From IMG/VR virus record IMGVR_UViG_3300006950_000002, positions 1 to 36,136 of that record: a stretch of 36,136 nucleotides of DNA. The stretch is one strand, 5' to 3'. The position numbers were made by a program, and so were the translations under genes. The notes under the pieces were generated by a model that searched no databases, was not told where the DNA came from, and saw nothing but the letters and a program-made list of their open reading frames with translations. Of the stretch, positions 1-36,136 are shown piece after piece; the first letter of the stretch is position 1; each line of letters opens with the position of its first letter. This DNA comes from a virus.

Positions 1-329
1 ATTCAATAGAAAATCTAAACAAATTAAGTGAAATGCTATTGCCTGCAAAAGAAAGCTTCAAGGTGATTAAATTGTTGATGGAAATCGAGCCACAGATGCA
101 AAATTATAATGTACAAAAAAATAAATTACTTGGAAAATATGGAGATTCAGAAGATAAAAAAACATATATTATTAGAGAAAAAGAGCAAGAAAGTTTTATC
201 AAAGAGGTTGAAGATTTAGGAAATATCGAAATAGATTTGAAGTTTGAAAAAATCAATATTTCGAGTGGTTTGACTATTAAGGCATCTGATTTAATAAATA
301 TTTTAGATTTTGTTGAAATAGGAGAGTGA
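1..329 (+). CDS. Hypothetical tail-region protein (3' part; gene begins at 36015)
   Basis: This is the 3' part of a gene cut by the contig ends. Because 1-100 equals 36037-36136, the reading frame continues from the ATG at 36015 (preceded by the ribosome binding site AGGAGG) through the junction to the stop at 327-329, giving a 116-residue protein. An ATG at 33 is in frame but lies 18 codons inside and has no ribosome binding site. The protein is charged and predicted mostly helical (residues 1-75), with no motif I recognise. It lies between the tail-tip protein and a short fibre-like protein, and its stop is within 5 bases of the next start, so it belongs to the tail/host-recognition operon. 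Its function is unknown. Confidence 0.8.
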   Translation, partial: SIENLNKLSEMLLPAKESFKVIKLLMEIEPQMQNYNVQKNKLLGKYGDSEDKKTYIIREKEQESFIKEVEDLGNIEIDLKFEKINISSGLTIKASDLINILDFVEIGE

Positions 330-333
330 TTAA

Positions 334-822
334 ATGGCTCTAAATTTAGCACGAATCATAGGAACAATAACAGGGAAATTAGCCTTTGAAAGAACAGATG
401 CTAATTTTCAGTTGGTACAAACAGATGTAAATAGTCATGGGACACTAATTAACGCTTTAGTTCCCAAAGCTAATATAGCAAATAATCTTGTAACAACGGC
501 AGAGGGTTTGGTGTTAGATGCACAACAAGGAAAAGCATTAAACGATAAAATTAACACATTAATTATACCAATTGCTACGACTTATTCGTATAATTTAGCG
601 ACGGGAGCACATGTATCCGTCGATATGACACTTGCCATATCTGCTGGATATAATATACTTTGTGCAATGCCTGTGGATACAGACCCTGCCGGCCATACAG
701 CCCAATTACAAATAACAATATTTAGGCGAAATTATGTTACAATTACTGTAAATATAGTAAATAAATTCACAGAAACATTATCAGGTACATTAAATATAAT
801 GGTATATTGTATACACGATTAA
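334..822 (+). CDS. Short tail fibre-like protein
   Basis: This 162-residue protein probably belongs to the receptor-binding end of the tail. Its middle (about residues 52-75) carries the segment LVTTAEGLVLDAQQGKALND, a stretch seen repeatedly in Gram-positive phage tail fibre and baseplate proteins just before a trimerisation or head domain. The C-terminal half (about 80-162) is rich in beta-prone residues (T, V, I, N), as expected for a small beta-sandwich tip. The ATG at 334 follows GGAGAGTGATTAA, overlapping the end of the upstream gene. The tail context supports the call; the ligand is not predictable. It could also be a fibre chaperone-type accessory. Confidence 0.6.
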   Translation: MALNLARIIGTITGKLAFERTDANFQLVQTDVNSHGTLINALVPKANIANNLVTTAEGLVLDAQQGKALNDKINTLIIPIATTYSYNLATGAHVSVDMTLAISAGYNILCAMPVDTDPAGHTAQLQITIFRRNYVTITVNIVNKFTETLSGTLNIMVYCIHD

Positions 823-838
823 TTTCAAAGGAGAATAT

Positions 839-1234
839 ATGGAAAAAATCAAATTACAAAATGAAGAATTAGAAATTTTAAACATAAATCAACGAGGAAA
901 TTTATTAGAAATTACTTTCCCACAAATCACCAACTTGACAGGCAAAGACTTAACGACTATTGAATTATTTACAGTTGGTGGCATAAACTGTGCTTTGTTG
1001 AGTGGATATTCTACAATTTATAAAGTTGATGGCAATGAAGTCACTCTTAGTAATGATGGTGCGATTTATACAGAGCCAAACATTATACCGCATGAAGAAC
1101 TTCCAATTGAACCAATTATAGATGTAGATGCTGAGCTTGCAGCAGACATTACAGCAGCAACAACTTTGGAAGAATTAAAGAACGCTTTGTTAGGAAAGAA
1201 CGGTATTGCAAAAGTAAAAGGCAGAGCAAAGTAG
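839..1234 (+). CDS. Hypothetical protein, end of tail module
   Basis: This 131-residue protein follows the fibre-like gene by 16 bases, with an AAAGGAG site before its ATG. The first 85 residues look like alternating beta strands (LQNEELEILNINQRGNLLEI and following). An acidic, proline-rich linker follows (about 85-103), then a short helix and a basic tail ending in KVKGRAK. This layout is common in small proteins that sit between tail fibres and lysis genes of Firmicute phages, but I do not recognise a named family. A terminator follows 26 bases downstream, so this is the last gene of the structural transcript. Confidence 0.6.
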   Translation: MEKIKLQNEELEILNINQRGNLLEITFPQITNLTGKDLTTIELFTVGGINCALLSGYSTIYKVDGNEVTLSNDGAIYTEPNIIPHEELPIEPIIDVDAELAADITAATTLEELKNALLGKNGIAKVKGRAK

Positions 1235-1260
1235 GGAACAAAAGAATAAATTAGTTGACT

Positions 1261-1290
1261 AAGGGCATTAGAAATAGTGTCCTTTTTTAT
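1261..1290 (+). terminator. Rho-independent terminator after structural operon
   Basis: A ten-base-pair stem (AAGGGCATTA at 1261-1270 against TAGTGTCCTT at 1275-1284, two G-T pairs) with a GAAA tetraloop is followed by a T-rich run. It ends the tail operon before the lysis genes. The later lysis genes would need read-through or a promoter I cannot identify with confidence. Confidence 0.8.
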
Positions 1291-1315
1291 GTAAAAATAT
1301 AAGGAAGGTGATGTT

Positions 1316-1870
1316 ATGACAGTGAAAAGTAACATTGATGGACAGTGGATAATCGAAAATTATGTAATTCACAATGAAGCAATGCGGGATGCTGAAGCTT
1401 CACACAATAAGGAAATGCGGGATGCTGAAGCTTCACACAATAAGGAAATGCGTGATGCTGAAGCTTCACACAATAAGGAAATGCGTGAAAATGATGTTAA
1501 ACACAGCAAAGAGATAAGGGAAGCTGATGATAGAAGATATGGTGAGGTTAACGTTGAAAAAGAGAAAGCACTATTAATTAAAACTACAGCAGACGATGAA
1601 GCTATGCGTTTGGCTAGAGAGAGTCAAGTTTATAAAGACCAACAAAGTGATGCAATGAGGGAAAAGAATTTAGCCGCAAGTGGAGTATATGCAACCACTG
1701 CTGACTTACAAGCAATGGTAGATAAAATTGAGAAATCATTAAAACCATTATTTGAATTTGTAAGTGCACAGCAAGGTGTATCAAAAGGCAATGAAATTAC
1801 TTGGGGAAAAATACTTGGTTCTGTAGGTGCTATAGGTGTAATTATTGGAATTATAGTTAAATTTATTTAA
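1316..1870 (+). CDS. Coiled-coil membrane protein with 11-residue tandem repeats
   Basis: This 184-residue protein has a long, highly charged helical region (about residues 15-120), a second helix (125-150) and one C-terminal membrane segment (about 162-184, GKILGSVGAIGVIIGIIVKF). Residues 22-54 are three near-identical copies of an 11-residue unit (MRDAEASHNKE), encoded by 33-bp DNA repeats at 1381-1479. It sits directly before a holin-like gene and an amidase, so it is probably an accessory lysis or tail-anchoring membrane protein. The topology resembles XhlA-type haemolysin/holin partners, but I see no clear family signature. The ATG at 1316 follows AAGGAAGGTGATGTT. Confidence 0.7.
   Translation: MTVKSNIDGQWIIENYVIHNEAMRDAEASHNKEMRDAEASHNKEMRDAEASHNKEMRENDVKHSKEIREADDRRYGEVNVEKEKALLIKTTADDEAMRLARESQVYKDQQSDAMREKNLAASGVYATTADLQAMVDKIEKSLKPLFEFVSAQQGVSKGNEITWGKILGSVGAIGVIIGIIVKFI
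1381..1487 (+). repeat. 33-bp direct tandem repeats (three units plus partial)
   Basis: Units lie at 1381-1413, 1414-1446 and 1447-1479, with an 8-base remnant to 1487. They differ at a single base (GGGAT or GTGAT). The unit is a multiple of three, so gain or loss of copies keeps the reading frame and only changes coiled-coil length. The near identity implies recent duplication. Confidence 0.95.
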
Positions 1871-1909
1871 CTATAAAATATAAAAACAAAGAAGGAAAAG
1901 GTGAGAAAA

Positions 1910-2128
1910 ATGAGTGAAATAAAAGAAGAATTAGTAGTAGAAGAAACCACGATAAAGAGTAAATTTAGAGACTTGATAGATGTTAAAAGTATAATTACAT
2001 TGACTCTAGTTGTAACATTAGTAATTATTATTTTAGGGCAATTTAAACTTGAAGATAACGTGTTTCAGCTTTTTAGCTCAATCATCACATTAGTTTGTGG
2101 ATTTTTCTTTGGAAAGAAATCAGAATAG
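1910..2128 (+). CDS. Holin-like two-TM membrane protein
   Basis: This is a small protein of 72 residues with a charged N-terminus (1-24), a first membrane segment (about 26-43, SIITLTLVVTLVIIILG), a short polar turn, and a second hydrophobic segment (about 50-67) ending in a basic tail (GKKSE). That is the usual design of a phage holin, which forms lesions in the cytoplasmic membrane and releases the endolysin. It lies directly upstream of the amidase gene, which supports the role. I chose the ATG at 1910, with AAAAGGTGAG as ribosome binding site, over the in-frame GTG at 1901, which lies inside that site. No specific holin family is claimed. Confidence 0.7.
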   Translation: MSEIKEELVVEETTIKSKFRDLIDVKSIITLTLVVTLVIIILGQFKLEDNVFQLFSSIITLVCGFFFGKKSE

Positions 2129-2139
2129 GAAGTGACAAC

Positions 2140-2781
2140 ATGAAGATAGAAAACGGATTAATAACAAAATTTGATATTGCAGGTATTAAATTTGCACAGG
2201 ATCTAATACCTGTGACAAATAAATTAGCCAGGTCGCAGTTGTCCATGAAACCTACATACATAACTTTACATAATCCAGCAAGTGGTAAGGCAACTGCTCA
2301 AAATCTTACAGACTATGCTGATAGCTATAATGGTTATAAGAGTTGGCATCTAACTGTTATCAGTAATAAAGTATTTCAGGAGCTACCGTTTAATGAGGCA
2401 AGTTGGAACGCAGGAGACGGATATAATGGGCCTGGTAATAGGTCAAGCATATCAATAGAAATTGGCGAAGATACAATATCTGAAGATACTGCTAAAATAT
2501 TTGTTGCTTACCTGATGAAAGAATATAATATCCATATAGAAAATGTTGTGCCACATAAACATTGGAGTGGTAAAAATTGTCCAGCATATACTTTGCTACA
2601 CTGGGATGCTTATATAAAATCAATTGAAGAATATTATAAAGGAATCACCAAAGCTCCTCATTGGGCAGAAAAGAATAAATTAAGTTTGGCAGCTAAGGGA
2701 ATTGTTATAAATGATACTAGATATGATGATTCCATGACACGTGGAGAAGTATTTGCATTATTAGACAGGATAGTAAAATAG
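2140..2781 (+). CDS. Endolysin: N-acetylmuramoyl-L-alanine amidase (Amidase_2) with SLH-like C-terminus
   Basis: This 213-residue endolysin is predicted to cut the amide bond between N-acetylmuramic acid and L-alanine in peptidoglycan. Residues 20-165 form an Amidase_2/T7-lysozyme-like domain. The likely zinc ligands are H44 (ITLHNPASG), H139 (VPHKHWSGKNCP) and C147, with E107 (SISIEIGE) in the position of the family's conserved acidic residue. Residues 172-213 (HWAEKNKLSLAAKGIVIND, then MTRGEVFALLDRIV) resemble an S-layer-homology-type module, a probable wall-binding element known from clostridial amidases. The ATG at 2140 follows AGGAAGTGACA and the end of the holin-like gene; an upstream in-frame ATG at 2095 lies inside that gene and lacks a binding site. 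There is no signal peptide, consistent with holin-dependent release. Confidence 0.92.
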   Translation: MKIENGLITKFDIAGIKFAQDLIPVTNKLARSQLSMKPTYITLHNPASGKATAQNLTDYADSYNGYKSWHLTVISNKVFQELPFNEASWNAGDGYNGPGNRSSISIEIGEDTISEDTAKIFVAYLMKEYNIHIENVVPHKHWSGKNCPAYTLLHWDAYIKSIEEYYKGITKAPHWAEKNKLSLAAKGIVINDTRYDDSMTRGEVFALLDRIVK

Positions 2782-2808
2782 GTGGTGATTCTAAATATCT
2801 AAAATTGT

Positions 2809-2842
2809 ACTAGGCTTAATTGCCTAGTCTTTTTTTATTTTT
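2809..2842 (+). terminator. Rho-independent terminator after endolysin
   Basis: A perfect 7-bp stem, ACTAGGC (2809-2815) against GCCTAGT (2822-2828), with a six-base loop is followed by CTTTTTTTATTTTTT. It isolates the lysis cassette from the next operon. Confidence 0.9.
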
Positions 2843-2969
2843 TGTACTAAAAAGTAAGGTCATAGATTGCGTTTTAAGCCACGAAAAATAAGTCTTGATA
2901 TGTTTATACCTATTGATTTTACAATGAAATTATCTCTAAAAATAATTTAAAAATATTTATAAATATATG

Positions 2970-2999
2970 TTGACAAACCACCGTACAATGTGGTATAAT
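2970..2999 (+). promoter_or_regulatory. Consensus sigma-A promoter of the small-gene operon, with internal operator palindrome
   Basis: TTGACA (2970-2975) and TATAAT (2994-2999) match both consensus boxes, with an 18-bp spacer. An inverted repeat, ACCAC-N8-GTGGT (2977-2994), fills the spacer, so a dimeric protein bound there would block polymerase. The natural candidate is the helix-turn-helix protein encoded third in the operon. The start of transcription should be near 3006, 40 bases before the first ATG. Confidence 0.85.
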
Positions 3000-3045
3000 G
3001 AATCATAAGGCAAAACAAATTAAAAAATAAATCGGAGGCAATAAA

Positions 3046-3510
3046 ATGAAAAGAACAATAATAGCTAAAGGAAATACATATCAAATAAAAGAACAATTGA
3101 AAGCATTGGGTGCAAAATGGGACGGAAGTGATTGGACGCTTGAAACTATGCCAGCAGAAGAAATAGAAGGTGTAACATTCAAAATAATATTCAATCCAAG
3201 TTCTCTAACTGACATAAGCGGAATATCGGAAGCAGTAGAGGAATTAAGAAAAATATTTTTACCGAAAGCAATAAAAAGAATAAATGAACTAATAGAATTA
3301 AACGAAAGCAGAAAAACATTTGAAGAAATGAAACAAGATGAGTATTCAGGGCAGCACTTATTTTTTAAGCAGTATGCAGCAGAAAGTTTTATCGTAGATA
3401 GACAAGATTTTGAAAATGGAAGAGCGTGCAGAGAATTTAGAAATGAATTTAAGGTTGAATTAGAAAAAGAACTAGATAGAGTTGGAACAGTTGAAAATTT
3501 CTGGAAATAA
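3046..3510 (+). CDS. Hypothetical protein, first gene of lysin-integrase operon
   Basis: This 154-residue protein of unknown role follows a strong ribosome binding site (AATCGGAGG). Residues 9-35 (TYQIKEQLKALGAKWDGSDW) resemble the short beta-alpha element of DUF5710-like proteins, in which an ALGAKWD motif is typical; this is a weak resemblance. Residues 60-154 are helical and strongly charged, with alternating K/E runs and no membrane segment. It is the lead gene of a promoter-to-terminator unit placed between endolysin and integrase, apart from lytic functions, so it could be expressed in the lysogen. A host-interaction or anti-defence role is an inference from position and operon form only. 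Confidence 0.75.
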   Translation: MKRTIIAKGNTYQIKEQLKALGAKWDGSDWTLETMPAEEIEGVTFKIIFNPSSLTDISGISEAVEELRKIFLPKAIKRINELIELNESRKTFEEMKQDEYSGQHLFFKQYAAESFIVDRQDFENGRACREFRNEFKVELEKELDRVGTVENFWK

Positions 3511-3559
3511 AAAATAAGGTTAGCGGTAATCCTAAAAACTGCATAGGAGAGTATAAAAA

Positions 3560-3787
3560 ATGAAAAAAATGATTGATTTACAAAACGGATTTGCATTTAT
3601 CGAAGGAGATTACGTCAAAGAACTTGAAACTGATGATACACAGTTGACTACATTGAATATTATTAATTCCGATATTGAATCCTACGATGAAGTTGGAGTG
3701 TATTTTACAATTGCAGAAAATATGGAAGTTTATATTCAAAATGTTGGAGGCGAAAGGGAATATTTTGAACTCTCTACAGAAATGTAA
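3560..3787 (+). CDS. Small acidic hypothetical protein
   Basis: This 75-residue protein starts at an ATG preceded by AGGAGAG. It is strongly acidic (DETDD near residues 21-27, further D and E throughout, very few basic residues) and alternates predicted strands and turns, with no membrane segment or known motif. Small, acidic, orphan proteins in a cassette ending with a small HTH gene are typical of anti-CRISPR and other inhibitor loci, so this gene is the best single candidate inhibitor here, but the sequence alone does not prove it. It is spaced 49 bases from the gene before and 62 from the gene after, so it is probably on the same transcript. Confidence 0.75.
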   Translation: MKKMIDLQNGFAFIEGDYVKELETDDTQLTTLNIINSDIESYDEVGVYFTIAENMEVYIQNVGGEREYFELSTEM

Positions 3788-3849
3788 AAATAATTTGTAA
3801 TTAGTATATTAAAATAAATCGGAAAGTTTCGAAAAAGGAAATGATGAAA

Positions 3850-4032
3850 ATGAACTTACGTAAAATAAGATTAGAGCAGGGCTTGACGGTACCTGCTCTA
3901 TCAAAAAAATCAAAAGTGCCTGTACGGACTATAGAAAACATAGAAAGAAATAACGAGTGTAAAGTAAGTACTGCGGTAAAATTAGCAAATGCTTTAAAAG
4001 TTAACATGGATAAATTATGTAAAGGAGAGTAA
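3850..4032 (+). CDS. Small XRE-type helix-turn-helix regulator (Aca-like position)
   Basis: This 60-residue protein consists of a single HTH_3/XRE domain: MNLRKIRLEQGLTVPALSKK, then the recognition helix region KVPVRTIENIERNN, then helices ending LKVNMDKLC. There is no effector or dimerisation extension. The ATG at 3850 is ten bases after AAAGGA; two ATGs at 3841 and 3844 are too close to it. Third in a four-gene operon whose promoter contains a palindrome, it is likely an autorepressor, as Aca proteins are in anti-CRISPR operons. It is separate from the CI/Cro pair at 7.3-8.1 kb. It overlaps nothing, and its stop is 2 bases before the next start. Confidence 0.85.
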   Translation: MNLRKIRLEQGLTVPALSKKSKVPVRTIENIERNNECKVSTAVKLANALKVNMDKLCKGE

Positions 4033-4034
4033 AT

Positions 4035-4217
4035 ATGAAAGATTTATTAAGCAAAATAAGTGATTCTAAAACTTTAGATGAAGCAAGAAAACATATGAAT
4101 GATGCAGTTGTAAATGTAAATCGAAATTGGATAGGCAGAAAGGATCATGAAGAACGAATGAATTTAATTAACATAGCGTACGTTGCCAAAAAGAAAGAGT
4201 TAAGCCAGGATGATTAG
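4035..4217 (+). CDS. Small hypothetical protein, last gene of lysin-integrase operon
   Basis: This 60-residue, mostly helical, charged protein (KISDSKTLDEARKHMNDAV then RKDHEERMNLINIAYVAKKK) has an AAAGGAG site inside the end of the HTH gene, so the two are translationally coupled. The stop codon lies in the loop of the operon terminator. No family is recognised. Coupling to a regulator suggests a cofactor or a second inhibitor-type gene, but this is conjecture. Confidence 0.7.
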   Translation: MKDLLSKISDSKTLDEARKHMNDAVVNVNRNWIGRKDHEERMNLINIAYVAKKKELSQDD

Positions 4218-4232
4218 TCCTGGTCTTTTTAT
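4205..4232 (+). terminator. Terminator of small-gene operon
   Basis: The stem CCAGGA/TCCTGG (4206-4211 and 4219-4224) encloses the last stop codon and is followed by TCTTTTTATTTT. A second hairpin, AAGGAACT (4242-4249) against AGTTCCTT (4262-4269), follows at once and may serve as a back-up or work in the opposite direction, insulating the attP/integrase side. Confidence 0.85.
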
Positions 4233-4537
4233 TTTAGCTATAAGGAACTGCCATAATCGATAGTTCCTTTATTCTTTATTTTATGTTATAATGTTTTATG
4301 AATGTTGTCAGATTGTTGTCAGTAATAATTAAGATGTTGAAAAATCAACGTATGACGTAATTTAAAAAAATCCAAATGGTTATTGTCATATAGATTTATC
4401 CTAGTGTTGATATGTGTTAAAATATATAAGAATTGTATTTTTTTTGTTTAAAAATCAACGTGATTTTATCTTTTCTATATTATCATTTTTATATAGATTT
4501 ATCAGTATTATGTTGTCAAAATGTTGTCAAAATGTTG
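4218..4537. other. attP region (phage attachment site) with integrase arm-type repeats
   Basis: This 320-bp gene-free stretch next to the integrase 3' end is where attP is expected. It holds five copies of TGTTGTCA: two on the left (4303, 4314) and three on the right (4511, 4522, 4533), each group spaced exactly 11 bp, one DNA turn. These look like arm-type integrase sites. The last copy overlaps the integrase stop codon. Between them are two further direct repeat pairs: AAAAATCAACGT at 4340 and 4450, and ATATAGATTTATC at 4388 and 4491. A GTTGA-N4-TCAAC palindrome lies at 4336-4349. The crossover core is inside this interval but cannot be fixed without a host attB. Confidence 0.8.
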
Positions 4538-4540
4538 TCA
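4303..4540 (+). repeat. Five TGTTGTCA repeats in 2 + 3 phased clusters
   Basis: Copies are at 4303-4310, 4314-4321, 4511-4518, 4522-4529 and 4533-4540, all in the same orientation. The right-hand units extend to ATGTTGTCAAA. Helical phasing on both flanks of a roughly 190-bp core region is the classic layout of integrase arm sites. Confidence 0.9.
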
Positions 4541-5587
4541 AATAGTTTTTAAATATTCTTCAATTTTATCCGTTGCAGTTATTTTATTTTGCTCGTTTAA
4601 ATGAGTATATATATCCATTGTTGTGTTAAAGTTTGCATGTCCTAACCACTCCTGAGTCTGTTTAATATCTACGCCTGCATTATATAAGATTGTTGCAAAT
4701 GTATGTCGGCATTGGTGGAACGTAAATTTAAAGCCACATAATTTATTGTATTTATATCTTTGCTTGCTTAAAGTATTTGCATTTAATTGTTTACCATTAT
4801 TTAAAAAAACAAAATCTTTGTCTGTGTCAATATTTTTAATTCTATTAACGCTAAATTTTTTTAATATCTCATTAGTGGGTTCTAAAATAGGAACAGTTCT
4901 GTTGCTATTAAGTGTTTTAACATCCCCATTGATATAAATTTTTTTAGCTTTTAAATCTACATTTTGCCACGTTAAGTTAATTAACTCGCTTATTCTTAAA
5001 CCGCTATAAATCAAAAATACGCAAAGACTTTGTAGTTCATGACTAGTTGCTTTGATAATATTGATTTGTTCGCTATTCAGCGGTTTCTTTGGCTCTGTTT
5101 GGAATTTGGGTGCTATTAAAGTCTTAACAATATTTTTAGATATAAAATCATTATCAACAGCACTATCTAAAATTTTATTAAGTGTTATTAAAAATCTTCT
5201 AGGTACGCTGCCTGCTTCAATTTCATTTAGCACTTTTTGCACTTGATACTGCTTTAAGTCCTTTAACCTTATACTTTTAAAATTGTAGTTAATATATTTA
5301 TTAATCATCTTTCTGTGGTTGTTAGTGGTACTCTGTTTAAAATTTGTAGTATATATTTGTAACCATTCATCGGCCCACGCATCAACGGTTTTATTTTTAT
5401 CATCAATAATTGTGCCTCTATCTTTTTGCAGTAATAAAACAGCAATTTTTAAATTTAATTCAGGTTGTGTATTTGCATAAACCATTTTACGCTTAAGACT
5501 TCCATCTTTGTTACGACCGATTGTTATATTTTTACACAGTCGACCATCTTCTCGCTCATGTTTCCTTTTCTTCTTTTCTTTAGCCAT
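4538..5587 (-). CDS. int: Tyrosine recombinase, phage integrase
   Basis: This 349-residue site-specific recombinase inserts the phage into the host chromosome. The N-terminal basic region (1-35) resembles an AP2-like arm-binding domain, residues 65-160 form a SAM-like core-binding domain, and 165-349 the catalytic domain. Catalytic residues are visible: R198 (IYSGLRISEL), a candidate hairpin lysine at K224, H291 and R294 (FHQCRHTFA), H317 (WLGHANF) and nucleophile Y327 (MDIYTH). I chose the ATG at 5587, which has AAAGGA at proper spacing, over the first in-frame ATG 12 codons upstream. It is adjacent to attP and reads away from the lysogeny genes in the same direction as the repressor. Size and motifs match Tn916/phage integrases of Firmicutes. 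Confidence 0.96.
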   Translation of the reverse strand: MAKEKKKRKHEREDGRLCKNITIGRNKDGSLKRKMVYANTQPELNLKIAVLLLQKDRGTIIDDKNKTVDAWADEWLQIYTTNFKQSTTNNHRKMINKYINYNFKSIRLKDLKQYQVQKVLNEIEAGSVPRRFLITLNKILDSAVDNDFISKNIVKTLIAPKFQTEPKKPLNSEQINIIKATSHELQSLCVFLIYSGLRISELINLTWQNVDLKAKKIYINGDVKTLNSNRTVPILEPTNEILKKFSVNRIKNIDTDKDFVFLNNGKQLNANTLSKQRYKYNKLCGFKFTFHQCRHTFATILYNAGVDIKQTQEWLGHANFNTTMDIYTHLNEQNKITATDKIEEYLKTI

Positions 5588-5627
5588 GTCGTTATCCTTT
5601 CTATTTGTGTTTTTTCGTTGCAAATAT

Positions 5628-5673
5628 AAGGATTAAATGCTTTAATATAGATGTTGGAGCGCATTTAATCCTT
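5628..5673. repeat. Perfect 13-bp inverted repeat upstream of integrase
   Basis: AAGGATTAAATGC (5628-5640) and GCATTTAATCCTT (5661-5673) are exact reverse complements around a 20-base loop, ending 41 bp before the integrase start. No long T run follows on either strand. It may be a protein-binding dyad controlling integrase, or a leader hairpin in the transcript from the upstream lysogeny genes. Confidence 0.8.
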
Positions 5674-5693
5674 TATTGGCGGATGTGTTCAGT

Positions 5694-5730
5694 AACACTT
5701 AGTATCGACGTACTAGGTGCTATTTTTTAT
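5694..5730 (+). terminator. Hairpin with T-tract between nuclease-like gene and integrase
   Basis: AACACTTAGTA (5694-5704) pairs with TACTAGGTGCT (5711-5721) with one mismatch and one G-T pair, followed on the plus strand by ATTTTTTATT. The T-tract side serves plus-strand transcription, for which no gene lies directly upstream. It may stop antisense transcripts from entering the lysogeny operon. For the minus-strand genes it would be only an intercistronic hairpin. Confidence 0.5.
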
Positions 5731-5736
5731 TCATAA

Positions 5737-6816
5737 TTATATAATAGATTTAGCTCTTTCTGTTAAATTTTTGGATAATTTATAAATATCATCCAAAGTA
5801 TCTATTTGGTACTTAATATTTTCTTTTGATTCATTAGGAATTATTATATATTTTATATTATCCTTTAAAAAAATTCTGCATAACCAACGTGTAACTTTAT
5901 TATCTACAAGTATTCCAAAGTAAGATAGTGTATCTTTATGAAATAATCTTGATGGATTGATTGTCTCTCTTAAAATAGATTTAACAATATAGTATGATTC
6001 AAGTTCATCATCTGTCGTATTAATTTTATCTATAAAATCATCAGGTTTAAATTCACTTGTAGTTGCAATAATTTCAGGAGATGAATTTTCAATTTCATTT
6101 TCATCATTTTTTAAAGCTGTTTGTATTCTGTCATTTACTAAATCATTAATGTAACCAATTAATGATTTTTTTAATATGGGTTTGTATCTATCAATAACAT
6201 TTTGAGTTTTTACGCCATCATATACACCACATGCCAGTATAAGTCTTACGAATTCATCTGATGGATTCGTAAATTCTTCTTTTATAACATTCCGCATTAA
6301 TCCAATATATTTTAATTCCGATGCGGTATCAATGATTTGATTTAAATCAAAATTATCTTTATGAAATTTTTTTAGTTCAGGGATTTGAGCATCTTTCAAC
6401 TCTAACATATTAATTTCTAAGAATGGCTTTTCATCCATCTTATTTGGTTCCTCCAGATCTGTATAAAATCTGTAGATAATACCATTTGTTAAAATAGCAA
6501 ACTTTGCTTTTGTCGTTCCAAAATATCTGAATAATTGTGAATCATGTTTAGTTAACTCTTCGTTTATAGACTTACATTCAATCAGTATAACGGGTTCCAT
6601 ATTATTAAGAATTGCATAGTCTACCTTTTCACCTTTTTTAATACCTACATCGGCAGTATATTCTGGAGTAAATTCGGTTGGGTTAAAAACATCATACCCG
6701 AGTATTTGGAAAAAAGGCATAATAATTGAAGTCTTTGTAGCTTCTTCTGTAGTGATTCCACTCATTATAGATTTAGTTCTTTTAGCAAAACTTTTAATCT
6801 GTTCTTCAAAATTCAT
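5737..6816 (-). CDS. HsdR N-terminal-like (PD-(D/E)XK) nuclease domain protein, possible superinfection defence gene
   Basis: The 359-residue product has an N-terminal domain like that of type I restriction HsdR subunits (COG4748-type proteins). It contains TEEATKTSIIMPFFQILGYD, the nuclease core D66 (KVDYAI), E80 and K82 (VILIECK), and the following QLFRYF (94-99), which resembles the Q-x3-Y motif of that family. E24 or E25 could be the first acidic residue. There is no helicase domain; the rest (150-359) has helical and mixed segments ending in a beta-rich region (RLFHKDTLSYFGILVDNKV onward). The ATG at 6816 follows GGAGGGAATATT. It sits between integrase and ImmA/repressor, a common place for lysogen-expressed defence genes. 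A role in excluding other phages is inferred; a solitary nuclease without partners could also act in recombination. Confidence 0.75.
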   Translation of the reverse strand: MNFEEQIKSFAKRTKSIMSGITTEEATKTSIIMPFFQILGYDVFNPTEFTPEYTADVGIKKGEKVDYAILNNMEPVILIECKSINEELTKHDSQLFRYFGTTKAKFAILTNGIIYRFYTDLEEPNKMDEKPFLEINMLELKDAQIPELKKFHKDNFDLNQIIDTASELKYIGLMRNVIKEEFTNPSDEFVRLILACGVYDGVKTQNVIDRYKPILKKSLIGYINDLVNDRIQTALKNDENEIENSSPEIIATTSEFKPDDFIDKINTTDDELESYYIVKSILRETINPSRLFHKDTLSYFGILVDNKVTRWLCRIFLKDNIKYIIIPNESKENIKYQIDTLDDIYKLSKNLTERAKSII

Positions 6817-6838
6817 AATATTCCCTCCACGTATTAAA

Positions 6839-7303
6839 TTAGTTGTAGCTGTATTTACATACAGTCAGTGGAGAAAAATAAATGCAATAATCTCCAACCT
6901 CTGTAAACAATCCATATTTACTTTCATAATGCTGTAATGTATCTTTTAAAAACTCTTCTGTAACATCTAGGTATTCAGCAAGTTCAAATAAATTCGTACA
7001 TCTTTCACTAGAGGCTTCAATTAAGGTTTTAAGAGGTACAAGCTTTTCATACGACCAATTACGCGCTTTTAGTTCTTGCTTTTGATTACAAACGTTTTTC
7101 ACGTCTATAATATCACCTGATGTAGTATAGTAATGTCCTAATTCTTCTGCTAGGACACATTTCTTTTCTGTAGTTGTTTCTATTTTAGGATTCATAGTAA
7201 TGGTTCCATCTGAATACAGTCCTTCAACACCGCTCTTAAAAGTGAATTCAATTATCTCTATATCTTCATCTTCTGCAATTTTAGCTAATTGTTCATACGT
7301 CAT
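6839..7303 (-). CDS. ImmA/IrrE-family protein (M78-like) with altered zinc motif
   Basis: This 154-residue protein pairs with the repressor gene next to it. ImmA-type proteins are metallopeptidases that cut or inactivate ImmR-like repressors on induction. The family core is at 50-70 (VLAEELGHYYTTSGDIID). The usual HExxH reads AEELGH here, so the first His is Ala52 while E53 and H57 remain; this variant is seen in many phage relatives. The following KQELKARNWSYEKLVP segment (75-90) and a helical region with an HTH-like helix pair (95-125) match the family. I chose the ATG at 7303, which has GGTGGGGG upstream, over the TTG at 7321, which lies in that site. It may be a partner binding the repressor rather than an active protease. 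Confidence 0.82.
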   Translation of the reverse strand: MTYEQLAKIAEDEDIEIIEFTFKSGVEGLYSDGTITMNPKIETTTEKKCVLAEELGHYYTTSGDIIDVKNVCNQKQELKARNWSYEKLVPLKTLIEASSERCTNLFELAEYLDVTEEFLKDTLQHYESKYGLFTEVGDYCIYFSPLTVCKYSYN

Positions 7304-7335
7304 ATCTATATCCCCCACCAATATACATAATCTGC

Positions 7336-7674
7336 TTAATTTATTTTTTTGCTTTTTCTTTTGTTTAAAACATATTTTTTAAAGTTTTCGATATCTTCTA
7401 ATTCATCTTCTGTCCATTCATCTCCATCATGGTGAGCTGCTATAGTGTACACTTCTTGTTTTTCTTCAGTAATTTTATCATCAACTAAAAAGTCTAGGCT
7501 ACAATTAAAATATTCCGCTAACTTTTTCAGAGTAGATAATTTAATATTTTCAGTTCCTTTCTTGTAAAATCCATCTATCGTAGTATAAGGAATTCCAGTT
7601 TCTTTTGATAGCTGATTAATGTTTTCTATATTCTTTTTTCTCATTAATGTTTCGAGTTTATTTAAAAATGTCAT
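7336..7674 (-). CDS. CI-like/ImmR-like XRE repressor
   Basis: This 112-residue protein has an N-terminal HTH_3 domain (residues 4-65; helices around NINQLSKETGIPYTTIDGFY and the conserved KLAEYFNCSLDFLVD end). A short tail with YTIAAHHDGDEWTEDELEDI, common in clostridial phage repressors, follows and may serve in dimerisation or contact with ImmA. There is no LexA-type peptidase domain, so induction probably depends on the ImmA-like neighbour. The ATG at 7674 is set by GGAGGT seven bases upstream; the longer frame to 7719 would begin inside its own promoter (7715-7743). It should bind the TTAC-N8-GTAA operators at 7752-7828 and repress the early promoter. Confidence 0.92.
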   Translation of the reverse strand: MTFLNKLETLMRKKNIENINQLSKETGIPYTTIDGFYKKGTENIKLSTLKKLAEYFNCSLDFLVDDKITEEKQEVYTIAAHHDGDEWTEDELEDIENFKKYVLNKRKSKKIN

Positions 7675-7714
7675 TTCTAAGACCTCCAACAAATTTAATA
7701 ATTCTTTAATTAGT

Positions 7715-7743
7715 ATCATATACCAAATATTATACGTTGTAAA
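7715..7743 (-). promoter_or_regulatory. Repressor (maintenance) promoter
   Basis: On the minus strand TTTACA (7743-7738) and TATGAT (7720-7715) are 17 bp apart. Transcription would start near 7708, 34 bases before the repressor ATG, and continue through ImmA, the nuclease-like gene and possibly integrase. Operator O3 (7752-7767) lies just upstream of its -35 box, a position suited to autoregulation. Confidence 0.75.
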
Positions 7744-7751
7744 GAAATATT

Positions 7752-7828
7752 TTACCTTTTAACGTAAAAAAGTATTGACAACTTACTATGCAGGGTATAC
7801 AATAAAGAAAAGTTACCCCGCAGGGTAA
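7752..7828. promoter_or_regulatory. Three 16-bp operators of the lysogeny switch
   Basis: Sites share the form TTAC-N8-GTAA. O3 is 7752-7767 (centre CTTTTAAC), O1 is 7783-7798 (TATGCAGG, last half-site GTAT) and O2 is 7813-7828 (CCCGCAGG, a near-perfect palindrome). Centres are about 31 and 30 bp apart, close to three helical turns, so bound dimers could touch. O1 covers the spacer and -10 start of the early promoter and O2 its downstream edge. Confidence 0.8.
7775..7803 (+). promoter_or_regulatory. Early lytic promoter
   Basis: TTGACA (7775-7780), a 17-bp spacer and TACAAT (7798-7803) make a strong sigma-A promoter, divergent from the repressor promoter. It is overlapped by operator O1 and followed by O2, as expected for a PR-like promoter. 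It should drive the Cro-like gene at 7846 and the early genes beyond. Confidence 0.88.
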
Positions 7829-7845
7829 ATAAAAGAGGTGATTAA

Positions 7846-8061
7846 ATGTTTATAAATTTAAAAATTGAAATGATGAAAAAGGGGATTACCGTAAAGGCTT
7901 TATCTGAAAAGATAGGTGTTTCAAGTAAAACTTATTCAAATAAAATGAATGGTTCTTCTGAATTCACAAGAAAGGAGATGTATACAATTAGAGATGAATT
8001 TTTTCCAGATAAATCTATTGAATATCTTTTTACTTTAGATAGCGGTCAAAAAACAGCTTAA
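7846..8061 (+). CDS. Cro-like helix-turn-helix protein
   Basis: This 71-residue DNA-binding protein is the first gene of the early operon. Residues 4-60 form a compact XRE/Cro-type HTH (MMKKGITVKALSEKIGVSSK, then TYSNKMNGSSEFTRKEMYTI, then FFPDKSIEYLF). The ATG follows AGAGGTGATTAA. Divergent to the repressor across shared operators, it probably competes with it and favours lytic growth. The FFPDKSIEYLF ending is typical of Firmicute phage Cro-type proteins. Confidence 0.88.
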   Translation: MFINLKIEMMKKGITVKALSEKIGVSSKTYSNKMNGSSEFTRKEMYTIRDEFFPDKSIEYLFTLDSGQKTA

Positions 8062-8122
8062 GAAATAAACGAAAGATGAACAAAAACAGCATAGTACATA
8101 AAAATTAAAGAAAGGAGAAAAA

Positions 8123-8266
8123 ATGGATATTCTTAATGTAACCGAATGTGCAAAAGAAATTGCTCAAGTTTTAGAAAAATATAATGTTACAGCGGGCAAT
8201 ATGAACAGCGTGCTTAATGCAACAAAAGAGCTGATATTATCAAACACGCCCATCCATATTGAGTAG
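8123..8266 (+). CDS. Small hypothetical protein (47 aa)
   Basis: This short ORF has a strong AAAGGAG site eight bases before its ATG and ends just before the convergent gene at 8275. The product is one or two amphipathic helices (NVTECAKEIAQVLEKYNVTA, then NSVLNATKELILS). Similar tiny proteins occur after Cro in many Firmicute phages, but the function is unknown. It is the last plus-strand gene before the opposing gene. Confidence 0.65.
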   Translation: MDILNVTECAKEIAQVLEKYNVTAGNMNSVLNATKELILSNTPIHIE

Positions 8267-8274
8267 GTTTTTTA

Positions 8275-8526
8275 CTATTTAGATTCTATAAACGATAAGC
8301 CATAGTATGTGATACGGATATTTGTTTCTTGAAAATGCGGCTTGCCATTCATTGTGCGTTGATATGATACGCCACTTAAATATCCTCTATCAATACACTC
8401 AGTTAACGCTTCGTCAAAGTCAGCTTCTTGTAAAGTAGTTGTTAGGGCATCCAATTTTTCACCGTCACGAAGCTTGATTAGAGTCTCTTTAACAGCAGAA
8501 TCAAATTCTTTAGTTGATTTAAACAT
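8275..8526 (-). CDS. YjcQ-like winged-helix protein on the opposite strand
   Basis: This 83-residue protein is predicted to be a small winged helix: a helix (FDSAVKETLIKLRDGEKLD), a second helix pair (FDEALTECIDRGYLSGV), then a beta wing (NIRITYYGLSFIESK). The ILxxGYLxG...ITxxGLxYLE layout resembles YjcQ-type phage proteins. The ATG at 8526 is nine bases from AAAGGAG; upstream in-frame starts lie inside or before its promoter. It has its own promoter (8577-8605) and a palindrome at the expected transcription start, so it is probably self-regulated. It is the only gene in the early region facing backwards, so it may modulate early transcription or lysogeny. Confidence 0.72.
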   Translation of the reverse strand: MFKSTKEFDSAVKETLIKLRDGEKLDALTTTLQEADFDEALTECIDRGYLSGVSYQRTMNGKPHFQETNIRITYYGLSFIESK

Positions 8527-8551
8527 ATGCATTGTCTCCTTTCGTATTATT

Positions 8552-8569
8552 TCAGAATGGCAGTTCTGA
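8552..8569. promoter_or_regulatory. Operator palindrome TCAGAA-N6-TTCTGA
   Basis: A perfect dyad (8552-8557 with 8564-8569) lies at the start point of the minus-strand promoter and upstream of the YjcQ-like gene. It differs from the TTAC-N8-GTAA sites, so it is probably read by another protein, perhaps the winged-helix product itself. Confidence 0.65.
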
Positions 8570-8576
8570 TAATTAT

Positions 8577-8605
8577 ATTGTAGGAGATATGTGGAAAAAA
8601 TGCAA
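8577..8605 (-). promoter_or_regulatory. Promoter of the YjcQ-like gene
   Basis: On the minus strand TTGCAT (8605-8600) and TACAAT (8582-8577) are exactly 17 bp apart. The transcript would start near 8570, inside the palindrome. This promoter faces into the early operon. Confidence 0.75.
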
Positions 8606-8638
8606 CATAAATACAAAAAATAAGAAAAGAGGCATAGC

Positions 8639-8827
8639 ATGGCAAAAGAAAAACTGCAAGAGAATTGGGTAACGATTCCAAAATTTATTGAGTATTACGA
8701 TTTAAGCATTGCATTAGCTTACAGATTAATACACGCTAAAGGATTTCCAAGTCAAAGGGTTAGTAAGAGGGCATATAGAGTAGATTTAAACAAAACAGAC
8801 GAATATTTTAATAAAAATTTTAACTAA
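8639..8827 (+). CDS. Excisionase-like HTH protein
   Basis: This 62-residue protein has a MerR/HTH_17-type DNA-binding fold: WVTIPKFIEYYDLSIALAYR, then a wing with the basic segment SQRVSKRAYRVDLNK and a short closing helix. This is the usual form of small excisionases and of helix-turn-helix proteins in early operons. The ATG at 8639 follows AAGAGG. It lies just before the antirepressor, far from int in gene order, so an excisionase role is possible but another regulatory role is equally likely. Confidence 0.7.
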   Translation: MAKEKLQENWVTIPKFIEYYDLSIALAYRLIHAKGFPSQRVSKRAYRVDLNKTDEYFNKNFN

Positions 8828-8838
8828 GGAGAAAAATT

Positions 8839-9588
8839 ATGAATGAATTAAAAATATTTAAAAATGAAGAATTTGGACAAGTAAGAGTTTTAGAAAAAGA
8901 TGGAGAACCATGGTTTGTGGCAAAAGATGCATGTGATATTTTAGAAATTAAAAACACTACAGATGCAGTTAAAAGATTAGATGTAGATGAGGTGACTAGA
9001 TTCAATCTAGGGAGCTTATCGGGAGAAACTAATTTGGTAAACGAATATGGTTTATACTCATTGATTTTAGGTAGCAGAAAACAAGAAGCGAAAAACTTTA
9101 AAAGATGGATTACACACGAAGTTATACCGTCTATTAGAAAAAGTGGAGGGTACATAGCAAATCAAGAAAATTTAACTCCAGAACAAATAATGGCCAATGC
9201 TGTAATAGTAGCACAGAACATTATTAAACAAAAGGACAAACTGTTAGACGAACAAAGACCTAAAGTAATATTTGCAGATGCGGTATCGGTATCTCATACA
9301 GATATATTGGTTGGGGACCTTGCAAAACTATTAAAGCAAAATGGAATTGAGGTAGGAGCTAATAGGCTATTTGCTTGGATGCGTAATAACAAATATTTAA
9401 TTAGCAGGAATGGAACTGATTACAATATGCCATCTCAAAAGAGCATGGAGCTAGAACTTTATAGGGTAAAGGAAACAACTATAATGCATCCAGACGGACA
9501 TACGAGTATTAACAAAACTCCAAAGGTTACAGGAAAAGGACAACAGTATTTTATAAATAAATTTTTAGATAAATATGAGACAAGCTAA
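8839..9588 (+). CDS. Phage antirepressor (BRO-N plus KilAC/ANT)
   Basis: This 249-residue protein combines an N-terminal BRO-N domain (residues 1-100: VRVLEKDGEPWFVAKDACDI, then LVNEYGLYSLILGSRK, then FKRWITHEVIPSIRKSGGYI) with a C-terminal ANT/KilAC domain (about 130-249: DILVGDLAKLLKQNGIEVG, then RLFAWMRNNKYLISRNGTDY, then TPKVTGKGQQYF). Such proteins bind DNA or repressor and promote the lytic cycle. The first ATG follows AAGGAG. It is tightly spaced after the HTH gene and overlaps the next ORF by one base (TAATG). Confidence 0.95.
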   Translation: MNELKIFKNEEFGQVRVLEKDGEPWFVAKDACDILEIKNTTDAVKRLDVDEVTRFNLGSLSGETNLVNEYGLYSLILGSRKQEAKNFKRWITHEVIPSIRKSGGYIANQENLTPEQIMANAVIVAQNIIKQKDKLLDEQRPKVIFADAVSVSHTDILVGDLAKLLKQNGIEVGANRLFAWMRNNKYLISRNGTDYNMPSQKSMELELYRVKETTIMHPDGHTSINKTPKVTGKGQQYFINKFLDKYETS

Positions 9589-9695
9589 TGATAAAAACGT
9601 TTATTGACAGGTTCTTCGACGATTACGACCTAATAGGATTTAAATTTATAGCAAGCATGATTTTGTTAATAATTGGATTAATACTTTGTAGATAG
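9588..9695 (+). CDS. Tiny membrane protein (35 aa)
   Basis: The ATG overlaps the antirepressor stop (TAATG), so translation is probably coupled. The product has a charged N-terminus (MIKTFIDRFFDDYDL) and one hydrophobic segment (about 17-34, ending LLIIGLILCR). Its role is unknown. Because it is short, it rests on coupling and on the next gene's ribosome binding site lying exactly at its stop. Confidence 0.55.
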   Translation: MIKTFIDRFFDDYDLIGFKFIASMILLIIGLILCR

Positions 9696-9705
9696 GAGGC
9701 GAGCA

Positions 9706-9855
9706 ATGAAAATTATACCATGCAAGATTTGTGATGAAGAGTGGGGTGTAAGTCAAAGAGTAAAAGATAATAAATATATATGTCCTCATTGTCAATGGAA
9801 AATTGATAATAAAGAATTAATAAAGTTAGGAGGAAGTAATGTACACAGACGATGA
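9706..9855 (+). CDS. Small zinc-ribbon protein (49 aa)
   Basis: The ATG follows TAGGAGGCGAGCA. The product has two CxxC knuckles (PCKIC at 5-9 and ICPHC at 25-29), forming a minimal zinc ribbon, then a basic end. The last 17 bases overlap the start of the next gene. Such phage zinc ribbons usually bind nucleic acid or other proteins; nothing more specific can be said. Confidence 0.65.
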   Translation: MKIIPCKICDEEWGVSQRVKDNKYICPHCQWKIDNKELIKLGGSNVHRR

Positions 9856-10162
9856 AATATGCTTAATGTTTAAAAATGCAGATACAAATTTGAATAAAAT
9901 GAAATTGATGCAGGAATTAACAATGCTGGATAAAAAAGAAATAATTAAAATTTTGGAAAAGTATGGTTACAAATTAACAGGCTATGCGAAAACAAACAAC
10001 AAATGTAAAAAAATATTCACAAGAGAAGAATTTACAACACTGTACAAATTAGGATTAAGTGATAGCAAGATGGGGAAGAGGACGGGATTGAGTGAGAGTG
10101 TTATAAGACATTGGAGAATGAGTTTTGATTTACTACCGAATTGCAGAAAAAGAGCCGATTAG
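9839..10162 (+). CDS. HTH-domain hypothetical protein
   Basis: This 107-residue protein starts at an ATG preceded by TTAGGAGGAAGTA. The N-terminal half is helical (NLNKMKLMQELTMLDKKEII). The C-terminal part has a helix-turn-helix (EFTTLYKLGLSDSKMGKRTG, then LSESVIRHWRMSFDL) like the resolvase/transposase-type HTH in small phage regulators. It is probably a DNA-binding protein of the early operon. Its stop codon is inside the hairpin at 10154-10178. Confidence 0.65.
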   Translation: MYTDDEICLMFKNADTNLNKMKLMQELTMLDKKEIIKILEKYGYKLTGYAKTNNKCKKIFTREEFTTLYKLGLSDSKMGKRTGLSESVIRHWRMSFDLLPNCRKRAD

Positions 10163-10178
10163 GTACGAACTAATCGGC
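10154..10178 (+). other. Intercistronic 9-bp hairpin without T-tract
   Basis: GCCGATTAG (10154-10162) pairs perfectly with CTAATCGGC (10170-10178). The sequence after it is A-rich, so it is not a typical terminator. A second small palindrome, GCTACA-T-TGTAGC, lies at 10199-10211 before the next ribosome binding site. They may act as RNA processing or stability elements inside the early transcript. Confidence 0.6.
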
Positions 10179-10226
10179 AAGATTAAAAAAATAACATAGC
10201 TACATTGTAGCAGAAAGGATTAAAAA

Positions 10227-10532
10227 ATGCAAATGAATTTAGAAAAAAGAATAGATGCAGCAGTGGACTTAAAAATTGCAACACTTAGAGCAAAAGAACA
10301 AGGGATTACAGGCTATACGCAAAATACAGATAATAGCGATAGTTTTCAAATATATAACGAAAAAGATTTTAGACAAATGCTTAAAACGAGGGAATATAAA
10401 ATAGAAATATTTAATTATCCACCTTATAAATATCAATATTCAACGAAGGTTGCAGGGCTTAATTTTATATATAAAGCGACTGAATATTTATTCACTGGTG
10501 ACGAAAGCAAGCTAGAAAGGGAGGAAATATGA
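10227..10532 (+). CDS. Hypothetical early protein
   Basis: This 101-residue protein follows AAAGGA. The N-terminus is a helix with basic residues (LEKRIDAAVDLKIATLRAKE), and the middle is mixed with aromatic clusters (IFNYPPYKYQYSTKV). There is no recognised domain. The C-terminal REEI is a by-product of the next gene's ribosome binding site (GGAGGAAATAT), with which it overlaps. It is probably a nonessential early-region gene. Confidence 0.65.
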   Translation: MQMNLEKRIDAAVDLKIATLRAKEQGITGYTQNTDNSDSFQIYNEKDFRQMLKTREYKIEIFNYPPYKYQYSTKVAGLNFIYKATEYLFTGDESKLEREEI

Positions 10533-10771
10533 ACAGTAAAATTAATTTTATACAAATGTTAGTAAATGACATTGAAGAAGAACAGGAATACATCAAAAGG
10601 TATCAAGAAGCTGATAGAAAATATAAAAAAGATAAAGAAGAGCAAGGTAGAAATTTTGACTATTGGGATAATTCATTTAGAAAAATGAGAGTTCCGTCAA
10701 GAACGAAAATTAAAGATGATGTAAAAATGATTAGACGGTTAGCGCTTGAAATGTCTAAGGAGGAAATATAA
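10529..10771 (+). CDS. Hypothetical charged helical protein
   Basis: This 80-residue protein is highly charged and helical (IEEEQEYIKRYQEADRKYKK, with further K/E/D runs), has no membrane segment, and ends in KEEI for the same ribosome-binding-site reason as its neighbour. Its ATG overlaps the upstream stop by four bases. The family is unknown; a coiled-coil interaction protein is likely. Confidence 0.65.
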   Translation: MNSKINFIQMLVNDIEEEQEYIKRYQEADRKYKKDKEEQGRNFDYWDNSFRKMRVPSRTKIKDDVKMIRRLALEMSKEEI

Positions 10772-11056
10772 ATGTTAATACGTTCGCAAAATAAAAACAT
10801 ATTATTTGATTACCAAAATGCACATATAGACAAAATTGGTGGATGTTTATACTTTAATCCTTACGCTGCTAATACAATAAATAGTGGTATTGCATTGGGT
10901 TGTTATTCGACAGAAGAAAAAGCATTGAAAGTATTGAATGATATACAGGCTTGCTATGCTTCGTGTGTAGTAGCTTATAGCATGGACGGGATGATTGAAA
11001 GAGTAACAAATATTCCCAATAAAGTGTTTGTGATGCCACAAGAGGAGGAAATATAG
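10772..11056 (+). CDS. Hypothetical protein (phage early-region family)
   Basis: This 94-residue protein begins MLIRSQNKNILFDYQNAHID and has a later segment GCYSTEEKALKVLNDIQACY. It resembles a family of small proteins common in Firmicute phages that start MLIRSQ and contain a YSTEEKAxxVLxxI helix, with no assigned function. The ATG has AAGGAGGAAATATA upstream. It ends in EEEI from the next ribosome binding site. Confidence 0.72.
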   Translation: MLIRSQNKNILFDYQNAHIDKIGGCLYFNPYAANTINSGIALGCYSTEEKALKVLNDIQACYASCVVAYSMDGMIERVTNIPNKVFVMPQEEEI

Positions 11057-11311
11057 ATGAATAAAATATTTAAATTTTGGCAATGGGAAATTAATATAAA
11101 GACTAAAAAGCTTAATGCTGATGAAAAAATTGGTTACTTAGCAAATGAATTGATAAAAGAATTACAAGCAAGTGACAGAAGTATTGAGATTAGCCCTGAT
11201 TTTGGAACATTAAGGATTTGGGTTCACAATTTAACCAATGAAAACTCATACTTAGAACTTGATGGCGATAGTTGGAAATTAGAAATTAAACCAACATTTG
11301 ATAAATTCTAG
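11057..11311 (+). CDS. Hypothetical early protein
   Basis: This 84-residue protein starts one base after the upstream stop, using GAGGAGGAAATATAG as its binding site. It has a basic aromatic N-terminus (IFKFWQWEINIKTKKL), a helix (DEKIGYLANELIKELQASD) and three beta-prone stretches (EISPDFGTLRIWV, SYLELDGDSW, LEIKP). No family is recognised. Confidence 0.65.
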   Translation: MNKIFKFWQWEINIKTKKLNADEKIGYLANELIKELQASDRSIEISPDFGTLRIWVHNLTNENSYLELDGDSWKLEIKPTFDKF

Positions 11312-11323
11312 GAGGAAATATAA

Positions 11324-11812
11324 ATGAACTTATATGAATTAAAATGCAATTACTTAAAATTACAAGAATTAATCGAAAGTGGAGAAATGACAGAGGAAGA
11401 ATTACAAGATACTTTGGATAGCATTGATGATGCAATAGAGGTTAAAGCTGATGGATATGCCAGAATAATCAAAATGTTAGATGGCAATATAAATACACTC
11501 AAAACAGAAATTGAACGCTTAAATAGTCGAAAGAATGGCTTAGAAATGAATGCGGACAAGTTAAAAGAAACACTCAAACAAGCAATGATTGAAACAGGCA
11601 AAGAGAAAATTAAGACAGACTTGTTTAGCATATCGGTTGCAAATAATCCTCCAGCAGTAAAGGTAACAAATGAAGCATTAATACCGAAAGAGTATTTTGT
11701 AGTTAAAACCACAGAAAGTTTAAATAAAACGTTGCTGAAAGATATTTTAAAAAGCGGACAAACAGTCGAGGGAGCCGAGCTTACACAAGGAAAGGGGCTA
11801 AGGATAAAATGA
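11324..11812 (+). CDS. Siphovirus Gp157 family protein
   Basis: This 162-residue protein has a long N-terminal coiled coil (1-95, including the central NTLKTEIERLNSRKNGLEMN) and a beta-rich end (LFSISVANNPPAVKVTNEAL, then IPKEYFVVKTTESLNKTLLK). Both fit the Sfi-type Gp157 family found next to single-strand annealing and recombination genes in Gram-positive phages. The molecular function of the family is not settled. The ATG follows TAGGAGGAAATATAA. A coupled 42-codon gene and an ERF gene follow, which supports the recombination-module context. Confidence 0.9.
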   Translation: MNLYELKCNYLKLQELIESGEMTEEELQDTLDSIDDAIEVKADGYARIIKMLDGNINTLKTEIERLNSRKNGLEMNADKLKETLKQAMIETGKEKIKTDLFSISVANNPPAVKVTNEALIPKEYFVVKTTESLNKTLLKDILKSGQTVEGAELTQGKGLRIK

Positions 11813-11937
11813 AAATAAGCATTGATTTAGATAGCCTAAGTATAGCATTTGAGGATATGACAAGCAATCAGTTTGAAAGACTTTTAGAAATAGTTAATGA
11901 AGTTACAGAAGATACAATAGATGGAGATGATTTTTAA
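11809..11937 (+). CDS. Small acidic protein (42 aa) in recombination module
   Basis: The ATG overlaps the Gp157 stop and the stop overlaps the next ATG (TAATGA), so the three genes form a coupled run. The product is acidic (SIDLDSLSIAFEDM, LEIVNEVTEDTIDGDD). Its function is unknown; coupling on both sides is the main evidence. Confidence 0.65.
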   Translation: MKISIDLDSLSIAFEDMTSNQFERLLEIVNEVTEDTIDGDDF

Positions 11938-12578
11938 TGAATCTATATGAAAAGATTGTTGAAGTTAGAAAAGTTGCCAGTGGTTTTTCTAAAGATACAA
12001 AAGGATTTGGTTATGAGTATGTAAGTGGAAATCAAATTTTAAATAAAATAAAAGAAAAAATGAATGAGGTTGGTTTGATACTGCAGCCAAGCGCAAAAGT
12101 GGGAGAGCACGAACTATTCTGCTATACAAGTGCAAAAGGACAAGAAAAGGTAGATATCCAAGTATGGGGTAATATGGCTTATACATGGATAAATGCAGAA
12201 AAGCCTGATGAAAGAGAAATAGTTGATTGGGCTTACTACGGACAACAAGAAGATATTTCAAAAAGCTTCGGGAGCGCATTAACTTACAGTGAAAGATACT
12301 TCTTGCTTAAATATTTTGGACTTCCTACGGACGAAGATGATCCAGATGGAAAAGACACAAGTGGAAAGCAAACAACAAAACCTACATCAACGGCATTCAA
12401 ATTATCAGAGTCCCAAATTAAAAGATTATTTGCTCTAGGGCAAGCAGCAGGATATCAAAAGATAGCCATAATAGACCAAATAAAGAAGAAATTTGAGAAG
12501 GAACCTGACAAGCTAACAAAATTAGAATATGACAAAGTTTGTGAAGGTTATGGGGCAAAGGCAAATGAAAAAAAATAG
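11937..12578 (+). CDS. erf: ERF-family single-strand annealing recombinase
   Basis: This 213-residue recombinase should bind single-stranded DNA and anneal complementary strands for phage recombination. Residues 1-140 are the ERF domain, with YEYVSGNQILNKIKEKMNEV and the signature FGSALTYSERYFLLKYFGLP at 111-130, followed by TDEDDPDG. A linker (140-155) leads to a C-terminal helical domain (156-205) seen in many ERF proteins. The start overlaps the upstream stop. It lies between Gp157 and HNH/NinB genes, forming the recombination module that precedes replication. Confidence 0.93.
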   Translation: MNLYEKIVEVRKVASGFSKDTKGFGYEYVSGNQILNKIKEKMNEVGLILQPSAKVGEHELFCYTSAKGQEKVDIQVWGNMAYTWINAEKPDEREIVDWAYYGQQEDISKSFGSALTYSERYFLLKYFGLPTDEDDPDGKDTSGKQTTKPTSTAFKLSESQIKRLFALGQAAGYQKIAIIDQIKKKFEKEPDKLTKLEYDKVCEGYGAKANEKK

Positions 12579-12840
12579 CATTATAACAGACAATTTTGAA
12601 GAATGTTATTTATGCGGCAGTGGTTACGGTTTAACGCCGCATCATTGCATGAAGGGGACAGGCAATAGAAAGTTAGCAGATAAATACAAATTAATTGTCC
12701 CTCTCTGCATTCAATGTCATAAGGAATTACATGATAATAACAAAGGTGAAAGATCCCTTATAGAAATAGCACAGAAATTATTTGAAAATAAATATTCGCA
12801 TGAGTTTTGGATGAAAGTTTTTATGAAAAACTATTTGTAG
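12565..12840 (+). CDS. Small HNH-type nuclease/zinc-binding protein
   Basis: This 91-residue protein has a zinc-finger HNH-like core: CYLC at 14-17, TPHH at 24-27, and LCIQCHKELH at 47-56, with the pattern CxxC...HH...CxxCHxxxH. This is typical of small phage HNH proteins beside annealing proteins. I chose the ATG at 12565, overlapping the end of the ERF gene; longer in-frame starts would run deeper into that gene. It may cut recombination or replication intermediates; binding without cutting is also possible, because the central Asn is not certain. Confidence 0.75.
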   Translation: MKKNSIITDNFEECYLCGSGYGLTPHHCMKGTGNRKLADKYKLIVPLCIQCHKELHDNNKGERSLIEIAQKLFENKYSHEFWMKVFMKNYL

Positions 12841-12848
12841 GAGGAATT

Positions 12849-13385
12849 ATGGTTAAAGCAGATTTAAAAACAGGTATGAGAGTAAGAATGAGAAATGACA
12901 GCATTAGTTTAGTGGTATGTGACGTATTGATAAATGGAAAAAAAGATATATTGTTTGCAGATAATGATGGAGAGTGGATGGACGGAAGTTCATATAAAGA
13001 CAATCTTATGGTTGAAAAACATGGAAATGAAGAAGATAGATGTTTTGACATAATGGAAGTTTATTTAATAAACACGAATCAAGACCATTTTGCTGGTAGC
13101 TTTATGAAATTAAATGAAAGAAATTCAATTTGGAAACGAGAAGAGTATACAACGAAGCAGAAAGAAATATTTAAAGCACTTAAAACTCTAGGCTACAAAT
13201 ATACAGCGATGGATAGCAATGGAGGCGGACAGTATTTATATGCATATATTAAAAAACCTGTTAAGGGTAAATGCATATGGGTGAACCTTGACTATAATCA
13301 AATCAGAATAACACATTTAAAAGAGCAATTTAACTTTGTGAAATGGAAAGATGTAGAACCTTTCGAGATACCTACTTTATTATAG
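12849..13385 (+). CDS. Hypothetical early protein
   Basis: This 178-residue protein starts at an ATG with TAGGAGGAATT upstream; a longer frame to 12807 lies inside the HNH gene and was rejected. Residues 1-50 look like a small SH3-like barrel (LKTGMRVRMRNDSISLVVCD, then ILFADNDGEWMDG) that recurs in phage hypothetical proteins. Residues 100-178 are a second mixed domain (KALKTLGYKYTAMDSNGGGQ, then KGKCIWVNLDYNQIRI). Its function is unknown. The context is recombination/replication. Confidence 0.68.
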   Translation: MVKADLKTGMRVRMRNDSISLVVCDVLINGKKDILFADNDGEWMDGSSYKDNLMVEKHGNEEDRCFDIMEVYLINTNQDHFAGSFMKLNERNSIWKREEYTTKQKEIFKALKTLGYKYTAMDSNGGGQYLYAYIKKPVKGKCIWVNLDYNQIRITHLKEQFNFVKWKDVEPFEIPTLL

Positions 13386-13393
13386 GTGATGGC

Positions 13394-13948
13394 ATGGATT
13401 TGAATTTTATTAAAGGCAAAATCACAAGAGAATTTAATGGAAACTTCAATGTTATGCTTGAAGTTTCCAAAGACCAACAAAATAGCATAGAAGCATTAAA
13501 TGAGCTTTTAAACAACGATAAAATCAAAGAAGCTAATATTCGCAACAGGAAGAAAAAACGCTCATTGGATGCAAACGCGTACGCTTGGAAGTTAATGTCT
13601 GAAATTGCAGATGCATTAAAAACGAGTAAAGATGAAGTATATGAAGAAATGTTAAAAAGATACGGAACAAATGAAACTGATGAAAATGGAAATATGATTA
13701 CATTTTCTATACAGTCAAAGATAGACATTAGTAAAACACAATTACATTGTGCTTGTATAGGCAAAGGAACGATTGGAGAAAAAGAATTTAACCATTATCG
13801 ACTGATAAAAGGGTCGAGCGAGTATGACACAAAGGAAATGAGTATTCTTATAGACGGAATAGTAAACGAATGTAAGGAATTAAAGATATCAACAATTACT
13901 CCAGCAGAATTAGAAATGATGAAAGGAGCGTGGGTAAGTGGCAGATAA
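13394..13948 (+). CDS. NinB-like recombination protein
   Basis: This 184-residue protein carries the basic segment RNRKKKRSLDANAYAWKLMS and IADALKTSKDEVYEEMLKRY, the hallmark of NinB-type phage recombination proteins (lambda NinB/Orf family and its Firmicute relatives), which modulate single-strand annealing. The C-terminus is helical (DTKEMSILIDGIVNECKEL). The ATG at 13394 has TAGGTGAT upstream; an in-frame ATG at 13343 lies inside the previous gene. It overlaps the next gene's GTG start by 11 bases. Confidence 0.85.
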   Translation: MDLNFIKGKITREFNGNFNVMLEVSKDQQNSIEALNELLNNDKIKEANIRNRKKKRSLDANAYAWKLMSEIADALKTSKDEVYEEMLKRYGTNETDENGNMITFSIQSKIDISKTQLHCACIGKGTIGEKEFNHYRLIKGSSEYDTKEMSILIDGIVNECKELKISTITPAELEMMKGAWVSGR

Positions 13949-14438
13949 AAGAATGTTTACAAAAACAATAATAGATAGTGATGCGTTTTTAGATATGCCT
14001 TTATCGACACAATGTTTATATTTTCATTTAGTAATTAGAGCAAATGAAAATGGATTTCTAAATAATGCAAAATCAATTTGCAAAATTATAGGATGTAATG
14101 ATATCGACATCAATAAATTAGTAATTGCTAATTTTATTGCAAGACATAAAGATGGAATCTATGAAATCAAAAATTGGGATTTCATAATAGGTAGAGGGGA
14201 GACAGCAAAGAAGCGATTGACATATAAATACAGAAAATGGCGAGAGAATGTGCTTATAAGAGACGATTATACTTGTAAACATTGTGGCACTAAAATTGAA
14301 CTTGAGGTACATCACATAAAAAAATTTTCAGAGTTTGAAGATGAAAGATATGAAATTAACAATGGTGTTACTCTTTGTAAACAATGTCATATGGAACTAC
14401 ATAGGTTAGAGAGGTGCAAAGTTAATGGCAGATGTTAA
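13938..14438 (+). CDS. Replication-protein N-terminal domain fused to HNH endonuclease
   Basis: This 166-residue chimera has two parts. Residues 1-85 (DKRMFTKTIIDSDAFLDMPL, then STQCLYFHLVIRANENGFL, then NAKSICKIIGCNDID) match the N-terminal winged-helix region of Firmicute phage DnaD/replisome-organizer proteins. Residues 98-157 are an HNH domain: YRKWRENVLIRDDYTCKHCG, EVHHIKKF, then GVTLCKQCHMELH, with C113/C116, H125/H126 and C147/C150. The usual C-terminal replication half is absent. The start is GTG at 13938 with AAAGGAG upstream. A full replisome organizer follows directly, overlapping by 14 bases. An HNH homing-type insertion followed by truncation is a reasonable explanation, but a true fused nuclease is also possible. 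Confidence 0.78.
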   Translation: MADKRMFTKTIIDSDAFLDMPLSTQCLYFHLVIRANENGFLNNAKSICKIIGCNDIDINKLVIANFIARHKDGIYEIKNWDFIIGRGETAKKRLTYKYRKWRENVLIRDDYTCKHCGTKIELEVHHIKKFSEFEDERYEINNGVTLCKQCHMELHRLERCKVNGRC

Positions 14439-15291
14439 ATGGATTAGAATTGCAACGGACATGTTTAATAACAGAAAAATAAAGCAGATACGGAAAATGC
14501 CTGATGGTGATGCTCTTTTAGTTATATGGATGCAAACACTTTGCTTGTCGGGTCAAATAAATGACAATGGTTTAATGCATTTTTCTAAAGATATTCCATT
14601 TACTGATGAAATGCTTGCAACTGAATTTGATAGACCTATTCAAATTATAAGATTGGCGTTAACAACATTCGAAAAATTTGGAATGATTGAAGTATTCAAT
14701 AATATTTTAATAGTTAGCAACTGGGAAAAATATCAAAGTGCAGATAAATTACAGCAAATTAGGGAGCAGAATAGAGTAAGACAACAGAAATTCAAAGAAA
14801 ATCAAAAGTTATTATCAGAAAGTAACGTTACTGTAACGTTACCAGTAACGCAAGGTAACGCAACAGAACTAGAACTAGAACTAGAACTAGAACTAGATAA
14901 AGATAAAGATATAAAGATATATAGTTCCGTGATTGATTATCTAAATCTTAAATGTAATACAAAATATAAAACATCTTCTGCTAAAACAAAATCATTAATA
15001 GATGCCAGAGTAAACGATAAATTTACACTAGAGGATTTTAAAAAAGTTATTGATATAAAATCTGCCGAATGGCTGAATGATGCTGAACGAAATAAATATT
15101 TAAGGCCTGAAACATTGTTCGGCAATAAATTCGAGGGATATTTGAATCAAAAAATAGCAGTCAAACAGGACAAGCCACAAACAACTACTAAACCTAATAA
15201 ATTTCATAACTTTGACGGTAAAATGGCGGGCTTGGGAGAAAGTCAACTAGAGGAAATAGCACGTAGAAATCAAGAGAAATTTAAAAAGTGA
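14425..15291 (+). CDS. Phage replisome organizer / replication initiation protein
   Basis: This 288-residue initiator has an N-terminal DNA-binding domain (1-120, Phage_rep_org_N type: VKWIRIATDMFNNRKIKQIR, then LLVIWMQTLCLSGQINDNG, then LIVSNWEKYQSADKL). A low-complexity linker (121-165) contains ELELELELELDKDKD. The C-terminal domain (166-243: VIDYLNLKCNTKYKTSSAKT, then RPETLFGNKFEGYL) is the conserved phage replication C-terminal domain that recruits the host helicase loader. The linker DNA carries GTAACG and AGAACT repeats, a probable origin inside the gene. The ATG follows GAGAGGTGCAAAGTTA inside the upstream gene. The next gene starts 10 bases after its stop. Confidence 0.93.
   Translation: MADVKWIRIATDMFNNRKIKQIRKMPDGDALLVIWMQTLCLSGQINDNGLMHFSKDIPFTDEMLATEFDRPIQIIRLALTTFEKFGMIEVFNNILIVSNWEKYQSADKLQQIREQNRVRQQKFKENQKLLSESNVTVTLPVTQGNATELELELELELDKDKDIKIYSSVIDYLNLKCNTKYKTSSAKTKSLIDARVNDKFTLEDFKKVIDIKSAEWLNDAERNKYLRPETLFGNKFEGYLNQKIAVKQDKPQTTTKPNKFHNFDGKMAGLGESQLEEIARRNQEKFKK
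14822..14912. other. Candidate replication origin (iterons) within replisome organizer gene
   Basis: Four GTAACG repeats (14822, 14833, 14845, 14855) are spaced 10-12 bp, two of them extended as GTAACGTTAC palindromes. They are followed by five AGAACT units (14865-14894) and an AT-rich GATAAA stretch. Repeats in the initiator's own linker, followed by easily melted DNA, are a standard origin form in Firmicute phages. Confidence 0.65.
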
Positions 15292-15301
15292 GGTGATTGT
15301 G

Positions 15302-15544
15302 GTGACAGCAACATTCGATAAAGCAAATATAAAAGTGTGGTTCAACACTTTAGGCACATCAAGAAACTTTAAAAATGTAACAGAAATAGTAATGAGCGAA
15401 AACTCATATTTGATAAAGACATCAGATGAAAATCAATATATTATGCCGATGGCAAATGTAAACATGATTGAACAAATTAACACAGATAATGACATGGATA
15501 AAAAAATGTATGAGCTTAAAGAGAAATTTAAAAATAACTACTAA
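15302..15544 (+). CDS. Hypothetical small protein
   Basis: This 80-residue product starts at GTG 15302, six bases after AGGTG; an earlier in-frame GTG at 15293 lies within that site. The first 60 residues alternate strands (TATFDKANIKVWFNTLG, then NVTEIVMSENSYLIKTSD, then QYIMPMANVNMIEQI), suggesting a small PH-like or barrel fold. A charged helix follows (KKMYELKEKFK). No family is recognised. It lies between replication and DNA methylation genes. Confidence 0.62.
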   Translation: MTATFDKANIKVWFNTLGTSRNFKNVTEIVMSENSYLIKTSDENQYIMPMANVNMIEQINTDNDMDKKMYELKEKFKNNY

Positions 15545-15557
15545 CTAGGAGGAATAA

Positions 15558-16367
15558 ATGGAACTATACCATGATCACTTTCAAAATTACAAAAAGCAAA
15601 ATATTCCAAAAGCACAACTAATAATTGCTGATATACCATATAACATTGGCATAAATGCCTACGCCTCCAATCCAAGTTGGTATAAAGACGGTGATAATAA
15701 AAACGGTGAAAGCAATCTAGCAAAGACAACTTTTTTCGACACAGACAATGATTTTAAAATTCCAGAATTTATGCATTTCGTGAGTACAATGTTAAAAAAA
15801 GAACCAAAAAAAACAGGTCAAGCAGGTTGTATGATTGTATTTTGTGAGTTTGAACAACAATTCATGTTGATAGAAAAAGCCAAGGAATACGGTTTTAATC
15901 ATTACATAAATCTTGTATTCAGAAAGAATTATTCAGCGCAGGTATTAAAAGCAAATATGAAAATTGTCGGAAATTGTGAATATGCAGTGCTTTTATACAG
16001 AGAAAAATTACCTAAATTCAACAATGAAAGAAAAATGATATTTAATTGTATGGATTATGAAAGGGATAGCGAGACACCAAAAATACATCCTACGCAAAAA
16101 AGCATAAAAGTAATCAAAAAGCTTATATCAATATTTACAGATGTTGGAGATGTTGTAATCGACCCATGTGCAGGCAGCGGAGTAACTTTATTAGCCGCTG
16201 AAATGTTAGGGCGTAAATCATATGGCTTTGAAATTAAAAAACAATATGTTGATGATTTCAATTCTAAACTAGCAAAAAACATTCAAATATCTATGCTCCA
16301 ACAAGAATTTGAAGAGAAGAAAGCAAATAAGCTTATTCTAGGAGGCACATATGAAAAATTGTATTAA
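15558..16367 (+). CDS. DNA methyltransferase, N6-adenine/N4-cytosine type
   Basis: This 269-residue amino-methyltransferase has beta-class order, with catalytic motif IV first and the AdoMet site last. Motif IV reads ADIPYN (24-29), where DPPY is usual and Ile replaces the first Pro. HPTQKS (177-182) and the AdoMet-binding DPCAGSG (202-208), with following LLAAEMLGRKSYGFEI, are clear. It has no restriction partner nearby, so it is an orphan phage enzyme that probably protects phage DNA from host restriction or marks it for packaging or replication. The ATG follows TAGGAGGAATAA. The recognition sequence cannot be read from the protein. Confidence 0.92.
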   Translation: MELYHDHFQNYKKQNIPKAQLIIADIPYNIGINAYASNPSWYKDGDNKNGESNLAKTTFFDTDNDFKIPEFMHFVSTMLKKEPKKTGQAGCMIVFCEFEQQFMLIEKAKEYGFNHYINLVFRKNYSAQVLKANMKIVGNCEYAVLLYREKLPKFNNERKMIFNCMDYERDSETPKIHPTQKSIKVIKKLISIFTDVGDVVIDPCAGSGVTLLAAEMLGRKSYGFEIKKQYVDDFNSKLAKNIQISMLQQEFEEKKANKLILGGTYEKLY

Positions 16368-16442
16368 TTGTGGAAAAAAAAACTAACTTGCGACAGGTTA
16401 GGTTGGGACGGAAATTTAAGATTTCAAATGAAAAGGGGATAG
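16351..16442 (+). pseudogene. Tiny Cys-rich ORF interrupted at an A9 tract
   Basis: An ATG with AGGAGGCACAT upstream opens a frame reading MKNCINCGKKN and stopping at 16384-16386, right after nine A residues (16374-16382). With one extra A, or a -1 slip on the A tract, the frame would continue as GKKKLTCDRLGWDGNLRFQM and stop at 16440-16442, giving a 30-residue Cys-containing peptide typical of phage early regions. It could be a natural mutation, a sequencing or assembly error in the homopolymer, or slippage-regulated. It overlaps the methyltransferase end by 17 bases. Confidence 0.5.
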
Positions 16443-16444
16443 AG

Positions 16445-16900
16445 ATGGAAATTAAATTCAGAGCATGGGATAAGTTCGAGAAAAGAATGGGTGAAGTAAA
16501 TTACATTAAATATAGCAACGTACAGTATACACAAATTTCTGCCAGATTTAAGAAAAAAGAAAAAATTGTTGATGAGTGGTTTAATTACGGATGTGAAGAT
16601 GGTAGCGATAATATAATCTTGATGCAATACACAGGCGAATGTATTCCAGATTGCGGAGAAATGATTTATGACGGCGATATTTTAGAACAAAGTTATGTAA
16701 GCCCATTGGATGGAGAAACAATTATAAATAGATATTTAGTTTGTTTTGAAAATGGATGCTACATAGTAAAAAATATAGGGCACAGTCCTTACGGAGATAC
16801 GTTTTTATATTTTATACTTAATACACATGACGGACATTTCATTGTAAAAATTATTGGTAATAAATTTGATAATTCAGAGTTGTTGGAGGTAGAAGAATGA
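16445..16900 (+). CDS. YopX family protein
   Basis: This 151-residue protein begins with the family hallmark MEIKFRAWDKFEKRMGEV. The central QYTGECIPDCGEMIYDGDIL and the later HFIVKIIGNKFDN match the YopX fold (small, beta-rich) known from SPbeta and many Firmicute phages; the function is unknown. I set the start at ATG 16445 (AAAAGGGGATAGAG upstream). A longer in-frame GTG at 16370 is rejected because it lacks a binding site and lies over the broken Cys-rich ORF. Its end (LEVEE) is formed by the next gene's ribosome binding site. Confidence 0.92.
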   Translation: MEIKFRAWDKFEKRMGEVNYIKYSNVQYTQISARFKKKEKIVDEWFNYGCEDGSDNIILMQYTGECIPDCGEMIYDGDILEQSYVSPLDGETIINRYLVCFENGCYIVKNIGHSPYGDTFLYFILNTHDGHFIVKIIGNKFDNSELLEVEE

Positions 16901-17256
16901 AATTAACTAATGAACAAAAAACAAAGATATTGCATGACAGTGCAATAAAATGTGATATGGGTGGACATGTTGTAATCTGTGAAAAGAAGGCTGATTTACA
17001 GACAAATGCTGAACGTATGATGGGAAATATGTCATATGTTAAAAATCCTTATAAGAATAGTTATTTATATCTAGATAGTGTAGATGCTTGTTTTTACGTA
17101 GAAAGAGAAATGGCATGCGTAACATTTGTTGCAAGTTGGATTGTAGGCAGCAAGGATTTATCAATAAGTAAAATGGAAAAAGCGATTATTTTAATAAATA
17201 AAATGCTTTTGGAAATGCAATATATGATAAATGAGTTGTTGGAGGTAGGTGAATGA
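16897..17256 (+). CDS. Hypothetical early protein
   Basis: This 119-residue protein has an N-terminal helix (LTNEQKTKILHDSAIKCD), a central part with strands (GHVVICEKKADL, SYLYLDSVDACFYV) and a long C-terminal helix (LSISKMEKAIILINKMLLEM). There is no membrane segment and no recognised family. It overlaps both neighbours by four bases (ATGA), so it is translationally coupled with YopX and the ASCH-like gene. Confidence 0.65.
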   Translation: MKLTNEQKTKILHDSAIKCDMGGHVVICEKKADLQTNAERMMGNMSYVKNPYKNSYLYLDSVDACFYVEREMACVTFVASWIVGSKDLSISKMEKAIILINKMLLEMQYMINELLEVGE

Positions 17257-17828
17257 ACAGAGAAGAATTGCTAAAAATAGCAAAGCCAATACTATTTAAT
17301 ACAAAAATGGTACAAGCAATACTTGACGGAAGAAAGAGCGTAACAAGAAGGATTGTTAAACCACACTATAAGGATGATGAATACGGATTTCGAGTTTGTA
17401 CGAACGAAGCTCGTGGTGAAAGATGGGTTGAAAAGATAAACGAAGACGGCGGAAGTATATTTTTAGATGGTACCGTAAGGTATGTAAAACCTACTTACAA
17501 AGTTGGAGATATTCTCTATGTTAGGGAAACATTTAGCAGAGATTTTAGCGGAAATATCGTATTCAAAGCAGATGATGAATTTGCTAATTACCTTTCCGAA
17601 AATTGGCGCCCCTCAATTCACATGCCAAAAGAAGCAGCAAGAATATTTCTAAAAGTAACGAATGTTAGGGTTGAACAAGTAAAGGATATTACAGAAGAAC
17701 AGGCAATAGCAGAGGGATTTATTTCAAGGAAAGAATTTATGGAAACATTTTTAAAAATATATCCTAATTGCACAGAAGAAAGTTATGTATGGGTTATAGA
17801 GTTTGAAAGGGTGGAGGTTGAAGAATGA
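17253..17828 (+). CDS. ASCH/PUA-like phage protein
   Basis: This 191-residue protein belongs to a widespread phage family. Marks are ILFNTKMVQAILDGRKSVTR followed by RIVKP (13-37), YKVGDILYVRETF (82-94), WRPSIHMPKEAARIFLKVTN (113-132) and VEQVKDITEEQAIAEGF (135-151). The overall pattern is that of an ASCH domain (a PUA-like RNA- or nucleotide-binding fold). The role in phages is not known; related domains bind RNA or act as hydrolases on modified nucleosides. It overlaps the previous gene by four bases. Confidence 0.88.
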   Translation: MNREELLKIAKPILFNTKMVQAILDGRKSVTRRIVKPHYKDDEYGFRVCTNEARGERWVEKINEDGGSIFLDGTVRYVKPTYKVGDILYVRETFSRDFSGNIVFKADDEFANYLSENWRPSIHMPKEAARIFLKVTNVRVEQVKDITEEQAIAEGFISRKEFMETFLKIYPNCTEESYVWVIEFERVEVEE

Positions 17829-17950
17829 ATAAATATTATAAAACCTTTTCTAAAATCCTGAATAATGGCAAATAAAAATCAAAGTGAGTGTATGGATTAA
17901 ATAAAATGGAGTTGTCAAGGAATACTTGATAGCTCCTAAATGGAGGAATA
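17825..17950 (+). other. Leader segment before cytosine methyltransferase: 16-codon ORF and 12-bp hairpin
   Basis: A 16-codon ORF (MNKYYKTFSKILNNGK, 17825-17875) overlaps the upstream stop. A hairpin follows at 17908-17936: GGAGTTGTCAAG against CTTGATAGCTCC, with two G-T pairs and the loop GAATA. The methyltransferase binding site TGGAGGAATA follows 3 bases later. It could be a leader peptide with a translational or stability hairpin, or the scar of a deleted gene. Confidence 0.45.
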
Positions 17951-19387
17951 ATGAGAGAACTTATAATTGATTCGTTTGCAGGTGGAGGCGGTGCCAGTAC
18001 AGGAATAGAAATGGCAATAGGACATTCGGTGGACATAGCGATTAACCATGATGAAATGGCAATAAAAATGCACGAAGTTAATCATCCTAATACAAAACAC
18101 TACATCGAGAATGTGTGGGATATAGACCCATTGCAAGCGACACAAGGACAAGCGGTAGGATTGATGTGGGCATCACCTGATTGCAAACACTTTTCAAAAG
18201 CTAAAGGTGGAAAACCAGTAGATAAAAACGTTCGAGGATTAGCCTGGGTAGTTGCTAAATGGGCGAAAGCAGTAAAGCCAAGAATAATAATACTTGAGAA
18301 TGTAGAAGAATTTCAAACGTGGGGTCCATTGATTACAGATGAAAAAGGCGACTTATATCCAGACCCAAGCAAAAAGGGACAGACGTTTCATTTATTTATT
18401 AAGGCACTAGAAAAACAAGGCTATAAAGTAGCTTTTAGAGAATTAAGGGCTTGTGATTATGGAGCACCTACAACACGTAAAAGATTTTTTATGATTGCAA
18501 GATGTGATGGTAAACAAATTATATGGCCTGAACCAACTCATGGAAATCCAGAAGGCATTGAAGTTAGATGCGGATTATTAAAACCATGGAGAACAGCAGC
18601 AGAGTGTATTGATTGGAGCATACCTTGTCCTAGTATTTTTACAAGAAAGAAACCACTGGCAGAAAATACACTTGAAAGAATAGCAAAAGGAATTAAGAAA
18701 TTTGTTCTTGAAGCTGAATCACCATTTATATTAGATGATAAAGCAATGTTCTTGCAACATTATTATACAGCTCAAGGAGAAGAAATAAGGGGAAGTAGTC
18801 TTGATGAACCAATTGCAACAATACCAACTGCAAATAGATTTGGATTAGTCACTGCCTTTATATCAAAGTATTATGCAGGTACTTATGAGGGAGCTGGGAG
18901 CAGTTTAGACGAGCCACTTCATACATTAACAACTAAGGACCATCAAGCACTTATAACGGCATTTATAAGCAGACAGTTTCATACTTCAATAGGACATAAG
19001 CTTGATAAACCTCTTGCAACATCAACAACAGTTAATAAATCGAATTTAGTAACAGCGTTTTTGTTAAAGTATTATGGCGCTGATATAGGACAAACAATTA
19101 ATAGTCCATTACATACTATTACTACAAAAGATAGATTTGGACTAGTGACAATACACGGTGAAGATTATCAGATAATTGATATAGGAATGAGAATGTTAAA
19201 ACCGCACGAATTATTCAAAGCACAGGGTTTTCCCGATGATTACATAATTGACAGAGATATCAAAGGCAATCCATACCCAACTACAGAACAGACCGCAAAG
19301 TGCGGAAATAGTGTTTGTCCTCCGCTAGCAAGAGCACTGGTTGAAGCTAATTACCAAGAAGAAAACATTGAAAATATAGCAGTTTAG
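17951..19387 (+). CDS. C5-cytosine DNA methyltransferase with repeated target-recognition segments
   Basis: This 478-residue m5C methyltransferase is without an adjacent restriction enzyme. Motif I is DSFAGGGGASTGIE (7-20). Catalytic motif IV is ASPDCKHFS, with nucleophile C78. Motif VI is ENVEE (116-120), motif VIII YGAPTTRKRFF (170-180), and motifs IX-X KCGNSVCPPLARAL (450-463). Residues 284-407, between VIII and IX where target recognition lies, are four diverged repeats of about 32-35 residues with the pattern LDEPLxTxTTKxxxxLVTAFISKYY. Such repeats suggest several recognition modules or a repetitive DNA-contact surface. It probably protects phage DNA from restriction. The ATG follows TGGAGGAATA. 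Confidence 0.95.
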   Translation: MRELIIDSFAGGGGASTGIEMAIGHSVDIAINHDEMAIKMHEVNHPNTKHYIENVWDIDPLQATQGQAVGLMWASPDCKHFSKAKGGKPVDKNVRGLAWVVAKWAKAVKPRIIILENVEEFQTWGPLITDEKGDLYPDPSKKGQTFHLFIKALEKQGYKVAFRELRACDYGAPTTRKRFFMIARCDGKQIIWPEPTHGNPEGIEVRCGLLKPWRTAAECIDWSIPCPSIFTRKKPLAENTLERIAKGIKKFVLEAESPFILDDKAMFLQHYYTAQGEEIRGSSLDEPIATIPTANRFGLVTAFISKYYAGTYEGAGSSLDEPLHTLTTKDHQALITAFISRQFHTSIGHKLDKPLATSTTVNKSNLVTAFLLKYYGADIGQTINSPLHTITTKDRFGLVTIHGEDYQIIDIGMRMLKPHELFKAQGFPDDYIIDRDIKGNPYPTTEQTAKCGNSVCPPLARALVEANYQEENIENIAV

Positions 19388-19399
19388 GAGTGTGATTAA

Positions 19400-19756
19400 T
19401 TGATTAAAATTGAGATACCTTTCAGACTTCCAAGTTTAAATGAATACATTAATAAACTTAAACACAATAAATATATCGGTAATAGATTCAAACAAGATAT
19501 TGACGACAGCATTATATGGGTGTTGAAAAGTACCAAACAAAAAGTGGATAAGCCTGTAAAGGTAAAATTTACATGGTATGAACAAACAAAACGAAGAGAT
19601 AAAGACAATGTTTGTAGTGCCAAAAAATACATATTTGATGCACTTCAAAAAGCACAGATATTGCCAAATGACAATAATAAATATATAGCAGATATTAAAG
19701 ACGAGTTTGTTTACAAGCAGGGCGATAAAGTTATTGTCGAGATAATAGAGATATAG
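19400..19756 (+). CDS. rusA: RusA-type Holliday junction resolvase
   Basis: This 118-residue endonuclease should resolve four-way junctions in phage recombination and clear DNA before packaging. The N-terminus (IPFRLPSLNEYINKL) and KRRDKDNVCSAKKYIFDALQ (64-83) are typical of RusA. Acidic D67, D69 and D91 (ILPNDNNKY) fit the metal-binding triad of the family. It starts at TTG 19400, with TTAGGAGTGTGATTAA upstream. It follows the methyltransferase by 12 bases and lies three bases before the next ORF. Confidence 0.92.
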   Translation: MIKIEIPFRLPSLNEYINKLKHNKYIGNRFKQDIDDSIIWVLKSTKQKVDKPVKVKFTWYEQTKRRDKDNVCSAKKYIFDALQKAQILPNDNNKYIADIKDEFVYKQGDKVIVEIIEI

Positions 19757-19758
19757 CC

Positions 19759-19947
19759 ATGGACATAAAAGACGTAAAACGAGCAATAGCAGATAAAAAA
19801 ATAGTCCAATACAATAATGCAGATTATATTGTTACGGCGTGTATATTGAGATTAAGGGGCAATACGTGGCAATATACACTAGAGCTAAAGGACTTGCAGG
19901 CTAACAATAGCGTGGTTGTGGTGGAAATTGAGAAAGTGGAGGAATAA
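19759..19947 (+). CDS. Hypothetical small protein
   Basis: This 62-residue protein is probably a small beta barrel: KKIVQYNNADYIVTACILR, then GNTWQYTLELKDL, then NNSVVVVEIEKVEE. The first helix is IKDVKRAIAD. It lies 2 bases after RusA with a weak binding site, suggesting coupling. Short proteins of this style follow RusA in clostridial phages, without known function. Confidence 0.65.
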   Translation: MDIKDVKRAIADKKIVQYNNADYIVTACILRLRGNTWQYTLELKDLQANNSVVVVEIEKVEE

Positions 19948-19949
19948 AA

Positions 19950-20150
19950 TTGAAAAAATATACATTAGAATTTAAGGTTGACGATAATAACAGATTAAGT
20001 ATAGCAGGATGCAACGAGGGTTTTAATTCATTAGAATTATTAGGAGTTTTCAAGTGGAAGCTTGATGATATTATCCAACAAATAGAGGGCAAAATTAAAC
20101 CCGATACTGTAAAAAGAACGGTTGTAAAAGAACAGGAGGCAGGAAATTGA
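19950..20150 (+). CDS. Hypothetical small protein
   Basis: This 66-residue product starts at TTG 19950 after GTGGAGGAATAAA. It begins with a beta-strand pair (KKYTLEFKVDDNNRLSIAGC), then a helix (FKWKLDDIIQQIEGKI), then a charged tail. There is no recognised domain. It overlaps the next TTG-started ORF by four bases. Confidence 0.6.
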   Translation: MKKYTLEFKVDDNNRLSIAGCNEGFNSLELLGVFKWKLDDIIQQIEGKIKPDTVKRTVVKEQEAGN

Positions 20151-20320
20151 GAGAAATTTATTATGGTAAAGATATCAGAAAAATATATCCAGAAGATGAA
20201 TACAAAATTGAACCCTTTGAGGTACATCTAAAACCAGAGCAATTGTACACGGTTAAAAAATACCATTGGGAATCAAATATCGTGGAATTTGAAGAATGTG
20301 GAATTGTGGAGGTAAAGTAA
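20147..20320 (+). CDS. Hypothetical small protein (57 aa)
   Basis: A TTG at 20147, with CAGGAGGCAGGAAA upstream and overlapping the preceding stop, opens a 57-codon frame rich in aromatic and charged residues (MREIYYGKDIRKIYPEDEY, then YHWESNIVEFEECGIVEV). It ends in the ribosome binding site of the next ORF, and its stop overlaps that ATG. Its function is unknown. Confidence 0.6.
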   Translation: MREIYYGKDIRKIYPEDEYKIEPFEVHLKPEQLYTVKKYHWESNIVEFEECGIVEVK

Positions 20321-20451
20321 TGAAAGATATTATACAACTATTTATAATATTATGGAGAGAAAGACATAATACAAATTGCAGACAAAAATACCGAAGAACG
20401 GCAAGAGAAATGGAGAAATCGAAAAATAACTTATGGATAATACTAAAATAA
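20320..20451 (+). CDS. Very small basic protein (43 aa)
   Basis: The ATG overlaps the upstream stop (TAATG) and follows GTGGAGGTAAAGT. The N-terminus is hydrophobic (MKDIIQLFIILW), followed by a strongly basic stretch (RERHNTNCRQKYRRTAREME). It may associate with membrane or nucleic acid. It overlaps the next gene by 19 bases. Support comes from coupling and spacing only. Confidence 0.5.
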   Translation: MKDIIQLFIILWRERHNTNCRQKYRRTAREMEKSKNNLWIILK

Positions 20452-20627
20452 AACTAACAAAATATAGATACGCTATTATATGCTCACTAGATAATGGCAT
20501 AGAGTACATATACAATGATTATGCAAATGAAAAATCGCTTAAAGCAGGAGTAGACAAGCTGTCAAAGCGATTATGGAAACCAAAATACAGAACAGCAAAA
20601 ATTAAAATAGTAACTGAGGAGGTATAA
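20433..20627 (+). CDS. Hypothetical small protein
   Basis: This 64-residue, basic protein has strands (KIKLTKYRYAIICSL, IEYIYNDY) and a helix (EKSLKAGVDKLSKRL). Its end TEEV is part of the GAGGAGGTATAA binding site of the next gene, which starts directly after its stop. There is no known family. Confidence 0.6.
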   Translation: MDNTKIKLTKYRYAIICSLDNGIEYIYNDYANEKSLKAGVDKLSKRLWKPKYRTAKIKIVTEEV

Positions 20628-21077
20628 ATGAACAAAACAATAATTGAAGAATATAGGGAACTGACAGAAGATATTGCTGTTATCAAGAGTTGTATTACTA
20701 GTACGGAAAGAGATATCAAGAGAACAATAAATACATATCAACCTCGTGATATTGGAGCTATAGATTATACTAAGCCAGCTGTTCAAACTTCTATAGCGCA
20801 AGATACTTTAAGTGCTATATATACTAGGCTTCATGACTTTGAAACAGAGCTGCAAAACCTGAAAGAAGAATTGCAATCATTGTTTGTACAGAGAGACGAA
20901 TTAGAAAAGGTAATTAATGATCTAGGTGATATTGAAAAAAAAGTAATGATGTTAAGAATAAAAGGTTATCCAAATTGGAAGGTAGCAAAGTATTTAAATT
21001 ATTCCGAAAGAGGCATAGAAAATATATTTAAAAGAATTAGAAAAAAACAAAAAGAGTGTGGTGCAAATGTGGGATAA
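20628..21077 (+). CDS. Sigma-like / RinA-ArpU-type late transcription regulator
   Basis: This 149-residue protein has a coiled coil (residues 5-30 and 62-100: TRLHDFETELQNLKEELQSL) followed by a sigma-70 region-4-like HTH (101-140: DIEKKVMMLRIKGYPNWKVA, then KYLNYSERGIENIFKRIRKK). This pattern is typical of proteins ending the early operon of Firmicute phages that switch on late genes. Position as last gene before a strong terminator agrees. It could be read as a small terminase (HTH plus coil), but the sigma-like order coil-then-HTH fits the regulator better. Confidence 0.8.
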   Translation: MNKTIIEEYRELTEDIAVIKSCITSTERDIKRTINTYQPRDIGAIDYTKPAVQTSIAQDTLSAIYTRLHDFETELQNLKEELQSLFVQRDELEKVINDLGDIEKKVMMLRIKGYPNWKVAKYLNYSERGIENIFKRIRKKQKECGANVG

Positions 21078-21138
21078 GATGTGATATAGTGTTAATATCC
21101 GTAATTGACGAATTGAGTTTCATTTGAAGAACCCCCTG

Positions 21139-21172
21139 AAAAAAGGCATTACTGAAAAGTAGTGTCTTTTTT
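21139..21172 (+). terminator. Strong terminator of the early operon
   Basis: A 15-bp stem (A-run plus GGCATTACT at 21139-21153, against AGTAGTGTC plus T-run at 21158-21172) with a GAAA loop ends the early transcript. Its core resembles the terminator at 1261-1290 (both have a GGCATTA/TAGTGTC-like stem and a GAAA loop). Confidence 0.92.
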
Positions 21173-21255
21173 AATGCAGTGGCGGAATAAAATAGTGTAA
21201 GGGTAAAGGGTGTAGGTTTAGGTTTAGAAAAGTATAGAAAGGTAAAGGTGATAAT

Positions 21256-21531
21256 ATGATTAAATTTTCAATTGATTATGAACAAGTTTTAAGTTTTAAA
21301 TATGACAGTGTGAGTGATTCAGTTAAAAAATATTTAGAATTAGAGCCAGATAATGGGCAAGGAATATGGATTTCAGCGGTAGCATTAAATCCTTTTTTAA
21401 AGTCTTTAGAAAATATGTATGAAAAAGGGGTTATTGTTATTCCTTGGACAGAAAAGACTTATTTAGCAATAAAAACTTCTCTAGTACATTTAAGAGTTGA
21501 AAATATAGAGTTATGTGAAAAAACATTTTAA
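21256..21531 (+). CDS. Hypothetical protein in accessory zone
   Basis: This 91-residue protein has AAGGTAAAGGTGATA upstream. It has a strand-rich N-terminus (IKFSIDYEQVLSFKYDSVSD), a helix (VALNPFLKSLENMYEKG) and a closing strand (VHLRVENIELCEKTF). It is not recognised. It lies alone between two terminators, so it is a separate unit, probably a lysogen- or late-expressed accessory gene. A G-rich stretch at 21201-21222 precedes it. Confidence 0.6.
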   Translation: MIKFSIDYEQVLSFKYDSVSDSVKKYLELEPDNGQGIWISAVALNPFLKSLENMYEKGVIVIPWTEKTYLAIKTSLVHLRVENIELCEKTF

Positions 21532-21556
21532 TAGGCTTGCCCTTGCCTATTTTGTT
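21530..21556 (+). terminator. Probable terminator
   Basis: AATAGGC (21530-21536) pairs exactly with GCCTATT (21545-21551) around an eight-base loop, overlapping the stop codon and followed by TTTGTTG. The T-tract is weak but the stem is perfect. Confidence 0.65.
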
Positions 21557-21594
21557 GTAAAAGGTGGTTGAAATTGACTAGATTTAGAAAGTAG

Positions 21595-21795
21595 GTGAGT
21601 AGGATTACATACAAATGCTATACAAGATGGAACAAAGAATATCTAATATGTTTATGTAAAGTAGGTAATCCTGCTTGCGATAGATTTAAAACATGTGAGC
21701 TAGAAGAATTTGAGCATGATAAATTTAATGGGTTAGAAGAATGTATGAAAGCTAGAAAGTATAAAAAAGAGCATGGCGTTATAAAGCAGATATAA
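21595..21795 (+). CDS. Cys-rich hypothetical protein, start uncertain
   Basis: This product of about 66 residues has several cysteines (ITYKCYTRW, LICLCKVGNPACDRFKTCEL, LEECMKARK) that could bind zinc. The frame opens at GTG 21595 directly after an in-frame TAG (21592-21594). Upstream of that stop, the same frame has a TTG at 21574 with a good AAAGGTGG site. So the natural gene may begin at 21574 and be interrupted by the stop, or begin at GTG 21595 or ATT 21604 with a poor site. No family is recognised. Confidence 0.5.
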   Translation: MSRITYKCYTRWNKEYLICLCKVGNPACDRFKTCELEEFEHDKFNGLEECMKARKYKKEHGVIKQI

Positions 21796-21856
21796 ATTAA
21801 AAGTTTATATAAAATTATGGGTTGCGACCGACGCTAGGAGATAGAGAGGTAGAAAG

Positions 21857-22051
21857 ATGATATTAAAATTAAAGCAAAATGATTCATGGAGATTTATTGA
21901 TAATGTTCAAGATGTTGTTGTACCGGATGCACTAGATGTAAGTAATAATTATATTCAGTATTTTAGAAATGATGAATATATAAATCAAAATGTATCTGAA
22001 GGATGCTATATATTGAATGATAACGGTAGAACTGTAGAAAAAGTTTGTTAA
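21857..22051 (+). CDS. Hypothetical small acidic protein
   Basis: This 64-residue protein starts at an ATG after GAGAGGTAGAAAG. It is acidic and beta-prone (LKLKQNDSWRFIDNVQDVVV, then DVSNNYIQYFRNDEYINQN). No known domain. It belongs to the run of tiny, loosely spaced genes after the early terminator. Confidence 0.58.
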   Translation: MILKLKQNDSWRFIDNVQDVVVPDALDVSNNYIQYFRNDEYINQNVSEGCYILNDNGRTVEKVC

Positions 22052-22120
22052 TCATTGCAGATATAAGTAAATATAAGCAATAGGGCGGAGTTATAAAACA
22101 AGTTTAGGAGTGATTAAATT

Positions 22121-22264
22121 ATGTACTCAATAAAATTTATAAAAAGAATATGCATTAGAAAATCAAGCAAACATTTTGGTAAGCGTATGTTGATAATACA
22201 TTTACTTAAAAATGGTGGCATTTATAAATGGCTTACTATATATCTTTGGAAAGTCAGGAAGTGA
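22121..22264 (+). CDS. Small basic protein (47 aa)
   Basis: The ATG follows TTAGGAGTGATTAAATT. The product is strongly basic (IKRICIRKSSKHFGKRM) with a hydrophobic-aromatic end (YKWLTIYLWKVRK). It might bind nucleic acid or membrane. No family is recognised. It ends in the binding site of the next, broken gene. Confidence 0.5.
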   Translation: MYSIKFIKRICIRKSSKHFGKRMLIIHLLKNGGIYKWLTIYLWKVRK

Positions 22265-22268
22265 ATTT

Positions 22269-22410
22269 ATGCTAGATATGTACAAATATATAGACAAAGA
22301 AATAAAACCTTGCTAAAAAGTATGGTAATAGTTATATCGGTACGGTGAAGCAAGTTCATTTTACATTTAAAAATGCACGTTTAAAAAATAGACAATTAAG
22401 GGGTATTTAA
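22269..22410 (+). pseudogene. Frameshifted small gene (about 46 codons)
   Basis: ATG 22269 (AGGAAGTGAATTT upstream) reads MLDMYKYIDKEIKPC and stops at 22314-22316. A second frame continues without a start to 22410, reading NLAKKYGNSYIGTVKQVHF and then TFKNARLKNRQLRGI. Removing one A from the AAAA at 22304-22307 joins the two into one 46-residue ORF ending just before the next ATG. So this is a single-base-insertion pseudogene or a sequence error. Confidence 0.55.
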
Positions 22411-22411
22411 T

Positions 22412-22591
22412 ATGCAAATAACAATGAATATAGAAGAGTATAAATATTTATTAGCAGATAAAGAAAAACTTAAAAAATTATTAAGTTGTATATCATTTAA
22501 CTATATAGATTTTGAAAATAACATTGTTGATAAAGATAATCCAATTGCGGTAGACGGAAAAGAAGTTTACAAAGTAATTTATAATAGATAA
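22412..22591 (+). CDS. Hypothetical small protein (59 aa)
   Basis: ATG 22412 follows AAGGGGTATTTAAT. The product has a charged helix (MNIEEYKYLLADKEKLKKLL) and then short strands (YIDFENNIVD, EVYKVIYNR). It lies immediately after the broken gene, which supports a former coupled pair. Its function is unknown. Confidence 0.55.
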   Translation: MQITMNIEEYKYLLADKEKLKKLLSCISFNYIDFENNIVDKDNPIAVDGKEVYKVIYNR

Positions 22592-22609
22592 ACAATTGGA
22601 GTTGATTAG

Positions 22610-22699
22610 ATGTTAAAGAGTTGTGATGATGCAGTACTGAATGAACTGCATAGGGATAGTACGTTAAAGGCTAGGGGTGGGAGCTGGACATTTATTTGA
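22610..22699 (+). CDS. Possible tiny ORF (29 aa)
   Basis: ATG 22610 has TTGGAGTTGATTAG upstream and reads 29 codons (MLKSCDDAVLNELHRDSTLK, then ARGGSWTFI). The binding site is good, but the ORF is too short to be certain. It is the last ORF before the promoter at 22708. Confidence 0.35.
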   Translation: MLKSCDDAVLNELHRDSTLKARGGSWTFI

Positions 22700-22707
22700 A
22701 ATACTTA

Positions 22708-22736
22708 TTGTTAAATCTTTCCTTTAAGCATATAAT
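22708..22736 (+). promoter_or_regulatory. Promoter of zinc-ribbon gene
   Basis: TTGTTA (22708-22713), a 17-bp spacer and a consensus TATAAT (22731-22736) lie just upstream of the gene at 22760. With the terminator at 23050 it makes a single-gene transcription unit. Confidence 0.78.
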
Positions 22737-22759
22737 GTATGGCAAAGGAGTGATTTAAA

Positions 22760-23038
22760 ATGGATTGGAATAAGATAAAAGATGGTGCTGTAGACTTAGC
22801 GAGTAAAGGTGCTGAAGCTGTTAAAGAAAAACACGATGAAAAGAAAAATGAGAAACAGGAACTAAAAGAACGATTAGTACAAATGGATAGAGATGGAATT
22901 GCTTACTGTCCTAAGTGTTATAGCACAAACTTATCAGCAAACAAGAGAGGCTGGAAGTTATCAACAGGACTATTAGGCAGTAGCAAAATAGTAGTAACGT
23001 GTTTAAAGTGTGGGAATAAATTTAAGCCAGGCAAATAA
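22760..23038 (+). CDS. Zinc-ribbon protein with coiled-coil N-terminus (moron-like)
   Basis: This 92-residue protein has an amphipathic, charged helix (1-45: AVDLASKGAEAVKEKHDEKK, then a run of K/E) followed by a zinc ribbon with C50/C53 (CPKC) and C81/C84 (CLKC) around a basic hairpin (SANKRGWKLSTGLLGSS). The ATG follows AAAGGAGTGATTTAAA. It has its own promoter and terminator, in the same direction as late genes but separated from them, which is the definition of a moron. It may be expressed in the lysogen. Its target is unknown; short zinc-ribbon proteins often bind nucleic acid. Confidence 0.82.
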   Translation: MDWNKIKDGAVDLASKGAEAVKEKHDEKKNEKQELKERLVQMDRDGIAYCPKCYSTNLSANKRGWKLSTGLLGSSKIVVTCLKCGNKFKPGK

Positions 23039-23049
23039 TAATTACAGTT

Positions 23050-23072
23050 GCATCCGCAAGGGTGCTTTTTTA
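23050..23072 (+). terminator. Terminator of zinc-ribbon gene
   Basis: GCATCC (23050-23055) and GGGTGC (23060-23065) form a GC-rich stem with a GCAA tetraloop, followed by six T residues. Confidence 0.9.
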
Positions 23073-23087
23073 TTGGGGTGGTAGTAT

Positions 23088-23420
23088 ATGAGTATAAGAT
23101 TAGACAAACAAGGCGGACATCGGGGAGTTTATGAAAAGAACAAGAGGATAATATTCAAGACACAGAACACCTGTGGTATATGTGGTAAGCCTGTAGACTT
23201 TAGCATCAAAACACCAGAACCATTGAGCGCAGTTATAGATCATATTATACCAATTTCAAAAGGTGGACATCCATCTGATATAGACAACCTACAACTTGCA
23301 CATTGGACTTGCAACAGAACTAAATCAGATAAGTTATTTAAAACGCCACAAGAACCACAAGTTATAGGCAACAGGAATCTACCACAAACAATAGATTGGA
23401 AAATATACAAAAGTGATTAA
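23088..23420 (+). CDS. HNH endonuclease of the packaging module
   Basis: This 110-residue HNH nuclease has a zinc knuckle CGIC (29-32), core IDHIIPISKGG (50-60) with D51-H52, DIDNLQLAHWTCNRTKSD (64-81) with N67 and the closing CNRTK. This is the family found next to terminase genes in cos-type phages (HK97 gp74-like), where it is needed with TerL for cleavage at cos during packaging. The ATG follows GGGGTGGTAGTAT. It is followed by a GC-rich, dyad-rich gap (23421-23555) and the portal gene; no small terminase gene is recognised. Confidence 0.93.
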   Translation: MSIRLDKQGGHRGVYEKNKRIIFKTQNTCGICGKPVDFSIKTPEPLSAVIDHIIPISKGGHPSDIDNLQLAHWTCNRTKSDKLFKTPQEPQVIGNRNLPQTIDWKIYKSD

Positions 23421-23424
23421 ATGC

Positions 23425-23500
23425 GATTCAGGGAAAGAAGGGGGGCATACCCTCCCCTCACTACGTGCGCGAGACCTTCATGCCGTCACTGTGCAAATTT
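23425..23500. other. Candidate cos site
   Basis: Right after the HNH gene the base composition jumps to G+C-rich in an AT-rich genome. AGGGGGG (23439-23445) faces CCCTCCCCT (23450-23458), GGCAT (23444-23448) faces ATGCC (23480-23484), and GTGCGCGAGACC lies between. Such a GC-rich dyad between an HNH gene and the head genes is where cohesive ends are cut in related phages. The precise nick positions cannot be read from sequence. Confidence 0.6.
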
Positions 23501-23517
23501 TCTCATGACAAATGAAT

Positions 23518-23531
23518 GTTTATATATAAAC
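23518..23531. repeat. Perfect 14-bp palindrome before portal gene
   Basis: GTTTATATATAAAC is its own reverse complement and ends six bases before the AAAGGAGG of the portal gene region. It may be a binding site for a late regulator or a part of the packaging site. Confidence 0.6.
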
Positions 23532-23555
23532 CAATAGAAAGGAGGAATAAAAACA

Positions 23556-24785
23556 ATGCAAGGCATAGAATATTTAAGAAAAAAGTTACAAAGATACAGA
23601 CATGGAGCATTAAAAAGACAATTGATATATGACATGAAAAATAATGATATAGAGCCAAGTGTTGCCATACCAGCAGAGCTAAGATATAAATATAAAGCAA
23701 CATTAGGCTGGTGTGCAAAAGCTGTAGATAGTGTAGCAGATAGGTTAGTCTTTAGAGAGTTTGCAGATGATAACTTCAATATCAATGAAATATTCCAGAT
23801 GAACAGTTCAGATGTTTTATTTGATGATGCTATGTTATCAGCCTTAATAAACTCATGCAGTTTTGTTTATATTTCAGATGGCGACGAAGACATGCCAAGG
23901 TTACAAGTTATCCAGGGCTCCGAAGCAACAGGAATATTAGATCCAATTACAAGGTTACTTACAGAAGGATATGCAGTTTTGTCAAGAAATGATTATGGTA
24001 ATCCTGCGGAGGAATTATATTTCGTAGCAGGAAGAATAGATTATTATATAGATGGAAAATTAGAAGAGTCTCTAAATAACAACGCGCCACATCCATTATT
24101 AGTACCTATCATTTATAAGCCTGATTCCAGTAGGCAATTTGGACGGTCTAGAATAACAAAATCATCTATCTATTGGCAACGATATGCAAAAAGAACACTC
24201 GAAAGAGCAGATGTAGCATCAGAGTTTTATTCATTCCCTCAAAAATATGTAGTAGGGCTTAGTCAAGATGCAGAGCCTTTGGATGCGTGGAAAGCTACCA
24301 TATCGGCCATGTTAAGTTTTACAAAAGATGATGAAGGAGAAGCCCCTAAACTAGGACAGTTCCAACAACAATCTATGGCACCATTCACCGAGCAATTAAA
24401 GAATGCTGCATCAGGATTTGCTGGGGAAACAGGATTAACATTAGATGATTTAGGATTCTCAACAGATAATCCATCGTCGGCCGAAGCTATTAAAGCAAGT
24501 CATGAAACACTAAGATTAGCAGCAGAAAAGGCACAACGAGATTTTGCATTAGGATTTTTAAACGTTGGTTATTTAGCAGCATGCTTAAGAGATGACAAGT
24601 CATACAAGAGAAACCAGCTATATCTAACTAAAGCTAAATGGCAACCAGTATTTAAGCCGGATGCTTCTACAATTTCGCTTATTGGAGATGGAGCAATAAA
24701 AGTTAATCAAGCAATACCGGGATACTTTAACAATGACAATCTACATGATATTACAGGAATAGAAGGTGGAAATAATGGCAATTGA
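23556..24785 (+). CDS. Portal protein (SPP1 Gp6-like)
   Basis: This 409-residue portal forms the dodecameric DNA channel at one head vertex and docks the terminase. The N-terminus (RRKKLQ-type helix, then KATLGWCAKAVDSVADRLVF), the central FGRSRITKSSIYWQRYAKRT (195-214), and the end region with DNPSSAEAIKASHETLRLAA (304-323) are typical of the Gp6-type portals. It is shorter than SPP1's (about 500 residues). The ATG follows AAAGGAGGAATAAAAAC. It overlaps the minor head gene by 11 bases. Confidence 0.93.
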   Translation: MQGIEYLRKKLQRYRHGALKRQLIYDMKNNDIEPSVAIPAELRYKYKATLGWCAKAVDSVADRLVFREFADDNFNINEIFQMNSSDVLFDDAMLSALINSCSFVYISDGDEDMPRLQVIQGSEATGILDPITRLLTEGYAVLSRNDYGNPAEELYFVAGRIDYYIDGKLEESLNNNAPHPLLVPIIYKPDSSRQFGRSRITKSSIYWQRYAKRTLERADVASEFYSFPQKYVVGLSQDAEPLDAWKATISAMLSFTKDDEGEAPKLGQFQQQSMAPFTEQLKNAASGFAGETGLTLDDLGFSTDNPSSAEAIKASHETLRLAAEKAQRDFALGFLNVGYLAACLRDDKSYKRNQLYLTKAKWQPVFKPDASTISLIGDGAIKVNQAIPGYFNNDNLHDITGIEGGNNGN

Positions 24786-25467
24786 CATAGCACCTGAACT
24801 ATTAGAAAAATTAAAAAAAACATTTAATGAAAAACTTAACAGCAATAAAAAAATAGATAAATTACTCTCCACTATAAAAAACGGTAAACCGACTTATTCT
24901 GAAGTTAACGAGCTATCTATACAAGTTGGGGATATATTGGCAGAAGTGTTTAAAGAGAGTTTAACAGGCGATATATTACCTGACGGGCGAATGTATTACA
25001 ACATCGCCAAAAGAACCATAGAACCAATGATGATAAATAACTATGATATTGTCACAGATAATGCAGCTATAGTCCAAGAGATTTTAAATAAACAAGCGGG
25101 TATGGGAATTAAAGCACAGATCCCGCCTTTAAATCAAAGCCGGATAGACGGAATAATTAATAGGCTAGATGAAGAAGAATTATTTGAGAATATAAAATGG
25201 ATATTAGACGAGCCAATAAAAAATTTTACACAAGCAGTAGTTGACGATGTAATAGAAAAAAATACAGAGTTTCACACAGGATTAGGGCTTGCACCAAGTG
25301 TTACCAGAATAGTCCAAGGCGATTGTTGTAATTGGTGCAAAGAAGTAGCAGGCACCTACTATTCCCCAGACATTCCTAGTGATGTTTACCGTAGGCATAG
25401 ATTTTGTAGATGTACAGTAGAATATGATCCAGGAGACGGGAAAAAGAAGAATGCTTGGAAAAAATAA
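24775..25467 (+). CDS. Minor head (MuF/SPP1 Gp7-like) morphogenesis protein
   Basis: This 230-residue protein is probably packaged inside the head and influences assembly and DNA ejection. The C-terminal Cys/His-rich segment (DCCNWCKEVAGTYY, then VYRRHRFCRCTVEYDPGDGK) is the signature of this group of minor capsid proteins, which sit next to portal in Firmicute phages. The N-terminal 150 residues are helical. I chose ATG 24775, six bases after GAAGGTGG, over GTG 24766 inside that site. Confidence 0.85.
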   Translation: MAIDIAPELLEKLKKTFNEKLNSNKKIDKLLSTIKNGKPTYSEVNELSIQVGDILAEVFKESLTGDILPDGRMYYNIAKRTIEPMMINNYDIVTDNAAIVQEILNKQAGMGIKAQIPPLNQSRIDGIINRLDEEELFENIKWILDEPIKNFTQAVVDDVIEKNTEFHTGLGLAPSVTRIVQGDCCNWCKEVAGTYYSPDIPSDVYRRHRFCRCTVEYDPGDGKKKNAWKK

Positions 25468-25506
25468 CTTATTCCCTGGCTAAGAAAAAGCGAGAGGAAT
25501 GACAAA

Positions 25507-26907
25507 ATGACTAAAAGAATAGGAAAACAAACGCCTACAAAATCAAAAATATTGCCATTTACTGAAACATTGGCATATGAAGCTATAGAATTATATCAAG
25601 AGTCTAAAAGAGAAGCTTATGAATGGCAAAAGAATTTATTAAATGCAATTTTAGCATTCAACGATGAAAATTTATGGGTACACATGAAGTTTGGCTTTTC
25701 TGTACCTAGGCAAAATGGTAAAAATGAAGTAGTCGCTATGAGAGAATTTAAAGGTTTAAAAAAAGGTGAAAAGATTCTTCACACAGCACATAGAACAACA
25801 ACAAGTGGGACAGCTTTTAATAGACTATTATCAATTATGGAAGATAGTGGCCTTGAAGAAGGCGAACATTACACAAAAATAAAGGCGATTGGTCGAGAAA
25901 GTATTATATTGATTGATGGGGGAAAGATTGATTTTAGGACTAGAACTTCTACAGGTGGATTAGGTGAAAGTTTTGATTTATTAGTTATTGACGAAGCACA
26001 AGAATATACCGACGACCAAGAATCAGCTCTAAAATATACAATCGCTGCAAGTCCTAATCCTCAAACGGTTTTAATAGGTACTCCACCAACCCCAATTTCA
26101 AGCGGTACTGTTTTTACAAGATTAAGAAACAGTGCATTAGAAGGAGCTTTAGAAGATACAGGCTGGGCAGAATGGAGCGTAGAAGAACAATCAGATGTAA
26201 GAGATGTTGACTTATGGTATCAAACAAATCCAAGCTTAGGAATAAGACTAACAGAGAGAACAATAAGGTCCGAGGTTGGAGATGATGAAATTGACTTCAA
26301 CGTTCAAAGATTAGGCTTGTGGATAAAGTACAATCAAAAGTCAGTTATAAGTCCGAACGAATGGGAAGAATTAAAAGTCGATAGATTACCTAAACTACAA
26401 GGAAAATTGTTTGTTGGAATTAAATATGGGCATGATGGCACAAACGTAGCTTTAAGTATCGCAGTAAAAACAAAAGATGGTGATATATTTGTAGAATCTA
26501 TTGACTGCCAAAGTGTAAGACAAGGCAATGTATGGATAATAGCATTTTTAAAGCAAGCAGACGTGCAAGAGGTCATTATTGACGGTGCAAGTGGACAAAG
26601 CATATTAGCAAACGAAATTAAAGATGCAGGACTAAAGAAACCTTTATTGCCTACAGTAAGAGAAATAATTGTAGCAAATTCAACCTTTGAACAAGGATTA
26701 TTCCAGCAAAATATTAAACATAAAGGTCAGCCTTCACTCTCTCAAGTAATAACAAATTGCGATAAAAGAAATATAGGGACAAGTGGAGGATTTGGCTATC
26801 GTTCGCAGATTGAAGAAAATGACATTTCATTAATGGATTCAATGATATTAGCACATTGGAGTTGTCATGAAGCAAAACCTGTTAAAAAGCAAAAAATTAG
26901 TTATTAG
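25507..26907 (+). CDS. terL: Terminase large subunit
   Basis: This 466-residue packaging motor has an N-terminal ATPase with deviant Walker A SVPRQNGKNE (65-74), Walker B LLVIDEAQEY (158-167) and coupling motif IGTPP (190-194). A C-terminal RNase H-like nuclease starts around KLFVGIKYGHDGTNVALSIA, with DGASGQSILANEI farther on. The first nuclease acidic residue, usually D in a GxD pattern, reads K here (GIKYGHDG), with a nearby D, a variant I recall from other phage terminases. It lies downstream of portal and minor head genes, an inverted order relative to most siphoviruses. The ATG follows GAGAGGAATGACAAA. Confidence 0.95.
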   Translation: MTKRIGKQTPTKSKILPFTETLAYEAIELYQESKREAYEWQKNLLNAILAFNDENLWVHMKFGFSVPRQNGKNEVVAMREFKGLKKGEKILHTAHRTTTSGTAFNRLLSIMEDSGLEEGEHYTKIKAIGRESIILIDGGKIDFRTRTSTGGLGESFDLLVIDEAQEYTDDQESALKYTIAASPNPQTVLIGTPPTPISSGTVFTRLRNSALEGALEDTGWAEWSVEEQSDVRDVDLWYQTNPSLGIRLTERTIRSEVGDDEIDFNVQRLGLWIKYNQKSVISPNEWEELKVDRLPKLQGKLFVGIKYGHDGTNVALSIAVKTKDGDIFVESIDCQSVRQGNVWIIAFLKQADVQEVIIDGASGQSILANEIKDAGLKKPLLPTVREIIVANSTFEQGLFQQNIKHKGQPSLSQVITNCDKRNIGTSGGFGYRSQIEENDISLMDSMILAHWSCHEAKPVKKQKISY

Positions 26908-26919
26908 GATGTGTGGAAA

Positions 26920-27246
26920 TTGAAAGTAAATATATTAGGCGTTGAATATGAAATATTACAAATGAGTGAAGAGGAATTCCCTAAACTAAAAGCTATGAAT
27001 TCAAGTGGGCTAGCAGAGTTATATGACAAGAAACTTATAATAAATAAAAACAATTATATTTCTCGAGAAGAAACCTATGATAATTTAGAAGAGTACGCTA
27101 AAAAAGTTATAAGACATGAAATAGTACACGCTTTTTTCCATGAAGCTGGACTAATGGATTATTGCAAAGATGAACAATTAGTAGATTGGATGGCATTGCA
27201 GATTCCTAAGATATCGAAAGTTTTCATAGAAGCAAATTGTATATAG
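26920..27246 (+). CDS. Small HExxH zinc metallopeptidase-like phage protein
   Basis: This 108-residue protein has a beta-rich start (MKVNILGVEYEILQMSEEEF) and a helix with HEIVHAFFHEAG (66-77), a clear zinc metallopeptidase HExxH with H66, E67 and H70, and a possible third ligand (H74, E75 or D89) before VDWMALQIPKI. Such compact metallopeptidase-like proteins recur in Firmicute phages without assigned substrate. The start is uncertain: TTG 20 residues before the first Met-like site, at 26920, is preferred over GTG 26911. Lying between TerL and scaffold, it might process head proteins, but it could equally be an early-type gene moved here. A terminator follows. Confidence 0.72.
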   Translation: MKVNILGVEYEILQMSEEEFPKLKAMNSSGLAELYDKKLIINKNNYISREETYDNLEEYAKKVIRHEIVHAFFHEAGLMDYCKDEQLVDWMALQIPKISKVFIEANCI

Positions 27247-27267
27247 GAGATGGTCTTATATCTCGTT

Positions 27268-27295
27268 GGTAGCATACGTTAGCTACTATTTTTTA
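27268..27295 (+). terminator. Terminator inside the head operon
   Basis: GGTAGC (27268-27273) pairs with GCTACT (27282-27287, one G-T pair) and is followed by ATTTTTTATG. It lies between the HExxH gene and the scaffold, so it should reduce read-through or separate packaging genes from capsid genes. Confidence 0.75.
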
Positions 27296-27305
27296 TGCAA
27301 TAAAT

Positions 27306-27361
27306 CGACCAGCGTAGAAAGTCGTTAAACTTAACTATAACCTATCGAGTGCGTAAACTCG
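27306..27361 (+). other. Two similar stem-loops in the scaffold/capsid leader
   Basis: CGAC-11-GTCG (27306-27324) and CGAGT-6-ACTCG (27346-27361) each enclose GCGTA and are each followed by TTAAA. The near-repeat suggests a duplicated RNA or protein-binding element before the scaffold gene. A clear promoter is not visible. Confidence 0.5.
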
Positions 27362-27386
27362 TTAAAAAACGAAAAGGAGAAACAAA

Positions 27387-27848
27387 ATGAATAGAGAGTT
27401 TTTAGAAAAATTAGGACTGGAAAAAGAAGCAATTGACAAAGTAATGGCTGAACATGGCAAAGCAATCCAAGATGTCAAGCCAAAAGACTACGAAGAAATA
27501 AAAACAGCAAAAGAGAAATTTGAAAAGCAAGTCAAGGATTTAAACGTAACACTCACAGCTACGAACGAAAAGTATGCCGACTATGATAAGAACATAGGAG
27601 AGTTAAACGTAAAAGTCAAAGGCTATGAACTCAAAAATCTTAAATATCGCATAGCAAACGAAAATGGTATACCGTTAGAATTAGCAAATCGACTAAGTGG
27701 AGAAACGGAAGAAGATTTAAAGAATGATGCAAAAACTTTATTATCTTTCGTACCAAAGAAAACAACATTACCGCTCAAAAATACAGAGCTAGCAGTAGAC
27801 GACAAAGCAGCACCTTATAAAGAGATGCTAAATAACTTAAAAATTTAA
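27387..27848 (+). CDS. Scaffolding protein (GP20-like)
   Basis: This 153-residue, highly charged coiled-coil protein (EIKTAKEKFEKQVKDLNVTL, then KYADYDKNIGELNVKVKGYE) has the segment LKYRIANENGIPLELANRLS and a short C-terminal tail, as in phage minor structural/scaffold GP20 proteins. It lies directly before the capsid gene, the normal place for an internal scaffold that guides procapsid formation. The ATG follows AAAAGGAGAAACAAA. Confidence 0.9.
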   Translation: MNREFLEKLGLEKEAIDKVMAEHGKAIQDVKPKDYEEIKTAKEKFEKQVKDLNVTLTATNEKYADYDKNIGELNVKVKGYELKNLKYRIANENGIPLELANRLSGETEEDLKNDAKTLLSFVPKKTTLPLKNTELAVDDKAAPYKEMLNNLKI

Positions 27849-27869
27849 AATTAAAAAGGAGAAAGCATT

Positions 27870-28760
27870 ATGACTTTAGAAAGAGGAACATTATTTCAAC
27901 CGCAATTAGTAACAGATTTAATTAACAAAGTAACAGGGGCAAGTTCGTTAGCGGCTTTATCCGGGCAGACGCCAATTCCATTTAATGGACAAAAGGAGTT
28001 TGTTTTCACAATGGATTCAGAAATTGACGTTGTTGCTGAATCAGGTGCAAAGTCTCGTGGTGGAGTTACTTTAACGCCAAGAACGATCATACCTATAAAA
28101 GTTGAATATGGTGCAAGAGTATCAGATGAATTTATGTATGCAGCCGAAGAAGAAAAGATTTCAATCTTGCAAGCATTTAATGATGGATTTGCAAGGAAAG
28201 TAGCAAGAGGACTTGACCTAATGGCTTATCATGGAGTGAATCCAAGAACAGGATTAGTATCAGCAGTAATCGGAGATAATAACTTTGATACAGCAGTAGA
28301 CAATGTAGTCCAAGCAGCTTTAAGTATGGCAACAGCCAACGCAGATATTGAAGCAGCTATTGCTATGATTGAAGAAGGTGATATTTCAGGAATGGCTATA
28401 GCACCAGCATTTAGAAGTGCATTGGCAAAATTAGTTAAGACTGATGGAAATGCAATGTTCCCAGAACTTGCATGGGGTAATGCACCATCAACAATCAACG
28501 GTTTAAATGTTCAAGTAAGCAGAAATGTATCTGATATGTCTACTGCAAGAGATAGAGTAGTTATAGGCGACTTCGCAGGTTCTTTTAAATGGGGATATGC
28601 AAAACAAATTCCATTAGAAATAATTCAATTTGGAGACCCTGACAATTCAGGACTTGACTTAAAAGGATACAATCAAGTTTACCTAAGAGCAGAAGTTTAT
28701 TTAGGCTGGGGAATTATGGAGCCTGATAACTTTGCAGTAATCACAGAAGCAGCAGTATAG
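27870..28760 (+). CDS. Major capsid protein (HK97 fold)
   Basis: This 296-residue capsid protein shows the HK97-type order: an N-arm (TLFQPQLVTDLINKVTGASS), an E-loop region with SEIDVVAESGAKSRGGVTLT, the spine helix, and A-domain strands including MAIAPAFRSALAKLVKTDGN and GLNVQVSRNVSDM. The C-terminus includes VYLRAEVYLGWGIMEPDNFA. There is no large prohead protease domain upstream in the operon. The ATG follows AAAGGAGAAAGCATT. The size is usual for siphovirus capsids. Confidence 0.94.
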   Translation: MTLERGTLFQPQLVTDLINKVTGASSLAALSGQTPIPFNGQKEFVFTMDSEIDVVAESGAKSRGGVTLTPRTIIPIKVEYGARVSDEFMYAAEEEKISILQAFNDGFARKVARGLDLMAYHGVNPRTGLVSAVIGDNNFDTAVDNVVQAALSMATANADIEAAIAMIEEGDISGMAIAPAFRSALAKLVKTDGNAMFPELAWGNAPSTINGLNVQVSRNVSDMSTARDRVVIGDFAGSFKWGYAKQIPLEIIQFGDPDNSGLDLKGYNQVYLRAEVYLGWGIMEPDNFAVITEAAV

Positions 28761-28770
28761 GGGTAACCTT

Positions 28771-28983
28771 ATGAGATATAAAAACATAAAAACAGGGGCT
28801 ATCATTGATAGTCCCTCTAAAATTATAAGTGAAAATTGGGTAGAAGAAGGTGAAAAAGTAGTTGAAAAAGGATTAGAAAAGCATACTAAGGTCGAACTGT
28901 TTCAAATGCTTGAAAGTCAAGGTATAGCATATAAACCTGAACAAACAAAAAAAGAATTAATTGAGCTATTGGAAGGTGATTAA
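28771..28983 (+). CDS. HeH/LEM-domain head accessory protein
   Basis: This 70-residue protein has a short strand-rich start (MRYKNIKTGAIIDSPSKIIS) and a C-terminal helix-extended-helix domain (TKVELFQMLESQGIAYKPEQ, then TKKELIELLEGD), a small fold often found just downstream of capsid genes. It is perhaps a capsid accessory or DNA-contacting factor. The ATG follows AGGGGTAACCTT. Confidence 0.78.
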   Translation: MRYKNIKTGAIIDSPSKIISENWVEEGEKVVEKGLEKHTKVELFQMLESQGIAYKPEQTKKELIELLEGD

Positions 28984-28984
28984 T

Positions 28985-29380
28985 ATGGCAGATTTCGCAA
29001 CCATACAAGATATTATTGAATTATGGCGACCTATGACTCCACAAGAAACAGATAGAGCAACAGCATTATTGCCTGTAGTATCCGATAGTTTAAGAGAAGA
29101 AGCTATTAAGGTAGGCAAAAACATAGATGCAATGGTATTAGAAAGCACTACATATGCAAATGTCGTTAAGTCTGTAGTAGTTGATATTGTCTCGAGAACT
29201 TTACTAACTTCTACATCCAACGAGCCAATGACACAAATGTCCGAATCAGCATTAGGTTATTCATTCCAAGGGTCATTTTTAGTGCCTGGGGGTGGATTGT
29301 TTATTAAGAAAACAGAACTTGCAAGATTGGGACTAAGGAAACAAAGGTATGGGGTGATTGATTTTTATGGCGAGAATTAA
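28985..29380 (+). CDS. Head-tail connector (Gp19/Gp15-like adaptor)
   Basis: This 131-residue protein has helices IQDIIELWRPMTPQETDRAT and ALLPVVSDSLREEAIKVGKN, then VVKSVVVDIVSRTLLTS and a MTQMSESALGYSFQGSFLVP strand. This is the pattern of the phage Gp19/Gp15-type adaptor family that attaches to the portal. The start is ATG 28985 with GGAAGGTGATTAAT; an in-frame ATG at 28961 lies inside the previous gene. It overlaps the next gene by 14 bases. Confidence 0.87.
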   Translation: MADFATIQDIIELWRPMTPQETDRATALLPVVSDSLREEAIKVGKNIDAMVLESTTYANVVKSVVVDIVSRTLLTSTSNEPMTQMSESALGYSFQGSFLVPGGGLFIKKTELARLGLRKQRYGVIDFYGEN

Positions 29381-29705
29381 AGGAATTACAGTTACTCTTA
29401 TAAGTAAACAGCAAACAGGAACAGATCCGTTCGACAATCCAGTTTATGAAGATGTAGAAATAGAAGTTGATAATGTCCTTATCAGTCCGACATCATCTGA
29501 TGACATAGTTAACACTAAGGACTTGACAAGCAGAATAGCAGTCTATACTTTAGGAATCCCTAAAGGAGATATAAACACATGGGAAAATCAAGAAGTTAGA
29601 TTTTTTGGAGAAAGATGGAGAGTATTTGGTATTCCATTACAAGGTATAGAAGAATTGATTCCTTTAGATTGGAATAAAAAAGTAATGGTGGAACGTTATG
29701 AGTAA
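29367..29705 (+). CDS. Head-tail completion / stopper-like protein
   Basis: This 112-residue beta-rich protein (ITVTLISKQQTGTDPFDNPV, then VEIEVDNVLISPTSSDD, then GERWRVFGIPLQGIEELIPL) is like head-tail joining (Gp16/stopper-type) proteins. I chose ATG 29367 after GGGGTGATTGATTT. Its place, second after the adaptor and before the gp10-like gene, agrees. Confidence 0.82.
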   Translation: MARIKGITVTLISKQQTGTDPFDNPVYEDVEIEVDNVLISPTSSDDIVNTKDLTSRIAVYTLGIPKGDINTWENQEVRFFGERWRVFGIPLQGIEELIPLDWNKKVMVERYE

Positions 29706-29934
29706 GGTTGAATTTAAGCTAAATAAATCAGGGGTAAGAGCTCTAATGAAATCTGAGGAAATGCAAGCTATTTTAAAAGACATAGCAGACAATGCCTTAA
29801 ATAGTCTAGGCGAAGGCTACAAAAGCGACGCTCGTGTAGGTAAAAACAGAGCTAATGCTATGGTATACGCAAGCACTTACCAAGCCAAAAAAGACAATTT
29901 GGAAAACAACTCAATCTTAAAGGCGGTGCGGTAA
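29698..29934 (+). CDS. HK97 gp10-like tail component
   Basis: This 78-residue protein begins VEFKLNKSGVRALMKSEEMQ and has an AQGYKSDA-like strand (GEGYKSDARVGKNRANAMVY), matching the short HK97 gp10-type family that joins the tail to the head. It overlaps its neighbours on both sides (8 bases upstream, one base downstream), so it is translationally coupled. Confidence 0.85.
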   Translation: MSKVEFKLNKSGVRALMKSEEMQAILKDIADNALNSLGEGYKSDARVGKNRANAMVYASTYQAKKDNLENNSILKAVR

Positions 29935-30275
29935 TGATAGAGATTATAATTTTAAACTACTTAAAGACAAAACTTACCATACCTGTTCACCTTGAAAAGC
30001 CTGAACCATTACCAACAGATGGGAAATATGTACTCTTTGAAAAAACAGGCAGTAACAGACTAAATAAAACAGGCGGGTCCACCTTTGCATTTCAAAGTTA
30101 CGCAAATAGTATGTATGATGCAGCAACGTTAAATGAAGAAACAAAGCAAGCGGTAAACAGCCTTATAGAGCTTGACGAAATAGTAAGTGTTAAATTAAAC
30201 ACTGATTATAATTTTACAGACACAACAACTAAACAATATAGATACCAAGCAATATACGATATTAAACATTATTGA
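29934..30275 (+). CDS. Tail terminator-like protein
   Basis: This 113-residue protein (YLKTKLTIPVHLEKPEPLPT, then YVLFEKTGSNRLNKTGGSTF, and AIYDIKHY at the end) matches the small tail-completion proteins that cap the tail tube at the head-proximal end. It stands just before the tail tube gene, as expected. Its start overlaps the preceding stop. Confidence 0.8.
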   Translation: MIEIIILNYLKTKLTIPVHLEKPEPLPTDGKYVLFEKTGSNRLNKTGGSTFAFQSYANSMYDAATLNEETKQAVNSLIELDEIVSVKLNTDYNFTDTTTKQYRYQAIYDIKHY

Positions 30276-30288
30276 GAGGAGATAAACT

Positions 30289-30852
30289 ATGCAAAATACA
30301 CAAAACGTATCACAGGCAAAACCTAAAGTAGGTGGAGCGGTATATTATGCACCGATAGGCTCAACACTGTCTACAGATGCCACGACAGCATTAGATGTAG
30401 CTTTTAAGTCTTTAGGGTATATATCAGAGGATGGATTAACTAACTCAAACAGTCCTGAATCAGAAACGATTAAAGCATGGGGTGGCGATGAAGTTTTAGC
30501 AATTCAAACAGGGAAGCCAGATACATTCGCCTATAAGTTAATTGAAGGCCTAAATGTAGACGTTTTAAAATTTGTTTACGGAGACGATAATGTAACAGGT
30601 GACTTAGCAGCAGGAATTACAGTTAAGGCTAATTCAAAAGAAGCTCCGGAAGTTGCCCTCGTAGTCGATATGATTATGAAGGGTGGAATATTGAAAAGAA
30701 TAGCAATTCCGCAAAGCAAAATAACAGAAATAGGCGAGATTGTATATGCTGATGCTGATGCAGTAGGCTATGAAGTCACTACAACAGCTTTTCCAGATAC
30801 AACAGAGAATACGCACTATGAATATATTAAAAAACCAGTAGTAACACCATAG
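30289..30852 (+). CDS. Major tail (tube) protein
   Basis: This 187-residue protein contains [20 protein letters not shown], then [20 protein letters not shown], then [20 protein letters not shown]. These are conserved parts of Firmicute siphovirus tail tube proteins. It is followed by the chaperone pair and tape measure. The ATG follows GAGAGGAGATAAACT. Confidence 0.92.
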
Positions 30853-30861
30853 GAGGAGTAG

Positions 30862-31128
30862 ATGATAAAAGGAAAAACATCATCAGGATTTGAATTTACC
30901 ATCTCAAAAGATGTAAAAAATGATTACGAATTAATTGAGAACTTAGGGGAATTAGATGACAATCCTTTAATATTAGGAAAAATAGTTACCCAAATTTTAG
31001 GGAAAGAACAGACATCTAAATTAAAGAACCACATTAGAAATGAAAATGGGATAGTACCGACCGATAAAATGACACAGGAAATTATCGAAATATTTAGAAA
31101 TAGCGGTGAAGAAACAAAAAACTCCTAA
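30862..31128 (+). CDS. Tail assembly chaperone, short form (G-like)
   Basis: This 88-residue protein starts MIKGKTSSGFEFTISKDVKN and contains a helical part (ILGKIVTQILGKEQTSKLKN), matching the gpG-type chaperone that binds the tape measure. Its last codons carry the heptamer A AAA AAC (31116-31122) in the correct phase for a -1 slip; a slipping ribosome would continue into the next ORF, making a 211-residue GT fusion. The ATG follows TAGGAGGAGTAG. Confidence 0.9.
   Translation: MIKGKTSSGFEFTISKDVKNDYELIENLGELDDNPLILGKIVTQILGKEQTSKLKNHIRNENGIVPTDKMTQEIIEIFRNSGEETKNS
31116..31122 (+). promoter_or_regulatory. -1 programmed ribosomal frameshift site (A AAA AAC)
   Basis: Codons ACA-AAA-AAC of the G-like gene form a classical X XXY YYZ slippery heptamer. 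After a -1 shift, reading continues CTC CTA ATC CTT GCA CAG ATG, straight into the 31140 ORF with no stop. A GGTG sequence about eight bases upstream might help the slip by pairing with the anti-Shine-Dalgarno region. Confidence 0.88.
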
Positions 31129-31139
31129 TCCTTGCACAG

Positions 31140-31496
31140 ATGATTAAAGTCGATGAAAATGCGCTTATTTGCGATTTAGCTGAAACCTATAAAATATATA
31201 ACTACAGACAATTGCCACCTTCAACGGTGGCTATTTTTTCTATAGGGCTAAGAGACGATTCTAGGATAAAGATGAAATTAAGTAGTGCAAAAGTATCGCC
31301 AAATATTTTATTACTATCAGGAATTATTGACAGACTTAACCTTTTATTATGGACTAAAACAAAAGACGCAGAAAAAGGAAGGAACAAGCCTAAATCTATA
31401 TTAGAACATCTATACAAAGAAGAAAGCGATGTAAGTGCATTTGCATCTGGCAAGGAATTTGAAAAAGAAAGACAAAAAATCATAGAAGGGAGGTAA
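31140..31496 (+). CDS. Tail assembly chaperone, T part (made by frameshift from G)
   Basis: This frame (118 codons from its first ATG) has no ribosome binding site, as expected if it is only translated by -1 frameshift from the upstream gene. The fusion would join residues 1-87 of the G part to LLILAQMIKVDENALICDLA and onward, 211 residues in all. The segment YKIYNYRQLPPSTVAIFSIG is typical of Firmicute T-type chaperone partners. It ends three bases before the tape measure ATG. Confidence 0.9.
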   Translation: MIKVDENALICDLAETYKIYNYRQLPPSTVAIFSIGLRDDSRIKMKLSSAKVSPNILLLSGIIDRLNLLLWTKTKDAEKGRNKPKSILEHLYKEESDVSAFASGKEFEKERQKIIEGR

Positions 31497-31499
31497 CTA

Positions 31500-33395
31500 A
31501 TGGCAACAGAATTAGGACAAGCGTATGTACAGATTATGCCATCTGCTAAAGGTATAAGCGGCAGCATATCTAAAGAATTAGGCGGTGAAGCTACATCGGC
31601 TGGTAAAAGTGCAGGTGGTATGATTGCTACTGCAATTAAAGGGGCTGTTGTTGTAGCTGCTATAGGCAAATTTATAGGTTCAGCACTTACAGCTGGCGGA
31701 GATCTCCAACAATCTTTAGGTGGAGTTGAAACTCTATTTAAAGAAAATGCAGACAAGGTAAAACAATATGCAACTGAAGCATATAAAACAGCGGGGTTAT
31801 CAGCTAATGATTATATGTCGAATGTAACATCTTTTAGTGCTAGTTTATTACAATCGCTAGGTGGAGACACTGATAAAGCGGCTGATAAAGCAAACACTGC
31901 TATGATAGATATGTCTGATAATGCTAATAAAATGGGCACTAGCATGGAATCCATACAAATCGCTTACCAAGGGTTTGCGAAGCAGAATTATACAATGTTA
32001 GACAACTTAAAGTTAGGGTATGGTGGAACTAAGACCGAAATGGAACGATTGCTTACAGATGCCACTAAGCTATCTGGTGTTGAGTATGATATTAGCAATT
32101 TAGCAGATGTTTACGATGCAATACATACGGTTCAAGGAGAGTTGGGCATAACAGGAACTACAGCAAAAGAATCAGCAGAAACTCTAAGCGGCTCATTTGC
32201 ATCTATGAAAGGTGCTTTTACAAATTTTTTAGGAAATTTAGCATTAGGTGAAAATGTTGGACCATCATTGAAAGCTTTAGCGGAAACAGTATCAACTTTT
32301 CTATTTGGAAATTTCTTGCCGATGGTAGGCAATATAATTTCTGCATTGCCTGGTGCTATTGTAACCTTTATTCAAGCAGCAGGGCCAGCATTTATGGAAA
32401 GTGGTGGGGAATTAATATCTACCATAGCAAACGGGATTGTAACGGGTATTCCTCTATTTATAGAAAAGATTGCTAAAGTTATAGGAAATGCGGTTACATG
32501 GATAAAAGAGCAATTGCCTATAATATTACAACAAGGTATAGAATTTATATCTAATTTTGCAAACGGAATATTCGAAGGGTTACCAAGTGTTATAACGAGT
32601 ATAGGAGAAATTTTAAGGAATCTTCTTCTTGCTATATGGGAAGCTATGCCAACAATATTGGCATCAGGTATTCAACTAATCTTTAACTTAGCAAAGGGCT
32701 TATGGGATAACCTACCAGCTATAATAGAAGCAATATCAAATGTGCTTGCCTCATTAATTGGTACAATTGTAGAAAATTATCCAGAGTTTTTAAAAAAGGG
32801 CTTAGAATTAATAGGCACAGTGGCAATGGGAATAGTAAAAGCTATACCAGAGATTGTAAGCAAGATACCTCAAGTTATTAATGCTTTACTTAAATCGTTT
32901 GGCGGATTAGTAGGGCAATTTGTAGGGATAGGTGCTAATATTGTTCGTGGTTTGTGGGAAGGTATTGCATCTGTCAAGGAATGGATTTTAGGCAAGATAA
33001 GCGGTTTTGTAGGTAGTATCACAGATGGCATCAAGTCTTTCTTTGGCATATCCTCGCCATCTAAAGTAATGGCTGATGAAGTGGGTAAATGGCTACCAAT
33101 GGGCATTGCAGAAGGAATAGAGGATAATATAAGTCCTGTATCAAATGCAATGGATAGCTTAGCGCGAGCGACAATCGGTAGCTATAATATTGGATATTCT
33201 CAAATGGCTAGTCCTAATACGGCTGATACTTCAACAGGTTTTATCGCGGTAGTTGAAGCGGTACAGAAATTAGAAAGAACATTAAGAGAAAAGAATATGA
33301 CAGCAGTAATAGGAAAAGATGATATAGGAAAGACAGCAATTGACTTTATAAATGAATTAACAATAATGAATGGTGAAAATCCAATAATGGTATAG
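31500..33395 (+). CDS. Tape measure protein
   Basis: This 631-residue protein has the usual start (ELGQAYVQIMPSAKGISGSI), coiled-coil and small-residue-rich N-terminal region (1-230, with GVETLFKENADKVKQYATEA), a central hydrophobic series (250-480: repeated AGPAFMESGGELISTIANGI-like helices that would contact membrane), and a C-terminal SFFGISSPSKVMADEVGKWL (512-531), a mark of Firmicute phage tape measures. Its length sets tail length; a relatively short tail is expected. The ATG follows GGGAGGTAACTA. Confidence 0.95.
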   Translation: MATELGQAYVQIMPSAKGISGSISKELGGEATSAGKSAGGMIATAIKGAVVVAAIGKFIGSALTAGGDLQQSLGGVETLFKENADKVKQYATEAYKTAGLSANDYMSNVTSFSASLLQSLGGDTDKAADKANTAMIDMSDNANKMGTSMESIQIAYQGFAKQNYTMLDNLKLGYGGTKTEMERLLTDATKLSGVEYDISNLADVYDAIHTVQGELGITGTTAKESAETLSGSFASMKGAFTNFLGNLALGENVGPSLKALAETVSTFLFGNFLPMVGNIISALPGAIVTFIQAAGPAFMESGGELISTIANGIVTGIPLFIEKIAKVIGNAVTWIKEQLPIILQQGIEFISNFANGIFEGLPSVITSIGEILRNLLLAIWEAMPTILASGIQLIFNLAKGLWDNLPAIIEAISNVLASLIGTIVENYPEFLKKGLELIGTVAMGIVKAIPEIVSKIPQVINALLKSFGGLVGQFVGIGANIVRGLWEGIASVKEWILGKISGFVGSITDGIKSFFGISSPSKVMADEVGKWLPMGIAEGIEDNISPVSNAMDSLARATIGSYNIGYSQMASPNTADTSTGFIAVVEAVQKLERTLREKNMTAVIGKDDIGKTAIDFINELTIMNGENPIMV

Positions 33396-33405
33396 GAGGG
33401 CATAG

Positions 33406-33771
33406 ATGAGAAAATTATCGACAATTTTAAAAATCAATGGTGAGGCTATCTATGACCCTGACTATGCCATACAGGTTGATATTGATAGCATTACAGATAG
33501 TGCTACAACAGATGATGGCGTAACACATATTGATTGGATTAGGACAGCAAAACGCAAGGTGTATATAAAGTATAGAATGTTAACAGATTCAGAAATTGCA
33601 AATGTTTTAAGTAAGATTCAAGGTAAGGAATATACTTTGACATACAAAGACCCTATTTTGGGGATTAACACAATAAATTGTTTTACGAGTAGCAATAACA
33701 GCGAATGTTACACAGCAGTCTTATATGATGGCCGATGGCGAAATGTAACGTTTAATTGCATAGAAAAGTAG
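33406..33771 (+). CDS. Small tail protein between tape measure and tail-tip (distal-tail position)
   Basis: This 121-residue protein has KLSTILKINGEAIYDPDYAI, then HIDWIRTAKRKVYIKYRML, then YTLTYKDPILGINTINCF. It is like a family of small proteins in clostridial siphophages located where the distal tail protein normally lies. I am not certain of the family name. It is probably beta-rich and part of the tail tip. The ATG follows TAGGAGGGCATAG. Confidence 0.72.
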   Translation: MRKLSTILKINGEAIYDPDYAIQVDIDSITDSATTDDGVTHIDWIRTAKRKVYIKYRMLTDSEIANVLSKIQGKEYTLTYKDPILGINTINCFTSSNNSECYTAVLYDGRWRNVTFNCIEK

Positions 33772-33779
33772 GTGAATAG

Positions 33780-36005
33780 ATGGATTTAAACCTATTCAAA
33801 AATAAAATAAGAAAAGAAAATATATTAACTGTAGATGGAATTGATTATGATAACTCTAATTTGATTGGTGGGGTTACTTATAATCAAACAGTAAACAGTG
33901 GCACGGATATAGTGTTAGGAAGTTGCACTGTAGCAACTATAGAATTCCAATTAAACAATCAAAATCAACTTATAAATAATTTAGCTGGTAAAGAAATCAA
34001 TTGGAAGATAAATGTAGAAACAAGCCCAGGTATATTTGAAGATATACAAATGGGTATTTTCATTGCAGAAAAACCAACTAAGGTTAATGACACCATAATA
34101 AAAATTAAAGCCTATGATAGGATGATTAAATTTGACAAAATTATTGATGAATGGCTTGCAACTGTAGTATATCCAGTAACATTAAAAAATCTATTAATAG
34201 GCCTGTGTGGTTATGTAGGAGTACCTCTGGCAACAACAACATTTTTGAATGAGAGTTATGTTGTACAGAAAAACTTTAACGGAATAAATGTTAAAGGTAG
34301 AGACTTCTTAAAATGGATTGCAGAAATTGCAGCAAAGTATGCGATTATCAACGAGTTAGGACAATTAAAATTAGGCTGGTATACATCCATTATTTATGGT
34401 GTTACTAATGCAGATTATTATAGTGTAAAAATAGAAGACTATCAAGTTAAAAAGATAGACAAATTACAAGTAAGAGTTGAAGAAAATGACATAGGGGTAA
34501 TAGTCGGCACAGGTACAAATGCTTATGTTATACAAAATAATCCCTTACTGTACGCAGAAACAGATGCAGAAATTAGACCGACAGTCGAAAATATTTATAA
34601 CGCAATTAAAGACTTTGCATATACGCCGTATGAAATAACGTTGAACTCTAATCCATTGATTAAAGTGGGCAATGTTATTACTGTTACTACACGCAAAGGA
34701 CAAGTCATAAACGGGGTAATAATGACACGCAAGATGACAAACGGTAGTGATGTTTATAATGCGACAGGAAACCTTGACAGGAGCATTAACAAGTCTATAA
34801 ATCAATCTATATTGCAGATTAGAGGAAAAACAAACGTACTTGAACGTACCATAGATGCAACTATAAGTAAATTATATGATGCAGACACAGGAGATTTGAC
34901 AGTACTTACTCAAACAGTAAATAGTTTTAATACAAGAGTACAAACAATCGAATCTAATTTAAATTTTAAATTTCAGCAGGATACAGCACCACTCAATCCC
35001 GAAGTGGGGGATGTTTGGTTTAGTACATCTAACGAAGTATTTATTGTTAATAACTTACTCATGACAGTTGATGAAATGATACAGCAAGTAGACTATTATA
35101 GCATGAGTTTAAATAAGTCTTACAGATGGGACGGTGCAAATTGGCAGCACGTAGAAGATGGAGCAATTACAGAATTACGATTAAATATATCAGAAATCAG
35201 TCAAACAGTTGATACTATATCTTTGTCAGTTGCGAGTTATGACGGAAGAATGGGAAGTCTTGAACTAACAGCAGACAGCTTGACAAGTCAAATATCCACA
35301 GTTGAGGGCGATATTAGCACATTAGAACAAACAGCTACAACATTAACATCTAGGATATTAACAGCAGAGGGAAATATAAGTACCGTTACTCAAACAGCAA
35401 CAAGTCTAACAAGCCGAATTAGCACAGCCGAGGGGAATATAAGTACAGTAACACAGACAGCTAATAGCTTGACGAGCAGGATAAGTGGGGCAGAGGGTAG
35501 CATAAGCACTCTTACGCAAACATCAAACAGTCTAACGAGCAGAATATCTGGAGCTGAGGGAAACATATCGACTATTAAACAGACAACAGACAATATTACA
35601 TTGGCAGTAAGTGCAGCTAAGCTAGTCTTTGATAGTTCTGGATTAACAATAAAAGACGGTGGATTAAAGATGATGAATGGTAGTACAACAGTGCTATCAA
35701 GTACAGGTGGAGATATACAAATAACAGGCAAATTTACCACAGGTCACGCAACACTTTATGATGATGGTTTATGGTTAAGCCCATACGCTTATAATTGGAA
35801 TGGCTCACCATCTGGCGGACAAATTTATTTTGATACAAGTATAAACGCTTTAACAATGGCAGCAATAGGATGGCGGAATGTGATAAAAACATCTCAATTA
35901 CGTTACGAGCAAAGACCTTGGTATTCCGCTTATGCTCATATGTTTACAGGTGGAGATGTAAGGATAACTGGTGATTTATATGTCAATGACGTTAAGTTAA
36001 ATTAG
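33780..36005 (+). CDS. Tail-tip/tail-spike protein with 21-residue repeats
   Basis: This 741-residue tail tip has a gp27/Tal-like N-terminus (1-370: TVDGIDYDNSNLIGGVTYNQ, then EYLATV-like hub segments and NPLIKVGNVITVTTRKGQVI). A coiled stalk follows, then five 21-residue repeats at 498-602 with SLTSRISTAEGNISTVTQT as the common unit (three heptads, a trimeric coiled coil). A C-terminal domain (615-741: LTIKDGGLKMMNGSTTVLSS, then GDVRITGDLYVNDVKLN) may bind the receptor or fold around the fibre. There is no obvious peptidase or hydrolase motif. The ATG follows AGTAGGTGAATAG. Confidence 0.88.
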   Translation: MDLNLFKNKIRKENILTVDGIDYDNSNLIGGVTYNQTVNSGTDIVLGSCTVATIEFQLNNQNQLINNLAGKEINWKINVETSPGIFEDIQMGIFIAEKPTKVNDTIIKIKAYDRMIKFDKIIDEWLATVVYPVTLKNLLIGLCGYVGVPLATTTFLNESYVVQKNFNGINVKGRDFLKWIAEIAAKYAIINELGQLKLGWYTSIIYGVTNADYYSVKIEDYQVKKIDKLQVRVEENDIGVIVGTGTNAYVIQNNPLLYAETDAEIRPTVENIYNAIKDFAYTPYEITLNSNPLIKVGNVITVTTRKGQVINGVIMTRKMTNGSDVYNATGNLDRSINKSINQSILQIRGKTNVLERTIDATISKLYDADTGDLTVLTQTVNSFNTRVQTIESNLNFKFQQDTAPLNPEVGDVWFSTSNEVFIVNNLLMTVDEMIQQVDYYSMSLNKSYRWDGANWQHVEDGAITELRLNISEISQTVDTISLSVASYDGRMGSLELTADSLTSQISTVEGDISTLEQTATTLTSRILTAEGNISTVTQTATSLTSRISTAEGNISTVTQTANSLTSRISGAEGSISTLTQTSNSLTSRISGAEGNISTIKQTTDNITLAVSAAKLVFDSSGLTIKDGGLKMMNGSTTVLSSTGGDIQITGKFTTGHATLYDDGLWLSPYAYNWNGSPSGGQIYFDTSINALTMAAIGWRNVIKTSQLRYEQRPWYSAYAHMFTGGDVRITGDLYVNDVKLN
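35271..35585 (+). repeat. Five 63-bp tandem repeats in tail-tip gene
   Basis: Units start at 35271, 35334, 35397, 35460 and 35523, each 21 codons, with the third and second closest to each other. The unit is three heptads, so copy change alters stalk length by about 3 nm without shifting the frame. Confidence 0.93.
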
Positions 36006-36014
36006 GAGGAAAAA

Positions 36015-36136
36015 ATGAAATTAATAAAATTAGTAAATTCAATAGAAAATCTAAACAAATTAAGTGAAATGCTATTGCCTGCAAAAGAAAGCTTCAAGGT
36101 GATTAAATTGTTGATGGAAATCGAGCCACAGATGCA
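36015..36136 (+). CDS. Hypothetical tail-region protein (5' part; continues at position 1)
   Basis: ATG 36015 (TTAGGAGGAAAAA upstream, ten bases after the tail-tip stop) begins MKLIKLVNSIENLNKLSEML and runs off the contig end. The last 100 bases equal positions 1-100, and joining the copies gives one uninterrupted 116-residue ORF ending at 329. This is the same gene as the first feature. Confidence 0.85.
   Translation, partial: MKLIKLVNSIENLNKLSEMLLPAKESFKVIKLLMEIEPQM
36037..36136 (+). repeat. Terminal 100-bp exact repeat of contig start
   Basis: 36037-36136 is identical to 1-100. An overlap of exactly 100 bases inside a gene fits circular assembly of a genome (circular map) rather than a biological terminal repeat. 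The unique length is 36,036 bp. Confidence 0.95.

Follow-up and report, generated by a model that had tools for sequence, protein, structure and literature searches.

A solitary HsdR-N-type nuclease in a phage lysogeny operon as candidate single-gene anti-phage cargo

Introduction

What does a restriction-type nuclease do when it is encoded alone, among the lysogeny genes of a virus? The question is raised by a 36,136-base IMG/VR virus record (IMGVR_UViG_3300006950_000002), analysed here in its entirety and referred to as the window, in which a gene encoding an HsdR-N-like protein lies between a peptidase gene and an integrase gene. HSDR_N is the nuclease domain of the type I restriction R subunit. 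An earlier, sequence-only reading of this DNA had raised the possibility that the protein forms a superinfection exclusion system, a term that strictly denotes a block of DNA entry. Herein, we consider the nuclease, its relatives and their neighbourhoods, and weigh the explanations that these leave standing.

Results

The nuclease gene lies in a lysogeny operon

On the minus strand of the window, the gene order is repressor, ImmA/IrrE peptidase, nuclease and tyrosine integrase, the first three genes being separated by gaps of 14 and 22 nt. The elements of this region are as follows.

4538-5623, minus strand: tyrosine integrase, downstream end of the lysogeny module (Pfam Phage_integrase, 121.9 bits)
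5628-5673: 13-nt perfect inverted repeat with a 20-nt spacer, between the nuclease and integrase genes
5737-6816, minus strand: solitary nuclease, 359 aa (HSDR_N domain, helical middle, linker, conserved C-terminal domain)
6839-7321, minus strand: ImmA/IrrE-type M78 metallopeptidase, presumed anti-repressor protease (Peptidase_M78, 41.5 bits; PHROG 87)
7336-7719, minus strand: Cro/CI-type lysogeny repressor (Pfam HTH_26/HTH_3)
7715-7743, minus strand: candidate leftward promoter of the repressor-ImmA-nuclease operon (TTTACA-17-TATGAT)
7775-7803, plus strand: candidate rightward (lytic) promoter (TTGACA-17-TACAAT)
7783-7828: two operator-like palindromes (7783-7798, TTACTATGCAGGGTAT; 7813-7828, TTACCCCGCAGGGTAA)

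The nuclease open reading frame is a real gene, with a strong ribosome-binding site (GGAGGG) just upstream of its ATG and the ImmA stop codon 22 nt before it. The true start of the repressor is likely at about 7673, after a GGAGG ribosome-binding site, and ImmA, listed with a TTG start, may instead begin at an ATG about 18 nt further in. The operator-like palindromes, located between the divergent repressor and cro-like genes, are the only ones that the window contains when up to 3 mismatches are allowed (mean of 0.13 expected; two found in 0/100 shuffles). Promoter-like hexamers flank them on both sides, at a frequency not above chance in this AT-rich region; co-expression of the nuclease with the repressor and ImmA in the lysogen is thus something we infer from the gene order and the 14- to 22-nt gaps. 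The inverted repeat at 5628-5673 is possibly a terminator or an integrase arm-binding site near attP.

The placement described by the sequence-only reading is borne out, with the repressor and ImmA upstream and the integrase downstream on the same strand, as is the solitary state of the gene: no HsdM, HsdS or helicase gene lies beside the nuclease in the window. The integrase yielded no relatives among viral contigs. Elsewhere in the region, a second small HTH_3 regulator (3841-4032, plus strand) sits just past the integrase, where a Cro-like gene would not usually be expected, alongside a short open reading frame (4035-4217, plus strand), and a YjcQ-like gene (8275-8640, minus strand) separates the cro-like gene (7846-8061) from the antirepressor gene (8839-9588).

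An HsdR-type nuclease domain is joined to a conserved C-terminal domain

Against Pfam, the protein matches HSDR_N (PF04313) at 61.8 bits and HSDR_N_2 at 39 bits, and the PHROG 4225 "endonuclease" profile covers residues 1-357 of 359 (452 bits, 3.1e-135). Its layout, by residue, is the following.

About 1-140: HSDR_N PD-(D/E)XK domain
141-239: helical middle
240-262: disordered linker
263-359: conserved C-terminal alpha-beta5-alpha domain of about 97 residues

The AlphaFold model of the protein has a mean pLDDT of 88. Its best Foldseek match among solved structures is the HsdR N-terminal fragment 3h1t (probability 1.0, E only 0.039), while the viral structure library contains one clearly similar protein, A0A6J5NY69, annotated as a phage "Type I restriction enzyme R protein, N-terminal domain"; a sequence search for relatives of solved structure returned none. 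The C-terminal domain folded alone reaches a pLDDT of 91 and has no significant fold match in the PDB by Foldseek; faint likenesses to T4 MotA-CTD (E 0.6-0.7), frataxin and YkuJ all stand at a probability of about 0.5. As to other architectures that might contain this domain, the weaker or short matches followed in one phylum all proved to have the HSDR_N plus C-terminal layout or to be broken copies. No SF2 helicase or translocase motor was matched by Pfam in this protein of only 359 aa, and searches of it for NTPase, Mrr_cat and GmrSD domains found none.

The active site is intact and the gene is under purifying selection

The active-site residues are E24/E25, D66, E80-x-K82 and Q94-L-F-R-Y98-F, so that D66, E80-C81-K82 and QLFRYF stand where the sequence-only reading had placed them. 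In an alignment of homologues, E24, E25, D66, E80, K82, Q94 and Y98 are invariant (164/164); the invariance of D66 is partly by construction, since it lies inside the peptide used to find the loci, with the other residues lying outside it. Decay of the active site in relatives, named beforehand as a sign against a defence role, was not seen. Invariant polar residues also mark the C-terminal domain, namely E271 and R314 (both 164/164) and Y299 (162/164). Residue 81 (window position about 6574), between the catalytic E and K, is split near-evenly between C (81/164) and A (79/164).

Pairwise against the nearest relatives, with synonymous sites near saturation, dN/dS is about 0.06-0.14 overall and 0.01-0.06 in the nuclease domain, a conservation unusually high for an arms-race protein. 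A few cellular copies of the family are broken. The gene in the window is functional and not decayed.

The nuclease belongs to a widespread, patchily distributed family

Judged by its sequence, the nuclease is an ordinary member of PHROG 4225, a widespread uncharacterised family. It is 31-68% identical to annotated phage copies and about 45% identical to the E. coli copy. Members occur in 18 phage records, 59 plasmid-collection records and at least 374 viral contigs, and cellular genomes contain the gene at 570 or more sites. Presence is patchy (13/299 and 25/198 genomes in two phyla, with one copy per genome where present); in E. coli, where protein WP_000061477.1 of 359 aa is the homologue, the gene is found in 186/5426 complete genomes. 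From annotation and two papers, the family most likely corresponds to the COG4748 group, which has been listed among the restriction endonucleases of Tn7 cargo (PMC8649781) and as a "restriction endonuclease" elsewhere (PMC12429752).

Among open-licence papers, we found no published experiments on the family, anti-phage assays included. In a comparison of C. jejuni strains, an HsdR N-terminal-domain protein is listed in a phage-resistant strain (PMC8713573). PADLOC-DB 2.0.0 holds no real match to the nuclease, the best being partial at 18.2 bits.

Homologues occupy lysogeny modules in viruses and ordinary loci in chromosomes

Across 80 viral homologue loci, a same-strand HTH regulator lies at most 3 genes upstream in 68 and a recombinase at most 5 genes downstream in 63; 60 combine an upstream repressor or ImmA with a downstream recombinase, and only 6 have none of these. 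Where the upstream neighbour is a repressor or ImmA, the gap is below 60 nt in 35/59 loci. The same gene order recurs in named phages of Fusobacterium, Enterococcus, Streptococcus, Acetoanaerobium and Terrisporobacter. In Corynebacterium phage Juicebox, the order is repressor, nuclease, peptidase, and in Porphyromonas phages the nuclease follows hicAB in the structural region, outside the lysogeny module.

Of the 80 loci from cellular genomes, lysogeny modules account for 26, and 42 lack all of the marker genes just named. The family is not phage-specific, about half of its cellular members lying outside prophages. Chromosomal copies have no consistent partner or defence neighbour, their surroundings being heterogeneous and mostly housekeeping. 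The E. coli copy lies between hicAB and aldB in 3/3 genomes inspected. In a quickly built tree, copies from lysogeny modules and from chromosomes are intermingled, and supported branches force the label to change 16 times or more; the gene moves between prophages and chromosomes as a stand-alone unit.

As a separate observation, hicAB is immediately beside the nuclease in two unrelated settings, i.e., the phage structural region (locus L180 of a Porphyromonas phage, 3248-5065) and the E. coli aldB locus (L217, 6908-9074; L218; L219).

The repressor-recombinase slot carries other defence genes

In 28 viral loci with a related ImmA, the nuclease is present in 0/28. A recombinase comes directly next in about ten of these; others hold PDC-S19, the SIR2-type PDC-S25, AbiD (twice), PDC-S02 and further genes, in a PADLOC scan of proteins chosen by eye. 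Because that first scan was so picked, the argument is carried by an unselected set of slot genes and its control. Genes sharing the slot with the nuclease match PADLOC models for PD-Lambda-1 (E 3e-166), PDC-S05 (2e-165), PDC-M11A, PD-Lambda-5_B, PDC-S23, PDC-S15 and AbiD (two cases), and by Pfam include Abi_2 and two Ltp lipoproteins. Counted as models and not as proteins, the slot yields 116, versus 7 (best 5.5e-31) for a control set of as many genes, taken from the opposite strand of these loci and scored at the same cut-off. The expectation that lysogeny-module positions hold anti-phage genes is supported here, and the slot is one at which defence and exclusion cargo is exchanged, comparable to the sites of lambda rexAB or GiPD474.

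Discussion

Taken together, the defence-rich slot, the placement in the lysogeny module and the swapping among relatives make it most likely that the nuclease is anti-phage cargo expressed in the lysogen and positioned like lambda rexAB. We put the probability of this reading, in which one gene suffices for an anti-phage nuclease that rides in the lysogeny module as cargo, at roughly 0.68. Counting against defence cargo are the 42/80 cellular copies that lie outside prophages among ordinary genes, the want of a PADLOC-DB match and the position of the Porphyromonas copies in a structural region.

If the nuclease is such cargo, it would be made in the lysogen from the repressor operon along with the repressor and ImmA, and its HSDR_N domain would cut DNA by metal-dependent PD-(D/E)XK chemistry, as the invariant active site suggests. 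As the protein brings along neither a methylase nor a specificity subunit nor a motor, discrimination between self and foreign DNA, or switching, would fall to the helical and C-terminal domains. The enzyme could stay inactive until infection is signalled, or it could recognise some feature of the incoming DNA (base modification, replication structure); this is the weakest step of the scheme. Cleavage would then destroy the invading genome or the infected cell. Bacteria also have the same protein as a stand-alone chromosomal gene outside any prophage. The superinfection exclusion first proposed for this gene is kept in part: the slot with its anti-phage genes and the intact active site agree with a defence role, but a nuclease in the cytoplasm would work by restriction or by abortive infection, such that strict exclusion is unlikely and intracellular attack on DNA is a better reading than a block of entry.

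Two forms of the anti-phage cargo explanation merit separate mention, each somewhat unlikely taken singly. In the first, the nuclease would perform modification-dependent (type IV-like) restriction, with the C-terminal domain binding modified bases, HSDR_N cutting, and the prophage DNA free of the mark. The want of an obligate methylase partner, the occurrence as a stand-alone single gene in many phyla, and the invariant polar residues E271, R314 and Y299 agree with such an enzyme, as does the faint likeness of its C-terminal fold to the DNA-binding MotA-CTD; that match, however, is not significant, and frataxin and YkuJ score equally. The phage's own two methylases would also pose a risk should the enzyme recognise methyl marks, except where its mark is a different one. 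In the second form, given about the same standing, a latent nuclease would be woken by an infection cue and degrade host and phage DNA alike as an abortive-infection or dormancy effector. AbiD-type, SIR2-type and other abortive genes in the same slot are in keeping with this, as are the apparent lack of self-marking and a modelled two-domain layout suggestive of effector plus sensor; yet the protein lacks an identified sensor domain, and its nuclease domain is closer to restriction subunits than to known toxins.

Alternatively, the protein could be an accessory of the lysogeny switch or of DNA repair, processing damaged DNA or tuning induction together with the repressor and ImmA. It does directly follow these two genes in many phages, and the extreme conservation of its nuclease domain would suit such a task. 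Nonetheless, we regard a lysogeny-switch role as doubtful, because the nuclease is absent where ImmA is related and occurs as a lone gene in chromosomes; plasmid and Porphyromonas phage copies likewise do without repressor or ImmA.

A further alternative is a classic restriction-modification nuclease, either joining host HsdM/HsdS or having its self DNA guarded by phage methylases. The HSDR_N domain itself favours this, as do two methylases in the window.

15558-16367, strand opposite the nuclease (lytic): N4/N6-type DNA methylase (N6_N4_Mtase)
17951-19387, strand opposite the nuclease (lytic): C5 DNA methylase (DNA_methylase)

The sequence-only reading was correct that two methyltransferases are present; the link to the nuclease that it had floated is not supported. 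In the 32 viral records above 30 kb that carry a homologue, a C5 methylase occurs in 8, an N4/N6 methylase in 7 and at least one of them in 14, leaving 18/32 devoid of both families. Over 299 genomes, HsdM is found in 9/13 with the nuclease family versus 136/286 without it, an enrichment that is not significant (p=0.16), and is missing from 4/13 nuclease-bearing genomes. An obligate methylase partnership was rejected on these counts; neither a phage methylase nor host HsdM is an obligate partner. Helicase and assembly domains are also absent from the protein, and the window's methylases, typical orphan phage methylases with no cognate nuclease seen next to them, are probably off in the lysogen. 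We therefore consider a restriction partnership very unlikely. Between the two methylases, in the early lytic region, lies an ASCH-domain protein (17253-17828).

Lastly, decay from a type I R subunit, of which only the N-terminal HsdR domain is shared, and for which a few broken cellular copies would speak, is in effect ruled out family-wide by the intact active site (164/164) and strong purifying selection, next to which stands a conserved C-terminal domain of the protein's own.

Ultimately, the genomic evidence now points one way, towards defence cargo comprising one gene with an intact active site and no methylase. The family itself was already known, and the nuclease described here is a good candidate rather than a surprise. 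The family is absent from PADLOC-DB, and its presence in E. coli makes the question directly testable in a laboratory strain. More broadly, and with somewhat less than an even chance of being right, this may be a large family of defence nucleases that each act as one protein. In these, a new type of C-terminal domain would sense infection or a modification of the DNA and so release an HsdR-type nuclease that needs neither methylase nor motor nor partner. Prophages of Bacillota, Fusobacteriota and Actinomycetota would carry the gene in the repressor-integrase slot, and Bacteroidota and E. coli would have it by itself in the chromosome. Confirmation of a defence role would add a broadly distributed weapon to those of prophages and raise the matter of what keeps a solitary restriction nuclease from harming the cell that makes it.

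Relation to known systems

With HsdR (EcoR124I; V. vulnificus, 3h1t), the protein has the N-terminal PD-(D/E)XK nuclease domain in common, whereas the helicase motor, the M/S-assembly domain and the hsdM/hsdS partners are missing and a C-terminal domain of its own is present. Agreement with PHROG 4225 is full-length with no defining difference, and the probable identity of this family with COG4748 is drawn from annotation and the two papers named above. An action independent of a methylase partner would be shared with the type IV enzymes McrBC, Mrr and GmrSD, whose NTPase, Mrr_cat or GmrSD domains the nuclease does not have. Mycobacteriophage Panchino gp28 is likewise a single phage gene, expressed in the lysogen and bearing a restriction-type nuclease domain (PMC7542560, PMC12487901), but it also possesses modification and specificity domains, neither of which occurs here. 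The repressor-integrase slot and the expected lysogen expression are those of lambda RexAB, P. putida RexABpp and Gifsy GiPD474 (PMC12894663, PMC12724215), the last a different gene in an equivalent slot that is experimentally anti-phage (PMC12724215); the proteins are unrelated, and the protection demonstrated for those systems is what we predict for this one.
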